A stretch of 64,000 nt of DNA, taken from Fragilariopsis cylindrus CCMP1102 (Eukaryota > Bacillariophyta > Bacillariophyceae > Bacillariales > Bacillariaceae). Position numbers and translations under genes: made by a program. Positions 1-64,000 of the stretch are shown piece by piece. The stretch lies in the NCBI GenBank assembly GCA_900095095.1, contig FMBT01000085.1:20962-84961 (forward strand), read 5' to 3'. Position 1 is the stretch's first letter; every line of letters begins with the position of its first letter. The notes under the pieces were generated by a model that was not told where the DNA came from, ran no database searches, and worked only from the letters and a program-made list of their open reading frames with translations.

Positions 1-783
1 AATTCCATAACCATATACAAATGTGATTCATCAACAAATGAATAATACAATGCTGTTAACCACTTATTATCATTACTAGCTTTTGATAATGCCTCACGTT
101 CTGCTCGGACATGACCCACTTGATTCTTTAATATCATCATTTCTTTTTTCATACTCTTCAAGGCATAGATCTGGACAGGTTCATCGCGTTTGGGCTTACT
201 GCGGACCAATCGTACCTCACCGAATGCACCACGTCCAATTACTTCTAATGATTCAAAATCAGCAGTTGTAACTTTTTTACGTGATTCCTTCTGAACAAGC
301 ATTTCTTCATGTTCTAAATGATGCCGGAGTTGTTGTTTCTTTTCCTCAGCCAGACCAATCATTTGACGTTCCAATTGCATTTTCCGACCTTTTCTGTCCT
401 CCTATTATATTATATATTATATTATATTTTTAATATAATAGGTAGCATAATTTATAGATAAGAAAGCGATACATTGAGAAAACAACAACAACGTCAACAA
501 CAACAACCAACATCAACAACAACAATAGTTATAATATTATATGAACTCAGAACAAAACAAAACACCTACAAAATATTGTTATGTTTTGATAGTAGAAAAT
601 ACCAGACTTGTTATGTTTTGAAATAAAACATAATATGAACTAGAAGTTCAAAGTACTCACCTGTTGACGTTTCAAGCCAACATACCGTTGTGAAAGCAAT
701 TCTTTGGCTCTATTGGCTCGTTCCTCCATTTCCTTATCGGCAGCGGCGACGGCTTCTTCATCAGTAATAGGACGTGACGACAT
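1..783 (-). CDS. NDR-family (AGC) Ser/Thr protein kinase, 5' part only
   Basis: Two exons: 661-783 (first ATG at 783) and 1-401, joined in phase 0 across a 259-base GT-AG intron. The readable product is about 174 residues and runs off the left edge. Residues 1-90 are a charged helical region like the NDR/LATS N-terminal regulatory segment that binds MOB1. Then comes [19 protein letters not shown], the glycine loop of an AGC kinase in the form characteristic of NDR kinases, followed by the VAIK-type segment YALKSMKK and HVRAEREAL (helix C). The last visible residues are LYMVME at the hinge. The catalytic loop, activation loop and hydrophobic motif lie outside the window. NDR kinases act with MOB proteins in cell-cycle exit and morphogenesis; that role is inferred from family membership. 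Confidence 0.9.
481..530. repeat. CAA-type trinucleotide tract
   Basis: Imperfect (CAA)n/(AAC)n run inside the single visible intron of the NDR kinase gene. It is open in some frames but sits between good splice signals, so it is not coding. Confidence 0.75.
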
Positions 784-1572
784 GATGACTGACTGTTTTT
801 TTTTTAAATCTTCTTTTTCTTCTTCTATTACCACTGATTTCTGCTAAACGATATATATGGTAGTTCTATCGTTTTCAAGTAATTATTCGATAGGATTATC
901 TATACACACCAACCAGACTACGGCAAAGGAATTTATCAACGGCGAAATTTCGAGTAGAGACTGTCCAATACAGCACAGCTTTTTAAGATGATGTATCTTA
1001 TCCTTCTGGTATTGATTTCTAAGACTACTGGCTAGAATTATAATAATTTATATACACAGTATACAAATTCGCACGATACCTTAATAAAGTCACCTCTTCT
1101 CACCATCTTCAGGGGTTGATTACACGTCGTCGTCTTTCTTAAAATATATATTTAACGGCTCGAAAATCATCATTCGCCTCTTTGTTTTTGCGTGCTCTTC
1201 AGAATCCTTCTACAAAATTGAACGAAAACAAAAATCGAAATAATCGTCCCCCCCCCCCTCGCCGAAGATTGAAGATCAGGAGGAACAGGTGAATTAGAAT
1301 ATTGTTTTGTTTTTTGTTGGATCCGTAATATGAGTATGAGACATCAATAATCACATTGGGAAACGAAATTTCATCAATCAAAGACTTTATTCATCTCTTG
1401 TGTCGAGTGTCGACGTAAGAATACTTGAAGTAGGATATTGTAAATAAAGTAACTGATATTGTCACAACCAACAAGTTACTTCGTCCGCCCTATAATACAA
1501 TATAATCCAATCCAATACATTGAATCATTACTATTACTATCAGCAATTAAATAATTGTAATTAAATTAAATT
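784..1572. other. intergenic region between divergent NDR kinase and cyclophilin genes
   Basis: 789 bases that must carry both promoters. No coding frame is convincing. A run of 11 C at 1248-1258 is the most GC-rich spot. AT-rich sequence with TTAAAT stretches lies just before the cyclophilin ATG. No known element was recognised. Confidence 0.5.
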
Positions 1573-2356
1573 ATGTCAGTGACTATCCATACAACAGCAG
1601 GAGATTTGAAATGTGAAATCTTTTGTGATACATGTCCACGAACAGCATTTAATTTTCTTGCGCTAGCTGCATCTGGTAAATACAATGGAACGATATTCCA
1701 TCGTAACATACGTGGATTTATGATGCAGGGTGGTGATACGCATCATGTAACTGGTAAAAAATCATCTATCTGGGGTGATGATGTTACATTCCCCGATGAA
1801 TTCCATCCAAATAATCGTCACGATCGACGTGGTCGACTTTCTATGGCTAATCGTGGAGCTGATACCAATAAAGTAAGTTCATTCAAAAAAGAAGAAAAAT
1901 GTCAGATTCAATTGTACTTGTACTTGTACTTGTACTTGGATTGTTCTTTGCAAATAATTTACTGTGAACTGGTCTCTTCTCTTATCTCGATCTCAATATT
2001 ATATCAATAGTAAAACTCTTATACATTGTACTGTACTATCTTCTATCTTATTCTTCATATATTCGAATGATCAATTATGTATCTATTTAAACAACAAAAG
2101 TCTCAATTTTTTATTATTATGAGCAACAACCACATTTAGATAATATGCATACAGTATTTGGTCAAGTCCTTGATGGGTGGGATACATTAGATAAATGGGA
2201 AAGATTACCGGTTTGGGGAGAAAAGGCCCCTCTCGGAGTCAAAAAACAACACCGTTAGAACCACCAGAAATTGTTGCTATTACTATTCATGCTAATCCAC
2301 TTGCTGATAATGGGATTACATATCCAACACCAGATGGACCACCTGAGAAGAAATAA
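1573..2356 (+). CDS. PPIL3: cyclophilin-type peptidyl-prolyl isomerase, PPIL3-like
   Basis: Exons 1573-1872 and 2101-2356 with a 228-base intron, about 185 residues when two frameshifts are corrected. The start MSVTIHTTAGDLKCEIFCD, the core FHRNIRGFMMQGGD (catalytic Arg in FHRN), SIWGDD, LSMAN, the SQFF segment at the start of exon 2, PHLDN..TVFGQVLDGW and the tail IVAITIHANP match PPIL3, a small nuclear cyclophilin found in spliceosomes. The Trp that binds cyclosporin in cyclophilin A is not in a clearly equivalent place. Reading is broken twice in exon 2: one base is missing near 2107-2117 (between SQFF and YEQQPHLD) and one in or near the A6 run at 2241-2246 (before TPLEPPEIV). Both look like run-length errors, because both halves remain conserved. 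It could be a decaying copy, but that is less likely. Confidence 0.9.
1912..1938. repeat. TTGTAC hexanucleotide microsatellite
   Basis: About four tandem TTGTAC copies in the cyclophilin intron, just after the splice donor at 1873. Confidence 0.8.
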
Positions 2357-3041
2357 GATAAAAGATATTGATGAATATATGTATATGTATGTATATATAG
2401 ACAAATAAAATCAATACATAAATAGTAACGCTTATTGTTATTATCATATTATAGTCGCAATAGGAAAGATGATTAAAACGTACATGTTTACGATTTAGAT
2501 TCTAAATTTGGCTCTGTATCGCCTAAATTAATATATATATAATAGATACGGACAAAATCGTGAAGTCAATCTTGCATTATACTAGTTCTGCGTTTCGGAA
2601 TACTTTGAGCTTGCATAGCAATTCATTCGTCGACGTACGCGTGAATGAAACCATCATATTGCACTAAGGCTGTAATGTATAGGACGATCTTCCTATCGGT
2701 TAGTGAATATTTATACTAGAGATATAATAGAGGACGACGAGACGAACACTTCTAGTCTACTATTATAGCTACTTCTTGGTTTACTAGTGTTTATGGAATT
2801 TGGGAGATGAGATTCAATTCATCTATTTTAGTACCTTTTCATTTAATAATTTTTTGACCAGATATCATTCATTATCCACTTTTGATGAACGTTATGCTCT
2901 TAGTCAACTAGTAGTAGTAATAATGATAATAATAATTCACTTTCGTCTACATATTGTTTGGTTGGTTGGTTTGCTTTATTGCAAAAATAAAAAGGAGATA
3001 TGACCTGATTTGTTATTAATATTACTTGCACTACTATATTA
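2357..3041. other. intergenic region between convergent genes
   Basis: 685 bases between the 3' ends of the cyclophilin and PsbP-family genes. It holds only short frames with low-complexity translations (for example around 2800-3003) and AT-rich runs. Nothing recognised beyond presumed 3' UTRs. Confidence 0.5.
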
Positions 3042-3918
3042 TTATGAAGTTTTATAAGAATCTAAAATTTTGGTAAATAGTGGTTTCATGGAATCATAAT
3101 CTGCCTCAGGTGCTTGTACTGTAATCGTCACTAAAACATTTCCTTTTCCACCATTTGCTTCAATTGCCAAACTGAAAATAGTCTGAAAATGTGTCTTAGG
3201 TTGAGATGGAACAGTTTGTACGTAATCAAAGAAGTAGGCTGTAAAACGGTGTGACGAAGAAAAAAGAGGAATAAATCAAACAAACAAATGATTGTTGAGT
3301 GAAAAATTGACGTGGTAAAGTAAAATCTAGACAAAACGAAACAAAACAAAACTTTATGCGACAATCAGGGACAATGATTAATCATTAATTACCTTGTTTC
3401 TTGGCAACAGCACTAAGCATGGTAGCATCTACGCCATCCTTTCCCATCAGATCAGATTTTGGTAAAATTGTAGACTGACCAACTTCATCCACAGACCCAA
3501 AACTCCCTAATGTTGTAAAGTCACTTCTGACAGGAGTGTACGCAATAAACATTAGTGTCTTTTGGTCTGAATCTGGTTTGAAGTATATATCAATCTTACG
3601 ACGATCGGGTAACGTGTTTTCATTCTTAATCCAATCGGATGGTACGTCGATTGAAAATTTACATGCCTCGTCCTTATAGTTATTCAACGTTGGTGTTGTC
3701 GGCGAGGAAGAAGCAACGTCGTCGGCTGCACTTGCGGGCGCAATTGATGATAGATCAATCAGTAGCGACGAGGAAAATCCAGCGGCCGCGACACTTGCGG
3801 AAGAAGCAAAGACGTTACGTCTCGAGATCATCATCCCCTTCTTTAGTATCGAATAAGCATGGACGACCGTCAAGCTTGTTATCGCTACCAATACGGTAAC
3901 GCAAATACGAACCATCAT
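3042..3918 (-). CDS. PsbP-family thylakoid lumen protein (PPL/PPD type)
   Basis: Exons 3393-3918 and 3042-3238 with a 154-base intron, 240 residues. The first about 22 residues are a signal peptide (hydrophobic core VTVLVAITSLTVVHA). A twin-arginine signal follows (SRRNVFASSASVAAAGF... APASA|ADD), so the predicted route is ER, plastid stroma, then Tat export to the thylakoid lumen. The mature part shows the PsbP fold pattern: YKDEACKFSIDVPSDW near the start, then AYFFDYVQTVP, HFQTIFSLAIEANGG, VLVTITVQAPEADY and a C-terminal helix with MKPLFTKILDSY. PsbP relatives stabilise photosystem II or assist photosystem assembly; which role applies here cannot be told. The signal peptide cleavage context is VHA|YS, with Tyr rather than the usual Phe at +1. 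No frameshift. Confidence 0.85.
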
Positions 3919-5658
3919 AGTATCTCTCTTATTACTCCAAATTGTACGTTGAGTGATGACCTGCTGGTATGATAGTTTTTCAGCGACTTATGCTTTTTAT
4001 GGCTGATGATAATAATTGTTTTGTGTTATCATCATCGTCATCGGATATTCGGATATCGGAATGCGGCGGTTTGCTTGTAATTTTTATCAGCACGTTTTAT
4101 GTCTGAATCATCAACAAGATTTAAGATACCAAACAATTAAAGGGTTGTTTCGGGGGTGGTATTCATAATGCTGTTATTAAAGGGGTCCGTACTAAAACTT
4201 GAAACTTGAAACTTGAAACTAATTGTGAAGTAACTTGACTTACAAGAGGAGTTGTTCCATGTTTCGAATCATCGTTCATAGAACACTAAGACAAACATAA
4301 CACACAAACACAAATACTCTTTACTATTCCTCAGCAACTGCAAGGAATTTGCACCAAAAAAATGATCAACAACATCATAGAATCCTGGTCAGCAGAAGAT
4401 GACCGCAAGGCTAAGATAGATAATGGTGTCGAAAAAATTGCTCAGATAACCTTTTGAGGAAATTGCGTGGAGGAGATCAGGTTTTTTGCTCATTTGTGCA
4501 CAAAATGATGTACATATCCAAAGCCGTTAATTTGACTCTATGGGCAGCATGCAACAACACGCAACAATAGTGGAAACAACAGCCACCTAAGCACAACAAC
4601 AACAATAACAATAAGATGACACTGTCCTTATGGGGGAATAAGCAAGCAAACAAAGAGAAACAGGGGAATAAATGAATGAAGTGTACATGTAAGTGCATCC
4701 CAAAGACAAGGTGGAAAAGAAGTGCAGCACAAGAACAAAAAGCAAAGGCACCACAAGGGAAGAAATGGAGCTATGATGATGAAGAAACACATTTGAAGAG
4801 AAGAAACTATGTTGGGATTTTAAGGTGAGAGTTTAACATGGTGTACGATGTGGCAATATAAATAATCCTGTGAAAATGTAACACACTACTGTGCACATAC
4901 CACAATGGGTAAGGATTATAAACCTAGATTTAGAACACATTGTACAGTCATTGCCAAAACTTCTGATTTTTCTGCTTCACTAAATGTCCTGGGCCTGTTT
5001 TGGGGAATACAGGATGGTGCACTTCTTTTGAGTTGAATGGTTGGAGCATTCCTTTATAGGTATAGGTTTGTACAGTGGAGGGATAAAATTATCATTACTG
5101 TACTAATAATCAACAGAACAGTAGTGTTCTTCCTTCAAATATCACGAGATCATAGAGATGATACAAAAAAAACCTTCACAATATTACAAAAATAGAACCA
5201 AATATTATTCAATAACATCTTGATCATGTTTCAAGGACCATACTATCAGAAATAGCAATCTAAATTTGTAAACTCAGTCTTCTAACATTAAATTATCTGT
5301 TACTAGATATTGTTACAAGAAAATAATCAGATGAAAGCTGTTGTTTGTTGCTTGGTGGTACCCCAAGAATACATTCCAGGTAACTTGAACAATTTATAAC
5401 TTCCATGTAAAGAACATTGACCATATCAGACCAGATACATGTGATGTAATCTACTAGTAGTAATCTAATATAAGATTTGTTGTTGTTGTTTAGTTTAGTT
5501 TAGTTTAGTTTAGTTTAGTTTAGTTTAGTATTATTTTAATTCTCAAAACATCTGCCCGTCTGTCCTTGACTTACGAATGAAATGAAATTTAACAGAATGT
5601 TGGAATCAAGAATGAACAATTCACACATTATTTCTAAATCAAAAAATAAACTAGAACG
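3919..5658. other. 1.7-kb stretch without a gene
   Basis: No frame with coding character on either strand. Minus-strand frames near 4477-4790 translate to Leu/Cys/Ser-rich low complexity. It contains short tandem CTTGAAA copies at about 4197-4220 and a pentanucleotide array at its 3' end. The first few hundred bases should hold the PsbP-family promoter and the last few hundred the GPN2 promoter. Confidence 0.5.
5489..5530. repeat. GTTTA pentanucleotide microsatellite
   Basis: About eight tandem copies of GTTTA (TTTAG unit) about 130 bases upstream of the GPN2 start. It resembles a telomere-like unit but lacks the extra G bases, so it is read as a simple repeat. Confidence 0.85.
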
Positions 5659-6774
5659 ATGGTGCTGTATGGTCAGGTTGTAGCTGGGCCACCGGGGTCT
5701 GGGAAGACAACCTATTGTAATGGGATGCAAGAATATCTACGCTTATTGGGGAGAAATGCATGGGTAATCAATCTAGATCCTGCCAATGAAGTTCCCAAAA
5801 AGAGAGACGAAGACGACAACGACAACGAGAATGAAAACAGTTTACCCTACGAAGTACTTTTGGATGTTTGTGAAAGTGTGGTGAATCTATCGTCAGTTAT
5901 GAAAGAGCTAGGATTAGGCCCGAACGGAGGGTTAGTGTATTGTATGGAATATCTTGAGGCACATGTTGATGAAATTTTGAATATGATCGAAGAAAGAATA
6001 CGAAATAAAGGTGACGACGTTTATTTAATATTCGACTTACCGGGACAAGTCGAATTATATACACATGGGAATGCCGTGCCACGTTTACTATCGAAACTTG
6101 TTAAGATCTTAGATTTACGTTTGGTGGCTGTCCAACTTATCGATGCACATTACTGTACGGAACCTGCTACTTTTCTTTCAGCAGCACTATTAGGAACAAC
6201 AGTTATGCTTAAGTTGGAACTTCCAACCGTTAATGTTCTGAGTAAGATTGACCTACTAGCCAATTATGGACCACTGCCATTTTCGTTGGAGTTTTTCACA
6301 GACTGTAATGATTTAGACAGGCTTGTTCCCTATCTCCAAAGTCAAGGAGACTATAATAACAATAACGAAGACGAAATATCTTCAGATCTACACTACGACG
6401 AGGATAATTATGCAGACGATCCAGAATATCAATTAGCACGGAAGATTAAATTTTCGTCTCCATTTTTTCGTAAACACGAACGTCTTCACAAATTAATGGC
6501 AGAAGTCGTAGAAGATTTTGGATTGATTTCATTCATACCGTTGGATATATCCAGTGCTGAATCGGTGGGGAGAGTTTTGTCAAAAATAGATAAATCCAAT
6601 GGTTACATATTCACACAACATTCAACTAGTAAGAGTCCAACTACTAAAGCAGAAGATATTTTTCAAGTTGCCATGCAATCTGATTCATCCAATTACGAAA
6701 CTATCGCTGACATTCAAGAACGAATTTCTATAGGAAAAGAACAACAACATAACCAGGAGGAAAAGCAATGTTAG
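5659..6774 (+). CDS. GPN2: GPN-loop GTPase 2
   Basis: Single exon, 371 residues. Walker A GPPGSGKT lies at residues 10-17, NLDPANE at 38-44, the family-defining Gly-Pro-Asn loop LGLGPNGG at 85-91, the G3 motif DLPGQVE at 126-132 and the G4 motif SKID at 195-198. The order and spacing fit GPN2 rather than GPN1 or GPN3 (for example GGLVYCMEYL after GPN and YCTEPATFLSA later). An acidic Asp/Asn/Glu stretch at about 50-60 is inserted in the switch I region, and another acidic stretch lies at about 237-256. GPN GTPases form dimers that help assemble and import RNA polymerase II. A GPN1 gene lies 25 kb away at 31196-32549. No frameshift. Confidence 0.95.
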   Translation: MVLYGQVVAGPPGSGKTTYCNGMQEYLRLLGRNAWVINLDPANEVPKKRDEDDNDNENENSLPYEVLLDVCESVVNLSSVMKELGLGPNGGLVYCMEYLEAHVDEILNMIEERIRNKGDDVYLIFDLPGQVELYTHGNAVPRLLSKLVKILDLRLVAVQLIDAHYCTEPATFLSAALLGTTVMLKLELPTVNVLSKIDLLANYGPLPFSLEFFTDCNDLDRLVPYLQSQGDYNNNNEDEISSDLHYDEDNYADDPEYQLARKIKFSSPFFRKHERLHKLMAEVVEDFGLISFIPLDISSAESVGRVLSKIDKSNGYIFTQHSTSKSPTTKAEDIFQVAMQSDSSNYETIADIQERISIGKEQQHNQEEKQC

Positions 6775-7151
6775 TTATTTAACACGATTTTTTTTTAATA
6801 TTTAAATACGAATTACTTTTATAGATAAAACTGCCGTAGCTATTGAATATTTAGTAAAAAGTTTCGCCCATAAAATAAGAAAGGGTAATACTTTTTTATC
6901 ACGGGTTTTTCAATGTGTTCTTCAAGATTGAACAACAGAACTATCAGTATTTGTTATGAACTGGCGATGATGCAAATGGACATCACTTAACACATACACA
7001 GAAGCGAATGGAGAAAAATAAATGTTCACTAATTAAGGGAAAAAAAGATCAGAAAGAAAACTAAGTAACGATTTGTGATTCAATTAATTGCTACTATTAC
7101 TATGTTACTAACTAAGTGTAACAGAAGCATTGAAAATAATAATGACATACT
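6775..7151. other. intergenic region between convergent GPN2 and GRP94 genes
   Basis: 377 AT-rich bases that presumably hold two 3' UTRs. Nothing else seen. Confidence 0.5.
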
Positions 7152-9881
7152 CTACAGTTCAATGTGAACTTCATCTTCATCAGGAGACGATGGATCAATA
7201 CGATCATCTAAGTCCATATCGTCGAAGTTCATGTCATCGAGGTTCATGTCATCGAAGTTCATACCGTCCAGAATACCGTCGATATCTGGAGCAACTTCTT
7301 CTTCAACCGGAAGTTCAGGGTGGGGTTCAAGCTTCAAGGATTCCAAACCAAGTTGAGATTGCAGGAATTTGAGGATTCGTGTTGAATGACCCTCGGGATC
7401 GTCGATTGGGTATCCACCATTCAAAAGAGCCATTTCTTGCAAGATCATTGCGGTATCCTCAACACCATCAGGAACCTCGTAATCATCTCCAGCATCTTTT
7501 GGTGGAACGCTCTCAAGTAGTTTGAGGATCATAGGGTGACGAGGATTAATTTCAAAAACCTTCATGGATCGCATGGCCATGTCGTTTTGGCCGTGACTGT
7601 AGGCTTGGGCGCGCATGATTCGTTCCATGTTAGCAGAGTGTCCGTATTCAGCAGAAGAAACAATTGCAGGTGCAGAAATTTGGCGCTTGGAGATGGCAAC
7701 TCTCATTATTGAAGGTCCGTACAACTTCTTCAACCAAGTAGTCAATGGCTTGAATTTCTCTTTATAGAACTTTTCACGTCGTGTGGCCAAATCCTTGTCG
7801 TCATCATGGTCGTCCAACTTAATATTGTCAGTAGCGATATTCTTCAATTTCTTTCCATCGAAGCTACCAACTGTAGTAGCCATATACTCATCGACAGGAT
7901 CCACAAAGTACAAAACCTCCACTCCTTTTTCCAAAAATGGTTCGAGGAACTGTGACTTTTCCACTGCCGCGAGGCCATCTCCCGCTACGTAGAAAATCTC
8001 TTTCTGATTACCTCCTAGTTTGTCTTTCATATTCTCAACGTACCTTTCTAAACTTGTTGTTTCTCCACCTGATGCGGTACTCGTAAAACGGAGTAATTTC
8101 ATAATTTTACCCCTGTTTGGTTCGTCATCAATAGCGCCCATTTTCAATTGAGCATTAAACTGGTCATACCATTCATTGTATTTATTGGTTTTGGATGTCG
8201 CCTTTTCTTCACTATCAACATCATCGTCGTTGTCCTCCGAGGGCGCTGCTTCCAAATCGGATTCTTTTGCGAAGTTTCTCAACATTTCTAATGCCTTTCG
8301 TACCACCTTCTTTTTGATAACTTGGATTATTTTCGATTCCTGAAGTGTCTCTCGATTGACGTTTAGTGGCAAATCGTCACTATCTACAACACCCTTCATA
8401 AAGTAAAGGTAACGAGGTAAAAGTTCAAATTCGTCACTAATCAAGACCTTACGAACATACAGACTAAGTCCAGTAGCCTGTTTTTCCGTCATTCCTGATT
8501 GGAACCCTTGCGGGACATTCTTGGGGATGTACAAATAGACCTGAAATTTATGTTCCCTTCTGCATTAAAATGCGTCCATGTCTCTGCCTTGCCTTCGCCC
8601 TTCGTAAGTACCTCGTAAAAGGATTGATATTCTTCATCAGTAATATCTTCCTTAGAGCGAGTCCAAAGAGCAGGATTTCCATTCATAACCGCCCAGTCAA
8701 ACGTCGTGACTTCCTTCATTTTCTTGGGTTTTTCTACTTCTTCGTCGACTCTGAAATGTCATCTTCTTTCACCTCTAAATCGTCTTCATCTTTCTTTTCC
8801 TCTCTTCTTTCGCGGAAGTGTCTTTGTCATCATAGGCGTCGTCGTTTTTGTCTCATCTTCATCATCTTCTACTTCTATTTCCATTGTAGTTTTTGTTTTC
8901 AGATAAATCGGATGAGTAACAAATTCTGAATAATGCTTGGCTAACTGTGAAATCTTATATTCGTCAGCATATTCAATGCAATCCTCCTTTAGAAATAAAG
9001 TAATTTCTGTACCTCTCGGAAGAGTTTTACCTCGGGGATCCTCGTAGATCTGAAATTCCGACGAACCATTAGTTGACGACCAAACGTATTGAGTATCTGA
9101 ATCGAGATGCTTACTAGCTACTTGGATACGATCCGAACGAGGAAGGCGGAATAAAATCCGACTCCGAATTGACCGATTTGTGAAATATCTCCAGAACTTT
9201 CTCCATCAGAACTACCTGCCTTCAAGGCCTGCATGAATTTAGTGGTTCCGCTACGAGCAACTGTTCCTAGATTAGAAACAAGTTCGTCGTGTGTCATACC
9301 GATACCAGTATCTCGAATGGTTAAAGTGTTTTGTTCACTATCGTATTCAATTTGAACATGTAATTTCTCTTCATCTTTCAAATAATCAGGTTCGGTCAAT
9401 GACAGGAATCGGATTTTATCTAGGGCGTCACTAGCGTTGGAAATAAGTTCTCGTAAAAATACATCCTTGTTCTGATAGAGAGAGTTGACGACAATATCAA
9501 GCATTTTGGAAACTTCGGCTTCGAAAGCGAATGACTCTGCAGTCTCAGGTACGGACAGGTCGGGCGTAGTACCATCGTCGGCTGCATCTTCGGCTCCAAC
9601 AGTCATATAGGACATCGACGAGGATTCTAATTTGTTTATTTATTTAGTTATTTTTTATGAAATTAAGAAAATAATAATGGCGAAGAATGAGTACGGATCG
9701 ATCGCAGATACAAGTGTTGTCACGTGTCGGTATAGAAAAGATGACAATCAACGTCGCTCCCTCCACGATACGAGCGACGAACGTTCAGCTTATTATTGTG
9801 CTACTTACCTCGAAAAGGAAGTGGTACATTGCTGAAGGCCAATACAGCAAGGGCTTGAATAGCAATACGATCAAAACGCAT
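7152..9881 (-). CDS. HSP90B1: endoplasmic reticulum Hsp90 (endoplasmin/GRP94-like)
   Basis: Exons 9809-9881 and 7152-9626 with a 182-base intron, about 850 residues after correction. Exon 1 encodes a signal peptide ([16 protein letters not shown]) plus a few more residues. The N-terminal ATPase domain shows [31 protein letters not shown] and [11 protein letters not shown] charged linker follows, then the middle domain ([34 protein letters not shown]) and the C-terminal dimerisation domain. The tail has DDMN(F/L)-type repeats and ends VHIEL, a plausible KDEL-type ER retrieval variant. Five one-base deletions interrupt the frame, near 9136, 8840, 8799, 8746 and 8537. Three of them are packed into the acidic linker, and together those three return to the original frame. 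Substrate folding in the ER lumen is inferred from the family. Confidence 0.93.
7188..7264 (-). repeat. 15-base repeats coding DDMN(F/L) units
   Basis: Near-identical 15-base units in the 3' end of the GRP94 gene. They encode about five tandem Asp-Asp-Met-Asn/Asp-Phe/Leu units just before the acidic C-terminus. Confidence 0.8.
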
Positions 9882-10393
9882 AATGACGATGGTTTATATC
9901 TTTGATTGGTTTGACTATGTTGCTTTTGAAAAGGAAAAAGCTGCTTTTGTGTGTCTCTTTCTGGAATATGAGTGAGATAGATTTTATTGCGATGATTTGT
10001 TGTTACCGGTACGAAGTTGCGTAACGTGTTAAAAAATGATAAAATAAATAGAAATCAGATTTTTCAATACTTCGACTGTATTGCTACTACAGTTAATTAG
10101 TGTGGTTCGGATTAAAGGATCTTTTGAAGTGTGTTTGAGATTATTCCCCCTTTTATTTATCTCCCCCTCTCCTTTTTACGGTAGTACAGAACATACTGTC
10201 CGCCGCCGCACAAATTTTTATTTATAAGCAACATTTCGACATTGCAACATGCTCACTGTATTAACATGACATATATCGGCTGATGAAACACTAAACATTC
10301 GTAGACACGCCCATTCAAATAGATCCAGCAAAGAGAAGAGAAAATATTTATACCGGACACACATTACAAGTGCATCAACACACACAATATATA
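9882..10393. other. bidirectional promoter region, GRP94 and U2A'
   Basis: 512 bases between two divergent start codons. A CT/T-rich run (about 10146-10180) is visible. No unfolded-protein-response element of the animal ERSE form (CCAAT-N9-CCACG) was found by eye. Confidence 0.5.
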
Positions 10394-11700
10394 ATGAGAT
10401 TAACTGCTGAACTTATAGGTTCCTCCGAACAAAGGACAAACCCGCTTGGAGAAAGAGAGATCATCTTACGAGGATTAGCTATCCCCGTGATAGAGCATTT
10501 GGGTGTTACTCGGGATGCATTTGATGCTATGGATTTAACAGACAATCGATTAGGTCGATTAGAGAATTTTCCTCGGTTACTTCGTCTATGTAGTTTGAGT
10601 CTTTCTGGGAATGTCATTGAAACGATCGATGCAAATAATATGTCGAAGAATGTACCTCATCTCAAATATATGGATCTATCCTACAATCACATATCCACAT
10701 TATTGGAAGTTTCCAATTTAGGAAAGGCATATTCTGCTACCACTACTGATAATAAAAGCGACAAAAGTAATGATAATAAGAAATCAAAGGGAGCACTCGA
10801 AATATTAAGTCTAGTTGGGAATCCTGTACAAAGTGAGTTGAAAAAATAAATAAATAAACTCTCGTAATCTTCGTCGTCGATATTACATCATCACTATAAT
10901 AATAATCTGATGCAGAAATAAACATCTCTCGTTATTGTTGTTTGTTTTCGTACTTGAGAGAAAAGAAAAACATCAAATAATTATATACGATGGATGAAAG
11001 TTTGTTATTGCGTCGTTTCCCCGTTTCCCCTCCACGTACTGTGATGACAGCGCTATTATTACATTTTAGATTTAAAACAAACGATACCAAATCAACACCT
11101 TTTTTTTGTCTCAACAACAAGATCGCACCCTTTATTCTTTTTCTCGTTATCTGCATTTCTTTTCTTTTTTCCTCCTTCTTCCAAACAATTATATAATAGG
11201 GAGGCAACATTATAGACTGTACACCATACAGAGTATTCCTTCCCTTAAAGTCCTAGATCATCAAAGGATAACCCAAACAGAACGGGACCGAGCAAGGCGG
11301 TTAGCCGGTTCTGCGGCGGGGCTGCTTTGGAGAGTGATATACAGGTTGAAGCTGGAAAACAGAAAACATTTACTCCTGGTGAGGGGAATCGGCGGAAGAA
11401 TCATTTGCAGTTAACTTCACACCAGAAGAAAAGGAACAAATTCGTCAAATGGTTGCCAATGCTGAATCTCCTACGGAAATTGAAGAGATAGAACGTTCTG
11501 TCCAAAGGGGGGTACTACCGAAGCCGAAGACAAAGAAAGGGAGTGACGCCGAGGCCGCCGCAGCCAATGAAGGGAAGGAAGGAATCAATTCTACAGATCT
11601 AGATAATGGTAATGATCGCAAGCGACCTCCACCACCGCCCAACACAGAAGAAAATAAAAATGGTGAAGGGGGGCATACAGAGAAAAAAATAAAGACGTGA
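10394..11700 (+). CDS. SNRPA1: U2 small nuclear ribonucleoprotein A' (leucine-rich repeat)
   Basis: Exons 10394-10832 and 11200-11700 with a 367-base intron, about 313 residues after correction. The ATG at 10394 gives MRLTAELI, matching the conserved U2A' start; the upstream in-frame ATG at 10370 would add eight residues and is less likely. LRR features are clear: IILRGLAIPVIEHLG, FDAMDLTDN, SLSLSGN, YMDLSYNHI, LSLVGNPV. The LRR cap (HYRLYTIQSIPSLKVLDHQR) is followed by RDRARRLAGSAAG and a Lys/Pro-rich tail ending EKKIKT, probably a nuclear localisation signal. U2A' binds U2B'' and stem IV of U2 snRNA. Two missing bases break exon 2: in or near GGGG at 11318-11321 and near 11415. The tail is longer than in animals and contains a Pro run. 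Confidence 0.93.
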
Positions 11701-11930
11701 TGAGTATTTCTCATTATAAACACTATATCGAATTGCTTCTATTTATAGATTGAGTAGACTTCTATTATAGATTGAGTAGACTGATTCGATTCGATTCGAC
11801 TCGATTCGGATAACTGCGTTTCAGTCATAACTAATTTAAATATATGTATCATTACATGTATGTTGCGTGTATACTTTTTTTTAAATCGATTTAATGATAT
11901 CATCTCCCCACCAGCTAGCTAGCTTGCAAA

Positions 11931-14158
11931 TTAAAGAACAATTTTAGCCAGCTGTCGTTTTATTGACAAGGTCTTGGCAAGAATATCATCCTCAAATTTC
12001 TGATGTATGGCAAAATATCCAAGGCTTCCAAACTTGTTAATCCTAAACTAAGTAATCTCATTAAGTTTATCGAAGGAGTGCACAGTCCACCCAAGTTGGA
12101 TCCCAAGACTGGTTCCATCTGACAAAGAATCATTCCAGCGTGGCGCATATTGTATCCTTTACCCCCAGAGTATATTGGTAACGTCATTTGCCTCAGTAGA
12201 GCATCTTCCATGAGAGCACGGCTGGTCATTTCCGCTTCGGTAACAACTTCAAGAGCTGTGGGTCCCAATGGAACATTCTTTTGTTGCATGCTCTTGATGT
12301 ATTGTAGACTAGCCACCATAGTTGGTAGGTCGGTGGTAGACATAAGAATTTCCAATGCCATTCCATGTCGCCTCAATAGGTTTAGTTCTAACTGAATTGA
12401 TAAATTAGAAGGATATATTGTTGACGATGCAGTATTACAAGCGGCGGTAGCAGTAGACGAAGATAAATCGGCCCTCCTATGGACGTCGTACGTGATGATG
12501 ACATGGCCATTCTTGGATATGTTTCAAAACGATTACTTGTATCTAATTGTTCATATGAAAATGAATGGGGAGCAGAATGAGACGGCGGTGAAAGTGGCAA
12601 TGCTTGTTCAAGCTCGGTGCTAACGTTGGCGTGCTCCAAAACTATCGTCTGTTAAGTCTATTATATCACTGTCTGCAGGTATGAAGTTGAAATTATTGAA
12701 AGTAGAAGGTGCATCGACGTCTGATATTGTACGTGCTTCTGAGGGAGGTCCGTTCAACGCTGAATCAGAAATATTTTGACGTCGAACATCTTCCTCTCTT
12801 GATCCAACTTGAAACTCACTAAGCAAATTATCTGATACCCATCGTATTGATGGGATCGATCTACCATCCGATGAATGCCCAGAAGCTGGTATCTCAAGGC
12901 TTGCCTGCGCAGAATTATATGGCGTATTGGTAATGTATGAGGAATTACAAGTGTCTTCTTGTTGAGCTCCTCCAAGTGCACTGCTCGAAATTCTTTTAGC
13001 AGTAGATGCTTCGAGACTTAGAAAATCATCGAACCCTTTTTTCGGGTTCGGTCTTGCCGTCTCTCTGCAGTTTCCAACCAACTCATCAGGCGAAATCCAA
13101 AGACAATTCTTGGCTCCGTCTTTTAGTACAAGTCTCTTTACCAGCACAGCCCCAGACGATTTGTCAATTTCTAGTATCTTGCATGGTAAATTGATCTCCG
13201 TTTCATAGCATACCCTGTAAAAAAAGTGTAATGTGTGTGTGTGTGTGTTGTGTGTGAGTGAGTGAGAGAAGGTACACCAAAAAGACAAGACAGTAAGGCT
13301 TCAAAAGCTAACCAAGCAACATATTCATTCTAAAAATTTAAACTTACGCTCCTACCACAAGGTCGCACCGCACACGAAACTTCCCCTCCTTGAACATCCG
13401 CTTATTCAGGTAGAATTTACTTTCATAAAAATGGTGTTCATTGTCCTCATGTTTTCTAGCATAGCCATCGCTGTCGTCATTATTAAAGAATCGGATCAAA
13501 CCATCAGTAGAACACAAAACACCAGTTCGATATATCTGTTTTCGATCAAACATAGGCGATGGCCTATTGTGCCAAAGATAAGAAATTAACTGACCAGGCT
13601 TGGGTATGATGTATTTATCGTCGATTTTTGCTTCAAAAGGTGGTGGTATAGCTGATTCTTTTCGGTGTGCATTTTGTGGTTTATCATCATAGATCGTCGA
13701 TCCGGAGATTATCTTCACACCACCACAACGTGCTAGGTGCCGGAGTGTGATATAATTAATTTCTTTTTTAACTTTCTTCTTCTTCTTGCGTTTTGACTTT
13801 ATTCTACGTGAATATGACGTGCAAACGAAAGGAGACATCACTTTCAGCCTCGTAATCGAAATAGGCAGCCCATTCAATTCTGTATCTTTCTTTTCACCCG
13901 ATGGTCCTGTAACCTCCTTCGTATCATTTATTTTCGCTAGCTGTTGCTGTTGCTTCTTTCTCTTTTGCCTCTTTAGTGTGGGTTCAAGAAAGAGTTGATG
14001 TGCGATACCGATTGATCCTTCCCGCCATGGACAATCCCTTTTCAATTTACCTGCTGATTCCTAGTTGATCTCCTCTCTGATGGCGTTGGGGCTTTGAAAA
14101 TTTTATTTCCCAGTTCCAGCTTCTTATTATCGCAGACGGCCATTATTGGAGAAGCCAT
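11931..14158 (-). CDS. unrecognised conserved-looking protein, probably nuclear
   Basis: Exons 13348-14158 and 11931-13214 with a 133-base intron (GT-rich repeat inside), about 698 residues after correction. The N-terminus (from MASPIMAV) is basic, with a KRKKKKKVKK cluster suggesting nuclear import. A compact block follows with PGQLISYLWHNRPSP, YRTGVLCSTDGLIRFF and FRVRCDLVVGAVCYETEI, continuing across the splice as LPCKILEIDKSSGAVLV, which could be a beta-rich reader-like domain. A long Ser/Asp-rich linker carries IIDLTDDS (SUMO-interaction-like). The C-terminal block is helical (LEILMSTTDLPTMVASLQYI). Frame breaks: one base missing near 14050, one extra base in the run at 12638-12641, one missing near 12474 and one near 11994; the last restores an ending IKRQLAKIVL at 11931. 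No family was recognised. Confidence 0.7.
13228..13266. repeat. GT/GAGT microsatellite in an intron
   Basis: (GT)n followed by (GAGT)n near the 3' splice end of the intron of the 11931-14158 gene (minus strand reads CA-rich, like a polypyrimidine region). Confidence 0.8.
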
Positions 14159-16046
14159 TTTTACGTCAGACGTAATATTTCCTAGATCTTTTTGAAGCGT
14201 AGTAGGCAACACAATAAAAACAACTTATGTGGCGAAGTATGAAGCTGTAAACTTATCGCATTCAATCTAAATACATATTCTTTCTTTACTGTCCCACTCT
14301 CACTTTCTCTGGCTTAGGTGAAGCTAGTAAGGTAGTCGTACTTCTTTGTGATTAAATTCTGCCACGAAACATAATACTGTATCGAACCCGTACAGCACAA
14401 ATTTCGGAGAATTATTATTTACTTGACAATCTTCGCAATCAAACACACACACTTTCGCATTAAATACACATGATGGGATGGGATGTACGATCGATGAATA
14501 GTCCTGATTTCGCGCGCGCCACGTTGTTGAATAATAGAAACGCACAAAGCTTACTACTTGGACACAACCATTTATTTTATTACCCATAATGTATGTATTC
14601 AATAATTTGGAGCATGACCAGTAAGTACAACGTGTGTCTCTATCTTTGTCACTACTATCTTTGTGTCATCATTCATGGCAATTGATTGAATGATCCTTTT
14701 CTCCTGTAGATCTGGTGTGTGTGGTGGTGGCTAATAACAAAACCATAAATTGATGGCAGTATTTAGACTAACAATAATAACAGTCTTTCCAAGATTTCAA
14801 ATCCAATCCATTTCAACTTATTAAGGCTACACTTATTGTCCATCATTGTCATATTGGGGCATCAAATAACATGACTAAGATTGAAGTCAAGATTTTCTTT
14901 TAATTTGGATGATGCAGTTGTTGTGCTGCTGTGTGATTGATGATGATGTCTCCTTTTTGCCTGTACTAAAATAGCTACCAATGTTGAAGCCTGTAGGAAC
15001 ATGGGAGTATTAGATACCTATCCTACAAGGCATTGATACCTCACTTATTTTGGGCTTCATTCCAGTAGATTTATGTAAAAGTTGCCATGGTCGAAATTTG
15101 ATTACAATCACAAGGTTGTAAGATTTTTTACTTTGTTGATTGCATGCACTATGATGTTTGCTGTCTGAACAAGATAGAAGTATGTGTCAATTGTAGATAC
15201 AAAGGTCCAAACCAGGAATGTACACAATATATGTCCAAACATTTGGGAATCCCATGCACAAACTTTGTGCTCCAGAGGTTTGCTGCACACAAATATTGTT
15301 ATCGGTACACAGTCAGCAGTATTTTTTGTAGTTTTGTATCAAGATTTTTTTAAACTCAGTGCGTAATATTTGGTATGGTTACCTTGTTGGGGATTCAATT
15401 TATTACAAGCCCCATGTGAGGTTTTTGTGGTACACGTTCTGAGTCATCAACATATGGCATATATTAAGCAAATTAAGGTGTGGTTGATAGCTCAAACAGA
15501 CTATGTGAATTAACATACCTATATTGCCGCATCACCATGTTTCTATGCAGTAGGTAAATAATATAAACAAGTCAATAAGCTAACAATATATAGTATACAA
15601 ACCTACATATTATAGTATAGTATCTTCAAGCATTACATAGTCATAGCATAGGCAGTGACCTCAAATAAGCAGGGGTGTGACTACTATTGTATTTCAACAC
15701 CCGGTAGAAAATGAGTAGTAAGCGAACCCTCTAACTCATAGTAGAAGTATTTAAGCCATTCGCCAAGAGTTGCGAGCAGCGTCCTCCGCAATATGCGAAT
15801 TTCCCGTGCTTTTGAAATTTGTGCATTTATGAGAGATAACGGCCCAAACATAGTAAACAACGGTAAAACAGTGATCAGTGACTGAAGACAAAAGGATGAC
15901 AGTTTAGTATTGTGTATTGCTAAACCTATCAACAAAAAGTTTACAACGACAGAAGATATTATTTTATGATGAGTTAAGAGTCTATTTCTGAATATTGCGT
16001 ACTAGTAGTACTATAAACATAAACGGAAATACACTACAGTACTTGC
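14159..16046. other. 1.9-kb stretch without a gene
   Basis: No convincing coding frame. The best candidate is a minus-strand frame at 15684-15935 (83 residues) but it starts only with TTG and has no recognisable pattern. The sequence is AT-rich with scattered TACAGTA words. The right end should hold the promoter of the 16047 gene. Confidence 0.5.
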
Positions 16047-17913
16047 ATGTGGTCCTTCGGAAATAAACGGGAGGACCAGATCTCTCCAGAAGCAAAAATG
16101 CAAAATGGACCAATTCTAAGACATCCTGCTACTACTACTACCCGTGCCATTAACGGCCCTCGATTAGATCAAAACCATCAACAACCTCAGCAACAAATCA
16201 TTTCACCTAGAGGAGCAGGCACTCTTGCTGCTAAGAGTCGAATGTTTTATAAAAACAAGAAATTGTCATCGACAAATAATAACGTCTCCTCGAATACGAA
16301 TACCAATAGCAATACCAAAGCAGGTCCTGGCGGTCAACAACCTCAAAATCAGCCACAGCAAGAGGCTCAAAACGAGCGTGGCAATAGTAACCGCTCAAAG
16401 AATCTTAAACGCTATTTTTCAGGAGGAGGTAGCAACAGAAACAATAATGGTTCCACCAATGATGATTATTTGCAAGACATGAGTGTCAGCGAAACATCCA
16501 ATGGGATTGAAGTTTCATTTCCTGGTAGCCAATTAGCCAAATCAAATCATTCAAATTTAGATTCTCATCGAAACCCTGTAATATCCTTGAAGGATCAGAT
16601 TCGGCAGCGACAAAGAGTATATAAGAGCCAGTTTTCCGCTGTCTTATCTGCATCTACCGATATCGCAAATGCTGGTGCAATGAATAACAGCAATTGGCGA
16701 CCGAAGGTCATAGAATACCACTCCTGGGAATTACTCCAGCCGATACAGCGTACACCGATACGTTACACCTACTTCAAACTGCGCCTGTTGTTGACGAATG
16801 GACGGCTGTCAAACAAGAGTTGGTACATTTGGAGAAGGAAATTTCGTCCCTTGAACGAGATCGAATCTTCCTGCAACAAAACCACCTCAAGGAGAATAAT
16901 AACAATTCATCTAGTCGCCAGTTAGAGAATATGCAGCAACACACTGAATTGATCACCTGGAATGTGCATAAGCTATTGAAGGACGATGCATTGAAACTGA
17001 AACTACTGTCAGTCTCGGAACGAACCAAGCTTCAAAAACAACGAGGAAATTCGCTAACAATTCATCTTAGCAATACCCGAACTCAGGAAATGTTTGTTCA
17101 TACATGTGGAGGCAAACTACACAGTAATCAAAAAACGAGTCTATTTAAGAATGATGGTAGCATCATAACACTCATGCCAAGTAATTGCCGCCCTCCTCAT
17201 GGTGCAGCTACGACCTTACTATACTTGAGTTTGATATCCGATACCAAAAATTCCATCGGTAATGCTGGGTTGTATTTTTCACGAGATGATGGTGAGTCAC
17301 AATGCATTGGAGAAATACCCAACAGACTCCATCGAAGATTAGAAAAGCAGGGTGGTGAAGGAACCACCGATAGTAGATATTTTCATATCTGAGTACTGGT
17401 CCACGCGGGTGCTACTTTGCCGAATTCCAATCTGGAGAATGTTGGTGGGGATCAGCTGTTGAAGATGCTGATTTTCACAATATAATGCATTCGTGGAATG
17501 TGTATCGAGTAGCTTTTGGTCCGATTGAGAGTATTAAACACGATAATCATGAACTACAAATACCAACAGCACAACCATCAGAAAAGAAACATAACGACAA
17601 AGCTATATCAACTAATTCCTGGATTATTTTAAGTCATGATGGGAGAGCAGCGTGGAAGAACCTGCCCTCACGATTGTCAAATAAATTAGAGGAGCGGCTG
17701 GCCAATCGGGCAGCACCAGTTGAAGTTTCTTTAGGTCCAGGTGATTCCTATTTCGTACGTTTTCTGGATGGTTCGATTGACTACTGTTTACCAGCTAAGG
17801 TTGCTCGTGTCTGTGAACGTATTGAACAGAGAGGAGGAACTATCACCAATATTAGTCTCCATCCTGATATATCTCATGACTTTGTCATTCGCCATACTGA
17901 ATTGACAAGATGA
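16047..17913 (+). CDS. unrecognised Asn/Gln-rich protein with coiled coil and conserved C-terminal module
   Basis: Single exon, about 622 residues after correcting two missing bases (near 16705 and in or near the T4 run at 17380-17383). Residues 1 to about 160 are Asn/Gln/Ser-rich and disordered (Asn/Thr repeats, GGGSNRNNNGS). Around 235-310 is a helical, probably coiled-coil region (VKQELVHLEKEISSLERDR). The C-terminal half looks globular, with GCYFAEFQSGECWWGS, WNVYRVAFGP and a block WKNLPSRLSNKLEERL, APVEVSLGPGDSYFVRFLDG, DYCLPAKVARVCERIEQRGG, ITNISLHPDISHDFVIRHTEL. That block is patterned like a compact folded module, but I cannot name a family. No membrane segment or targeting signal. 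Conservation on both sides of each shift supports one gene. Confidence 0.75.
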
Positions 17914-18688
17914 AAAATTCTTGATAAACAAAATGAATAATAAGTCATTATTTTCCTTAATTTTGGTTGGTTAAAGATTCATTCTGTATCATTACGTGAA
18001 GTAACAATCTACTTGCTAAAAACAAGCAGTATACTTATGTAGGCTAATACCCATTAGAGGTAAAATTGTAATATTTTTGTTTACTCCTGTATAATACTGT
18101 ACAAATCAAGTACTTGTACAGTAGTATGATAGATATTTGTTTTGGCTACTAGTAGATTACTTTTTTTAATCTGACTGTAACGTTACTAGTACAGATTCTG
18201 TTTTGTCTCCTACAGTACTATCGGGTCTAAAGGAGGTCTGTCCGGCCTCCGTCATGATACTTTGCTTAGACCAGTAATTTTCTCGGTCGTGCTACATTTT
18301 TTAAATAACAACTACAAAATACTTTTACACGTAATTAATTCTCAGTCGCACACAATTTTTGACGCGCCGACTCTCCAGAAAGGTATGTACTGTATGACAA
18401 CACTCAAGCCCAAAATAGCCTTAATCTGTGCTACCGCTAGCTATAGACCGTGTCGCGACTATTCTTTCAATCGTCGTCTTCTATGATTATTATATTAAAC
18501 AAGAAGACACTAGCAACCTACCTATCTTGAATCTCCTTTCGGGCTTTAGCCACCCGTTCAATACAGCATCTAGCAACACAAACTCTCGCTCTTGCTTTAT
18601 CTGGATGACGCCGCGGGGGACGACGAACGTTTACACAGGATCAACACTATTCTCACTCTTCAAAATAAGGTGAACATTGTTTTATCCA
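17914..18688. other. intergenic region upstream of the HA-domain gene
   Basis: 775 bases with several copies of TACTAGTAC/TACAGTA-like words and two short frames (18262-18486, 18428-18673) that lack coding character. Probably 3' UTR plus promoter and 5' UTR. Confidence 0.5.
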
Positions 18689-21600
18689 ATGGCTTCGAAA
18701 GCTGCTCCTGCCCCGGCAAAATCTACACCAGCACAGCTGCCTGATAACCATGCTACTACTAACGCAACGACGGCCACAACGGCCACGACGACGCCGACAG
18801 CCACGACAGCTACGTCTTCATCCCACAATACTAATAGCAACAACAGCTCATCATTGCTGCCTGCGATCCGTCGTCGCCGAAGAGATTCTTCCGATGATTT
18901 CAATGCGAATGGGTCTCTGGGGAGCATTGGGGGGAGTGCAGTGGGAAGCAGTGTGGAATTATCCGCATCTGGAGGAGGAGGGGGAGTAGCAGGAGGGAAT
19001 AGCAATATCAACAGCAATGATAAAAAACGTACCAGTATTTCGCCTTCTGGGCGGAGACCATTTCGAAAACGAAAGGCATCCGTCGATTTTTCCTTCCCTG
19101 CCTTGTCGATGGATGACAACGATGCTTCCTATTCCATTGCTAATACGGCATTACTTTCACAACATCATCGCCATGCGAAAACACCAGCGGCAACAACAGC
19201 ACCAGTTGCAGAAAGATCAATTTCGTCGTCAATGTTAGGTTCGATACTTCCGTCGTCATCCACACGCTGTCGTCTGTATTCCGATCTAACTATGAACGAG
19301 TCGTTAGCTGCATCAAATTCCTCATCGAAACAACAACCACAGAATAATCATTTCAATAGTAATAGTAAACAGAAAGAAGATCAGGAACAGATTCTGCCTT
19401 CAATGGATGCTTTACCACCCATGGAAGATTTGCTACCACATATTGACCACGATACATCGTCTATATTATTACACCCACCCGAAAGTCCAACAAGCAGTGG
19501 TAACACGCTTACGAATCACTCTACTCACAGCAGCAGCCACAACACGCATACTTTACGAAAACGAAGGGCCTATTCTTTTGCTTCATCGGTAAAGTCAGAA
19601 GGTTGTGGTTTGGATCGTTTAGATACTTTGGGTGTCGAAGCAACCATATCTGCATCGAGGATACGGAAAGGTTCTTCGCTAACATCAGAAAAAAGTCATG
19701 GTGATAAATCTCACGAAGCTAGTGAAAACAGCAGTACCAATAATAGTTACGAAGGTACGTTGGGATCACAATCACATCGCTTCTTAATGGAAGCATTTCT
19801 AGGGGACGGGACGGAAAGTCTCGTGTTGAATCCGTCGCAGCGTGAACGATTAGGGAGTTTTGATCAGGCGGCTACGGTTACAGGAAGAAGTTGCACTCAC
19901 ACCACCACCACCAACAATCATAATGGAATTAGTCGTAGTAAAAACAACAACAATAATGATGATGATAATAATAATAACAAAAGCAGCAGTGCTGACAACA
20001 TACTCATCTCGCGAGAACGACTGTCGAGTATAGGGGGACGACGAGACCGGTTAGATTCCTGGGGTGGAATGTCTGACTTGTCTTATGGGATGAAGGACCA
20101 AAATTTGGAATCTCTTGGAATCGGGAATGCTTCCACAGGAATTAATAATAACAGTAACAACGCAGCTGGGTCAGCCGTAGCACCCAACAATACAGCTTCA
20201 GCATTGGCGGCCACTATTTACACTAGCTTGGCCAATGATGTAACGGCAGCTGCCCAGGATGGGAACGAATCCGTCTCATCATTTCTAATCAACGATGAAA
20301 CTTTTCCAAACCGAGATCGATCAAATACAATGGCAACTATGCAAACTATGCAAACTGTCGCAACAGACCAATCGGCACTCCTCCACACACACAACAATGC
20401 ATTATCTGGTTTAGATTCTGAATTTCCATCTGATGTTCACAGTTTTGTCAAGGCTGCCATGGCATCCGTAGAAGATCAATTGGCAGATTTGGCAACAGCG
20501 GTTGAAGCTGTATCAAAAGACAACAATGGGGATTATGAAAGCGAAATAAGCAGCACAGTGTCGCCTATGATTGGAGCTGCTTCCGATATTGGCTCAAATA
20601 TATCAGATTCTGTCGTCGGTCGGCCGAGATCCTCCTCAATATCTTCCTTGTTACAAATTGCCGTAGACTACGATGCTGTAGCTGCCGCTGTTGATGCTGC
20701 AGAAGCTGCTGCGGGTGCTATTGATTTGACCAATTTCACATCATCTAGTACATCGAAAACACCATCGATTACCAGCGCAGGGATCTCTTCCTCGTCATCT
20801 GTCGGATCACATCATTCGCAAATGAATCATAAACAGCGGGCACGTCCGCTTCCAATCCAGAAAAAGAAGTCTCGTACAACCAACAAGAATTCGGGTAAGC
20901 ACCCTCCTTCTTCTTCTTTAAAATCATCAAAAAATCGAACAAAGAAGAGGTCGTTAGCAGCAGAATCGCTCCATTCAGCCAAGAAACAACGCGTTGCTAC
21001 GAATTCTGCCGTCAAGAAGCCACCAAATACAATACAACTAAAAATGCCCTTGATTCCTAGATCCAAAATGGATGATCGTGACATGGAAAAGCTGCGAGAA
21101 CGAGCAAGAGCTGCAGCAGGATATGTACCTCCATCTGCTACTGGTTCATCAATTAAAGCGACTTCATTGCCACCCAAAAAGCGTACTAATACACCGATGA
21201 CTCCATCAACAGCTCCGCGTCCGTCCATGATTACAAGCGGTAGTAATTTTAAGACACCAATTGCGTCAAATACCGCCGCTTCAAAATACACTACTCCTCA
21301 CTCAGCTTACAGTCGTGGTACACCGTCTTCTGCTACACCGAAAGGTCAATCTAGTCAAAAGTGGGAATCTATGTTCGTGTGTCTCGTGAAATTCATTGCG
21401 GAGCGAAAAACTGAAGCAACTGCTGGTATGACAGATGAGCAAATAAAGGTTTGGAGCTGGGATGGTAATGTTCCCACGACTTTCAAGACAAAGGATGGTA
21501 AGGCTTTAGGTCGGTGGGTGAATAATCAACGTTCCGCAAAAAGTAAGAACACGCTGAAGGATGAACGGGAAACACGTTTGGTAAATGCTGGTCTCAAATG

Positions 21601-23948
21601 GAGTGTCTTGGCATCTAATTCTTGGAACGAGATGTTAGAGGAACTTCGTGTCTACGTTAACGATCAAATTAAACAGGGGAAGAAATGGGACGGAAACGGT
21701 AAGATCTCAATTTTGCTTTGTAGATTGTTTAAAAAAATATAATTTTGTGTATCTCCTCTAACATCGTCGATTCCATTTTTGTTACCACTTGACAGTTCCA
21801 ACGAACTATCGGATCAAAGTTTCAAAGGATAAGGCAAAATTATTTGTGAAAGATGACGACGAGGACAAGAATCTTGGTCGTTGGGTAAACCGACAACGAA
21901 GTATGTTCCAGGCCGGAAAGCTTCGTAAAGATCGACAGTTATCCCTGGAAAAAATTGGCCTGAAATGGTCCATGTTGGCTACAACATCTTGGGAATCAAT
22001 GTTTGAAACTCTTTGCCAGTATGTCGAAGAAAAGAAGAAAGGTGGGGCCGAATGGGATGGAAATGTCCCAGCTAATTATAGAACAGAAGATATCCCTCCA
22101 CGTGCACTTGGACGTTGGATCAATCGCCAACGTTCTGCCTATGGCAAGAACAAATTAAAACCGGAATACGTTGCGAAGTTAAATGAAATAGGTTTAAAAT
22201 GGTCAATTCATGAACGCCGACCTACTTATCATCAATATACAAGTGCTAGACCCGAAACTGCTGCGAGCTCCTCGGTAGTTCCAGAGTTGGCGTTGTCTTC
22301 ATCGACTCCAACGCAAAATACCGATGCTGCAAAACCTCAGGCTGCTTTAGCTGCTTCTGGTGTGCAGAAAGATTCTAACGTTAGTGATAAGGAAAATGAT
22401 GCGATAATAATTGAAAGTGTGCGTCCTGACCATATTGGAAGTAGCGAGGGAAATATGAAGACTGTAATCTCGAAAGAGAAAACGGAATCGACGATTTTTT
22501 GTGATGATCCAAAGGAAGCTTGTCAGTCTATTCCAACAGGGAGTGAAGTAGGTACATCTACAAAACCATGTGAAACATTAAAGTCCGAGTCAAGTAACGC
22601 TGTGAAGATGCCTACTACGAGTACACCGTCCTCTAAGGCCCCTATTTCTTCAAATGAACCTGTCAAGTTGGTCGTCAATGAGTCAGTAATTATGGCTAAG
22701 AAAGCTACTGACTCTACCAATATTGAATTCGCTCTGGCTACACCATCAGCTGGGAATACTACTACGGATACGATTAAAAAGGAGTCAGGGGCAGTTGCTG
22801 ATTCTACGAAACAGGGGTCATCTCCACCAGCATCAAAAGTCGAAAGTACAAAGGAGATCATTGCAGAGAAGCCAGTCAACAAAGTAATGGAATCATCTTC
22901 ATCTATAGCGACAGCAACAGCAACAACAACAACAACAATTGGAAATGTAACGACGGATGCGACCAAGATTAAACAGGAGTCAATTGAAACAGCAATAGCA
23001 TCATCTCCGGCGATACCTGCAGTTGGAAAAACGACAACGGTGGAGTCAGGCGATAAAAAATTGATCGCATCATCTTCGGTGATACCAGCAGTTGGAAGTG
23101 TAACGACGGAGGCAATCAAGTTTAAACAGGAGCCAATTGAAACAGCAATAGCGTCATCTCCGGCGATAGCAGCAGTTGGAAAAACGACAACGGTGGAGTC
23201 AGGCGATAAATCAGTGGCATCATCTTCAGGAAAACTAGTTGGAAATGTAACAGCAGTCAAGATCAAACAGGAGCCAATAGAAAAAGCAATAGCATCATCT
23301 CCGGCGATAGCAGCAGTTGGAAAAACGACAACGGTGGAGTCAGTTGATATATCAGTGGCATCATCTGCAGGAAAACTAGTTGGAAATGGAACAGCAGTCA
23401 AGATCAAACAGGAGCCAATAGAAAAAGCAATAGCATCATCTCCGGCGATAGCAGCAGTTAGAAAAACGACAACGGAACAGTCCGTCGATAAATCGACAGT
23501 ATCATCTTCAGTGATAATACCAACAATTGGAAAAACGACAACGGAGCAGTCCGTCGATAAATCGACAGTATCACCTTCAGTGATAATACCAACAATTGGA
23601 AAAACGAAAACGAAGCAGTCCATCGATAAATCGACAGTATCATCTTCAGCGACAATACCAACAATTGGAAAAACAACAACGGAGCCGTCCGTCGATAAAT
23701 CGTCCGCATTATCTTCAGCGAAATCAGCAGCATCATCTTCGGAGATAATACCAGTAGTTGAAAAGACGACATTGAAAGAGTCTGTCGTCACTAAATCGAC
23801 CGTATTATCTCCAGTGATATCAGCAGTTGGAAAGTCAACAACGGAGCAGTCCGTCGATAAATCGACCTCATTATCCTCAGCGAAACCAGCAGTTGGAAAT
23901 ACAACGACGGTGGCGACAAGCATTAAACAGGAGTCAGTCGACAAGTAA
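18689..23948 (+). CDS. large helicase-associated (HA) domain protein with repetitive tail
   Basis: Exons 18689-21698 and 21796-23948 with a 97-base intron, 1,720 residues, no frameshift. The first ATG in frame is at 18689. Residues 1 to about 890 are low complexity (Thr, Asn, Ser) with basic clusters RRRRR and RRPFRKRK, so nuclear location is likely. Around 890-1150 lie three helicase-associated domains: each has an early Trp, then WDGNVP (or WDGN split by the intron), LGRWVNRQR and a closing IGLKWS. This domain (Pfam HA) is found C-terminal to bacterial helicases and widely alone in diatoms; it probably binds nucleic acid. No helicase motifs are present. Residues about 1380-1720 are tandem repeats containing IKQE/FKQE, which fit the SUMO acceptor pattern (hydrophobic-Lys-x-Glu). 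A regulatory DNA- or chromatin-binding role is inferred. Confidence 0.85.
22900..23945 (+). repeat. coding minisatellite in the HA-protein tail
   Basis: Two related repeat types. The first has units of roughly 140 bases that include ATCAAACAGGAGCCAAT and code KIKQEPIE...SSPAIAAVGKTTT. The second has units of 69 bases coding KTTTEQSVDKSTVSSS...IPTIG. Units are near-identical in DNA, so copy number has probably changed recently by unequal exchange or slippage. Confidence 0.85.
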
Positions 23949-24334
23949 ATCGATGGAAGCTTAAAATAATATAGATGTGAATGGAAGAGTACGTGCGCCA
24001 TTCATTTGAGCTAATAATAATGATATTGGATTGTTTTATGATGATTCTTTTTATGTGAACGAAAATTTTGTATAGTATGAACCTAGCTTCTATAGATTAC
24101 TCTACTATTATTATTATTGCTTGTTTTTTTTTCAATATTTAAAAAGTGATTTGAATATGCATAGATTGAAATGCCGCCGGTCGTGTAGAAAAGGAGCTAC
24201 TGTAGTCGTCATAAGGCTAATGAAATGACTAGTGATGTATTATAAATGTAGTTGCTTTATATGACGTGATGTGATGTGATGTGATCTCTAGCTAGAATGA
24301 ATGAATGAAAATAGTATAGAATTTATATCAAAAT
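23949..24334. other. intergenic region between convergent genes, with GTGAT repeat
   Basis: 386 bases of presumed 3' UTRs. A GTGAT pentanucleotide repeat (about four copies) lies at 24266-24285. Nothing else seen. Confidence 0.55.
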
Positions 24335-24993
24335 TTACAAATTTTCGACAGCCCAGATTCCGAACGCGATTGTAAGAGCGACACCACCGAAACTGAAGAT
24401 AAGAATTGGTGCATCACCTCCATCGAGAGTAGTACCAACACGATCTCCAACTTTCTTTGCATATCGACGACGTGGACCAGAACATTGTGGACAACGAAAA
24501 CCGGGGGTTTGTTCTTCGAAGAACAAATCAGCGCATTCGGCCTGCGAAGTTTTAAAATTGATTAAATAATAAAATAAGATAAATTTTTTGGGAAAATTGA
24601 CAATGTTAGACCCAAGATAAAACGATTTTCATCAACATAGCTCTTCTTCCATCGAATTAAATTTGTTGCTGCGTAATCAATCACCATCATATAAGTTACA
24701 GCACTATTAATAAAATCATACATTTAACTTACCCTGTTATAAATGTATCCACAGTCCTTGCAAACCCATTCTCCCTCCCAATACATAGCTGCTTTTTCGG
24801 CTTCTTCTGCCTTTTGTGCCTTTGACTTCTTTTTACCAAATACATTCAAACTTGTGTTACTCGTCCTACTAACTGCCGATGACGTTATACTGGACGCAAT
24901 CGAAGATGGACGAACAACAAATGCAGATGTTGTCGCTACTGATAAACATAGTAACGCGAAGATAATTGAGATGATGGAGGTGGATGATTTCAT
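24335..24993 (-). CDS. plastid-targeted membrane-anchored rubredoxin
   Basis: Exons 24733-24993 and 24335-24541 with a 191-base intron in phase 0, 155 residues. The N-terminus is a signal peptide ending TSA|FVV, the A-F cleavage context of complex red-lineage plastids, followed by a Ser/Thr-rich transit region. The rubredoxin fold has both iron knuckles: CKDCGYIYN (C-x2-C-G-Y) in exon 1 and FRCPQCSGP in exon 2, giving four Cys ligands for one iron. A hydrophobic C-terminal segment (PILIFSFGGVALTIAFGIW) is a single membrane anchor. This architecture is that of RBD1/RubA, a thylakoid protein needed for photosystem II assembly. The function is inferred from that match. Confidence 0.92.
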
Positions 24994-25532
24994 GATTAAT
25001 ATTATATTACGGTAGCAAGCGGAAAAAGAGGAGGTCGTTTGTTATGATCGGTTCTTTTGAATTAAATTGTGTCAATGCATTTTTTTTTTATTATTGAAAG
25101 TTTGTCGTGTTATCCCGTAGGTATTCTTTTACTGCAAGAATAAAAAAAGAAAAAGGCGCATAATATATTCAATTAATGATTGATGATGTGTTTGATGTGT
25201 GTGCTGTAGCGTGGTAACTGTGTGTTACCGGTAGATGGGTTTCTTGTATGCTGGTGTCCTGACGTCACCCACAAGATTTCCACGACTGATAATACGTTAT
25301 TAACGACGGCACAATTGTCATCCCAAGAAATATCAAAATATTACAGTATTAATATAGTAGTGGTAGTGGTAGTGGTAGTTTCGGTTGAAGGACGCACAAT
25401 TCCAATTAAAAACTTTTTGTATTCTGTTATCAATCATAACACAAACAGAGCTGGTAACATAGTAGAGTCTATATACGGTATCTACATCAATTTTCAAAAG
25501 AGAGAAGGAACCAAATTCATATTTTGTTTACA
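24994..25532. other. bidirectional promoter region, rubredoxin and PPR genes
   Basis: 539 bases between divergent starts. A GTGGTA tract lies at about 25359-25378 and a T9 run near 25081. A frame at 25222-25536 overlaps the PPR start but is low complexity and not supported. Confidence 0.5.
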
Positions 25533-28169
25533 ATGAGAGCGAGAATAAAATTTCCGAACTTCGCGATAGCGAGAAGAGAACAACATGGTTGGACTACTCG
25601 ACGATCGGTGGATAATATCCATTTTTCCAAAGAAATGCGGATAACAGCAACGAAGACGACGACGACGACGACGACGAGATTGTTTTCGTTATCGTTTCAT
25701 CAATCGAGGATGACAGCATTATCATTCGAAAAATTACCAATACCAACGCGATGTTGCTACTTTTCGTCATTACAAACAAGTAACGATGTTGACAATTCAG
25801 ATTCTAACGACAATTCAGATTATAATGATTATGATTATGATGATAGTAATATTGCTGATGATCACGATCATGACCACGACGACGAAAATAATACTAAAAG
25901 ACGTATTTGGTTGGATCCGAAGGCGCTTCTCTCGGATCGTACTAGTCGTTTTATCAATCAACCACTTGGTTCGTTACATCATTTAGATATCAAACTTGCT
26001 TCGGTAGATTTAATACGAGAATGTGGAAAACTTAATTCCTTTGAGGGAATGAAGATGGCATCTGATCTTCTTGAACGGATGATTGAAGAAAAAAAACACG
26101 TCAATTTAGAAATGAACAATAGTAGTAATAATAATAATAATAATGGGTCTACATCTAGTATCCTTATCGTTCCCGATCGTACATTCAAAATGGTTATGTA
26201 TGGATGGGCCAACATATGTAAAAAGTGTCTATTGCCCCACAAAGAATGCGAGAAGTATTAGATTTGATGATCCAAGAAGCAGAATATGATAAGTCGATAA
26301 AACAAGAAATGGAGACCAACAGAATTAAAAACGAAGAAAGCAACAACAGTGGTGACGACGACAACAAAAACAAAAACAACACACAGGATAATGATAATTT
26401 ATTTGAAGGATTATCCTGTGAGCCAACGGTCGATATATATAATACTCTTCTTCAAGGGCTATCGCAAGCAGCATCACGGTCTATTCAAGCCGCAATAGAA
26501 GCTGAACATGCACTAAAAACAATGAAGAAGATGAATAGGAATCGAGGATGGCATACCAAGCCAAACACTCGAAGTTACTCGCTGGTCATGAATGCTTACG
26601 CAAAAACTAAGCATGTTACGGCTGGAGAACGGGCTGAATCTGTGCTACGAAAAATGATTCAATGCTACGAAGAAGAACAAGAAACATATTTTGAAGAGTA
26701 CGGAGTACACTATGATATATTCGATACACATACTAACGAAAGAAACATTGTTACCCCTGATACCATTGCATATAGTATAGTTATTCAAGCATACGGACAA
26801 AGTGATTCGGACGATGCTGCCGGAAAAGCTTTAAATTTACTCAATGAATTGATCAATTCGGACAATCCGATGTTACAGCCCGATGCATTTGCTTTTGCGA
26901 ATACAATTAATGCCTTCTCTAGAAAGGCTGCCAAATTACAATCTCCCCATGCTAGATTCGAAGCAGCACAACAAGCAGAAGACATCCTTTGGATGATGGT
27001 AGATGAGATTAAAAAGAGACCACAAATGGAGGTGACTGACGATAATACTGATGGATCGTTGGAGGATAGTCAACAGTCATCTAACCGGTTGTCTGGTAGC
27101 ATTGTTCCCTTTAATTCATGCTTGAATGCGTGGGCCCAAAGTTTTACACGTGAGTCGCCACACCGTGCCGATGATTTGCTCCAACGAATGTTAGATCCTG
27201 AACTACAATCGCTTGCTCAGATTTATCCTAATGCAGTATCTTTCAACACCTGCATGCTTGCCTGGTCCAAATCATCAAAATTTGAAGAAGGGTCTTCTGC
27301 TCCAGAACGGGCGGAAGAACTTTTAAATTTACTCAGAGAAATTTCTAAAGGGGATGATGATGACAATTCACATGACAAGCAGAATTCGAAACTTCGTCCT
27401 GATGTTCGATCATATGTGACTGTGATGAACGCATACGCAATATCGCATAGAAAAGATAGTGTCTTTCACACTTATCGACTGTTGAAGGATCTTATCCAAG
27501 ACGTTCGGGAAGGATTCTTTGACACTGGTGACAACAAAGATAAGATAAATGCGTCTCCCTTTACGATTCTGTTCAAAGCTGTTGCGAATACGAAGAAAAT
27601 TGACATGAGTTCTAATGAATTAGAAGATTTGGCCTTTGGTCCTCTAGATGGAGATGAGGAAGAATTGTCAGAGGTGATAGACCCCTACTCGATTGCCCTA
27701 AAAACGTATTCAGATCTATTAAAGGACGCACACGATTGGGTGTGCGTGCAGATCATTTTGCTTTTTCTGAATGTTGGCTGTCGTGGAAGCACATACCGAT
27801 GCTGAATCTATCGAAAGAAGACAGCGAATCGAAGAAATTTTTCACGATGCCTGCCAGGCGGGACATGTGAGTTCTATGGTAGTCCGCGCTATGCAAAAAG
27901 CATGTCCGAATGATATCATGCTCAAAGATCTTCTGCAGCTACGTGGAAATGATACGGTTGTATCAATTGAAAGTATCAACAGATTCCCTAAACAATGGAC
28001 TGCTCGTGTCTCACAAGAATTTCGTAGGGTGAGTAGTCGTAGTGAACATTTTCGGAAGCAGACGAATTTCTTCGGTGCCAACAACAGTAAGAAAAATAAC
28101 AACAGCAGCAGCAAGAAGAAACACAGCAAGAAGGGTTCGTTTCGCAAGAATATTATAAAACGAAAATAA
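25533..28169 (+). CDS. pentatricopeptide repeat (PPR) protein, probably mitochondrial
   Basis: No intron, about 879 residues after correcting three missing bases (near 26225, 27738 and 27771). The N-terminus is basic and lacks acidic residues (MRARIKFPNFAIARREQHG), which fits a mitochondrial presequence. PPR-type helical pairs recur with the hallmark Y/F-x-x-x-x-x-A-x-A/G: VDIYNTLLQGL, RSYSLVMNAYAK, IAYSIVIQAYGQ, FAFANTINAFSR, VPFNSCLNAWAQ, VSFNTCMLAWSK, RSYVTVMNAYAI. Acidic Asp/Asn tracts separate some repeats. The C-terminus is Lys-rich. PPR proteins bind organelle RNA; the target cannot be read from this sequence. The break near 26225 falls between ANICKK and SIAPQRMRE, and the other two flank HFAFS and MLAVVEAHTDAE, so one continuous gene is well supported. 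Confidence 0.87.
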
Positions 28170-28273
28170 ACGAGACTGAGTTCGTTTCTCTCTATTTTAT
28201 TTTATTGAAAAATTGAAATCAAAAGATTGAGTAAAAATAACAATAATAATAATAAAGATAATAGATAGCGACT

Positions 28274-29053
28274 TCATGAATTATATTTGACTTTACTTCG
28301 TGTATCGGGAGCAGTTTCCATCAATGTTTTGACACTTCGATGCGCGTTAGCATCCCAATTCATTTTTTGTTTCGTTATGGGCAAGATTCTACGTATCGAT
28401 TTCAAATGATCACTTGTGACAGAGTCCTTCATGGATGCTAGAATTTCCAATATGATCATTTCCCATTTCGTAATTTGTTGGACAATCCCATCTTCCAAAG
28501 ATGGTTCCTCGTCCGATTTACAAGAGGCCTCCTTCCCCACCGTTATACGTGGAAATTCTTTTGTAATTTTTAGTTGTACGTTCCCATCTTCGTATGCGCA
28601 CGAATGTACAACGACGTGTCCAGAAATTTCTCCAACACCTAGTTCTACCTTATCAATTGTCCAGGTGGCCGTCCAGCAACCAGAATATTGATTGGGTGTA
28701 TCAATCTTTTCGGCGTATGTGTGTACGAGTAATTGGTTGCTATTGTTTTTGTCCGTCGTCATTGCAATACGTGCCGCCGATACTCCTGGTTTGCTCAAGA
28801 AGTTAGCATTCTGATATTGTTTTAGTTTCTCGTGCAATGGTTTTGCTATTGGATGGTCCAGTTCCAATTCATCGCTTATATTTGCATCGTCGATACATTG
28901 TAATTCCTTTAACTCGTCTTGTACTTCTGTCAACCAAGAATCGCTACCAGAAATTGTCTGATTTCCAAGTTTCTTTATATTTTCAGCAACATCATCGACC
29001 TGACCTGGGGCTGCTGCTCGTAGGATTTTCTTTGCGGCTTCTTCGTCTGACAT
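28274..29053 (-). CDS. CAPZA: F-actin capping protein subunit alpha
   Basis: Single exon, 259 residues, close to the family size. It begins MSDEEAAKKILRAAAPGQVDDV, like CapZ alpha (A/S-P-P-G-E/Q-x-x-x-V). Later signatures are YSGCWTATWTID, GHVVVHSCAYEDGNVQL, and the C-terminal RRILPITKQKMNWDANAHRS, equivalent to the RR-LPVTR-KIDW segment. With a beta subunit (not in this window) it forms the barbed-end capper. It is convergent with the PPR gene (104 bases between stops). A tandem WH2 protein lies 29 kb away; both concern actin, but linkage is not evidence of joint work. Confidence 0.93.
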   Translation of the reverse strand: MSDEEAAKKILRAAAPGQVDDVAENIKKLGNQTISGSDSWLTEVQDELKELQCIDDANISDELELDHPIAKPLHEKLKQYQNANFLSKPGVSAARIAMTTDKNNSNQLLVHTYAEKIDTPNQYSGCWTATWTIDKVELGVGEISGHVVVHSCAYEDGNVQLKITKEFPRITVGKEASCKSDEEPSLEDGIVQQITKWEMIILEILASMKDSVTSDHLKSIRRILPITKQKMNWDANAHRSVKTLMETAPDTRSKVKYNS

Positions 29054-31195
29054 GGCGTTTATTTCGGTGATTATGGAATGTTACCCCTTTTCTGTTGATC
29101 ATCCTCATTCTCATCTGATAATAATTAAGCTTCGAAGCTGGTCGTGCCCTACCGCTACTGTAACGACTGTTTTCTTGATGTGCTTTTTTGTGATGACCTA
29201 AAAAAAATAAAGGCAGGATAAATTAGGACTAAATCATACCTTTATTCACTATCTACTAGGGACTGAATCATTATCTCACTTTACTATTTTTAATGTCCGC
29301 CACTCATTTTTTTGTTAGCACTTCGACAATCTTTTGGATCCCTCGAAACTGAAGATAATACAGTATTGTATGATGATGATGTGCTGAAAGCCCTTGATTT
29401 TTGTGGCTAACTCACATAACCATAATAATTATTTGACAACATCCAACATCATGTGTAGGATATGACTACGACTACTCTAGCGAGATGACTTAATGGTCGT
29501 CTTTGATTAGACGATGGTAATAACCACGACACGTAAGTTAACAAGATGATTTCCATGTGCAAGTGCATTACTGACTGTATTGACATGTTTTTATTGTCTT
29601 GTTGTTGTTGAAAGACCCAAAGGACGAAATTCTTGCTTTATACCAACCACAAACATTCATGCGTGTCAACTGACTTTAACCGTGATCTCAACAAAGTATC
29701 TGATGGATATTGACAACAACAACAAAACGATCTTTGTACTTAATGTATCCATTTGACGAAATTCAATCACGTTGTTTGCTTACCCGTTCACATTTTCATT
29801 TTCCCCCAGTTTCAGACTCATTGAAGATGATGATGTACTGACATTGAAAAATGAAAGTCTGATTTCGAAAGCTAATCTCGAAATCTAATTTCTTTCTTGG
29901 AAAATCCTGTCAATTAAAAGACGAGGAACAATGAAACTTAAGTTTCAATTATGGTAAGTGAATTCTGATGTTATTTCCTACTGTATCATCACCTTAGAGA
30001 TGATACTATTATTATTTGTACAATTGTTATGACAAAAGATGTGTATCGCGCGACTATACTTCGAGACTACAATACAAACTATCTACTGCAAAGCCATACA
30101 CTATATAATAAACTATGACTGCCGATGATGACCTACCCTCATAGACCTGTTCTGAAATTACAAAACCGGTTTTTGAACCTGCCCCGAAAGGGGCATGGTG
30201 ACTTACCAACTTCCCTGTTGAGAAACGAGTGCACCACCAACTTAGGAAATAATAGTTTGATTATTTGTGTAATGGGGTGGATGGATTGTTTGTTTGCTTC
30301 GAAAAAGTCGCGATGCGTGTTAGATATTATTTCTGTTCAACCCTTTACATATACCTATACCTTTGACGCTCAATAATCATTCTTTTTCTTTCTCCCTCAC
30401 AATAATGTGTTGACAGACAGCAGACGATATGATCCAATATTATCATTATTTGCGACGATGAATCATACTATCGGATAGCGAAATAGAAGGAGATACTGAT
30501 GAGCTCTGGTTAGATCCAAAAATAAGGAAACCAAGTCTGCTTCATTTCGATGGAAGAATATCTCTGATTGTGCTGAATCGGCCGCTTCATATTTATATCT
30601 TGCTTTGTCGAGTCCGAATTTTGCGGATAAATGCAACTGGGCCAGGTATTTCGCTTCAGATTCTTGTGCTTACTTCTGACGGACTATAATATGCCTACAG
30701 GCGAATGAAACAATATTATTGCACACATAATTCACACAGGATAGACGAATAATGATTTTTTTTCCAAGGTCAATCTTACTTACGTAATTACTGTACCTTG
30801 TACAAATATTAATAATCAATTCTAAATCTGTTACTTTTACCTGAAACTTACTACTACTACTTATAGCTAGCATACACGCATAAAAGAGTATGATCGTTCA
30901 GTTTGACTATTGTTTTCCCCTGTTAGTTTGGAAGATTAGAATTGTAATAGTTCGCCACTAGATCAGCAGAACAACCTTGTTGTTGCTTTCTACTTTTGAT
31001 GTTAACATAACCAACAGAGCACTATATATTTTCTTTCATATGTCTGCTTTCATTTACACTACTGTATACAGTATACATCATAATATAATTGTTTATTTCA
31101 ATGCAATCGATCTGGAATACAATATTGTTGATGCAGTATTAATAATAATAATCCTCCTGCTCTATAGTAGCAATCTCTAGTTATTTTATCACTAC
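29054..31195. other. 2.1-kb stretch without a gene
   Basis: The longest empty stretch. Short frames (30125-30376 plus strand, 30670-30873 minus strand) have no coding character. It contains many ATCATTAT-type words and TACTGTATACAGTATAC near 31062-31078. It may hold regulatory DNA or non-coding RNA; I see no tRNA-like B box or recognisable repeat element. Confidence 0.5.
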
Positions 31196-32549
31196 CTAGT
31201 ATGGTGAGTTATCGTTATCAACGTCTCTTTGTAATTTTCTAGCTTGAACACGTGCCATGGCTTTCCTTTTTGCATCCTGTTCTTCAATCCGATGCTTCAA
31301 ATCTTCAATGTATTCACTAAAATCGGTGTTTGCAGCATTTTTAATAACTTTCCAAAAATCATCAATCCCATCCCCAGTAACAGCTGAAACACCCACAGCG
31401 TTTTTACTGAATTCGGTATAGAATTCATCTAATACAAGTGACAGACTACGTGTTAATGAATCATAAAATCCTGATTCACCACCATTATTACTTCCTTCAT
31501 TCCTTGCATTATCTAACGCATCCTGGAATGCTTCAAAGTCTTTCATCCATTCCATACAGAATTCATGTGAAACAACATCGGTTTTGTTAAAACAAATCAC
31601 TAATGGCAATCGTGTTCTATAATACATAGAACATGCATATAACATATTACTCATAAATGTATTTGGTGAACTGGCACATCGGACTGTATCAACAACGAAT
31701 ACCATAACAGTTGGAAATGTCGATGCTAACGATTCACTCAAAATGGCACCGGATGCACTCCATGTAAATGCTTCAATCTATTATATATGTAAATATACAC
31801 ATGTATGAATTATAAGGTGAGAAGAAACGACGGATAGGAATAATATATATTTGATATGATTCGAAATTAATTCGGAATATAATATAGAACGACAAAACGT
31901 ACCTGTCCTGGTGTGTCGACTAATAAAAATTCAGATAATTTGTTTTCATCTGCACGTTGTTCTAAAATATTAATAACCTGATCAAATTTTGTTGCATATA
32001 AATTTAATGAGGTCATGATTGCTCCATTGGGTCCGAGATGATGTTGTGACATAACCTGTTTGTAATCAACAGTATCACGGATATCAATTGATGGACTGTA
32101 TGGTACATCTAAACATGCTGGATCTAAATTAATACAATATGCTGGCATATTCTTCTTCTTCTTTTCGTATTATCTTGTGATGATGGTTCTTTATTATCAT
32201 CATCATCATCATCATCATCGTTGTTGTTGTTGTTGTTGTTGTTGTCGTCGTCGTCTTTGTTCACAGTATTATCTCCATCTACTTTTTCATTTTCAACTTC
32301 TTCTTCGTCGTCGTCATCATCATGCATGGTAGATTCCTGTAACTGCTTCATCAAAGTAGTCTTTCCTGAACCGGCCATTCCAACAATCAACACACAAACT
32401 GGTGCTGGTGATTCTTCAGTCTGATCTTCAATTCGTTTTATAACGGGAGGCTCCATTTTCTTTAATCTACTCTTATCTGCACTGGCACTGGCACTGGCGC
32501 TAGTACCGGTAGTTGATGCTGATGCCATTGATTCGGTATTCGTGCTCAT
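31196..32549 (-). CDS. GPN1: GPN-loop GTPase 1
   Basis: Exons 31903-32549 and 31196-31777 with a 125-base phase-0 intron, about 409 residues after one missing base near 32164 is corrected. Walker A GMAGSGKT sits at about 57-64. The conserved AYCINLDPA follows after about 70 residues instead of about 20, because a stretch rich in Asp, Glu and Asn (about 76-133) is inserted between G1 and switch I. The GPN loop is HHLGPNGAI (about 171-178), G3 is DTPGQ, G4 is FNKTD. The helical C-terminus ends in a Lys/Arg-rich region. The match is to GPN1 (Npa3/XAB1), which escorts RNA polymerase II. The frame break lies between the DNTK end of the insert and NMPAYC, inside an AAG repeat. Confidence 0.93.
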
Positions 32550-33000
32550 TGTGGCTAATCGTTAATGTTATAATAGATCTGCCGGTATTAGTTAGGAAAT
32601 TAAATGAACGGAAAGGTTTTATTGTCCCCATAATTGGGTATTGAGTATTAGACAAAAAATAACACACATTTTTCACTTTCTTTCCTTGGCTGGCCAAAAT
32701 GAGTCACGACTCAATGAATCACGAACAACTAAACTGTGCGACGATTAAAAAAATGAAAAAGGTATTCAGAAAGTTTTCAAGTTGAAAAGTAAGAATTCAT
32801 AACTTCAGAACTATGAATTCTAATGAATCAATTCATTATTAATCATTCATCAATCAATCATAATCCTATGCTAGCTCCAGTAATAGAACATTAGCCAATT
32901 GGCGTACAAATAAAAAAGCTGAAGGAAAGGCTATAATAAATCTTAGAGGACTTTTAGGCGGCGTAGAAATGCACCCGGTACACATACGAAAACCGTGATT
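32550..33000. other. bidirectional promoter region, GPN1 and membrane-protein gene
   Basis: 451 AT-rich bases between divergent start codons, with several ATCAATCATT/AATTCATTA words near 32820-32860. No recognised element. Confidence 0.5.
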
Positions 33001-35033
33001 ATGCCAACGACACCAACGACGACGACGATGACGTCGATATTTGACATCGATGACGACGATGATGACGATGATGAAATTATTTTGATTTCAACCACTAGGC
33101 AACGATATGAAAACCTTCATGGGATTAACAAGAACAATAATTTAAATAATTATAAAATCAACAATAATAATGACAACGGCAATAACGACGACGACGACGA
33201 CGACGACGAAGATGATGAAATAATCGTAGTCAAGGTACGGCCACCCATGAGCAGAAGAAAAGATGACGATGATGTTGATGGAGGAAGTTTATATCAACGT
33301 GCTCAAACTTTCTTTCAGTTCGGTAGAATTATTAGTGGCGATATTATAGAATATCCATCTTCACAATTGTTAACGTTACTACTAATCGTTCTACCAATCA
33401 TAATGATACAGAGAAAGAAACGATTTTGTGTTGTCCGACAACGACGAAGCAGAACCATCACCGACACTACGAAAGTGCTCACAGTAGGAATAGAAGTGAC
33501 AACAGAAGTAACAACAAAAGCAACAACAACAGCTGGAACGGAAATGGAAATAACAGCAAACATAGGACACAACAATAATTCTCCCAATGCGTCTTTTGAA
33601 AATGGAAATGAAATTGGGGATATTTCAAATGTAAAAGAAGAAGAAGAAGAAGAAGAAGAAGAAGAAAAGATAGCAGGAAAGGCGAAGATTGCGATCGATG
33701 GGGTTATAACACAAACACAAACTTGGCAATCTCATCAAATCATTGCTCAGCAGGGTACTTCATCGTCCTCGTTACTGTCATCATCGTCGTCGTCAACGTC
33801 AAATATATTAACAAATGAACAACGTGATAACAGTAGTCAAGCACAAAAACTTCAAATGGTACGACAAATAGCAAAAGATATTCGTCTAGTACAAGATGTA
33901 TTAATCGAGCATTCACTCGACCCATCGATGGCACCACAACTTGCTATTAGTTTACAATCGTCTCAACATATTGTAGAATCTCAACGTGATATATGCTACC
34001 AACAGGCTATGTTCGATGCACATCAACGACAACTTGATCGACAACAATCGGAACGACAGCATAGAGAAAGCTTACAGGGAGTAAAGTACGATCCTAATTG
34101 GAAAGAAAAATTAAAAATCATACGAAACAAATGTTATTATTGGAATTTATTAGGATATGGTGGTGTTAGTAGACTTTGGTGGGAGGTAATATTGATACAA
34201 CAATTGGCACGTTGGGTCATACCCGTTTGGCAGAATTATTATCACAATTACCACAGCGGCATTATGTATGGAAATAATGATCACGAAAACGGTCAACTAG
34301 TAGCTTCTGCCTTTATAAAAGATACAATTGCATCGATCCTTACGCAAGTTTGTGATTGTCAATCATCCTGCACCATTGCTGATACAAGTACTGCTGATAT
34401 GCCAACAACAACGTCAATAAAATCGAATGCATCATGGTTTCCAGCAGCAGCCGCAACAGTTATCATCTCGTTAAACACAAGTATTATGGGTAGTACACTA
34501 TCAAGTTTCGTGGCGGTCCTATCGAGTATGATGAAACAATTTGTACCGCATAATATGATGATGGAGTATATGACTTGTTATGGGTATTGTATATTATACG
34601 GTTCGGTTCTTTTGATGATGACCATGATCCTTCATCAAGGATACGAATCCTATCGGTCCCATCTTTACTGCACCATATAGTGAACATTATATCTATCTCT
34701 TTGTTTTATGGCCCCCAACGTACATTTGTGTTGTTTTTGACAACTATGATGAGGATGGTGATGGTGATGATAGTCACCGTGGATGATCATAATGATGATG
34801 CAAATATTAGCAGTAATAGTACCGCTGGCCTACAACAACAGCAACAACAACATCAATATCTAAGTAGTTATAGCATGATGGGATGCTCGTTTCTACTTGT
34901 TTCATTGTGGATACTAATGCCTCTTTTAAGTTGGATACGAACCTGTACCCTATATCATAAAGTGGAACGATGTGTGAAAAATGCTAGTCCAGTTGATTTT
35001 GAAACGTCTTTTGGTAAAGGTGTGCTGAACTGA
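33001..35033 (+). CDS. unrecognised multi-pass membrane protein with acidic N-terminus
   Basis: Single exon, about 677 residues after one missing base (GG at 34655-34656) is corrected. Residues 1 to about 95 have Asp runs and Asn-rich linkers. One hydrophobic segment (LLTLLLIVLPIIMI) follows, then a basic/Thr-rich region, a Glu run and a helical Gln-rich region (QQAMFDAHQRQLDRQQSERQ). The C-terminal half has up to five more hydrophobic segments: around VILIQQLARWVIPVW, AAAATVIISLNTSIMGS, CILYGSVLLMMTMIL, NIISISLFYGPQRTFVLFL and FLLVSLWILMPLLSW. A conserved-looking soluble block is VKYDPNWKEKLKIIRNKCYYWNLLGYGGVSRLW. No signal peptide and no known family. The ATG at 33001 is the first in frame. 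Confidence 0.7.
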
Positions 35034-35736
35034 AACGGTGGCGTTGGGAACAGATTTTGGTACGATATATTCTCCTATCGATGTATCTACATTAGTCATG
35101 TGGGAAAGTATGGAATAGACATGTATATATATAGGTCTAGACTATAGGCTATATATATACATCCTATATATATATATATATATTATATGTAACGAGTTTA
35201 AACTATAGACCTTTGAGAATCTTCCGTACTTGACACATGGGACATTGCATACATTACTAGCTAGTGAATTGTTCTGCATAATCTTGTTTTCATATATAAG
35301 GTTTTAAAGTGCAGTAGATGAAAATTATCACGAAAATATATATTGCCAAGATAAATATTTTGCTCAAGAATCCTTCTGATGTAGCTGTGCATGCTTTGGG
35401 AGCACTGCTTGGAAAAGTATCCGACCATTATTTGGTCGAATGGTTAACTTGTGAACTATTCCTATCTTACTGTATCTCTGTAAACTGCAACTGCTCTGTT
35501 CTCAGTTTACCATATCGAACTTGAAACTGTTCTGTTCTCACTTTAGTGACTCAATTTCGGTTCAGTCTTGGCGGAACATTATAGATTTCGGCGTAAAAAA
35601 TCAAATTAAAAATTCGCTTTTTGTTCAAACTCGAAAACAGATAATAATCATTGATCATAATATTCATTTCAGATTTTGGAGGAGAGAAAGTAAACAGCAA
35701 CGAAGTTACATACTACATCGACTACAGTAGAGAGCA
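35034..35736. other. intergenic region with AT hairpin
   Basis: 703 bases holding the 3' end of the membrane-protein gene and the promoter of the P4H-ankyrin gene. Contains the inverted repeat listed separately and a (TA)n run at about 35165-35184. The frames at 35318-35524 and 35521-35730 are not convincing. Confidence 0.5.
35123..35160. repeat. perfect 12-base inverted repeat (hairpin)
   Basis: Arms GTATATATATAG (35123-35134) and CTATATATATAC (35149-35160) are exact reverse complements around a 14-base loop that itself contains GTCTAGAC. It lies about 90 bases after the stop of the 33001-35033 gene, so it would be in its 3' UTR or just beyond. Confidence 0.7.
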
Positions 35737-36746
35737 ATGACTTTGCTAAGCAAGAAAATGACAGTGCCAATGAAAACGACTATCCTTCCAATGCTTGTAA
35801 TAATAATATCTGGTATATTAACAACATTATTGTTTTTCAGATCGCTGGACAGTAACGTCACGAGGAAACTTTCTGAAGATGGTAGCTACATATATACTGC
35901 TTTCGATAGTGCTTCTTGGGCTATCACTTCTAGATCTCTTTCGCCTATATTAGGGACCGATAAGCAATCCCTTTACGATAATTATATTGTTCAATGTAAT
36001 GAGGCAATAACAAAGGAGAATGATGACAATGGTAAAACAACCGCACCAGATGTTTGCACTGTAATGGATGAAAGCCGTCTGAAAATGAATGCAAATCAGC
36101 CAAAGTCTGTTTTTAATTATACCAAAGATGGCTATACCAAGACACGAGTACCATCAGATCTGTTTGATCTGATTAAAGAATTTTTCAATAGGAATCGACA
36201 TCTTGCTAAAATCGAATGGCAATCACATACTGTGTATCATAATGCATGGATTGCACCCCCTACGATGGTAGGTCTTGATAAAGACAAAGCATTACAAAAT
36301 CAAATACAAGAACAAATGAAGCCAATTTTAGAAGAATGGACGGGTCAGCATTTGAGCCCTGTCAGTACATATGGTATTCGAATGTATCATAATGGATCTA
36401 TCCTAGCACCTCACGTAGATAGAATGCCATTGGTAGCATCAGTAATCAGTAAGTAAGATCGTTATATCTTGTTTTTGAGCTTAAGAATTGAAAATAAGCA
36501 ACGATAGTAAAATTGATGCATATTCAATAGTTTTTATTAACTCATACTTTATTGTTTGGTTTTCACTTTGTTTTTACATTTGCTTTCATAATAACAGTCC
36601 AAGTTGACCAAGATGTGGACGAACCATGGCCACTTGAGGTATATGGTCACGATGACAAGGCAACGAATATAACTATGGAACCAGGTACGTCGAAGTTTGT
36701 CAAAGGGCATATATTTATAAGATAAATTCCGATGCCGCTCTTAACG

Positions 36747-36786
<40 letters not shown>

Positions 36787-37466
36787 CTTTGTAATGTGTA
36801 ATTTCAGGTGATATGGTATTATATGAAAGTCATTCTGTCATCCATGGAAGACCATTTCCGATGATTGGTAACTTTTTTGCGAATTGTTTCATTCATTTTG
36901 AACCATATGCACCGCTTGAGGGAGAGGCGCATGATCCAAATTCAGATATTCCACCATATATTGTAGAAGACTCTATATGGGAAAATGAATGGAAAATTGC
37001 TAATCCTGACGGATGGAAATTCGTAAGTATTGTCCTGCCCTTCTTTCTTTGTAGTAAATTTGTTTCTGTTTTTGTTCTTGTTTTTTGAGCACAAGATGAT
37101 TGCTTTTGATCCTAATAATAGCGTTTCTTTTTGTCCTTCCAGAAAAAGTATGATGATGATTTTAAAACATTAGTTGAATACGGTAATGTGATAAAAGTCG
37201 AGGCATTGTTTCGCGATAATCCAGATTTAGTACACGAAAAAGATGAAAATGGATGGACTTGCATTCACGAAGCCTCCCGTGGTGGACACCTTGAGATGGT
37301 CGAATTGATACTCAAGCATGGGGTAGACAAAGATCTTCTAACGAAGACAGGTGTGACTCCATTAAATATTGCTCTAGCGTTTTTAGAAGTAGACCACAAA
37401 CTGATAGAATTTTTCAATGATATAGGTGCAAAGGATATCGGTCGGAGTAAAAAGCAGGAATTGTAG
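35737..37466 (+). CDS. prolyl-4-hydroxylase-like 2OG-Fe(II) oxygenase fused to ankyrin repeats
   Basis: Four exons: 35737-36448, 36598-36684, 36808-37022 and 37143-37466; all junctions keep frame, 445 residues. An N-terminal membrane anchor (TILPMLVIIISGILTTLLFF) precedes a lumenal-type region. The oxygenase core shows TYGIRMYHNGSILAPHVDRM (Fe ligands His and Asp in HVD) and, after two introns, ESHSVIHGRPFPM (distal His ligand, Arg for 2-oxoglutarate), then NFFANCFIHFEP. The last exon encodes two ankyrin-type repeats: KDENGWTCIHEASRGGHLEM and a second with GVTPLNIALAF. It ends KKQEL, which resembles weak KDEL-type ER retrieval signals. A Golgi/ER prolyl hydroxylase of cell-wall or glycoprotein substrates is the likely role; the substrate is unknown. 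Confidence 0.87.
36750..36783. repeat. CT dinucleotide microsatellite
   Basis: (CT)n run in intron 2 of the P4H-ankyrin gene, ending about 24 bases before the acceptor; it may serve as its polypyrimidine tract. Confidence 0.85.
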
Positions 37467-37606
37467 GTTCGAATTTAGATGAAGTTAAATTCTTTAAAAA
37501 AACACAACTTTCTTAAAGCCAAAGGAAATATATAGACGTTTTGTGTAACATCACATTCTTTAAAAAGTGTTGATAGCATAATATATAGTTTGTTACTATT
37601 AGATAA

Positions 37607-39286
37607 TTACTGAAATGCGTCTGGCTCATCAAAGAAGCTCTTCTTTTCATCTGTTTCTGTTGACGAGATCATCTCATCGGATGGAATATTTCTAACTTCT
37701 TCATCTAGCACTGCATCGCTATCAGAAGAAAATAATCCCTGCAAAGTTTTTTTGGTCGTAAGACGCCTCATTTCAGCCTGCATAAAATATTTCAGTAGTT
37801 TGCATCGAGCTTTGTGGTCTTCTGCTTCAATAATCTTTTGCATTGTAAGCGACGACTCAAGTACCAAGGGTTGAAGCTCTATAGCCATACGCTTTTGTAG
37901 TTCTTGCAGCTCCTGCTGCAGCTCTTCTGTTAAGTCACCGAAGCCAATAGCGCTAAGAAGAACACAAAAAGTAATGTTGAGACTGCGACTATTATAATAC
38001 CATACCCACGAAAAAAGGGAAAAAATCACACGAACGATGAACAAATATCGTAACCTCTGTCAGTACAGCTTCTTTCAATAACATACCTAGGTAATTCATC
38101 TTGCTGCAGACCTCTTTCCTTTTTAAGGAAATCTTTTAGTTTATCTTGAAATTCTTGTTGCAATTCATTTTGACGCGCCATGAGTCGTTGTTCTACGAAG
38201 CTCTGCCACAAACGAATCGTTTGCCAAAGTCCATCTTCGTCCGGCCCTTCTTTGACGGCAAGCGTGTTTGAAGCCGCCTTGGTAAAACGAACATCTTCCT
38301 CCAATTCGTGTTGAAGATCTACAAGCTCTCCGAAAATATTACACAACTCCTTTTCTTCCTTATTAGTTGCTGCAGCGACTACAGCACCATAAACTTCGTC
38401 CAATTCCGGTCCATCATTTTCTCCTGAATCGTCCTTTCCCGAATCGTCATGGATTGTTCCTTCAATCTTTAAATATGTATCTCTCATCGCCCATGCCTCT
38501 GGATTTAATACTTTATCGATAGTGACACGGCCTGTCACTTTGTGAGTACAAATGTATTTAATTTGATCTTCAGTTTGTTCACTAACTTCTTTCAAATCTT
38601 CTAACTCAAATACGACTCCAGTCTTTGCGAAGCGCCCTGATTCAGTAGGATGACTAGTGACGACAACAAATCTTTTGCTACCATTCATTAGTATATCAGT
38701 ATACATCTGTCTATATCGCGGTTCAAAAATATTTAACACATGCTCTGTGTTTGGAGTGTAAACAATACCACCAAGCGGGAAAAGTGGGAGTATTGTTGAG
38801 CCCTAAATAAGAAGAGAGATAAATATCAAAGATAGATACGAAATTTGAGGGGAATTGAAGATATTTATACGGTATACACATATTTTTGTCAACGAAATTT
38901 AACGAAAGAGACGAAATGAATACAATACAAGGAATTGTTCGTCGGTGATGCTCGAATTAACGTACTTCTTTGGTTGATTCGATTGGCATGTTATCCCCCT
39001 TGGAACCCTCAACGGAAGGAAGCCACGAAACACTATCGATTCCTTTTGCTAGTGGCCCTTCTTCTGCGTCGTCGTCGTAATCGTCTTCTTCGTCGTCATC
39101 TGATCCAGCAAATCGGGGTATCAGAGATCCTCGATGAATTACTTGTTGGTGACGATTTCCGATAAATGTGCTAGATTCCAAATACAGAGTTCTCCCTGCC
39201 GGGCACGTTGATGGAAGTAAGAAAGCATCAGCTTTATGTTTCTGCAGCAGGACCAGCGATAGAGAGACACCAAAGAGAAATTTCAT
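37607..39286 (-). CDS. plastid-targeted Lon N-terminal (substrate-binding) domain protein
   Basis: Exons 38966-39286, 38087-38802 and 37607-37952, 460 residues, no frameshift. The N-terminus is a signal peptide ending ADA|FLLPS, an A-F plastid motif. An acidic Asp/Glu stretch follows. The Lon N-domain begins with STILPLFPLGGIVYTPNTEH and VLNIFEPRYRQMY, then FVVVTSHP and VTGRVTIDKVLNPEAW. The second half is helical with coiled-coil character (LQHELEEDV, QNELQQEFQDKLKDFL). There is no AAA+ ATPase or protease domain, so this is not a Lon protease but a stand-alone LonN protein, a type seen in plants and algae. Its role is uncertain; binding of plastid proteins is inferred. Splices are GT-AG; the first exon ends at GAA|GTACGT. 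Confidence 0.87.
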
Positions 39287-40367
39287 TTTTTATTATATCT
39301 ATAAAGTACGCGATTTTAATTAAGTCGATATGCCTTATTTTCATTTATGGCAAATCTAGGATAGTGTGTGTATCTATCAGCCAGTAGTGCGAATAGGTCT
39401 GGTATTGGTTGACTTTTTGTTGTTGTGGTAATAATGATGCTGAGATACTTGTACAACTTAAACTTTTGATCCTCACGATACAGTATGCAAAAGTTGTGCC
39501 ATTGCTTTCCAACGCATCATCCGTCATGGTCGAGAGATGCATGGCTGAGTTTTTGTGTGATTGAATCTTCTTTACGCGGGACAAGATCTTCGTTTAGGGC
39601 TCACGGTAAATCAAGCAAAGTAAGAAATTTTAGAAAAGGCATTCTAGATAACATATTATTCCCAACACTATCTGTACATACATCATTAGCATAGCATTCA
39701 CAGTGTATGTCAGTATAATTAGTAGTTAGATAATCAACCATTGTTGTTGTATAGTAGTAGATTAGAAACATATGCTCTCTCACTCACTCACTCACTCACT
39801 CACACACACACTCACTCACACACTCACTCACACACTCACACACTCACTAGTTTAGATTATATGAGTCAATAATTGCACAATCAAGCTACAATAGTGAGCC
39901 AAGTATTATACCAAATTGAACAACATCCACCTGAACAAGTCTACATAATATGGCGTAACCGTCAAAGATGTGTACCACAGTCAAACATAAAAATAATACA
40001 AACTACATAGAATTGAACATACTAGTATCATACTCAAATGTATTCACAGGAATAAGACATTTTAAAAAAGTTAACACACTGTTAAAAGGATCATTATAAC
40101 AGCTCAACTGCAGGAACAGTTCATGTATGTCAAAACGTCAAAACCACAGTTGCTAAGGTAAGAGAAACAACAACTTACTCTCACAATGCTGACATTTTTC
40201 AAAATGAAGACATAGATAGAGATACAATGTAGGAATGTTTTTAAATGTCATTGACTATTGTTACTAGATTGAGAAAACGCTGTAACTTCATACAAAGATA
40301 TAGTTTCTTTCATTCAGAAAACGCATCTGATACCCAAACTGCATGTGCATTTACTACTACACTATCA
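39287..40367. other. 1.1-kb stretch without a gene
   Basis: Includes the presumed LonN promoter, a long CTCA/CACA array and AT-rich sequence. Frames at 39345-39783 have no coding character. The frame at 40245-40598 overlaps the nucleolin-like gene antisense and is a shadow. Confidence 0.5.
39775..39849. repeat. CTCA/CACA microsatellite
   Basis: Compound array of CACT and CA units about 75 bases long with interruptions. The largest simple repeat in the window. Confidence 0.9.
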
Positions 40368-41483
40368 TTAATCAGTCCAATCAATTCTAATTGGTCGTCC
40401 CAGAAGATTCTTTCCGTTCAAAGTAGCTCCCTTTTCGCACGCCTCTGTCTTCCAAAACTCCACGAAACCACATCCTTTGAAGTCGCCCGATTCTTTGTGG
40501 TGCAACCAACGAACAGCCTTCACTTCAGCATCAACAGTCCCAAAAAATTTGATAATTCCTTCGTCGTCAATATCGTACGAAAGATTACCGATAAATAATT
40601 TTAAACAGTCATCGGGCTTAGCGCTCATAGCCTTCGTACCCGTCCCTCCAGCTTGTCCTCCAGTAGTACTGCCACCACTAATCACTTTTTTCGGTGGAGG
40701 CCAAACATCGCCTTCTCTAGCTTCGGCGAAGTTGATTTTAAGAGGCCGCCCGATCAATTTTGAACCTGCCATTGCCACAGCATCGGCAGCAGAAGTAGAA
40801 TTGTCCATTTCTATAAAAGCCGATCCATAAAACTTTCCAGTCTCTTTATCCGTGATCCATTTGATGTGAGTGACTTCACCAGGGAAAAAGGCACCGAGTG
40901 AACTTTCGTCTACGGAAAATGGGAGGTTACCAAGGAAGAGACGAGTAACGCCTTGGGGATTACCCTTGCACGGCATATTCTTTTCGGATGACGAAGATGA
41001 ACTAGTTTTGCTTTGATCCTTAATGGCAGAGTCTTCGTCTTGTGTTTCTTTCCCTCCATTCTCCACGGAGATTGCATCGGCAGCATCTTCACTGTTATTC
41101 CCACTATCTTTATCATCATCGATTTCAGATGTTTCGTGGTCTGTCTTCTGTTTTTTCTTTTCTTTCTTTTCTTTCTTTTTCTTTTTACTTTTTCCTTCAT
41201 CTTCTTCATTTGTGGATGATGATTTTCGCTTTTTCTTGTTGATCTTTGCTTTTATAAGGCTGATGGTCCCATCTGCTTCCAATTTCACCTTTCCCGATTC
41301 TTCCATGTTCTGAATTGCCTTCTTGAATAATTTCTTGGAGCTCTTGTCACTTTCGTCCAATTGCAACGATAACAATACCATTTTACGAAGCTTCTTGACC
41401 TGCTTGATTTCTGAAGATTCTAATATGGAACTGATGGATTTGTTCCAATCCACACTATCATCGATGCTTGATGATGACGGCAT
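40368..41483 (-). CDS. nucleolin-like protein with two RRM domains
   Basis: Single exon, 371 residues. Residues 1-60 are helical (KKLRKMVLLSLQL...SKKLFKKAIQNM), followed by a Lys/Glu tract (KKKKKEKKEKKK) and an acidic Asp/Glu/Ser stretch, the layout of nucleolin-type proteins. RRM1 has RNP2 LFLGNLPF and RNP1 GKFYGSAFIEM; RRM2 has RNP2 LFIGNLSYDI and RNP1 GDFKGCGFVEF. A basic Trp-Pro-Pro-Pro-Lys linker joins the two. There is no Gly/Arg-rich tail; the protein ends IRIDWTD. Likely nucleolar, in rRNA processing or transcription. No frameshift. Confidence 0.9.
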   Translation of the reverse strand: MPSSSSIDDSVDWNKSISSILESSEIKQVKKLRKMVLLSLQLDESDKSSKKLFKKAIQNMEESGKVKLEADGTISLIKAKINKKKRKSSSTNEEDEGKSKKKKKEKKEKKKQKTDHETSEIDDDKDSGNNSEDAADAISVENGGKETQDEDSAIKDQSKTSSSSSSEKNMPCKGNPQGVTRLFLGNLPFSVDESSLGAFFPGEVTHIKWITDKETGKFYGSAFIEMDNSTSAADAVAMAGSKLIGRPLKINFAEAREGDVWPPPKKVISGGSTTGGQAGGTGTKAMSAKPDDCLKLFIGNLSYDIDDEGIIKFFGTVDAEVKAVRWLHHKESGDFKGCGFVEFWKTEACEKGATLNGKNLLGRPIRIDWTD

Positions 41484-42038
41484 GTTATCGATTTGAATTC
41501 TAAGATAATTCTATTCAAGATGATTACAGTATATTCTCGGCTCTATCGGTCAGTTCGTTAATATGTTTGTAAAGCAACCACAAGAGTTTAAACTAAAATC
41601 TTTGAAATAATAATAAAAAATGAGAAAGTTTATCAAAAATCTCGAGAAAGTTGAAATGGAGAGGTTCTCAGCGTTAGTGACTTAATCAGTCACTAGAGTC
41701 ACGCATCTACAGTATGTTCGCTTCAATTTGTATATCCGAGGCCACGTCTGTTTGTTGTACGGTGATTTTTTTAACTTTTTACTCTGACTACGAGTACGAC
41801 TACACTCTACGAAGTACATTAGTCTTGTCCAAAAAAGTCTTTTAAAGATCTATATCAATTGTTTTTCCAATTAGAGAATGAAAAATGCAGCCTACAAAAA
41901 TCAGTAAGAATCTAATCTGTTTAAATGTTTGTATTCTTATTTTTCTTAAATACGATAGAAACGTGTTTCGTGTAATTTAATTAATTTAAATATCGTTCAT
42001 TCGTGGTCGTACAGTACTACTTTATGTTGACCCAATCA
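41484..42038. other. intergenic region
   Basis: 555 AT-rich bases between two genes on the minus strand: promoter of the nucleolin-like gene and 3' region of the next. Nothing recognised. Confidence 0.5.
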
Positions 42039-43046
42039 TTATCCAGAACCGGTTGCTTCTTGAAAGTACTCTCGCGTTGTTTGGCTATCCATTATTGAAT
42101 CATAATCGACTAATCTCCATGTAAAAGTAACAGGTTGAGATCCCGGAACATGGCTTTCATATGCTAGCCGTCCCATGCATGTGTAGGGGAGAAGTTTTTT
42201 CGTCTGTGCATCATTATGTCGACACCATAGAATGATTCTACTAGATGATATAGAAGAATTATTTGACGCTGTTTCCTTTCCCATGTGAATTAATCTCTGA
42301 ATAACTGGAGAATCTTCCCTCATTTTGCTACCCCCAAACCAAGATACACACCGTCCGTTTGAAGAGAAATCATTTGGTCCTCCTAAATTAATCCAGAGAT
42401 ATATTGAATTCTTCCATTCTTGTACGCCACAGTACTTATTGAAAGAAAGACGGGAGACTCCCTGTAATCGATGTACGTCGTCTGGGTAAGCTACTTCACT
42501 AAAAGTGTTGTGAATCACAAAATCCTTTCCAAATGTTTCCATCGGCTTACCAAGAAACTTAAGAACAAGTTTAGATGTATCCAGTGAAATTGAACGGACT
42601 GAATTGGCTGCAGGTTCTGATATCGATGATGATTTTTTTGAGGATATTATCTTCTTTTTCAACTGTTTATCCATATTAAATATCCTTTCGTCGGCATCAT
42701 TATCATCGTCATCGTCGAGTACGGTCAATGAACGTTTCGTCCCACGCTGATGATGTCTTTTCGTATCATTCAAAAGAGTATTGCTGACTTCCATATAATT
42801 CGCTTTGATCGGCTGACCCGATATTCTTGACGAGCGTCGACTAGGCGTCACTATAGCTAGTATACTTGGTGTACTATGTTTCTTATTATTGCTCCTTGTT
42901 GTTGTTCTTGTTTTTGCTTTTGGAAAAGTATACAGTCCTAATTCCTTCAATCTGGCTTGATTACGAGCGATCTTGGCCGCCCTCAACGCCAAATATGGAT
43001 TACCACACACATCATCATTGCTGTTATTATTCGTTTCTTCCTCCAT
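42039..43046 (-). CDS. unrecognised protein with basic N-terminus and C-terminal domain, probably nuclear
   Basis: Single exon, 335 residues. The N-terminus has NPYLALRAAKIARNQARLKELGL, a pattern (I-x-x-N-x-x-x-L-x-x-L-G/L) shared by WDR76 and several chromatin-linked proteins. A basic linker (RRSSRISG, KRHHQRGTKRS) and an Asp run follow. From about residue 195 a folded domain is seen: EWKNSIYLWINLGGPNDF, GRCVSWFGGSKMREDSPVIQ, RIILWCRH, PYTCMGRLAYESHVPGSQ and FTWRLVDYDS. The order of aromatic strands suggests a beta-rich domain, but I cannot name it. No WD repeats are present, so it is not WDR76 itself. No targeting peptide. Divergent from ATG8. Confidence 0.72.
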   Translation of the reverse strand: MEEETNNNSNDDVCGNPYLALRAAKIARNQARLKELGLYTFPKAKTRTTTRSNNKKHSTPSILAIVTPSRRSSRISGQPIKANYMEVSNTLLNDTKRHHQRGTKRSLTVLDDDDDNDADERIFNMDKQLKKKIISSKKSSSISEPAANSVRSISLDTSKLVLKFLGKPMETFGKDFVIHNTFSEVAYPDDVHRLQGVSRLSFNKYCGVQEWKNSIYLWINLGGPNDFSSNGRCVSWFGGSKMREDSPVIQRLIHMGKETASNNSSISSSRIILWCRHNDAQTKKLLPYTCMGRLAYESHVPGSQPVTFTWRLVDYDSIMDSQTTREYFQEATGSG

Positions 43047-43576
43047 CGTTTTCCAAAAGTGATAGCTTAGTTAGCTTAGAAGAAGTGGAGATCAATATGC
43101 GACGTTGATCTTCTTTTCTCATGTGCGTTCATGGTTTCTCATGGTCGATGCATGGATCGATGTCGAGGTGTGAGGAAAGAGAAATACAAACGAGAAAAAT
43201 CATTGTAAAAAGGCGCGACGATCTTCCGCGCTCTGTTTCATGCGCGCGTAAATGAAATCTCCTTTCGAGTACCTCCACGATTCAATTTTTTCGACTCAAA
43301 CAGAACTGCTGCGTAGATGATGACACATGAATGATATAATCAAGATCGAATTTTGAGTTTTACACGGAGGAAACACCGCGAGAAAAAAGAACAACGAAGG
43401 CGTCAACTCTTACTTAATAATTTCTTCTATCCGCTTTCTGCTTTAATATTCTGGTCCTATCAACGGAAGCTGCTGTCAGTCTAGTACATATTACAACAAC
43501 AACAACAACTAGACTTGGAAGAGATACAATTGAAAAAGCAATATAAATACTACTCGTACAATCACAACTATCAACC
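43047..43576. other. bidirectional promoter region, unknown gene and ATG8
   Basis: 530 bases between divergent starts. It contains GCGCG-rich patches (43214-43248) that stand out against the AT-rich background. No recognised element. Confidence 0.5.
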
Positions 43577-44228
<652 letters not shown>

Positions 44229-44376
44229 AGGAAGAAAAAAACGTTTATTATGTCACTCATAACATTAAGAGAACGAGAATAACGTACGAGGAAGTATCGA
44301 TTTCTGTTATATAATTAGAGCTAGTTCGTTTCTAGGAGGCTGGTTCATTTCATACGCATGGAAACGGATACATGGG

Positions 44377-44412
<36 letters not shown>

Positions 44413-44863
44413 TCGTTTCTTTTTGGCATTCATAAATTACAATTTCAAATGTATAAAATAGATGACAATGTAATTATTATTTTTGTTGTTTCACCAAAGT
44501 CTTCCGTACGAATAACAAACTTTTAATAGTACAGTTTAATAAATACTGCACTGTCTGGTATAATAACACACAAGCACATAAAAATGTTTCATCAAATACT
44601 AGGTTAGATTCAATCTGATTTTAGTCTATGATACCAATCTGAGCTCCGCATATATATTTGTATCTTATATGTGTATTAACTGTAGTTGTTATCCAATTTT
44701 ATTTTCGTAACACAATTACTACTCTACTATAAGCTATAGGAACAATACAGCAGTGGGTGCTGGTTACTACGAATTTTGAATAGAACTCCAAAAACTACAA
44801 CTAAAATAGTTTAGGTTTAATCTGTTTTTCTAGTAATATATATATAAATCGTTATTATAATAA
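44229..44863. other. intergenic region between convergent genes, with TA repeat
   Basis: 635 AT-rich bases, presumably two 3' UTRs, with a (TA)n run at 44379-44408. Nothing else seen. Confidence 0.5.
44379..44408. repeat. TA dinucleotide microsatellite
   Basis: About 15 TA copies in the 3' flank of ATG8. Self-complementary, so length errors in sequencing are likely here. Confidence 0.85.
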
Positions 44864-45841
44864 TTATGCACTATCGACCACCACACATAAATCGATCCCA
44901 GAAACCCCAGCAAATGAATTAAGTGTGATGTACAGTCTATGGATGTTATCTAGACCAAGGTCGACATTTTGAAATCCGTTCTGACCTACAGATACCAAAT
45001 TAATCTTTTCTGCAGTTCCATCATTGTGTACCGCCAGTATTTCATTTTCTTCACCAATGATATTTAATAATTCTATACTATCAACTTTCGTCCATTTATT
45101 ATGAAAGTCAAAGGTAAGGACACCACCAAGTAACGATTCAGATGATGTTCCTTCGCTGCTGCCGATGTTGATACCTGTATTTGTACTAGTATTTGGAGAA
45201 CCGGGCACTCGAGATGGAATCAAAACCTTTTCAAGTCGTTGACAATTTTCTCCCGGTTGTCCTTCCCTACCACCCCTTCCAACTCCGAATCCTCCACAAT
45301 CGAAGTTAGGTGAGCCAAGGGAAAAAATATCACTACTACCTTCTAATCCGTTCGTATTTACATTTGAGGAATCAAAAATCATTGGATGGATGTCCTTTTC
45401 CCCATTGTGACCCTCGGCGTGAATCATAACACCATACGTGTGGAACCATTCCCCATTCACGAAAAGACCACCGAACATTGTTCTTCCATTGGAAGCTTTA
45501 GCAAAGTCCAGTCTAACACGTTGACAAACAGGAACTATACCATCCTGTTTGTTACCATCTTTAGATCCACTCAAAAGTTGTGGTGACGATTTGTATTGAT
45601 CTTGTTCTTGTATTAATTGTTCAAGATCTGGTTGTAATACTATATCGTTCTGTCCAGGTCCATTTGAATGTCTTCGAAGTTGACGCACAGGTACGCCCCT
45701 ACCCGATTGATTAGACTTGCTATTTTCTTGTTCAGTTGTCACGATAAAGGAATCTTGGAGAGTCGCCGTTGCTACTGTTGCTTTTGCAATAACACAAACA
45801 ACAGCAAACCATGCTGGGACAGTAGCCAACCAACACCGCAT
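44864..45841 (-). CDS. secreted protein of unknown function
   Basis: Single exon, 325 residues from the ATG at 45841. The frame stays open further upstream but only with a TTG start. The first 26 residues (WLATVPAWFAVVCVIAKATVATA) are a clear signal peptide. The rest has no membrane segment. A dibasic-like RQLRRHS at about 55-60 could be a processing site. The domain after about residue 105 reads RVRLDFAKASNGRTMFGG, DIFSLGSPNFDCGGFGVG, GGVLTFDFHNKWTKVDSIEL, ILAVHNDGTAEKINLVSVG and IHRLYITLNSFAGVSGIDLC. This resembles beta-sandwich adhesion-type domains with a C-terminal strand set, but no family is assigned. An extracellular or cell-wall role is inferred. Confidence 0.75.
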   Translation of the reverse strand: MRCWLATVPAWFAVVCVIAKATVATATLQDSFIVTTEQENSKSNQSGRGVPVRQLRRHSNGPGQNDIVLQPDLEQLIQEQDQYKSSPQLLSGSKDGNKQDGIVPVCQRVRLDFAKASNGRTMFGGLFVNGEWFHTYGVMIHAEGHNGEKDIHPMIFDSSNVNTNGLEGSSDIFSLGSPNFDCGGFGVGRGGREGQPGENCQRLEKVLIPSRVPGSPNTSTNTGINIGSSEGTSSESLLGGVLTFDFHNKWTKVDSIELLNIIGEENEILAVHNDGTAEKINLVSVGQNGFQNVDLGLDNIHRLYITLNSFAGVSGIDLCVVVDSA

Positions 45842-46419
45842 TCTACCGATCCAAAGATTGAATACAAGAAGCTGTCTAGAATTATCCTTATAAAGCTTTT
45901 GTATCAAAGTGGATAGTTTGAACTTTCAGAAACGAATGTTGTTTGAATATAAAAGAATTAATGGTACGGATAGCATTCATTGTAATAGTATACAATTTAG
46001 TACAGTACTGTACTGTACAACATTTTGCTTTTTTTTTCGGCGCGGAATTTTTAGTACACGACTCGCTCGACAAAAAAATTCCTAGAAATTTGAGAACATT
46101 CTTCTCAATTCTCAATTCTTATTCTCCATCTATTTGACAACAATCCCATCATATACTGTCGTCGATTATCAATCAGTTGCGGTAAAAGGTAGAACACATC
46201 AACGAAAGAATTAACTAGTTTACGACATCACCTGCACCATCATCGTTCATCATCAACAATAATAGGAACGTCGTTGACGTTGACAAAGAAGTAGGCGATT
46301 TACAACATCATTATTCTTAGCTAGACAACCAATCATCCAAGATATTATTACAAGTATTGCAATAGTTTATCACCCTCCCTTACAGTCGACCAACGCACTT
46401 AACAGCCAACCGGAAAGAG
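45842..46419. other. bidirectional promoter region, secreted protein and thiolase
   Basis: 578 bases between divergent starts. Has TACAGTACTGTACTGTACA near 46000-46018, a short repeat of the TACTGTAC palindrome, close to mid-region. No other element. Confidence 0.5.
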
Positions 46420-47912
46420 ATGTCTTCAATTGTAATCGCATCAATCGCTCGTACTCCGATAGCCAAATTTTGTGTACGTGACAAATGATAACAATATCCT
46501 GTCGAACGAGGATGCTATCAAAAATGATATTCAAAATCGAAAATGATTCTTGGTTCGATTCATTCACATTTTCCGTCATTGTTACTATTATCTTTCATTT
46601 CTCATTCACCTAATGCATACACTTCTTTGTTTTGGTAGGGAAATCTTTCTTCCCTCAAGGGTTCTGAGTTGGCGGCTGTAAGTGAATATACAGAATGAAA
46701 AAATACATATTAATGTTCTTCCGGTATAGTATTGGATACAGTATACAGATTTTAATGTTAACGATGATATTGTGTTATTTATCTGACGATACTTTTTCCT
46801 ATTATTTTTCTTGAAAGTTGGCTATCCGTGGAGCACTGGACAAGCTTCCAAATGACATCCATATTTCAGAATGTATCATGGGCAATGTTGTTAGTGCGGG
46901 GATGGGTCAAGCCCCAACGAGGCAAGCAACTCTTTATGCTGGTTTGCCACCAACGACAATTTGCACCACAATAAACAAAGTTTGTGCTTCGGGCATGAAA
47001 TCTGTTATGATGGCTAGTCAGGCATTACAATGCAGTGGTAGTAATAGTGGTAATATAATTATTGCTGGTGGATTTGAATCTATGTCCAACATTCCGCACT
47101 GTTTGAAAAATTCTCGGACTGGGAAAAAGCTCGGTAACTCTGAAGTAGTAGATTTGGTCATCAACGACGGTCTTTGGGATTTATACAATAATCAACACAT
47201 GGGTATGTGTGGTGAAAAATGTGCTACTGATCACAATTTATCACGAGACGATCAGGATGCGTACACTGTTGAATCCTATAAAAGAGCACAATCAGCACTG
47301 GTAGAAGGAGTATTCGAAGAAGTCATTCCCGTAGAAATTGCGCAACGAGGAGGCAACCTACTAATAGTGAATCAAGACGAGGAACCAAATTCTATCAAGA
47401 TTGAAAAGATTTCAACATCGAAACCCGCCTTTGATCAAAGCAACGGAACAATTACTGCGGCGAATGCTAGCAGTCTGAACGACGGAGCTTGTGCGTTGGT
47501 TTTAATGACAGAAAAGGAAGCATTAGATAGAGGGATTGCTCCCTTGGCAAGAATTATAGGCTTTGGTGATGCAGCACAGGATCCAATCAATTTTACGACG
47601 ACTCCGTCGCTCGCTGTTCCTGTTGCTTTAAATAATGCGGGTATTGAATTATCGGACGTAGACTATCACGAAATAAATGAAGCTTTTAGTGTTGTAGCGT
47701 TGGCTAATATGCAGCTACTAAATCTAGATTCGTCAAAGGTCAATGTATTTGGCGGTGCAGTGTCTTTGGGTCATCCAATTGGAATGTCTGGAGCAAGAAT
47801 CATTGGAACTCTATACGATGTGCTGAAATATAGAGATGGGAATATAGGTTGTGCGTCAATTTGCAACGGTGGAGGTGGTGCATCTGCGATTGTGATCGAA
47901 CGTTTGAGATAA
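46420..47912 (+). CDS. acetyl-CoA C-acetyltransferase (thiolase)
   Basis: Exons 46420-46473, 46639-46677 and 46818-47912; all phase 0, 395 residues. It starts MSSIVIASIARTPIAKF, the usual thiolase N-terminus without a targeting presequence. The acyl-accepting Cys is in NKVCASGMKS (Cys87), the catalytic His in GGAVSLGHPIGMSG (His350) and the second Cys in CASICNGGGGAS (Cys380). NEAF is also present. It joins two acetyl-CoA to acetoacetyl-CoA or does the reverse. No C-terminal peroxisomal signal (ends ERLR), so cytosolic action, perhaps feeding the mevalonate pathway, is the likeliest. Exon 2 has only 39 bases. Confidence 0.93.
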
Positions 47913-48074
47913 CGGCATTGTTGGTAGTAGCGTCTTTTTCGCTGTTTATACTGAATATATTCATCTCAATTTTTAGAATTGAAAAAGTTTAATTAAAAAT
48001 ATTGTGCTACTAGTATTCAATAGCTGTGTCTAGTGTTACAAAGGTACGGTTCGTTATTTTGCTCCAGTAGCTGC

Positions 48075-49790
48075 TTAGAATCTAAATACGCTTGTCCCTC
48101 CCATGTCATCAACTAGCAAGTCATTTTGTCTCTTGTTAAACTCGTCATTGAATGCTTCCTTCATCATCTTCTTCTGCATGCGTGCTACCTGGCGTTCTTT
48201 TTTAACATTCAACTTTCTTAATTTCTTTTCTTCTGCTGATTCATTTTTATGTCGTTTCTCTCCTTTATTCACACTCATCATTGTGTCGGCTCCATCAAGT
48301 GTTGGACAATAACCATCATCGGTATAGTGGCCACTTGGCAATACTTCCAACGGTAGCCCCGTCTTTTCCGACAACTGTATTATCTGATGCTGTTGGGCCG
48401 GAGCCGAGGCAGTGGATTCGTCATCATCTCCCAGTCCACTTTTTCCTTTTTTAGGCTTTCGTCGCCTTCGACGACTACTGGAGGCAATCGTCATCGGATT
48501 ATTGTCTAAGTTCGAATACGTAGACAAGATACTTTCACAATCCCAAGGGTTTCTCATTCTCTCAGAATAATAGGATTTGCCATCAATGAAAACTTCTTCA
48601 ATTGGTGGGGCTGCATGTGGATTCCTCAAAGTATCATCAGCTTCGCCCAAGATTTCATCCATGGGGCGAATGGTACAATCGATTTCCTTTAGGTTTATAT
48701 CCTTTACAGGCACCATCTTAGTTCCAACCAGTGCTGCAAATCCACTTCCGCCATTGTTGGTCCATCCATGTAGTGACGATTCCCCTGCATGAAAATGTCA
48801 TCATCTCGTTCCTGTAAGTAATCATCTAGTGCGGCTTCTACCTGAGTGTCACCCTCTAAAGGACGATTACCTATCACGTCATCATTATCGTATCCCTCCC
48901 CGAGCTCGTCCGAGTCGTATTCGGCTAGAGCTTCATTGAATTTGTCACAGAGTGCTTGTTCTTCTAATTGTGTTAACTTAGGAACAATACCAGGAATAGT
49001 GTCATTTTCGTCAAAATATCCTGAATCACCATCGTCGTCGTTATCATCATCGTAGCCTTTGCCAACTCGCTTGGCTTTAGAAAAAAAATCTTGATCCATT
49101 TTTCCTTGTTCGTGAATAGTAGATAAACCACCCATTCCGGCTTCATCGTGAGATTCCATCTTGGCCTTATCAATAAGCCTTGAACATGTGCTGCAAAATC
49201 AAAGGCTTGATCACCATCGGCTGTGGTTCTGGTTCTTTGGCAGCATCAAGAACGAATTCATCGTTCAATTCTTCAAACTCACCCTCATCGAAATCACCAA
49301 ACAACATTTGAGCGATTTCTTCATCCATATGATCTGAAGTTAATGCAATCGAATCCAATTGTCTATCTACTTCTTGAACGATTTCATCTTTTACATCTCT
49401 CGCACGTGCATCCAACATGAAGTTAACCTCTCTCTTACTGGTTCCCGGCATATTCTTTGTATTATTGGCAAAATATTGTCCGGTCCCTGTGATGGGTTTC
49501 GTGTGTTCTTCATAATCGAAATCGTCCACCAATCCAGCTTCAGATAGCTGATTTTTCCATTGTGAGAGTGCACCATCCTCAATCACTCTCACACCTTTCT
49601 TTCCAAGGAGAATTTTTTCATCTGTTTCCGGGTTGTTATTGGGAGAAGGCCACAAAACTACTCCACTGTTGTTACCACTTTCGCTTCCGTTATCCGCGTC
49701 CCCATCCGCAACATCGCGCTGTGATCTGTATAGAAGGTGATAAGTAGAGGCATTCTTCTTATCGATGAATGGCTTTTTGGTCTTTCCCAT
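48075..49790 (-). CDS. LTV1: LTV1-like ribosome biogenesis factor
   Basis: No intron, about 572 residues after correcting three missing bases (near 49203, 49174 and 48737). The start MGKTKKPFIDKKNASTYHLL with YRSQRD matches Ltv1. The middle has DDFDYEEHTKPITGTG, a long acidic region and LEDYL-like DDYLQERDDDIFM. Near the C-terminus NPWDCESILSTYSNLDNNP is the most conserved Ltv1 segment, followed by RRRRRKPKKGK and a helical basic region with KKERQVARMQKKMMKEAF. Ltv1 chaperones pre-40S ribosome assembly and export in cytoplasm and nucleus. The three fragments keep order, spacing and conservation, so a single gene broken by read errors is the simplest view. Confidence 0.92.
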
Positions 49791-50469
49791 TATGGATTAT
49801 TTGAAAGTCAATGAAGATACTACTACAAGTGATAATGTATGTAAGAACAAAAGGAATATACTGTATTGATAATAAGTTGTGATTATCCTCTCGACTTATT
49901 GGCTGCACATACAGTAGGCTGCATACTGTACCGTATAAAGTTTCAAGTAAGTTTGAAAGTGCGACTACAATTGTACGGCCAAAAGTGTGTTTTGACGACG
50001 AACGTCAAACGGTTGGTTCCTGGTGCGGGAATGAATAGTAGTCCCGTATAATACGGGAATAAATTAGTCCCGTATAGTTTTTCAAAAGTCGTCAGGTTCC
50101 ATGACATCATGTAATGCTACATACCGGTTATGACATCAAGTTCTCCTGATGGTAGATTGTTCTTCATTAGCTTATTTTCTGTAAACGATATGAATTTTAT
50201 GATTATTTTTCAGTTGTAGTTAGTGCCTGGTCTGCCGGCAATTTCTGTGTTAAAAGTTGATAGATGATGAGAATTTTCTGCTCATCAGTCACTTCTTTAA
50301 AAATAGCTGTGGAGTATTAAACGTCTAGATACTCATGTGCTTGGAATTGTATCATATGAATTGCATTTCTTTGCTTATCTTACTACGTTACTACTTGTAC
50401 ATGTGTACTTGGTGCCTTTTTTTACCATTGGTGCCTGTTTTGTTGCCTACCGTTCTTGTTGTTCTCTTG

Positions 50470-50503
50470 TTACTTGTTGCTTGTTGCTTGTTGCTTGTTG
50501 CTT
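50470..50503. repeat. CTTGTTG heptanucleotide repeat
   Basis: About four tandem CTTGTTG copies followed by degenerate copies, in the LTV1 to PIG-O intergenic region. Confidence 0.8.
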
Positions 50504-50996
50504 TGCTTGTTGACAAGGTAAAAATGGTTATAGATATCTGAGTTTACTATTATTATTAACTGTGTTATTCTTGGATTATGAGGATGTCTACTTGTATTGT
50601 TGGTCTACTTTCATTTGATACTTTTGCAACTGATTGGTTGAGTTGAGCATCTGCTCTTGCGGCCTGTCATTTGAATGGAATACCATTTTGGGATTAATAT
50701 CATTGCTATGTAACTACATACTTAAACGGTAGTCCAAATTGCTGCTAAGTTTTGAACATATTTGAATACTGTACTTACACTTATGCATGGTCCATCCTTG
50801 TTGAGACTGTACTGGTATTTCTACTACCGGCAAGTTAACAGGATTCCAGTTATGTTTATTTGTTTGTAAACTGTTTGTAAACACTGCATAGCACCAACCA
50901 AAACAACATTTTCAGAAGACTTTCTCTATGGTGCAAACGTGCGCTTGCATTTCTACCAAAGGTTAAATCTTGTCCAGCTGTAGGCCCTACTACCAT

Positions 50997-51014
50997 TCTC
51001 TCTCTCTCTCTCTC
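50997..51014. repeat. CT dinucleotide tract
   Basis: About nine CT copies in an otherwise empty region. Confidence 0.8.
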
Positions 51015-51557
51015 TTCTTTAAAAAGACCCCATGATAATCTACTACCAAGATATTAACTTTTAATGAACATTAGAAGCAGCTGGGCTTTCTTTGTTGACA
51101 ATGGATATGGCATTTTTGTATCAAAATACACATTGCTAGGTTTACTTCTCAAAACAGGAGTAAAAGTCCAAGATTTTGGGCAGACTGAGTCTTTATGCAT
51201 ATTAAAAAGAGATAGAAAATGGTGCATTGAGATAGCATACAAATACAAGCACTCATAAAATTCATCCTAGACACATTTCTCCCTCTTATCTGCAAGCAGA
51301 TGCTAATTTAAAAAAGTGAATATTGAAAATATTTGCTTTATATGACTATTTCTACATGAATGCAATTTTTCACAATTCTTACTTGGATGACCTCTTGAAT
51401 AGTGGTGGTTCCTAGAACAAAAATTGGAAAGTTTGGCAACCAGGAACTTCACAGCCACAACCCTAGAAATATCTTAAGAAGAAGACAGCATTCAACGGCT
51501 TTTTGCTCTAATGAAAAGGCAGTAAAAAAATATCACAATGTATTTATCACACCCGTG

Positions 51558-54500
51558 TTATTGAAAACTATATAGTAGATAAACTATCACTTGACCAAAG
51601 CAATTCAGAATGAGAAAAATCGAAGAGAAGAGAAATCGAGGAGCGTACACGGCCCATACCATTAAATGCCTCCGTAAAAGACTAACAGATACGCAATTCA
51701 AAGAGCTCTCTACCAACTGATAAAAACCATACCAAGACCAGAGATGCTTTTTGTTGTGCATATATGCTGTAACCCATACTATGATCAGACCAATAATTTC
51801 CCATCCAAACGTGTTAAGAAACAATTGGAGACCACCCAAAGCAAAGTCAAAATTAATACTGGCCACAAATGCTGCCGAGTATTGAAGTCGATTAAACGCA
51901 CAACCATGATTTGTAGCAAAGAATGTGTGCCGAACTAAAAATCGCCACAGAGTTGCTTGTATAGGCGGTGATACTTCGTAAAAACCTGTAGCCCCAGCTA
52001 GGATGTACAGCATCCATCCCTGAAGAGAGAAAATTAAGATGGTTGCCGCGGTGGATGGTCCTGTCACTACCATGATGGCAAGAAGAAGCTCAAAAACAAC
52101 TGTCAATGTTCTGACAAGGATTACATCACGACGGTTAATTGGGTGATGATTTCCAGCCTTCGCAATTTTCTTCGATATTTGCGTTATCGGAGGTAGAGTT
52201 TCTACAATGGCAATAGGTGTACACACAAGCAACAGACCAATTGCTGCTCTACTTGCAGGGTAGCCATTTCTTGTCTGATCTAGATTTCGTTTTTCCAGCC
52301 AGCTTAGTGCAATGCATAATATAATCGCACAGTCCATACTTGTATGGAACAATCCTGTCTTGGTCTTATTGGAAAGCGATTTGTAAAAAAAGACCCGCAG
52401 CGCCATCAAACCAACAAGAGATCCTAAAAATACTATGGGGTTGTGGGCAAGATGCAGGCGAATGGATGGATCCATACCGTGTCCTGATATCACTAGCTCG
52501 GAAATCCTCGATAACAAAGGGATCAATAATGGAATATATGGGATGATTCTGGCGTTACCTCCCACTTTGACGCCTTGCATTCGCACAAAGATAGAGAGAC
52601 CGAGAATTTGCAACATGAACATAACGATCATTTGCTCTGCTTCGATGTAGCTGTTACTGAAGGATAATATTCCACTCTGGAAAACTACGAATATCGCACT
52701 TAGTCCACTCTCAACGTATTGGTTTGGCGATAATCGGATGCCTCCAGTCAGAAAATATATTGAGATAACGCTGATAAATAGAGATAAGAAGAGAATCGAA
52801 CCTCCCATAATCATTCCAAAAGTATCAAACCGCGTCCATACTGCATGGCCGAGGTCCGCGGCTTCCAACAAAAATGTCTTAAAAAGTCCACATGCTTTGT
52901 AGAATGCATTTGAATCCTCTGCTTGTTCCTTTTGTTCAACAAGAGCCTGTTTGTATACATCAACGGCTTCTTCCAATAGTAGTTGCAGCTCAGGTAAATT
53001 CGGAAGTTTGTTTGCTGTTTCAGAATATACAGTAAAGTATCTCCATACTTGAGCAGCATTCAGAGCCATAGCTGCGGCCGTTTCGTTAACCCGCTCAAAT
53101 CCCATTAGAGATGGTACAACGCTACCTAGATTTGCGTAAGGGACGGGTAATCCAAGTAGAAAAGAAATTGTTGGAACCAGATCGATTTGATGGATTGACT
53201 GGAATGCATCTTGTACATACTTGCTTCCAATACTCGGTGTCAAGTCGAGAGACAAGTCACCACAAGCTGGAGAAAAGTGTGCGAATAGTGCTGCATTGAT
53301 CTCGTTTTCTGTCCCACCACCATGATTCCCATCTTCGGTCATTCCATGATCTGTGTTAAGCACATAGTAATATGGTGGAGAAACGACGGTATCAGTAGGT
53401 TTCAATTTAAAAATAGTTAAGACACCATGTGCTCTCAGATAAATAGAAGTAATCTTTGATCGTATTGTACACTGAAGGAGTAATATGAAAATCACGCACG
53501 CACGCACGCACACACGCACACACATATACATACCCCCAAAGATCAGCGCTAAGTGACAGTTTTTTGATGAATCTAGCACATCTAATGTGGTACTCAAGGC
53601 AACATCCATTTGGTTCAGCTTTTCGGTCATGTGCTTGTCATGTGGTCCATAAGTATGACCGACATGGTCGACTCCTAAAAAATGAGAAACGACGACTTCC
53701 AATTCTTTTGGACTGGAGCCATCCATTCGTAAATCTTTCAACAACAAAGGCAATCGCTCCAAAACTCCATTGTCAACTGTATCCAAGTCTCGAGTATTGA
53801 AGGATGGTAATGGGTATGATTCGTCAAACTGTCTGGGGTAAAGATCCACCTGATGAAACAATAAACAAAAATAATGGGTAAGAATCTTGATATTATGATA
53901 TTTCAAATGCTTCTATCATCGATTATCCATTGAAAAAAAACAGAGATAGCCAGTCTTACCCATGTATCATCACCTACGAATCCCAGTCTTGATGGGAATT
54001 TCAAGCCTCGTTTATAGTGAGGAGTCGCTTTGAGCTGTTGAACCCACGAATCTTCTTCAATTGAGGCTCCACCCTGTGAATGAAATATATATTGAATGAT
54101 ATCCATAATCAGATACATGTTTAGCGATAACTTAAAATTCTATCGTACGTAAAGATCAGATGCATTGATTGCTATTACTATCCAACTACGAATTATCGCA
54201 TTGCTTATTTGCATTTTTACATACGTACCATGCTTCCACTGATATCTGCAAAAGTAGGTAGGGATCCTGTTGTTAATCCTTTCAGTCGTTGCATAGTCAC
54301 CGTTGGTGGATCAGCTACAAATTGTAAGAGTTGTGATGCCGTTGTTTGATTGTTTTGTTGCTTTGCTTATTTTGTGGCGATATTCTTGATCCAATAGACA
54401 TTGGCAAATGATCTCTCGCAAAGTCAAATCTCAAAGCATCAACGACCAAAATGACCAGTGAATCGATTCTACGAGGAAGCCAACAACCATTTCGCGATTT

Positions 54501-54803
54501 GATTGTAGAATTATTAATATTATTGCTATGTTTGGCAGCGTCGTAATCGTCATCGTAATCGTTATCATCCATGACACCTACAACGAGATCAGTCTGTTCG
54601 CGAGAAAGTGAGAGAACTTCCGTAAAAAGGGTCCTAGCTTCATCACACCGTGACACAAAGGGAAGAGTTCGTTTCGCTAGGAAGAAAGAGGCAGAAAACC
54701 AATACAATCCTACGATAGCTATAAGGGGAACAATTAAGTCTACCGGCTTCTTCTTGGCTCGTTGAAAGTTGTTGAGGCGGCCCGTTGACGTTGACGACGA
54801 CAT
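51558..54803 (-). CDS. PIGO: GPI ethanolamine phosphate transferase 3 (PIG-O)
   Basis: Four exons: 54229-54803, 53960-54073, 53534-53849 and 51558-53350; about 932 residues after one missing base near 54360. A membrane anchor ([20 protein letters not shown]) starts the protein. The alkaline-phosphatase-type catalytic domain follows: [10 protein letters not shown] (metal Asp), [20 protein letters not shown] (nucleophile Thr region), [21 protein letters not shown] (metal Asp/His) and [13 protein letters not shown] split across the third intron. DLDTVDNGV is typical of PIG-O. The C-terminal half has more than ten hydrophobic segments (for example [16 protein letters not shown]). It adds ethanolamine phosphate to the third mannose of the GPI anchor in the ER. 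Intron 3 holds a CA/CG repeat. The frame break falls in a Gln/Asn-rich spot. Confidence 0.92.
53493..53530. repeat. ACGC/ACAC microsatellite
   Basis: Compound (ACGC)n-(AC)n repeat in intron 3 of the PIG-O gene, next to the splice donor. Confidence 0.85.
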
Positions 54804-55381
54804 GATCGTTGGAATGTATGTATGTATGTATGTATGCTCCTGTTAATTACAATAAAGTACAAAGATTAATTGTTTTTTGCTCCATTGAATAGGTCGAATT
54901 TATGACATATCCACACTACACCTTTATTATTCTTGTTCTTACGGTATATTCCTGATGAGCGATGGCTGATGAATATACAAGCATATGTAATTGTAATGAA
55001 AATTGCCTTTTTAACTTTGCTGCATAGTTATTTTGGAAGAATTACGGTAAAATTTGTATCTTAGAATTAAATAATCTAAAAAAAATGTTTGAAAACATTT
55101 GGGGGAGATTCCAAAAGTCCTCAAAATTCCCCCAATAATATTTAACCCCCCAAATATCTCGCTGGGTCGCAGCCACCGATTTTCATTTTTTTTCTTTCCA
55201 AAATCATTGAGGGAAAACAAGCAAAACTCGAAAACTTCATTTTCTTTTCTTTTAAATTTCCCTCGATTCAAATAAAAAATTGTTGTATTTGTGCTACAGT
55301 AAGTTAGCTTGTATATATGCATAGTAGTCGAGTTGAAAGGTTTACTAAAGTGTAGTTGGTATCAGGAAGAACTATAGAAAT
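54804..55381. other. bidirectional promoter region, PIG-O and DDX27
   Basis: 578 bases between divergent starts. An ATGT tetranucleotide repeat (54814-54836) lies 10 bases upstream of the PIG-O ATG, in its 5' UTR. A palindromic-like stretch near 55082-55145 (AATGTTTGAAAACATT and repeats of CCCCCAA) is seen. No known element. Confidence 0.5.
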
Positions 55382-58082
55382 ATGGCAGATTTGTTACCAT
55401 CGCTCTCATCGGACGATGAAGATGGAAAAATTGGTAATAATTACGATGACGAGGAAGATGACGACGAAAATGAAGAAGTTGATGTAGTTTTCGGGGGACT
55501 CCTGGTAAGTAGTCTTAAGCGTGTTAATGAACGTTCGTTTTTTTGCGTGGATATAGATATAGTAGATAATACGAATCCAAAACAATTTACTAATCTGAAC
55601 TCTTTTTCCTTCCTCTTTTTCTTTGATTCAGGGAGAAGATGGAGGCCTTCCTTCTAGCTTGGTTTCTGGTCCTCACAAGGGATGGTCGTACCAAGCTGCT
55701 CTTGATAAAATCGAAAGCGAAAACCCTAACTCTTTGCGGAATACACCGGCTCGTATGGATCTTTCTTCGATCATTGCAGCTAAAAGACAGATTCTGAAGA
55801 AGGAAAATGATGCAAAGCAACAACAAAATAATGATAGTGGAGACGATGAAAATAATGATAATAAGGAGGAGAGTAAGTCCGATGACGAAAAATCAGATTC
55901 CGATGATGCAGATTCTACCGATGAGTCAGGAAGCGAGAAGGAGGATGAAGATAAAGACAATGATGATGACGAAAGTGACAGTAGTAGTGATGGCGAAAAC
56001 GACGATGAAGTTGATGATGCTAATGATAATGCTATGGAAGAGGATATTCTGAAAACTCGAATTGGCGAAAAGGAGAAAGATGACGACGATGATAAAGAAG
56101 AAGAAAACGAAGAGGAACAGAAGGAGGCTGAAAAGGCTGCCAAATTCTTTGACAATTCTAAACCTAATCAACCCACAGATGAGATCGAAGTATTTACAGA
56201 ACTTACACTCTCTCGTCCACTCCTGCGCGGGATAGTGGCCATGGGATATGTGAAACCCACTGCCATCCAATCTTCGGTTATCCCTGTCGCTCTTGCAGGT
56301 AGAGATATTTGTGCCAGTGCTGTAACGGGTAGCGGGAAAACAGCGGCTTTTCTACTTCCCATCCTTGAACGATTATTATATAGGTCAGCTGGTCGGACTA
56401 AGACTTTAATCTTGACGCCTACACGTGAGCTTGCCGCGCAGTGTTATGGTATGATCGCGACTCTTGCACAATTTACAAAAATTACCTCAGTTTTGGTAGT
56501 TGGAGGTTCGAAGAATATGAACGCTCAAATTTCCGAGTTAAGGACTCGACCGCAAATAATCGTGGCGACACCTGGAAGATTGTTGGATCATGTCACAAAT
56601 TCAGCTGGTGTTACGTTAGAAGATGTAGAATTCTTGGTACTCGATGAGGCAGATCGTCTCCTTGATTTAGGATTTCAGGAAGAAGTTAATGAAATTATCA
56701 AGTCCTGTCCAGTTGATAGGCAAACTTTGCTATTTAGTGCTACCATGAACACAAAGGTAGATGATTTGATTTCACTCAGCATGAAGCGACCTGTTCGAAT
56801 TCGAATTAGTGATAAGGGATCAAATTCTTCCAATGGCAGAGATCTCGAAGTCGCTCCAAGACTGGAACAGGAATTTGTCCGTGTTCGATCAGGAAATGAA
56901 GGTATTAATCGTGAGGCGATGCTATTGGCCATGTTAACTAGAACCTTTTCAACGCAGACCATCGTGTTCTTTGATACTAAGGCAAAGGCTCATCGTATGA
57001 TGATTCTCTGCGGTCTTTGTGGGATTCAGGGTGCTGAACTTCACGGTAATCTTACTCAACCTCAACGACTACAGTCTTTAGAGCAGTTTAGGAAGAGTGA
57101 AGTAGATATCCTTCTAGCGACAGATCTTGCAGCTAGGGGCCTCGATATAAGCCGTGTAGAAACTGTGATTAACTTCGAAATGCCAAATCAAGTTGAAACT
57201 TACATTCATCGAATCGGTAGAACAGCCCGAGCTGGCCGTGGAGGAAGAAGCTGTACGTTGATAGGGGAAGGTAGGAGACACTTGATGAAGGAGATTATGA
57301 AAGATGCATCAGAAAGGAAACAGATTACACCTAACGAGTCATCAACGAACCGCTCACAAAGTGCCACTATTAGATCTCGATCCATTCCCGCTGCTGTAAT
57401 TGCCCATTTCGTGAAGAAAATCAGATCTCTAGAAGAGCATATAGAAGAGGTACTTCAAGCGGAAGCGGTTGCTCGAATGGACCGAATGGCTGAAATGGAA
57501 GTCATGCGTGCACAAAATATAATAGAACATTCTGATGAAATTAAAGGAAGACCGCAACGTCACTGGTTTGCTTCTGAAAAGGAAAAGCAGTCTACCAAAG
57601 AAGCAGCTACCGAGAAGGCTAATCGCATCAAAGAAATGGTAGGAACTGGTATGCATCGTATGACCCGAAAGAAGCGTCGAGCACGTGAAGCGAAAGAATA
57701 TTTTGAGAATGGAGGCGACGAAGATGATGAGATGAATGATGTCCCGCTTCCTCAAACTTCCATGAAACAAGCAGCAAGAGAATCAAAAAGAGACACCTAC
57801 GAGAAGGAGAGGAAAATTAGTAACAAGAGTATTCACGATGAAGACGTTGAAAGAAAATCCAAAAAGCGCAAAGTTAAAGCTGGGTCGGATGCTCTTGGTG
57901 ATAGTGGTTTGTTCGCTGAAGAAAAAGTTGCGTATGCACCGAAAAAGAAAGAGGGCGAAGAAGAAAGAGCCAAAAGTGCATATAATTTCCATGGTTTTGA
58001 TGAAAAAACAGATGGCAAAAAGAAAGGAAAGCAGCGTGGTGCGCAGAAGTTCAAATCAAAGAGTAAATACAAGCGCCGTTAA
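55382..58082 (+). CDS. DDX27: DEAD-box RNA helicase DDX27/Drs1
   Basis: Exons 55382-55504 and 55632-58082 with a 127-base phase-0 intron, 857 residues. A short acidic N-terminus is followed by a long acidic region (Asp/Glu/Ser) and then the helicase core: Q-motif FTELTLSRPLLRGIVAMGY...PTAIQ, motif I AVTGSGKTAAF, Ia PTRELAAQ, Ib TPGRLLDH, II VLDEADRLLDLGF, III SAT, V TDLAARGLDI and VI HRIGRTARAGRGG. The core is full length. The C-terminal region has coiled-coil and Lys/Arg-rich tracts ending KFKSKSKYKRR. The match is to Drs1/DDX27, a nucleolar helicase for 60S ribosome assembly. No frameshift, even in the acidic tracts. Confidence 0.95.
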
Positions 58083-58199
58083 ATTAGTTCCATTTGATCA
58101 AATTAAAAAAATGGATTCTACTAAGTTAATTTTACTTGATTAGTGTAAAGATATAAATTCTATAAGTTGATACTTTAATCTGTGCATGAGTATTCTTTT

Positions 58200-59987
58200 T
58201 CACCAGTCGATTTCAGACTGTTCTATCAATACGGATACAGTTTCCCGTTCTCGACGCATACACGCCTGTTTTCTTTCTTGTATTTTCGCCAATAGAGCAC
58301 TCATTGGTGTCTTCTTTTGCTTTGGGGGTAGTAACGTTGATCTATCAAGTTGCTTTAGCTTGACACCCGACTGGATTTCTGACAGAAAAATATTCGTTTC
58401 TAGGTCTGCAGGTTGTAACGATGATCTATCAACTTGTTTTAGCTTGACACCCGACTGGATTTCTGACAAAAAATCATTCGTTTCTAAATCTTCAAGTTGT
58501 AACGATGATCTATCAACTTGTTTTAGCTTGACACTCGACTGGATTTGTGTCAAAAGATCATTCGTTTCTAGATTTGTAGGTTGTAACGATGAACTTTGAG
58601 TCTGTTTTAAGTTGATACCAGCTCGAATATCTCCGAAGAGATCAGATGATGAACGAGTAGTTTTCGTAGCTGTCGATGGATTTTCTACTTCATTTAGCTC
58701 CACACCCGCTACTCGTATACTGGCAAAAACGTTACTGATCGAATTCGATTCGGTTGCAATTCCAGATATGTTCGCATCTTCATGAGTATTTCCTGATTGT
58801 ATATCCTGATTAAAAAATTGTTTTGTAGAGAAAACAGGGTTGGCGATTGATGAAGTAGAGACTTTATCTGACTGATGTTTGCCAATTCGACTAGGATCAA
58901 CTGCAGGTGATACTATTCCAGTGGCTATCATACCATGTTGAGGCTGGGTTGTGTTATTTGCATCGGATACAGTAGAACGGTAATTCGTTTTCTTGACTTT
59001 TGCGTTATTATGTTTTTCTTCAATATGCATATTGTTCCCGTGGGTATTATGTTGACCTCTTGGAGAAGTTGCAAATTGAATTGCAGACGTTTGTCGCGAT
59101 GATGCGTGGACCATACCTTCATTTCTTATCCGACCACCATCACCTGATCGCTTAATGTTGAACGGTATCTCGTTCGCACTAGATAATTGGATTCTTGAAG
59201 GATTCTTAATTCTTGCCGCCTCAGCAACATGCATAACATTGTAGGTATTTGATGACAGTGAAGATGATGCCTCGTCTCTCTCCCCATATAATGACTCAGT
59301 AGGTTTTGATGCAATTGTCGTTGTTCGGGGCGAAAACAAGGGCGGTGGTACTGGTGGTACTTGTACTTGTATAGCTCTTACCTTTCGAACTACGCGCCTG
59401 ACCTTTCGTCCATTCCTCATCGTGACCGTCGATCGCTGACTACTTGTGATTGATCCTCCATCTCCGACAAACTTTGACTGTGAAGGACTCTTTTCGTGAT
59501 CCTCCATTATCGCCATTTTGTCTATGGTATGCAAGCGATCTGTAAAAGATTCTATACCCTCCTTTTTCTTCGTCATGAAAATTTCAGTAATAGGTGGTGA
59601 TAGTTCGCTGTTATGAGAGAAAACAGCAGAGAGTTGAAGCTTAGGTCGTCGTTCTCGTTCTCGTTCTCTATCATCTTTTCCGTTACGTAAAGTTTCTTTC
59701 GGAACGAAATTAATCTCAATTGGTTGATTTTTTATGGATTGATCGTGTCTTAAAAGTGATGATCTGTTCATATGAGTATCGGTAGACGCAGTAGCTGACG
59801 ATTGAGCCTTTACTTGCATCTCTACGAGTCGCTTGTTGAGACGCTTCATTTCTGCCTGAAGATCGTCTACTTGTTCCTTCAATACTCCACCTTGCGAACT
59901 ATTGTCATCACGATAATCAACGTTTTTCGTCTTACTGTCGTTATTACTCTTTCTCCTGCGAAAGAGCGCCATGGTCGTATTTTTCAT
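58200..59987 (-). CDS. protein with tandem WH2-like (actin-binding) repeats
   Basis: Single exon, 595 residues. A second ATG lies at codon 6. Residues about 35-60 are a short coiled coil (LKEQVDDLQAEMKRLNKRL). The middle (60-415) is disordered, Ser/Arg-rich, with a Pro stretch VPPVPPPLFSP (profilin- or SH3-type). From about 417 to 580 lie six units; four (about 446-560) repeat every 28 residues: DLFGDIRAGINLKQT, DLLTQIQSSVKLKQV, DFLSEIQSGVKLKQV and IFLSEIQSGVKLKQL. Flanking weaker units are NVFASIRVAGVELNEV and ALLAKIQERKQ. The pattern L-x-x-I-x-x-G-x-x-LK-x-V is the WH2 motif (short helix plus LKKT/V-like actin contact). Tandem WH2 proteins (Spire, Cordon-bleu) nucleate or sequester actin. 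No KIND or WASP domain is present. The family could not be named. Confidence 0.8.
   Translation of the reverse strand: MKNTTMALFRRRKSNNDSKTKNVDYRDDNSSQGGVLKEQVDDLQAEMKRLNKRLVEMQVKAQSSATASTDTHMNRSSLLRHDQSIKNQPIEINFVPKETLRNGKDDRERERERRPKLQLSAVFSHNSELSPPITEIFMTKKKEGIESFTDRLHTIDKMAIMEDHEKSPSQSKFVGDGGSITSSQRSTVTMRNGRKVRRVVRKVRAIQVQVPPVPPPLFSPRTTTIASKPTESLYGERDEASSSLSSNTYNVMHVAEAARIKNPSRIQLSSANEIPFNIKRSGDGGRIRNEGMVHASSRQTSAIQFATSPRGQHNTHGNNMHIEEKHNNAKVKKTNYRSTVSDANNTTQPQHGMIATGIVSPAVDPSRIGKHQSDKVSTSSIANPVFSTKQFFNQDIQSGNTHEDANISGIATESNSISNVFASIRVAGVELNEVENPSTATKTTRSSSDLFGDIRAGINLKQTQSSSLQPTNLETNDLLTQIQSSVKLKQVDRSSLQLEDLETNDFLSEIQSGVKLKQVDRSSLQPADLETNIFLSEIQSGVKLKQLDRSTLLPPKQKKTPMSALLAKIQERKQACMRRERETVSVLIEQSEIDW
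58335..58600 (-). repeat. 84-base coding repeat of WH2 units
   Basis: About three highly similar 84-base units, coding the 28-residue WH2-plus-linker module of the 58200-59987 gene. Words such as GTTTTAGCTTGACACCCGAC and GGATTTCTGACA recur (plus-strand reading). Confidence 0.85.
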
Positions 59988-60918
59988 TGACTGACTCTTG
60001 ATCGTCCTAATTTGTGATTGTGAGAGTTGTTTCCGAAGTAATCAAATATCGATCGTTAGACAGATGTTGAAACGATCGTGATAATCAGTAGAAGTGAGTA
60101 GGGTGGTTGTGGTTTAGAATTCTATATTTCATTATTTCATGGTTTAGGCGACTTTAGGTTTTCCTTCGTCCACGATCATTATTTCATCACTTCTTTTTTT
60201 GCGACTTTATCAGTCCCGTATAAAAGGATTTTTTTTATTTCAAAGATTTTTTAATATAAAATAATTGAATAATATATGTAGGGTGCATGTGTCCAGATAT
60301 TTCTACTATGATTGGTTTTTGATGCCAAGTTTGGTTTAGTTTCTCATTATTGTGTTGTATGGAAGTCATGGCGGATGCCTGTTTTCTGGACAGTTGCCTA
60401 ATAATTGAGCAAATCTTTTGTTGAAGAATTAAGAGAGCTGCTAGCTACGATGACAAATACCTATAGATGCAATTTCTAAATGAAAATTACGACTTTTTAG
60501 TTCTATTTTTTATGAAAGCAACGAGTTTTATAGTAGTATAATAGTAATAATGAAAGAATTTGACAATTTTTGTTTTAGGGATGTTCTTCACAAGTCGATT
60601 TGAAAAGGAAGGATGTTATTGTCGAGTCATTTGTGTCCCTTTCTCAACTTGATTTTCAGGTTATGATTGCGGTGGAAGAGATTTCAAAAAAATGCTGTAA
60701 TATCAGTAGATATGCACAATATTTTTGCCACACAGTGTCCTCCGAGTTTCTGAAAAGAACTTGCACAGTGTGTGTGTGTGTGCATGCCATATTATAAATA
60801 TTTTACTATTATATAGTCTTCCAGACCAGTTTCTTCAGAGAACAGTAGTCCTGTTGGCACACTCCCAAAACCCGCCCTCCTTTTCTTTCTCTTCCATACC
60901 CACTAATATAAGTAATAG
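59988..60918. other. stretch without a gene
   Basis: 931 bases between the WH2-protein start and the MAT1 3' end, both on the minus strand. Short frames at 60600-60922 have no coding character. A short (TG)n tract lies near 60769-60781. Nothing recognised. Confidence 0.5.
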
Positions 60919-61836
60919 TTAAAACGCCAATCCTTCAAATATCGTACTAACAGTTTCATTCCAATTTCTTTCCTGTGAAGTCAAACTCCCAACCGGTATA
61001 CCACCCCCCGCAGCCTGTCTCTTGCGGTAAAATTTTAGATCTAATGTATTTCCTGTATCTCGTCGATCTTTGAAGCCTCCCTCTGGTTCTCTTACCCGTG
61101 GCGAAACAAACACAGTCGCAGCATTAGCCTGTCGGCCCTCTCGCTGCCGTTTGAGTTCATTCCGGTAGCCTTGCATCTGTGCTGCTTTCAGCTCCGCAGA
61201 AACCTCGTCCCGCTCACCTAATAGAACTTCAGCCGATTCTTGTTTGAACTTTCGTTTCGTTAATGCGATAGCCTTTTCTTCTTCTCGTAGTTCCCGTTTA
61301 CGTCTTTCAGCCTCGCGCTGTTCACTAGCAATTTGATCCTGAATGGCGCGTTCCGCATCTGCTCTTTGCGATTGTCTTATGACTATCTCTGTTCGATGAT
61401 TTTCCTCGTAAGCCTTGATTTTCCCCTTGCACTCCTCAGCATTTGGTTCCTCGTTAACGATGGAATATATCATATCTTCGACTTCTTCGAGGTAGTTGTT
61501 GTATTCAAGCAGGGAGGGGAAATCTTTCTGCGTTTTGTTAAAAACCTTCATTACACGGCGTCTCCAACTTGTATCCTTCTCGCATAAGACATCATCAAGT
61601 GTTCGAGTAGATAGGGTCACCTTTTTCACTGGCGTTTCACAAATTGGACAGGGGAATTCACGTCGTCTCGAGAGCTCACGATCAATACAAGATGAACAGA
61701 ACTGATGACCACAGCCAACAGTTGAGTTGTTTTGCAGTTGAGACTGAGAAGTCAAATTTGACGAATCTCCCTCGGCAATGCCACAAATGGCACAACTAAA
61801 CAAATCCTCCTGTTCTTGGTGGTCGTCCATATTCAT
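60919..61836 (-). CDS. MNAT1: CDK-activating kinase assembly factor MAT1 (TFIIH subunit)
   Basis: Single exon, 305 residues from the ATG at 61836 (MNMDDHQEQ). A longer in-frame extension to 61938 is possible but carries no known sequence. The N-terminal RING finger has CAICG, VGCGHQFCSSC and FPCPIC, here with a longer Ser/Gln loop between the first two Cys pairs. Then come TLSTRTLDDVLCEKD, the MAT1 helical region VMKVFNKTQKDFPSLLEYNNYLEEVEDM, a long charged coiled coil (about 135-235) and a C-terminal hydrophobic segment PVGSLTSQERNW. MAT1 joins CDK7 and cyclin H and anchors them to TFIIH. No frameshift. Confidence 0.93.
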   Translation of the reverse strand: MNMDDHQEQEDLFSCAICGIAEGDSSNLTSQSQLQNNSTVGCGHQFCSSCIDRELSRRREFPCPICETPVKKVTLSTRTLDDVLCEKDTSWRRRVMKVFNKTQKDFPSLLEYNNYLEEVEDMIYSIVNEEPNAEECKGKIKAYEENHRTEIVIRQSQRADAERAIQDQIASEQREAERRKRELREEEKAIALTKRKFKQESAEVLLGERDEVSAELKAAQMQGYRNELKRQREGRQANAATVFVSPRVREPEGGFKDRRDTGNTLDLKFYRKRQAAGGGIPVGSLTSQERNWNETVSTIFEGLAF

Positions 61837-62483
61837 CTTTCTATTGTGACGTTTTTTAAATATATCCGAAACGCTCAATTTACAATTTACGCTTATTAGC
61901 TTTTTGTAGGTTATACGAACTATTAACACTGCATGCATGCATTGTTTGTCTACTTTCTACTTTTAACTTCGTACTTTTAAGTTACTTATTTTCAATTTGT
62001 CAGTCCAGATTTTCAAACAGGACCATCTTCCGCTTGGCGAATTAAAATATTAAACATTACGAATATTCCCCTGATACCCTTACTCGCGCGCGGCATTGGT
62101 CATCAAAAAAAATCATATAAGCAATCATTTAGGTTAATGAAAAACCATTAAGCTTAATGAAAAATCATTAAGCAAAAATATTTTTATGCGCGAAAATGGA
62201 TCTTAGATCTTACGGTACAACTTTCATAGGGCATGTTTTCGTCTATTTAGAGAAAAGAAATTAAAAAAGAAATTAACAATCTGCCTCTACAACTTTGAAA
62301 AGAAATCAAGCCACCGTCACCTACCCTACAGCATTAACGCCCGAACAAACAATAGAAAAGATTTGAAGTTGTAATGGTTGGATCCAAAGTTTGCAAAGAG
62401 CTTCACAAGATTAGATAGATGCAACACATCTAATACGTTTTGATTCCAACGCCGTTCAGTATTTTCCTATCCTATTACACAAG
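61837..62483. other. bidirectional promoter region, MAT1 and DAGL
   Basis: 647 AT-rich bases between divergent starts, with three copies of a short AATCATTAAG/ACCATTAAG word at about 62125-62175. No recognised element. Confidence 0.5.
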
Positions 62484-64000
62484 ATGCCTGCGCTGCAACT
62501 ATTCGGACAACGGGTGCGTGCATACGAAAAGCAAACAAATATACAAATAAACAAGCAAACAAACAAACAAACAAACATAGGGCGTGATGAGATATTCCAT
62601 AAATCACAATACACTGTTGCAGTCCTCTTTCTTAATCGCTTATTCTCGCCTTTCCCTTCTCCACTATCTTCCTTCTATTCTTCTTTAATATGGCAAAGAC
62701 CTTTTTTGCTGGCGATGACATATGCACCTTTTTAGTGCTTCATGCATTATTCAGAGCATTCCAAATTGCTGTAGCATTGAGCCTAATCGGAATAACAGTC
62801 TTCTATAATCACAACCAAGAAATAATTCTACTGGAAAATGGCATGAATTGTACGGTAGAGGGTTCGACCGAGGACCGCATGACATATATTTATTCATCAG
62901 TCTCTATTGTAGTAGCAGGAATGTCAATCTATTTAGTGGTACCAATGTTTCATTACAGTAGAAAGGGAACACCGGTAAGTAAACGAAGAAAAACTGTTGA
63001 ACCCAAAATGGAAGTAACATTTATATTGAACATACATATATCTCATTCGTTTCCGCGCGTACTATTTGCGGTGATCTTATAGACCGAACCAACGCTACGA
63101 GAACCATTGCGACGATTGTGCTATTTCGATACAACCGTTATGAACGTTCTTAGGATTATTGTGTTCGTTCTTGGCAGCAGGGATATAAAAGGCGTGATGG
63201 CCTATTGTAGATGCATTAGCAACGATATCTCTGTAGACACTTTTGTTGAAGTTCACGAGTCATGCCCCCGACACGCTGGTTTTATGACAGCTGTTATCAC
63301 ATTGTTCTGTAAGCACCTTGAATGAATCTATACAGTTATAAGAATACATATTTTCCGTTTTTTCTCTTCCCTCTCACATTTTCTTTTAAACATGCGTCAT
63401 ATACAGGTACTCATATTTTTGATGCATGCATGACTATTTTGACGTTTCTATACTTTACATTCTGTCACGAAAATCTATTTATAAATTCTCAGATTGAATT
63501 CGTATCTTCAGAACAAAGATGTTCTATATGTCTGAGATGTTGTATCGGTTGGGCTTCGATATTCACTTGTTGTCTATTTGGAGGGGATAAAGCAGTACGT
63601 GGTGATTATGCCAACTTTTCTATGCTCCTTGCCAATTACGTCAATGGAAAAGGCATTCTTGATGTTACCGCATCTGATATTTCTGTAGGTCTTCATATGC
63701 TTAGAAAAGTCAGGAAGCGGAATAGACTCGAAACAACAAATAGACTAGTGCGAGAGCATAGCGAAATTTCTAAACAGAAAGTGGTCTCCTCCCGACATGG
63801 ATCATCAGACAGGCTAAGTTTAAATGACGACAAAAACTATGAAAACAAAATTGTTGTCAAGATGTCAACTGATGGGAATTCAGTTGATCTTGTTCATGAT
63901 AATTGTAATTCAGAGGATACGAAGGAAGAAATTTACGACAATCGTGCGAGACCTCAAAATCTACCTGAACATCGACAAAAACTGGAAATTTTATCTAGGT
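62484..64000 (+). CDS. sn1-specific diacylglycerol lipase (DAGL type), 5' part only
   Basis: Exons 62484-62513, 62699-62974, 63083-63308 and 63407 to beyond the window; about 375 residues are visible. The tiny first exon encodes MPALQLFGQR, and exon 2 begins TFFAGDDICTFLV, matching the N-terminal cytosolic start of DAG lipases (MPGxxxFxRRW...SDDL). Four hydrophobic segments follow: AFQIAVALSLIGITVFY, SIVVAGMSIYLVVPMF, VLRIIVFVLGS and ACMTILTFLYFTFC, the four-helix membrane domain. Then come CSICLRCCIGWASIF, DYANFSMLLANYVNG and LDVTASDISVGLHMLRKV, like the segment before the lipase catalytic fold. The GxSxG lipase motif lies outside. Signals at the exon ends are GT-AG. Role: releasing monoacylglycerol from membrane diacylglycerol (inferred). 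Confidence 0.82.
62550..62577. repeat. AAAC tetranucleotide tract
   Basis: About six tandem CAAA/AAAC copies in intron 1 of the DAGL-like gene. Confidence 0.85.

Follow-up and report, generated by a model that had tools for sequence, protein, structure and literature searches.

A single-exon gene of the diatom Fragilariopsis cylindrus encodes a protein with four WH2 motifs in tandem and a C-terminus that recalls the WASP family, and genes for Arp2, ARPC4 and an ARPC2-like protein lie in the same genome. The gene product is best explained as a largely disordered actin-assembly factor. The chances seem to us evenly balanced that this factor works by a JMY-like mechanism, through its tandem WH2 motifs and WASP-like C-terminus, and is possibly coupled to a reduced Arp2/3 complex. 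The gene was analysed in a window of 64,000 nucleotides (the whole stretch of DNA under analysis), and the genome examined comprised 67.9 Mb in 818 contigs. The features are collected in the table below.

Coordinates of the four-WH2 gene and its parts (positions in the window) and of the Arp2/3-related genes (contig and positions)
Feature	Position	Strand	Basis
Single-exon CDS, 595 aa + stop	58200..59987	-	frame; neighbours 118 / 932 bases off
Heptad-like (coiled-coil-like) stretch, residues 35-62	59802..59885	-	a/d hydrophobicity count
Strongly basic stretch ahead of prolines, residues 185-207	59367..59435	-	residue count
Short proline stretch PPVPPP, residues 208-222	59322..59366	-	sequence
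U0, degenerate WH2-like, residues 420-447	58647..58730	-	likeness by eye; no Pfam match alone
WH2 unit 1, residues 448-476	58560..58646	-	Pfam WH2 alone E 9.2e-4
WH2 unit 2, residues 477-504	58476..58559	-	Pfam WH2 alone E 0.031
WH2 unit 3, residues 505-532	58392..58475	-	Pfam WH2 alone E 0.0035
WH2 unit 4, residues 533-560	58308..58391	-	Pfam WH2 alone E 0.05
C (connector)-like helix, residues 562-578	58254..58304	-	N-WASP C alignment (2/3 PDB matches), weak by shuffles; predicted helix
A-like tail, residues 579-595, weakly acidic, sole Trp last	58203..58253	-	residue count
Arp2, intact, divergent	C523:17534-18703 (L012)		PDB matches
ARPC4, intact frame	C354:142250-142624 (L004)		Pfam, PDB
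ARPC2-like, interrupted	C97:255811-259194 (L003), L039		Pfam 40.6 bits vs cut-off 27

The one-exon frame runs on the reverse strand from 59987 to 58203, followed by the stop codon at 58200-58202, and encodes 595 residues without an intron, in agreement with the coordinates and frame given in an earlier note on this DNA. One flanking frame, named DEAD-box helicase-like by eye from its sequence, ends at 58082, and the other is MAT1-like (Pfam MAT1, E 8.6e-27) and ends at 60919. Given gaps of 118 and 932 bases to these neighbours, the gene is unlikely to include a further large domain that escaped notice; a small exon would be possible. A second contig (C651) carries the gene too, with 4785 bases identical and the same number of WH2 repeats. 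Comparison of 20 kb of this contig with the window gave pieces of 8.5 kb and 4.7 kb that are 99.6% and 99.98% identical, together with two shorter pieces at 97% and 91%, and to judge by these alignments it looks like the other haplotype. Two collections, of viral and prokaryotic contigs, were searched for relatives of the protein: the viral one gave none, and the other gave 8 pattern matches, 0 of which were confirmed. In the literature searched we recognised no published description of a diatom WH2 protein. Elsewhere in the window, tandem arrays with repeat lengths of 141 and 69 bases occupy positions 22964-23718 within an open frame (21789-23948) that has helicase-associated (HA) domains and is overlapped by a long antisense frame (22523-24001).

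The Pfam WH2 profile, a search with which had been proposed as a check of the WH2 reading, matched the whole protein in four stretches with 30.5 bits (cut-off 23.1; E 2.6e-7), and units 1 to 4, cut apart, matched singly with E between 9.2e-4 and 0.05, all of them short of the cut-off used for the whole protein. The core pattern [LFM][LFA]xxIx5LK, which was composed after the units had been inspected, starts at residues 450, 478, 506 and 534 (spacing 28, 28 and 28); four matches to it appeared in 0 of 20000 whole-protein shuffles and at least one in 68 of 20000. The four clear units described earlier, spaced 28 residues apart, are thus borne out. The core I, L and K are present in all four units, units 2 to 4 end in LKQV or LKQL and not in LKKV, and a single-sequence AF2 model, poor overall (mean pLDDT 53), places a helix of low confidence at each unit. 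The two weaker units of the earlier note did not stand as WH2 motifs, as neither of the flanking segments (U0, residues 420-447; U5, residues 563-595) matches Pfam WH2 when tested singly, and U0 sits 29-30 residues ahead of unit 1 by manual count, out of exact register.

At the DNA level, Tandem Repeats Finder reported a period of 84 bases with 3.2 copies. The description of a young array of nearly identical units applies to units 2 and 3, which share 76 of 84 bases; only these two look recent, because the other five of the six pairs are identical at 49 to 67 of 84. The dN/dS ratio between units is 0.58-0.99, calculated over few sites, and purifying selection is not clear from that measure. 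A genome-wide search for the WH2 family gave no match and is uninformative, because it missed the four-WH2 gene itself, and the genome may hold further WH2 proteins.

Upstream of the array, the heptad-like stretch that had been announced as an N-terminal coiled coil is present in residues 31-64, where, by simple heptad count, the best of the seven possible phases has 8 of its 10 a/d positions hydrophobic. The proline stretch expected ahead of the array is likewise there, as one short PPVPPP, and residues 185-215 hold 9 basic and 0 acidic residues. The N-terminal 226 residues matched chains of ClpB and PSTPIP1 alone in the PDB, at chance level (E 1.3-1.8), and residues 1-419 gave no Pfam WH2 match. 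Whole-protein Pfam matches to YAF2_RYBP (E 0.0096), DUF4055 (0.046) and DUF7036 (0.14), all under their own cut-offs, were set aside.

Comparison of residues 420-595 with the PDB gave three sequences at E <= 10, all of them N-WASP. The best match, 3m3n (E 5.7e-5), is gapless over 81 residues, and its repeats are likewise 28 residues apart. We take 3m3n to be the structure from Rebowski et al. 2010, a work that, by its title, reportedly concerns a longitudinal dimer of actin kept together by tandem W domains. The diatom protein shares with N-WASP VVCA the spacing of 28 residues and a C-like segment behind the last WH2, and it has a Trp at the very end, where N-WASP has one near the end; it differs from N-WASP in having four WH2 units and not two, in the lack of a WH1 or CRIB match, in its weakly acidic tail and in its proline stretch, which is only short. 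Taken together, the Pfam match, the PDB matches and the register of the units support at the sequence level the earlier proposal of a probable monomer binder or nucleator.

Two of the three N-WASP alignments continue into the N-WASP C region, where ERKQ of the tail stands opposite KRSK of N-WASP, with the Arg matched in register and both Lys unmatched; a passage of PMC6249979 describes R474 and KRSK of N-WASP as crucial for the interaction with Arp2/3. The C-like match is not significant alone, because 60 of 5000 shuffles score as well as the tail against N-WASP C and windows starting at residues 207-211 of the same protein score equally, the aligned stretch being partly proline. According to part of PMC3298513, C domains show three large hydrophobic residues with three residues between each, followed by basic residues, a pattern that the tail follows loosely on manual reading, and acidic domains mostly have a Trp last or near the end. 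The sole Trp of the four-WH2 protein is residue 595 of 595, a position that one Trp placed at random would take by chance once in 595. The last 17 residues include 5 acidic and 2 basic ones, which is weak for an A region. AF2 predicted a confident helix over residues 562-590; this is longer than expected of a WASP C helix and therefore counts against the A reading, since WASP tails are extended and acidic, unlike the helix here, which continues almost to the end of the tail. As far as sequence can tell, the proposed sixth unit is more readily taken for a C-like helix of the WASP type followed by a terminal Trp, a point absent from the earlier note, and the end of the protein resembles regions C and A of the VCA tail in the WASP family.

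One feature of the WASP family, at least one WH2 near the C-terminus, is present in this protein. The N-terminal domains of the WASP subfamilies (WH1, WHD, WAHD and IMD) gave no Pfam match, nor did the N-terminal 226 residues match any of them in the PDB. Because no subfamily N-terminal domain is matched, and both the C-like match and the acidity of the tail are weak, we did not file the protein in the WASP family. Spire combines a KIND domain, a FYVE-like domain and four tandem WH2 motifs, and Cordon-bleu carries a Cobl ubiquitin-like domain; KIND, FYVE and the Cobl domain all gave no Pfam match in the four-WH2 protein. It shares four WH2 in tandem with Spire, but KIND and FYVE are unmatched and membership was rejected. 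The Spire-like layout without KIND that had been suggested therefore holds for the tandem WH2 motifs and the unmatched KIND domain, but not for a filing with Spire, since the PDB matches and the register are those of N-WASP and FYVE is unmatched.

WAVE proteins show a basic region, a proline region and a VCA tail, and the WAVE of the stramenopile Ectocarpus has two WH2, as stated in part of PMC3298513. The diatom protein likewise has basic and proline regions and more than one WH2, although four and not two, and membership in WAVE was considered for this layout; it was rejected, as the N-terminal 226 residues matched no WAVE chain in the PDB and CYFIP (PF05994) gave no match in the genome at E <= 1, an empty result that does not amount to absence given that none of the control genomes matched either. 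Residues ~129-150 had been likened by eye to part of WAVE, a resemblance that no tool supported and that we do not claim. JMY, which is said in part of PMC6249979 to have three WH2 and CA and to nucleate with and without Arp2/3, resembles the diatom protein in having a tandem array of more than two WH2 and, behind it, a C-A-like tail; the likeness is one of description, and the N-terminus here has no convincing counterpart in either Pfam or the PDB. Both WH2 arrays and VCA tails are of known kinds, and four WH2 with a C-A-like tail, without a recognisable WASP-subfamily N-terminus and in a diatom, make a new variation on them.

Diatoms are stated to lack Arp2/3 in a passage of PMC3298513, and the same is stated for many diatom species in a passage of PMC11420354, citing Aumeier 2015. 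Part of PMC11554505 reports, from a Skeletonema transcriptome, that four genes labelled 'actin-related protein complex' and counted with the actin nucleators were differentially expressed, so that hints of Arp2/3-type diatom genes are already in print. In the genome examined here, the six best PDB matches of the Arp2 frame are Arp2 (237-284 bits), followed by actins at <=205 bits, among the best 60 of 129 matches. The C-terminal half of the ARPC4 frame matches Pfam with 110.8 bits and ARPC4 in 3 of 3 PDB matches (E 4e-19), and upstream of this conserved half stand long low-complexity insertions of Ser, Thr and Ala-Thr. In-frame stops interrupt the ARPC2 pieces, which are spread over different frames; the C-terminal piece matches ARPC2 best in the PDB (E 0.0015; 3 of 8 matches, the other five being coagulation factor XI at E 0.14-1), and the search with the N-terminal piece did not find ARPC2. 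A DNA search of the genome found one copy, and the interruptions could be introns, assembly errors or gene decay.

A search with human Arp3 gave 19 matches in the genome, all on known actin-family contigs and none identifiable as Arp3, with a sensitivity that is unproven. ARPC1, ARPC3 and ARPC5 gave no match in the genome, an empty result that is not equivalent to absence. The names actin, Arp1, Arp4 and Arp5 come from manual sequence reading, and Arp2 alone was checked against the PDB. An open Arp1-like frame, so named manually, lies on C540 (L010), while the copy on C706 (L019, L027, L032) contains several stops. The ARPC2 contig C97 also has copies of the genome's actin; near-identical actin copies lie close together on C97, C223, C366 and C715, some with internal stops or fragmented (among L005-L009, L011, L013-L015, L017, L018), and they look like an array of actin genes in which copies have decayed or contain introns.

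Composition and codon use do not favour contamination as the origin of the Arp2 and ARPC genes. GC content is 39-41% in the 10 kb loci that contain Arp2, ARPC4 and ARPC2, and their tetranucleotide correlation with the window is 0.94-0.95, the references being 0.94-0.97 for pieces of the window against the rest and 0.88-0.91 for shorter silicon-transporter loci. The codon-use correlation (r) is 0.78 for Arp2 and 0.70 for ARPC4, compared with 0.60-0.84 for genes of the window, which are themselves part of the reference. The silicon transporter family gave 27 matches in the genome, counting exon pieces and apparent second haplotypes, which marks it as that of a diatom.

The set of Arp2, ARPC4 and ARPC2 in a diatom is a larger surprise than the WH2 protein, and it recalls the atypical complex of Plasmodium. 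As reported in part of PMC13340494, Plasmodium was once declared free of Arp2/3 until divergent subunits were found, including an extended ARPC4, and its complex has five subunits, ARPC3 and ARPC5 not having been found. Both are lineages that had been declared free of Arp2/3 and hold divergent subunits, but in Plasmodium pull-down demonstrated a complex that includes ARPC1 and an Arp3-like protein, whereas in the diatom only genes, those for Arp2, ARPC2 and ARPC4, were recognised.

What can be read from the DNA is the WH2 array with its register, the Trp at the end and the genes for Arp2, ARPC4 and ARPC2, and a multi-WH2 protein that would hold several actins in N-WASP register is the well-supported core of our explanation. 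Each WH2 motif would take one actin monomer, up to four monomers may be lined up in a longitudinal string with N-WASP spacing, and this string could seed a filament or be passed to growing ends. The tail would contact another factor, perhaps a reduced and divergent Arp2/3, and this coupling, which we propose only as possible, is the boldest step. We consider the JMY-like mechanism the most likely one because the WH2 array is combined with a C-terminus that recalls regions C and A of VCA. Part of PMC9569871 describes tandem WH2 alone as a weak nucleator unless oligomerised, and the N-terminal heptad stretch, which could pair two copies, may matter for this reason. The basic and proline stretches could bind the membrane or partners of the SH3 or profilin type.

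A nucleator of the Spire/Cobl type that works without Arp2/3, its WH2 array lining up monomers, dimerised through the N-terminal heptad or a formin partner and with a C-terminal helix that is structural or oligomerising and not CA, would also account for four WH2 units in register and for the long C-terminal helix that AF2 predicts confidently. It would agree with the view in the cited passages of PMC3298513 and PMC11420354 that diatoms lack Arp2/3, and with the searches that did not find Arp3, ARPC1, ARPC3 or ARPC5 at unproven sensitivity. We regard it as rather unlikely: KIND, FYVE and the Cobl domain are unmatched, N-WASP is all that the C-terminal 176 residues match in the PDB, the genome has genes for Arp2, ARPC4 and ARPC2, and tandem WH2 alone are weak without oligomerisation, as the same part of PMC9569871 has it.

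That last point, that tandem WH2 alone do not suffice for efficient nucleation (PMC9569871, in part), also speaks for a factor that binds monomers without nucleating, either sequestering them or feeding a formin or barbed ends. It is established that WH2 binds monomers whatever its host protein does, and the LKQV/LKQL endings of units 2 to 4 in place of LKKV point the same way, but four units in N-WASP register with a WASP-like tail exceed the needs of a simple buffer, and we judge this reading improbable. Least probable by far is a gene that is decaying or not expressed, with a WH2 array that has lost its function; the dN/dS between units and the lack of relatives in the viral and prokaryotic contig collections would be consistent with it, but the 595-codon frame is intact, the second contig is identical over 4785 bases, and the core I, L and K are kept in all four units.

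Returning to the JMY-like reading, we tentatively propose, as somewhat less likely than not, that the diatom keeps an Arp2/3 complex that is reduced and divergent, with Arp2, ARPC2 and ARPC4 at the least, together with an activator of its own, a four-WH2 C-A protein on a new N-terminal scaffold. If true, this would overturn the published view of diatoms without Arp2/3 and WASP-type activators, in parallel with Plasmodium, and it would mean that an activator can be very unlike the canonical WASP subfamilies. The combination of a WASP-like WH2 protein with genes for Arp2, ARPC2 and ARPC4 makes branched actin in diatoms directly testable, and branched actin would bear on gliding and on the shaping of the silica wall by actin.
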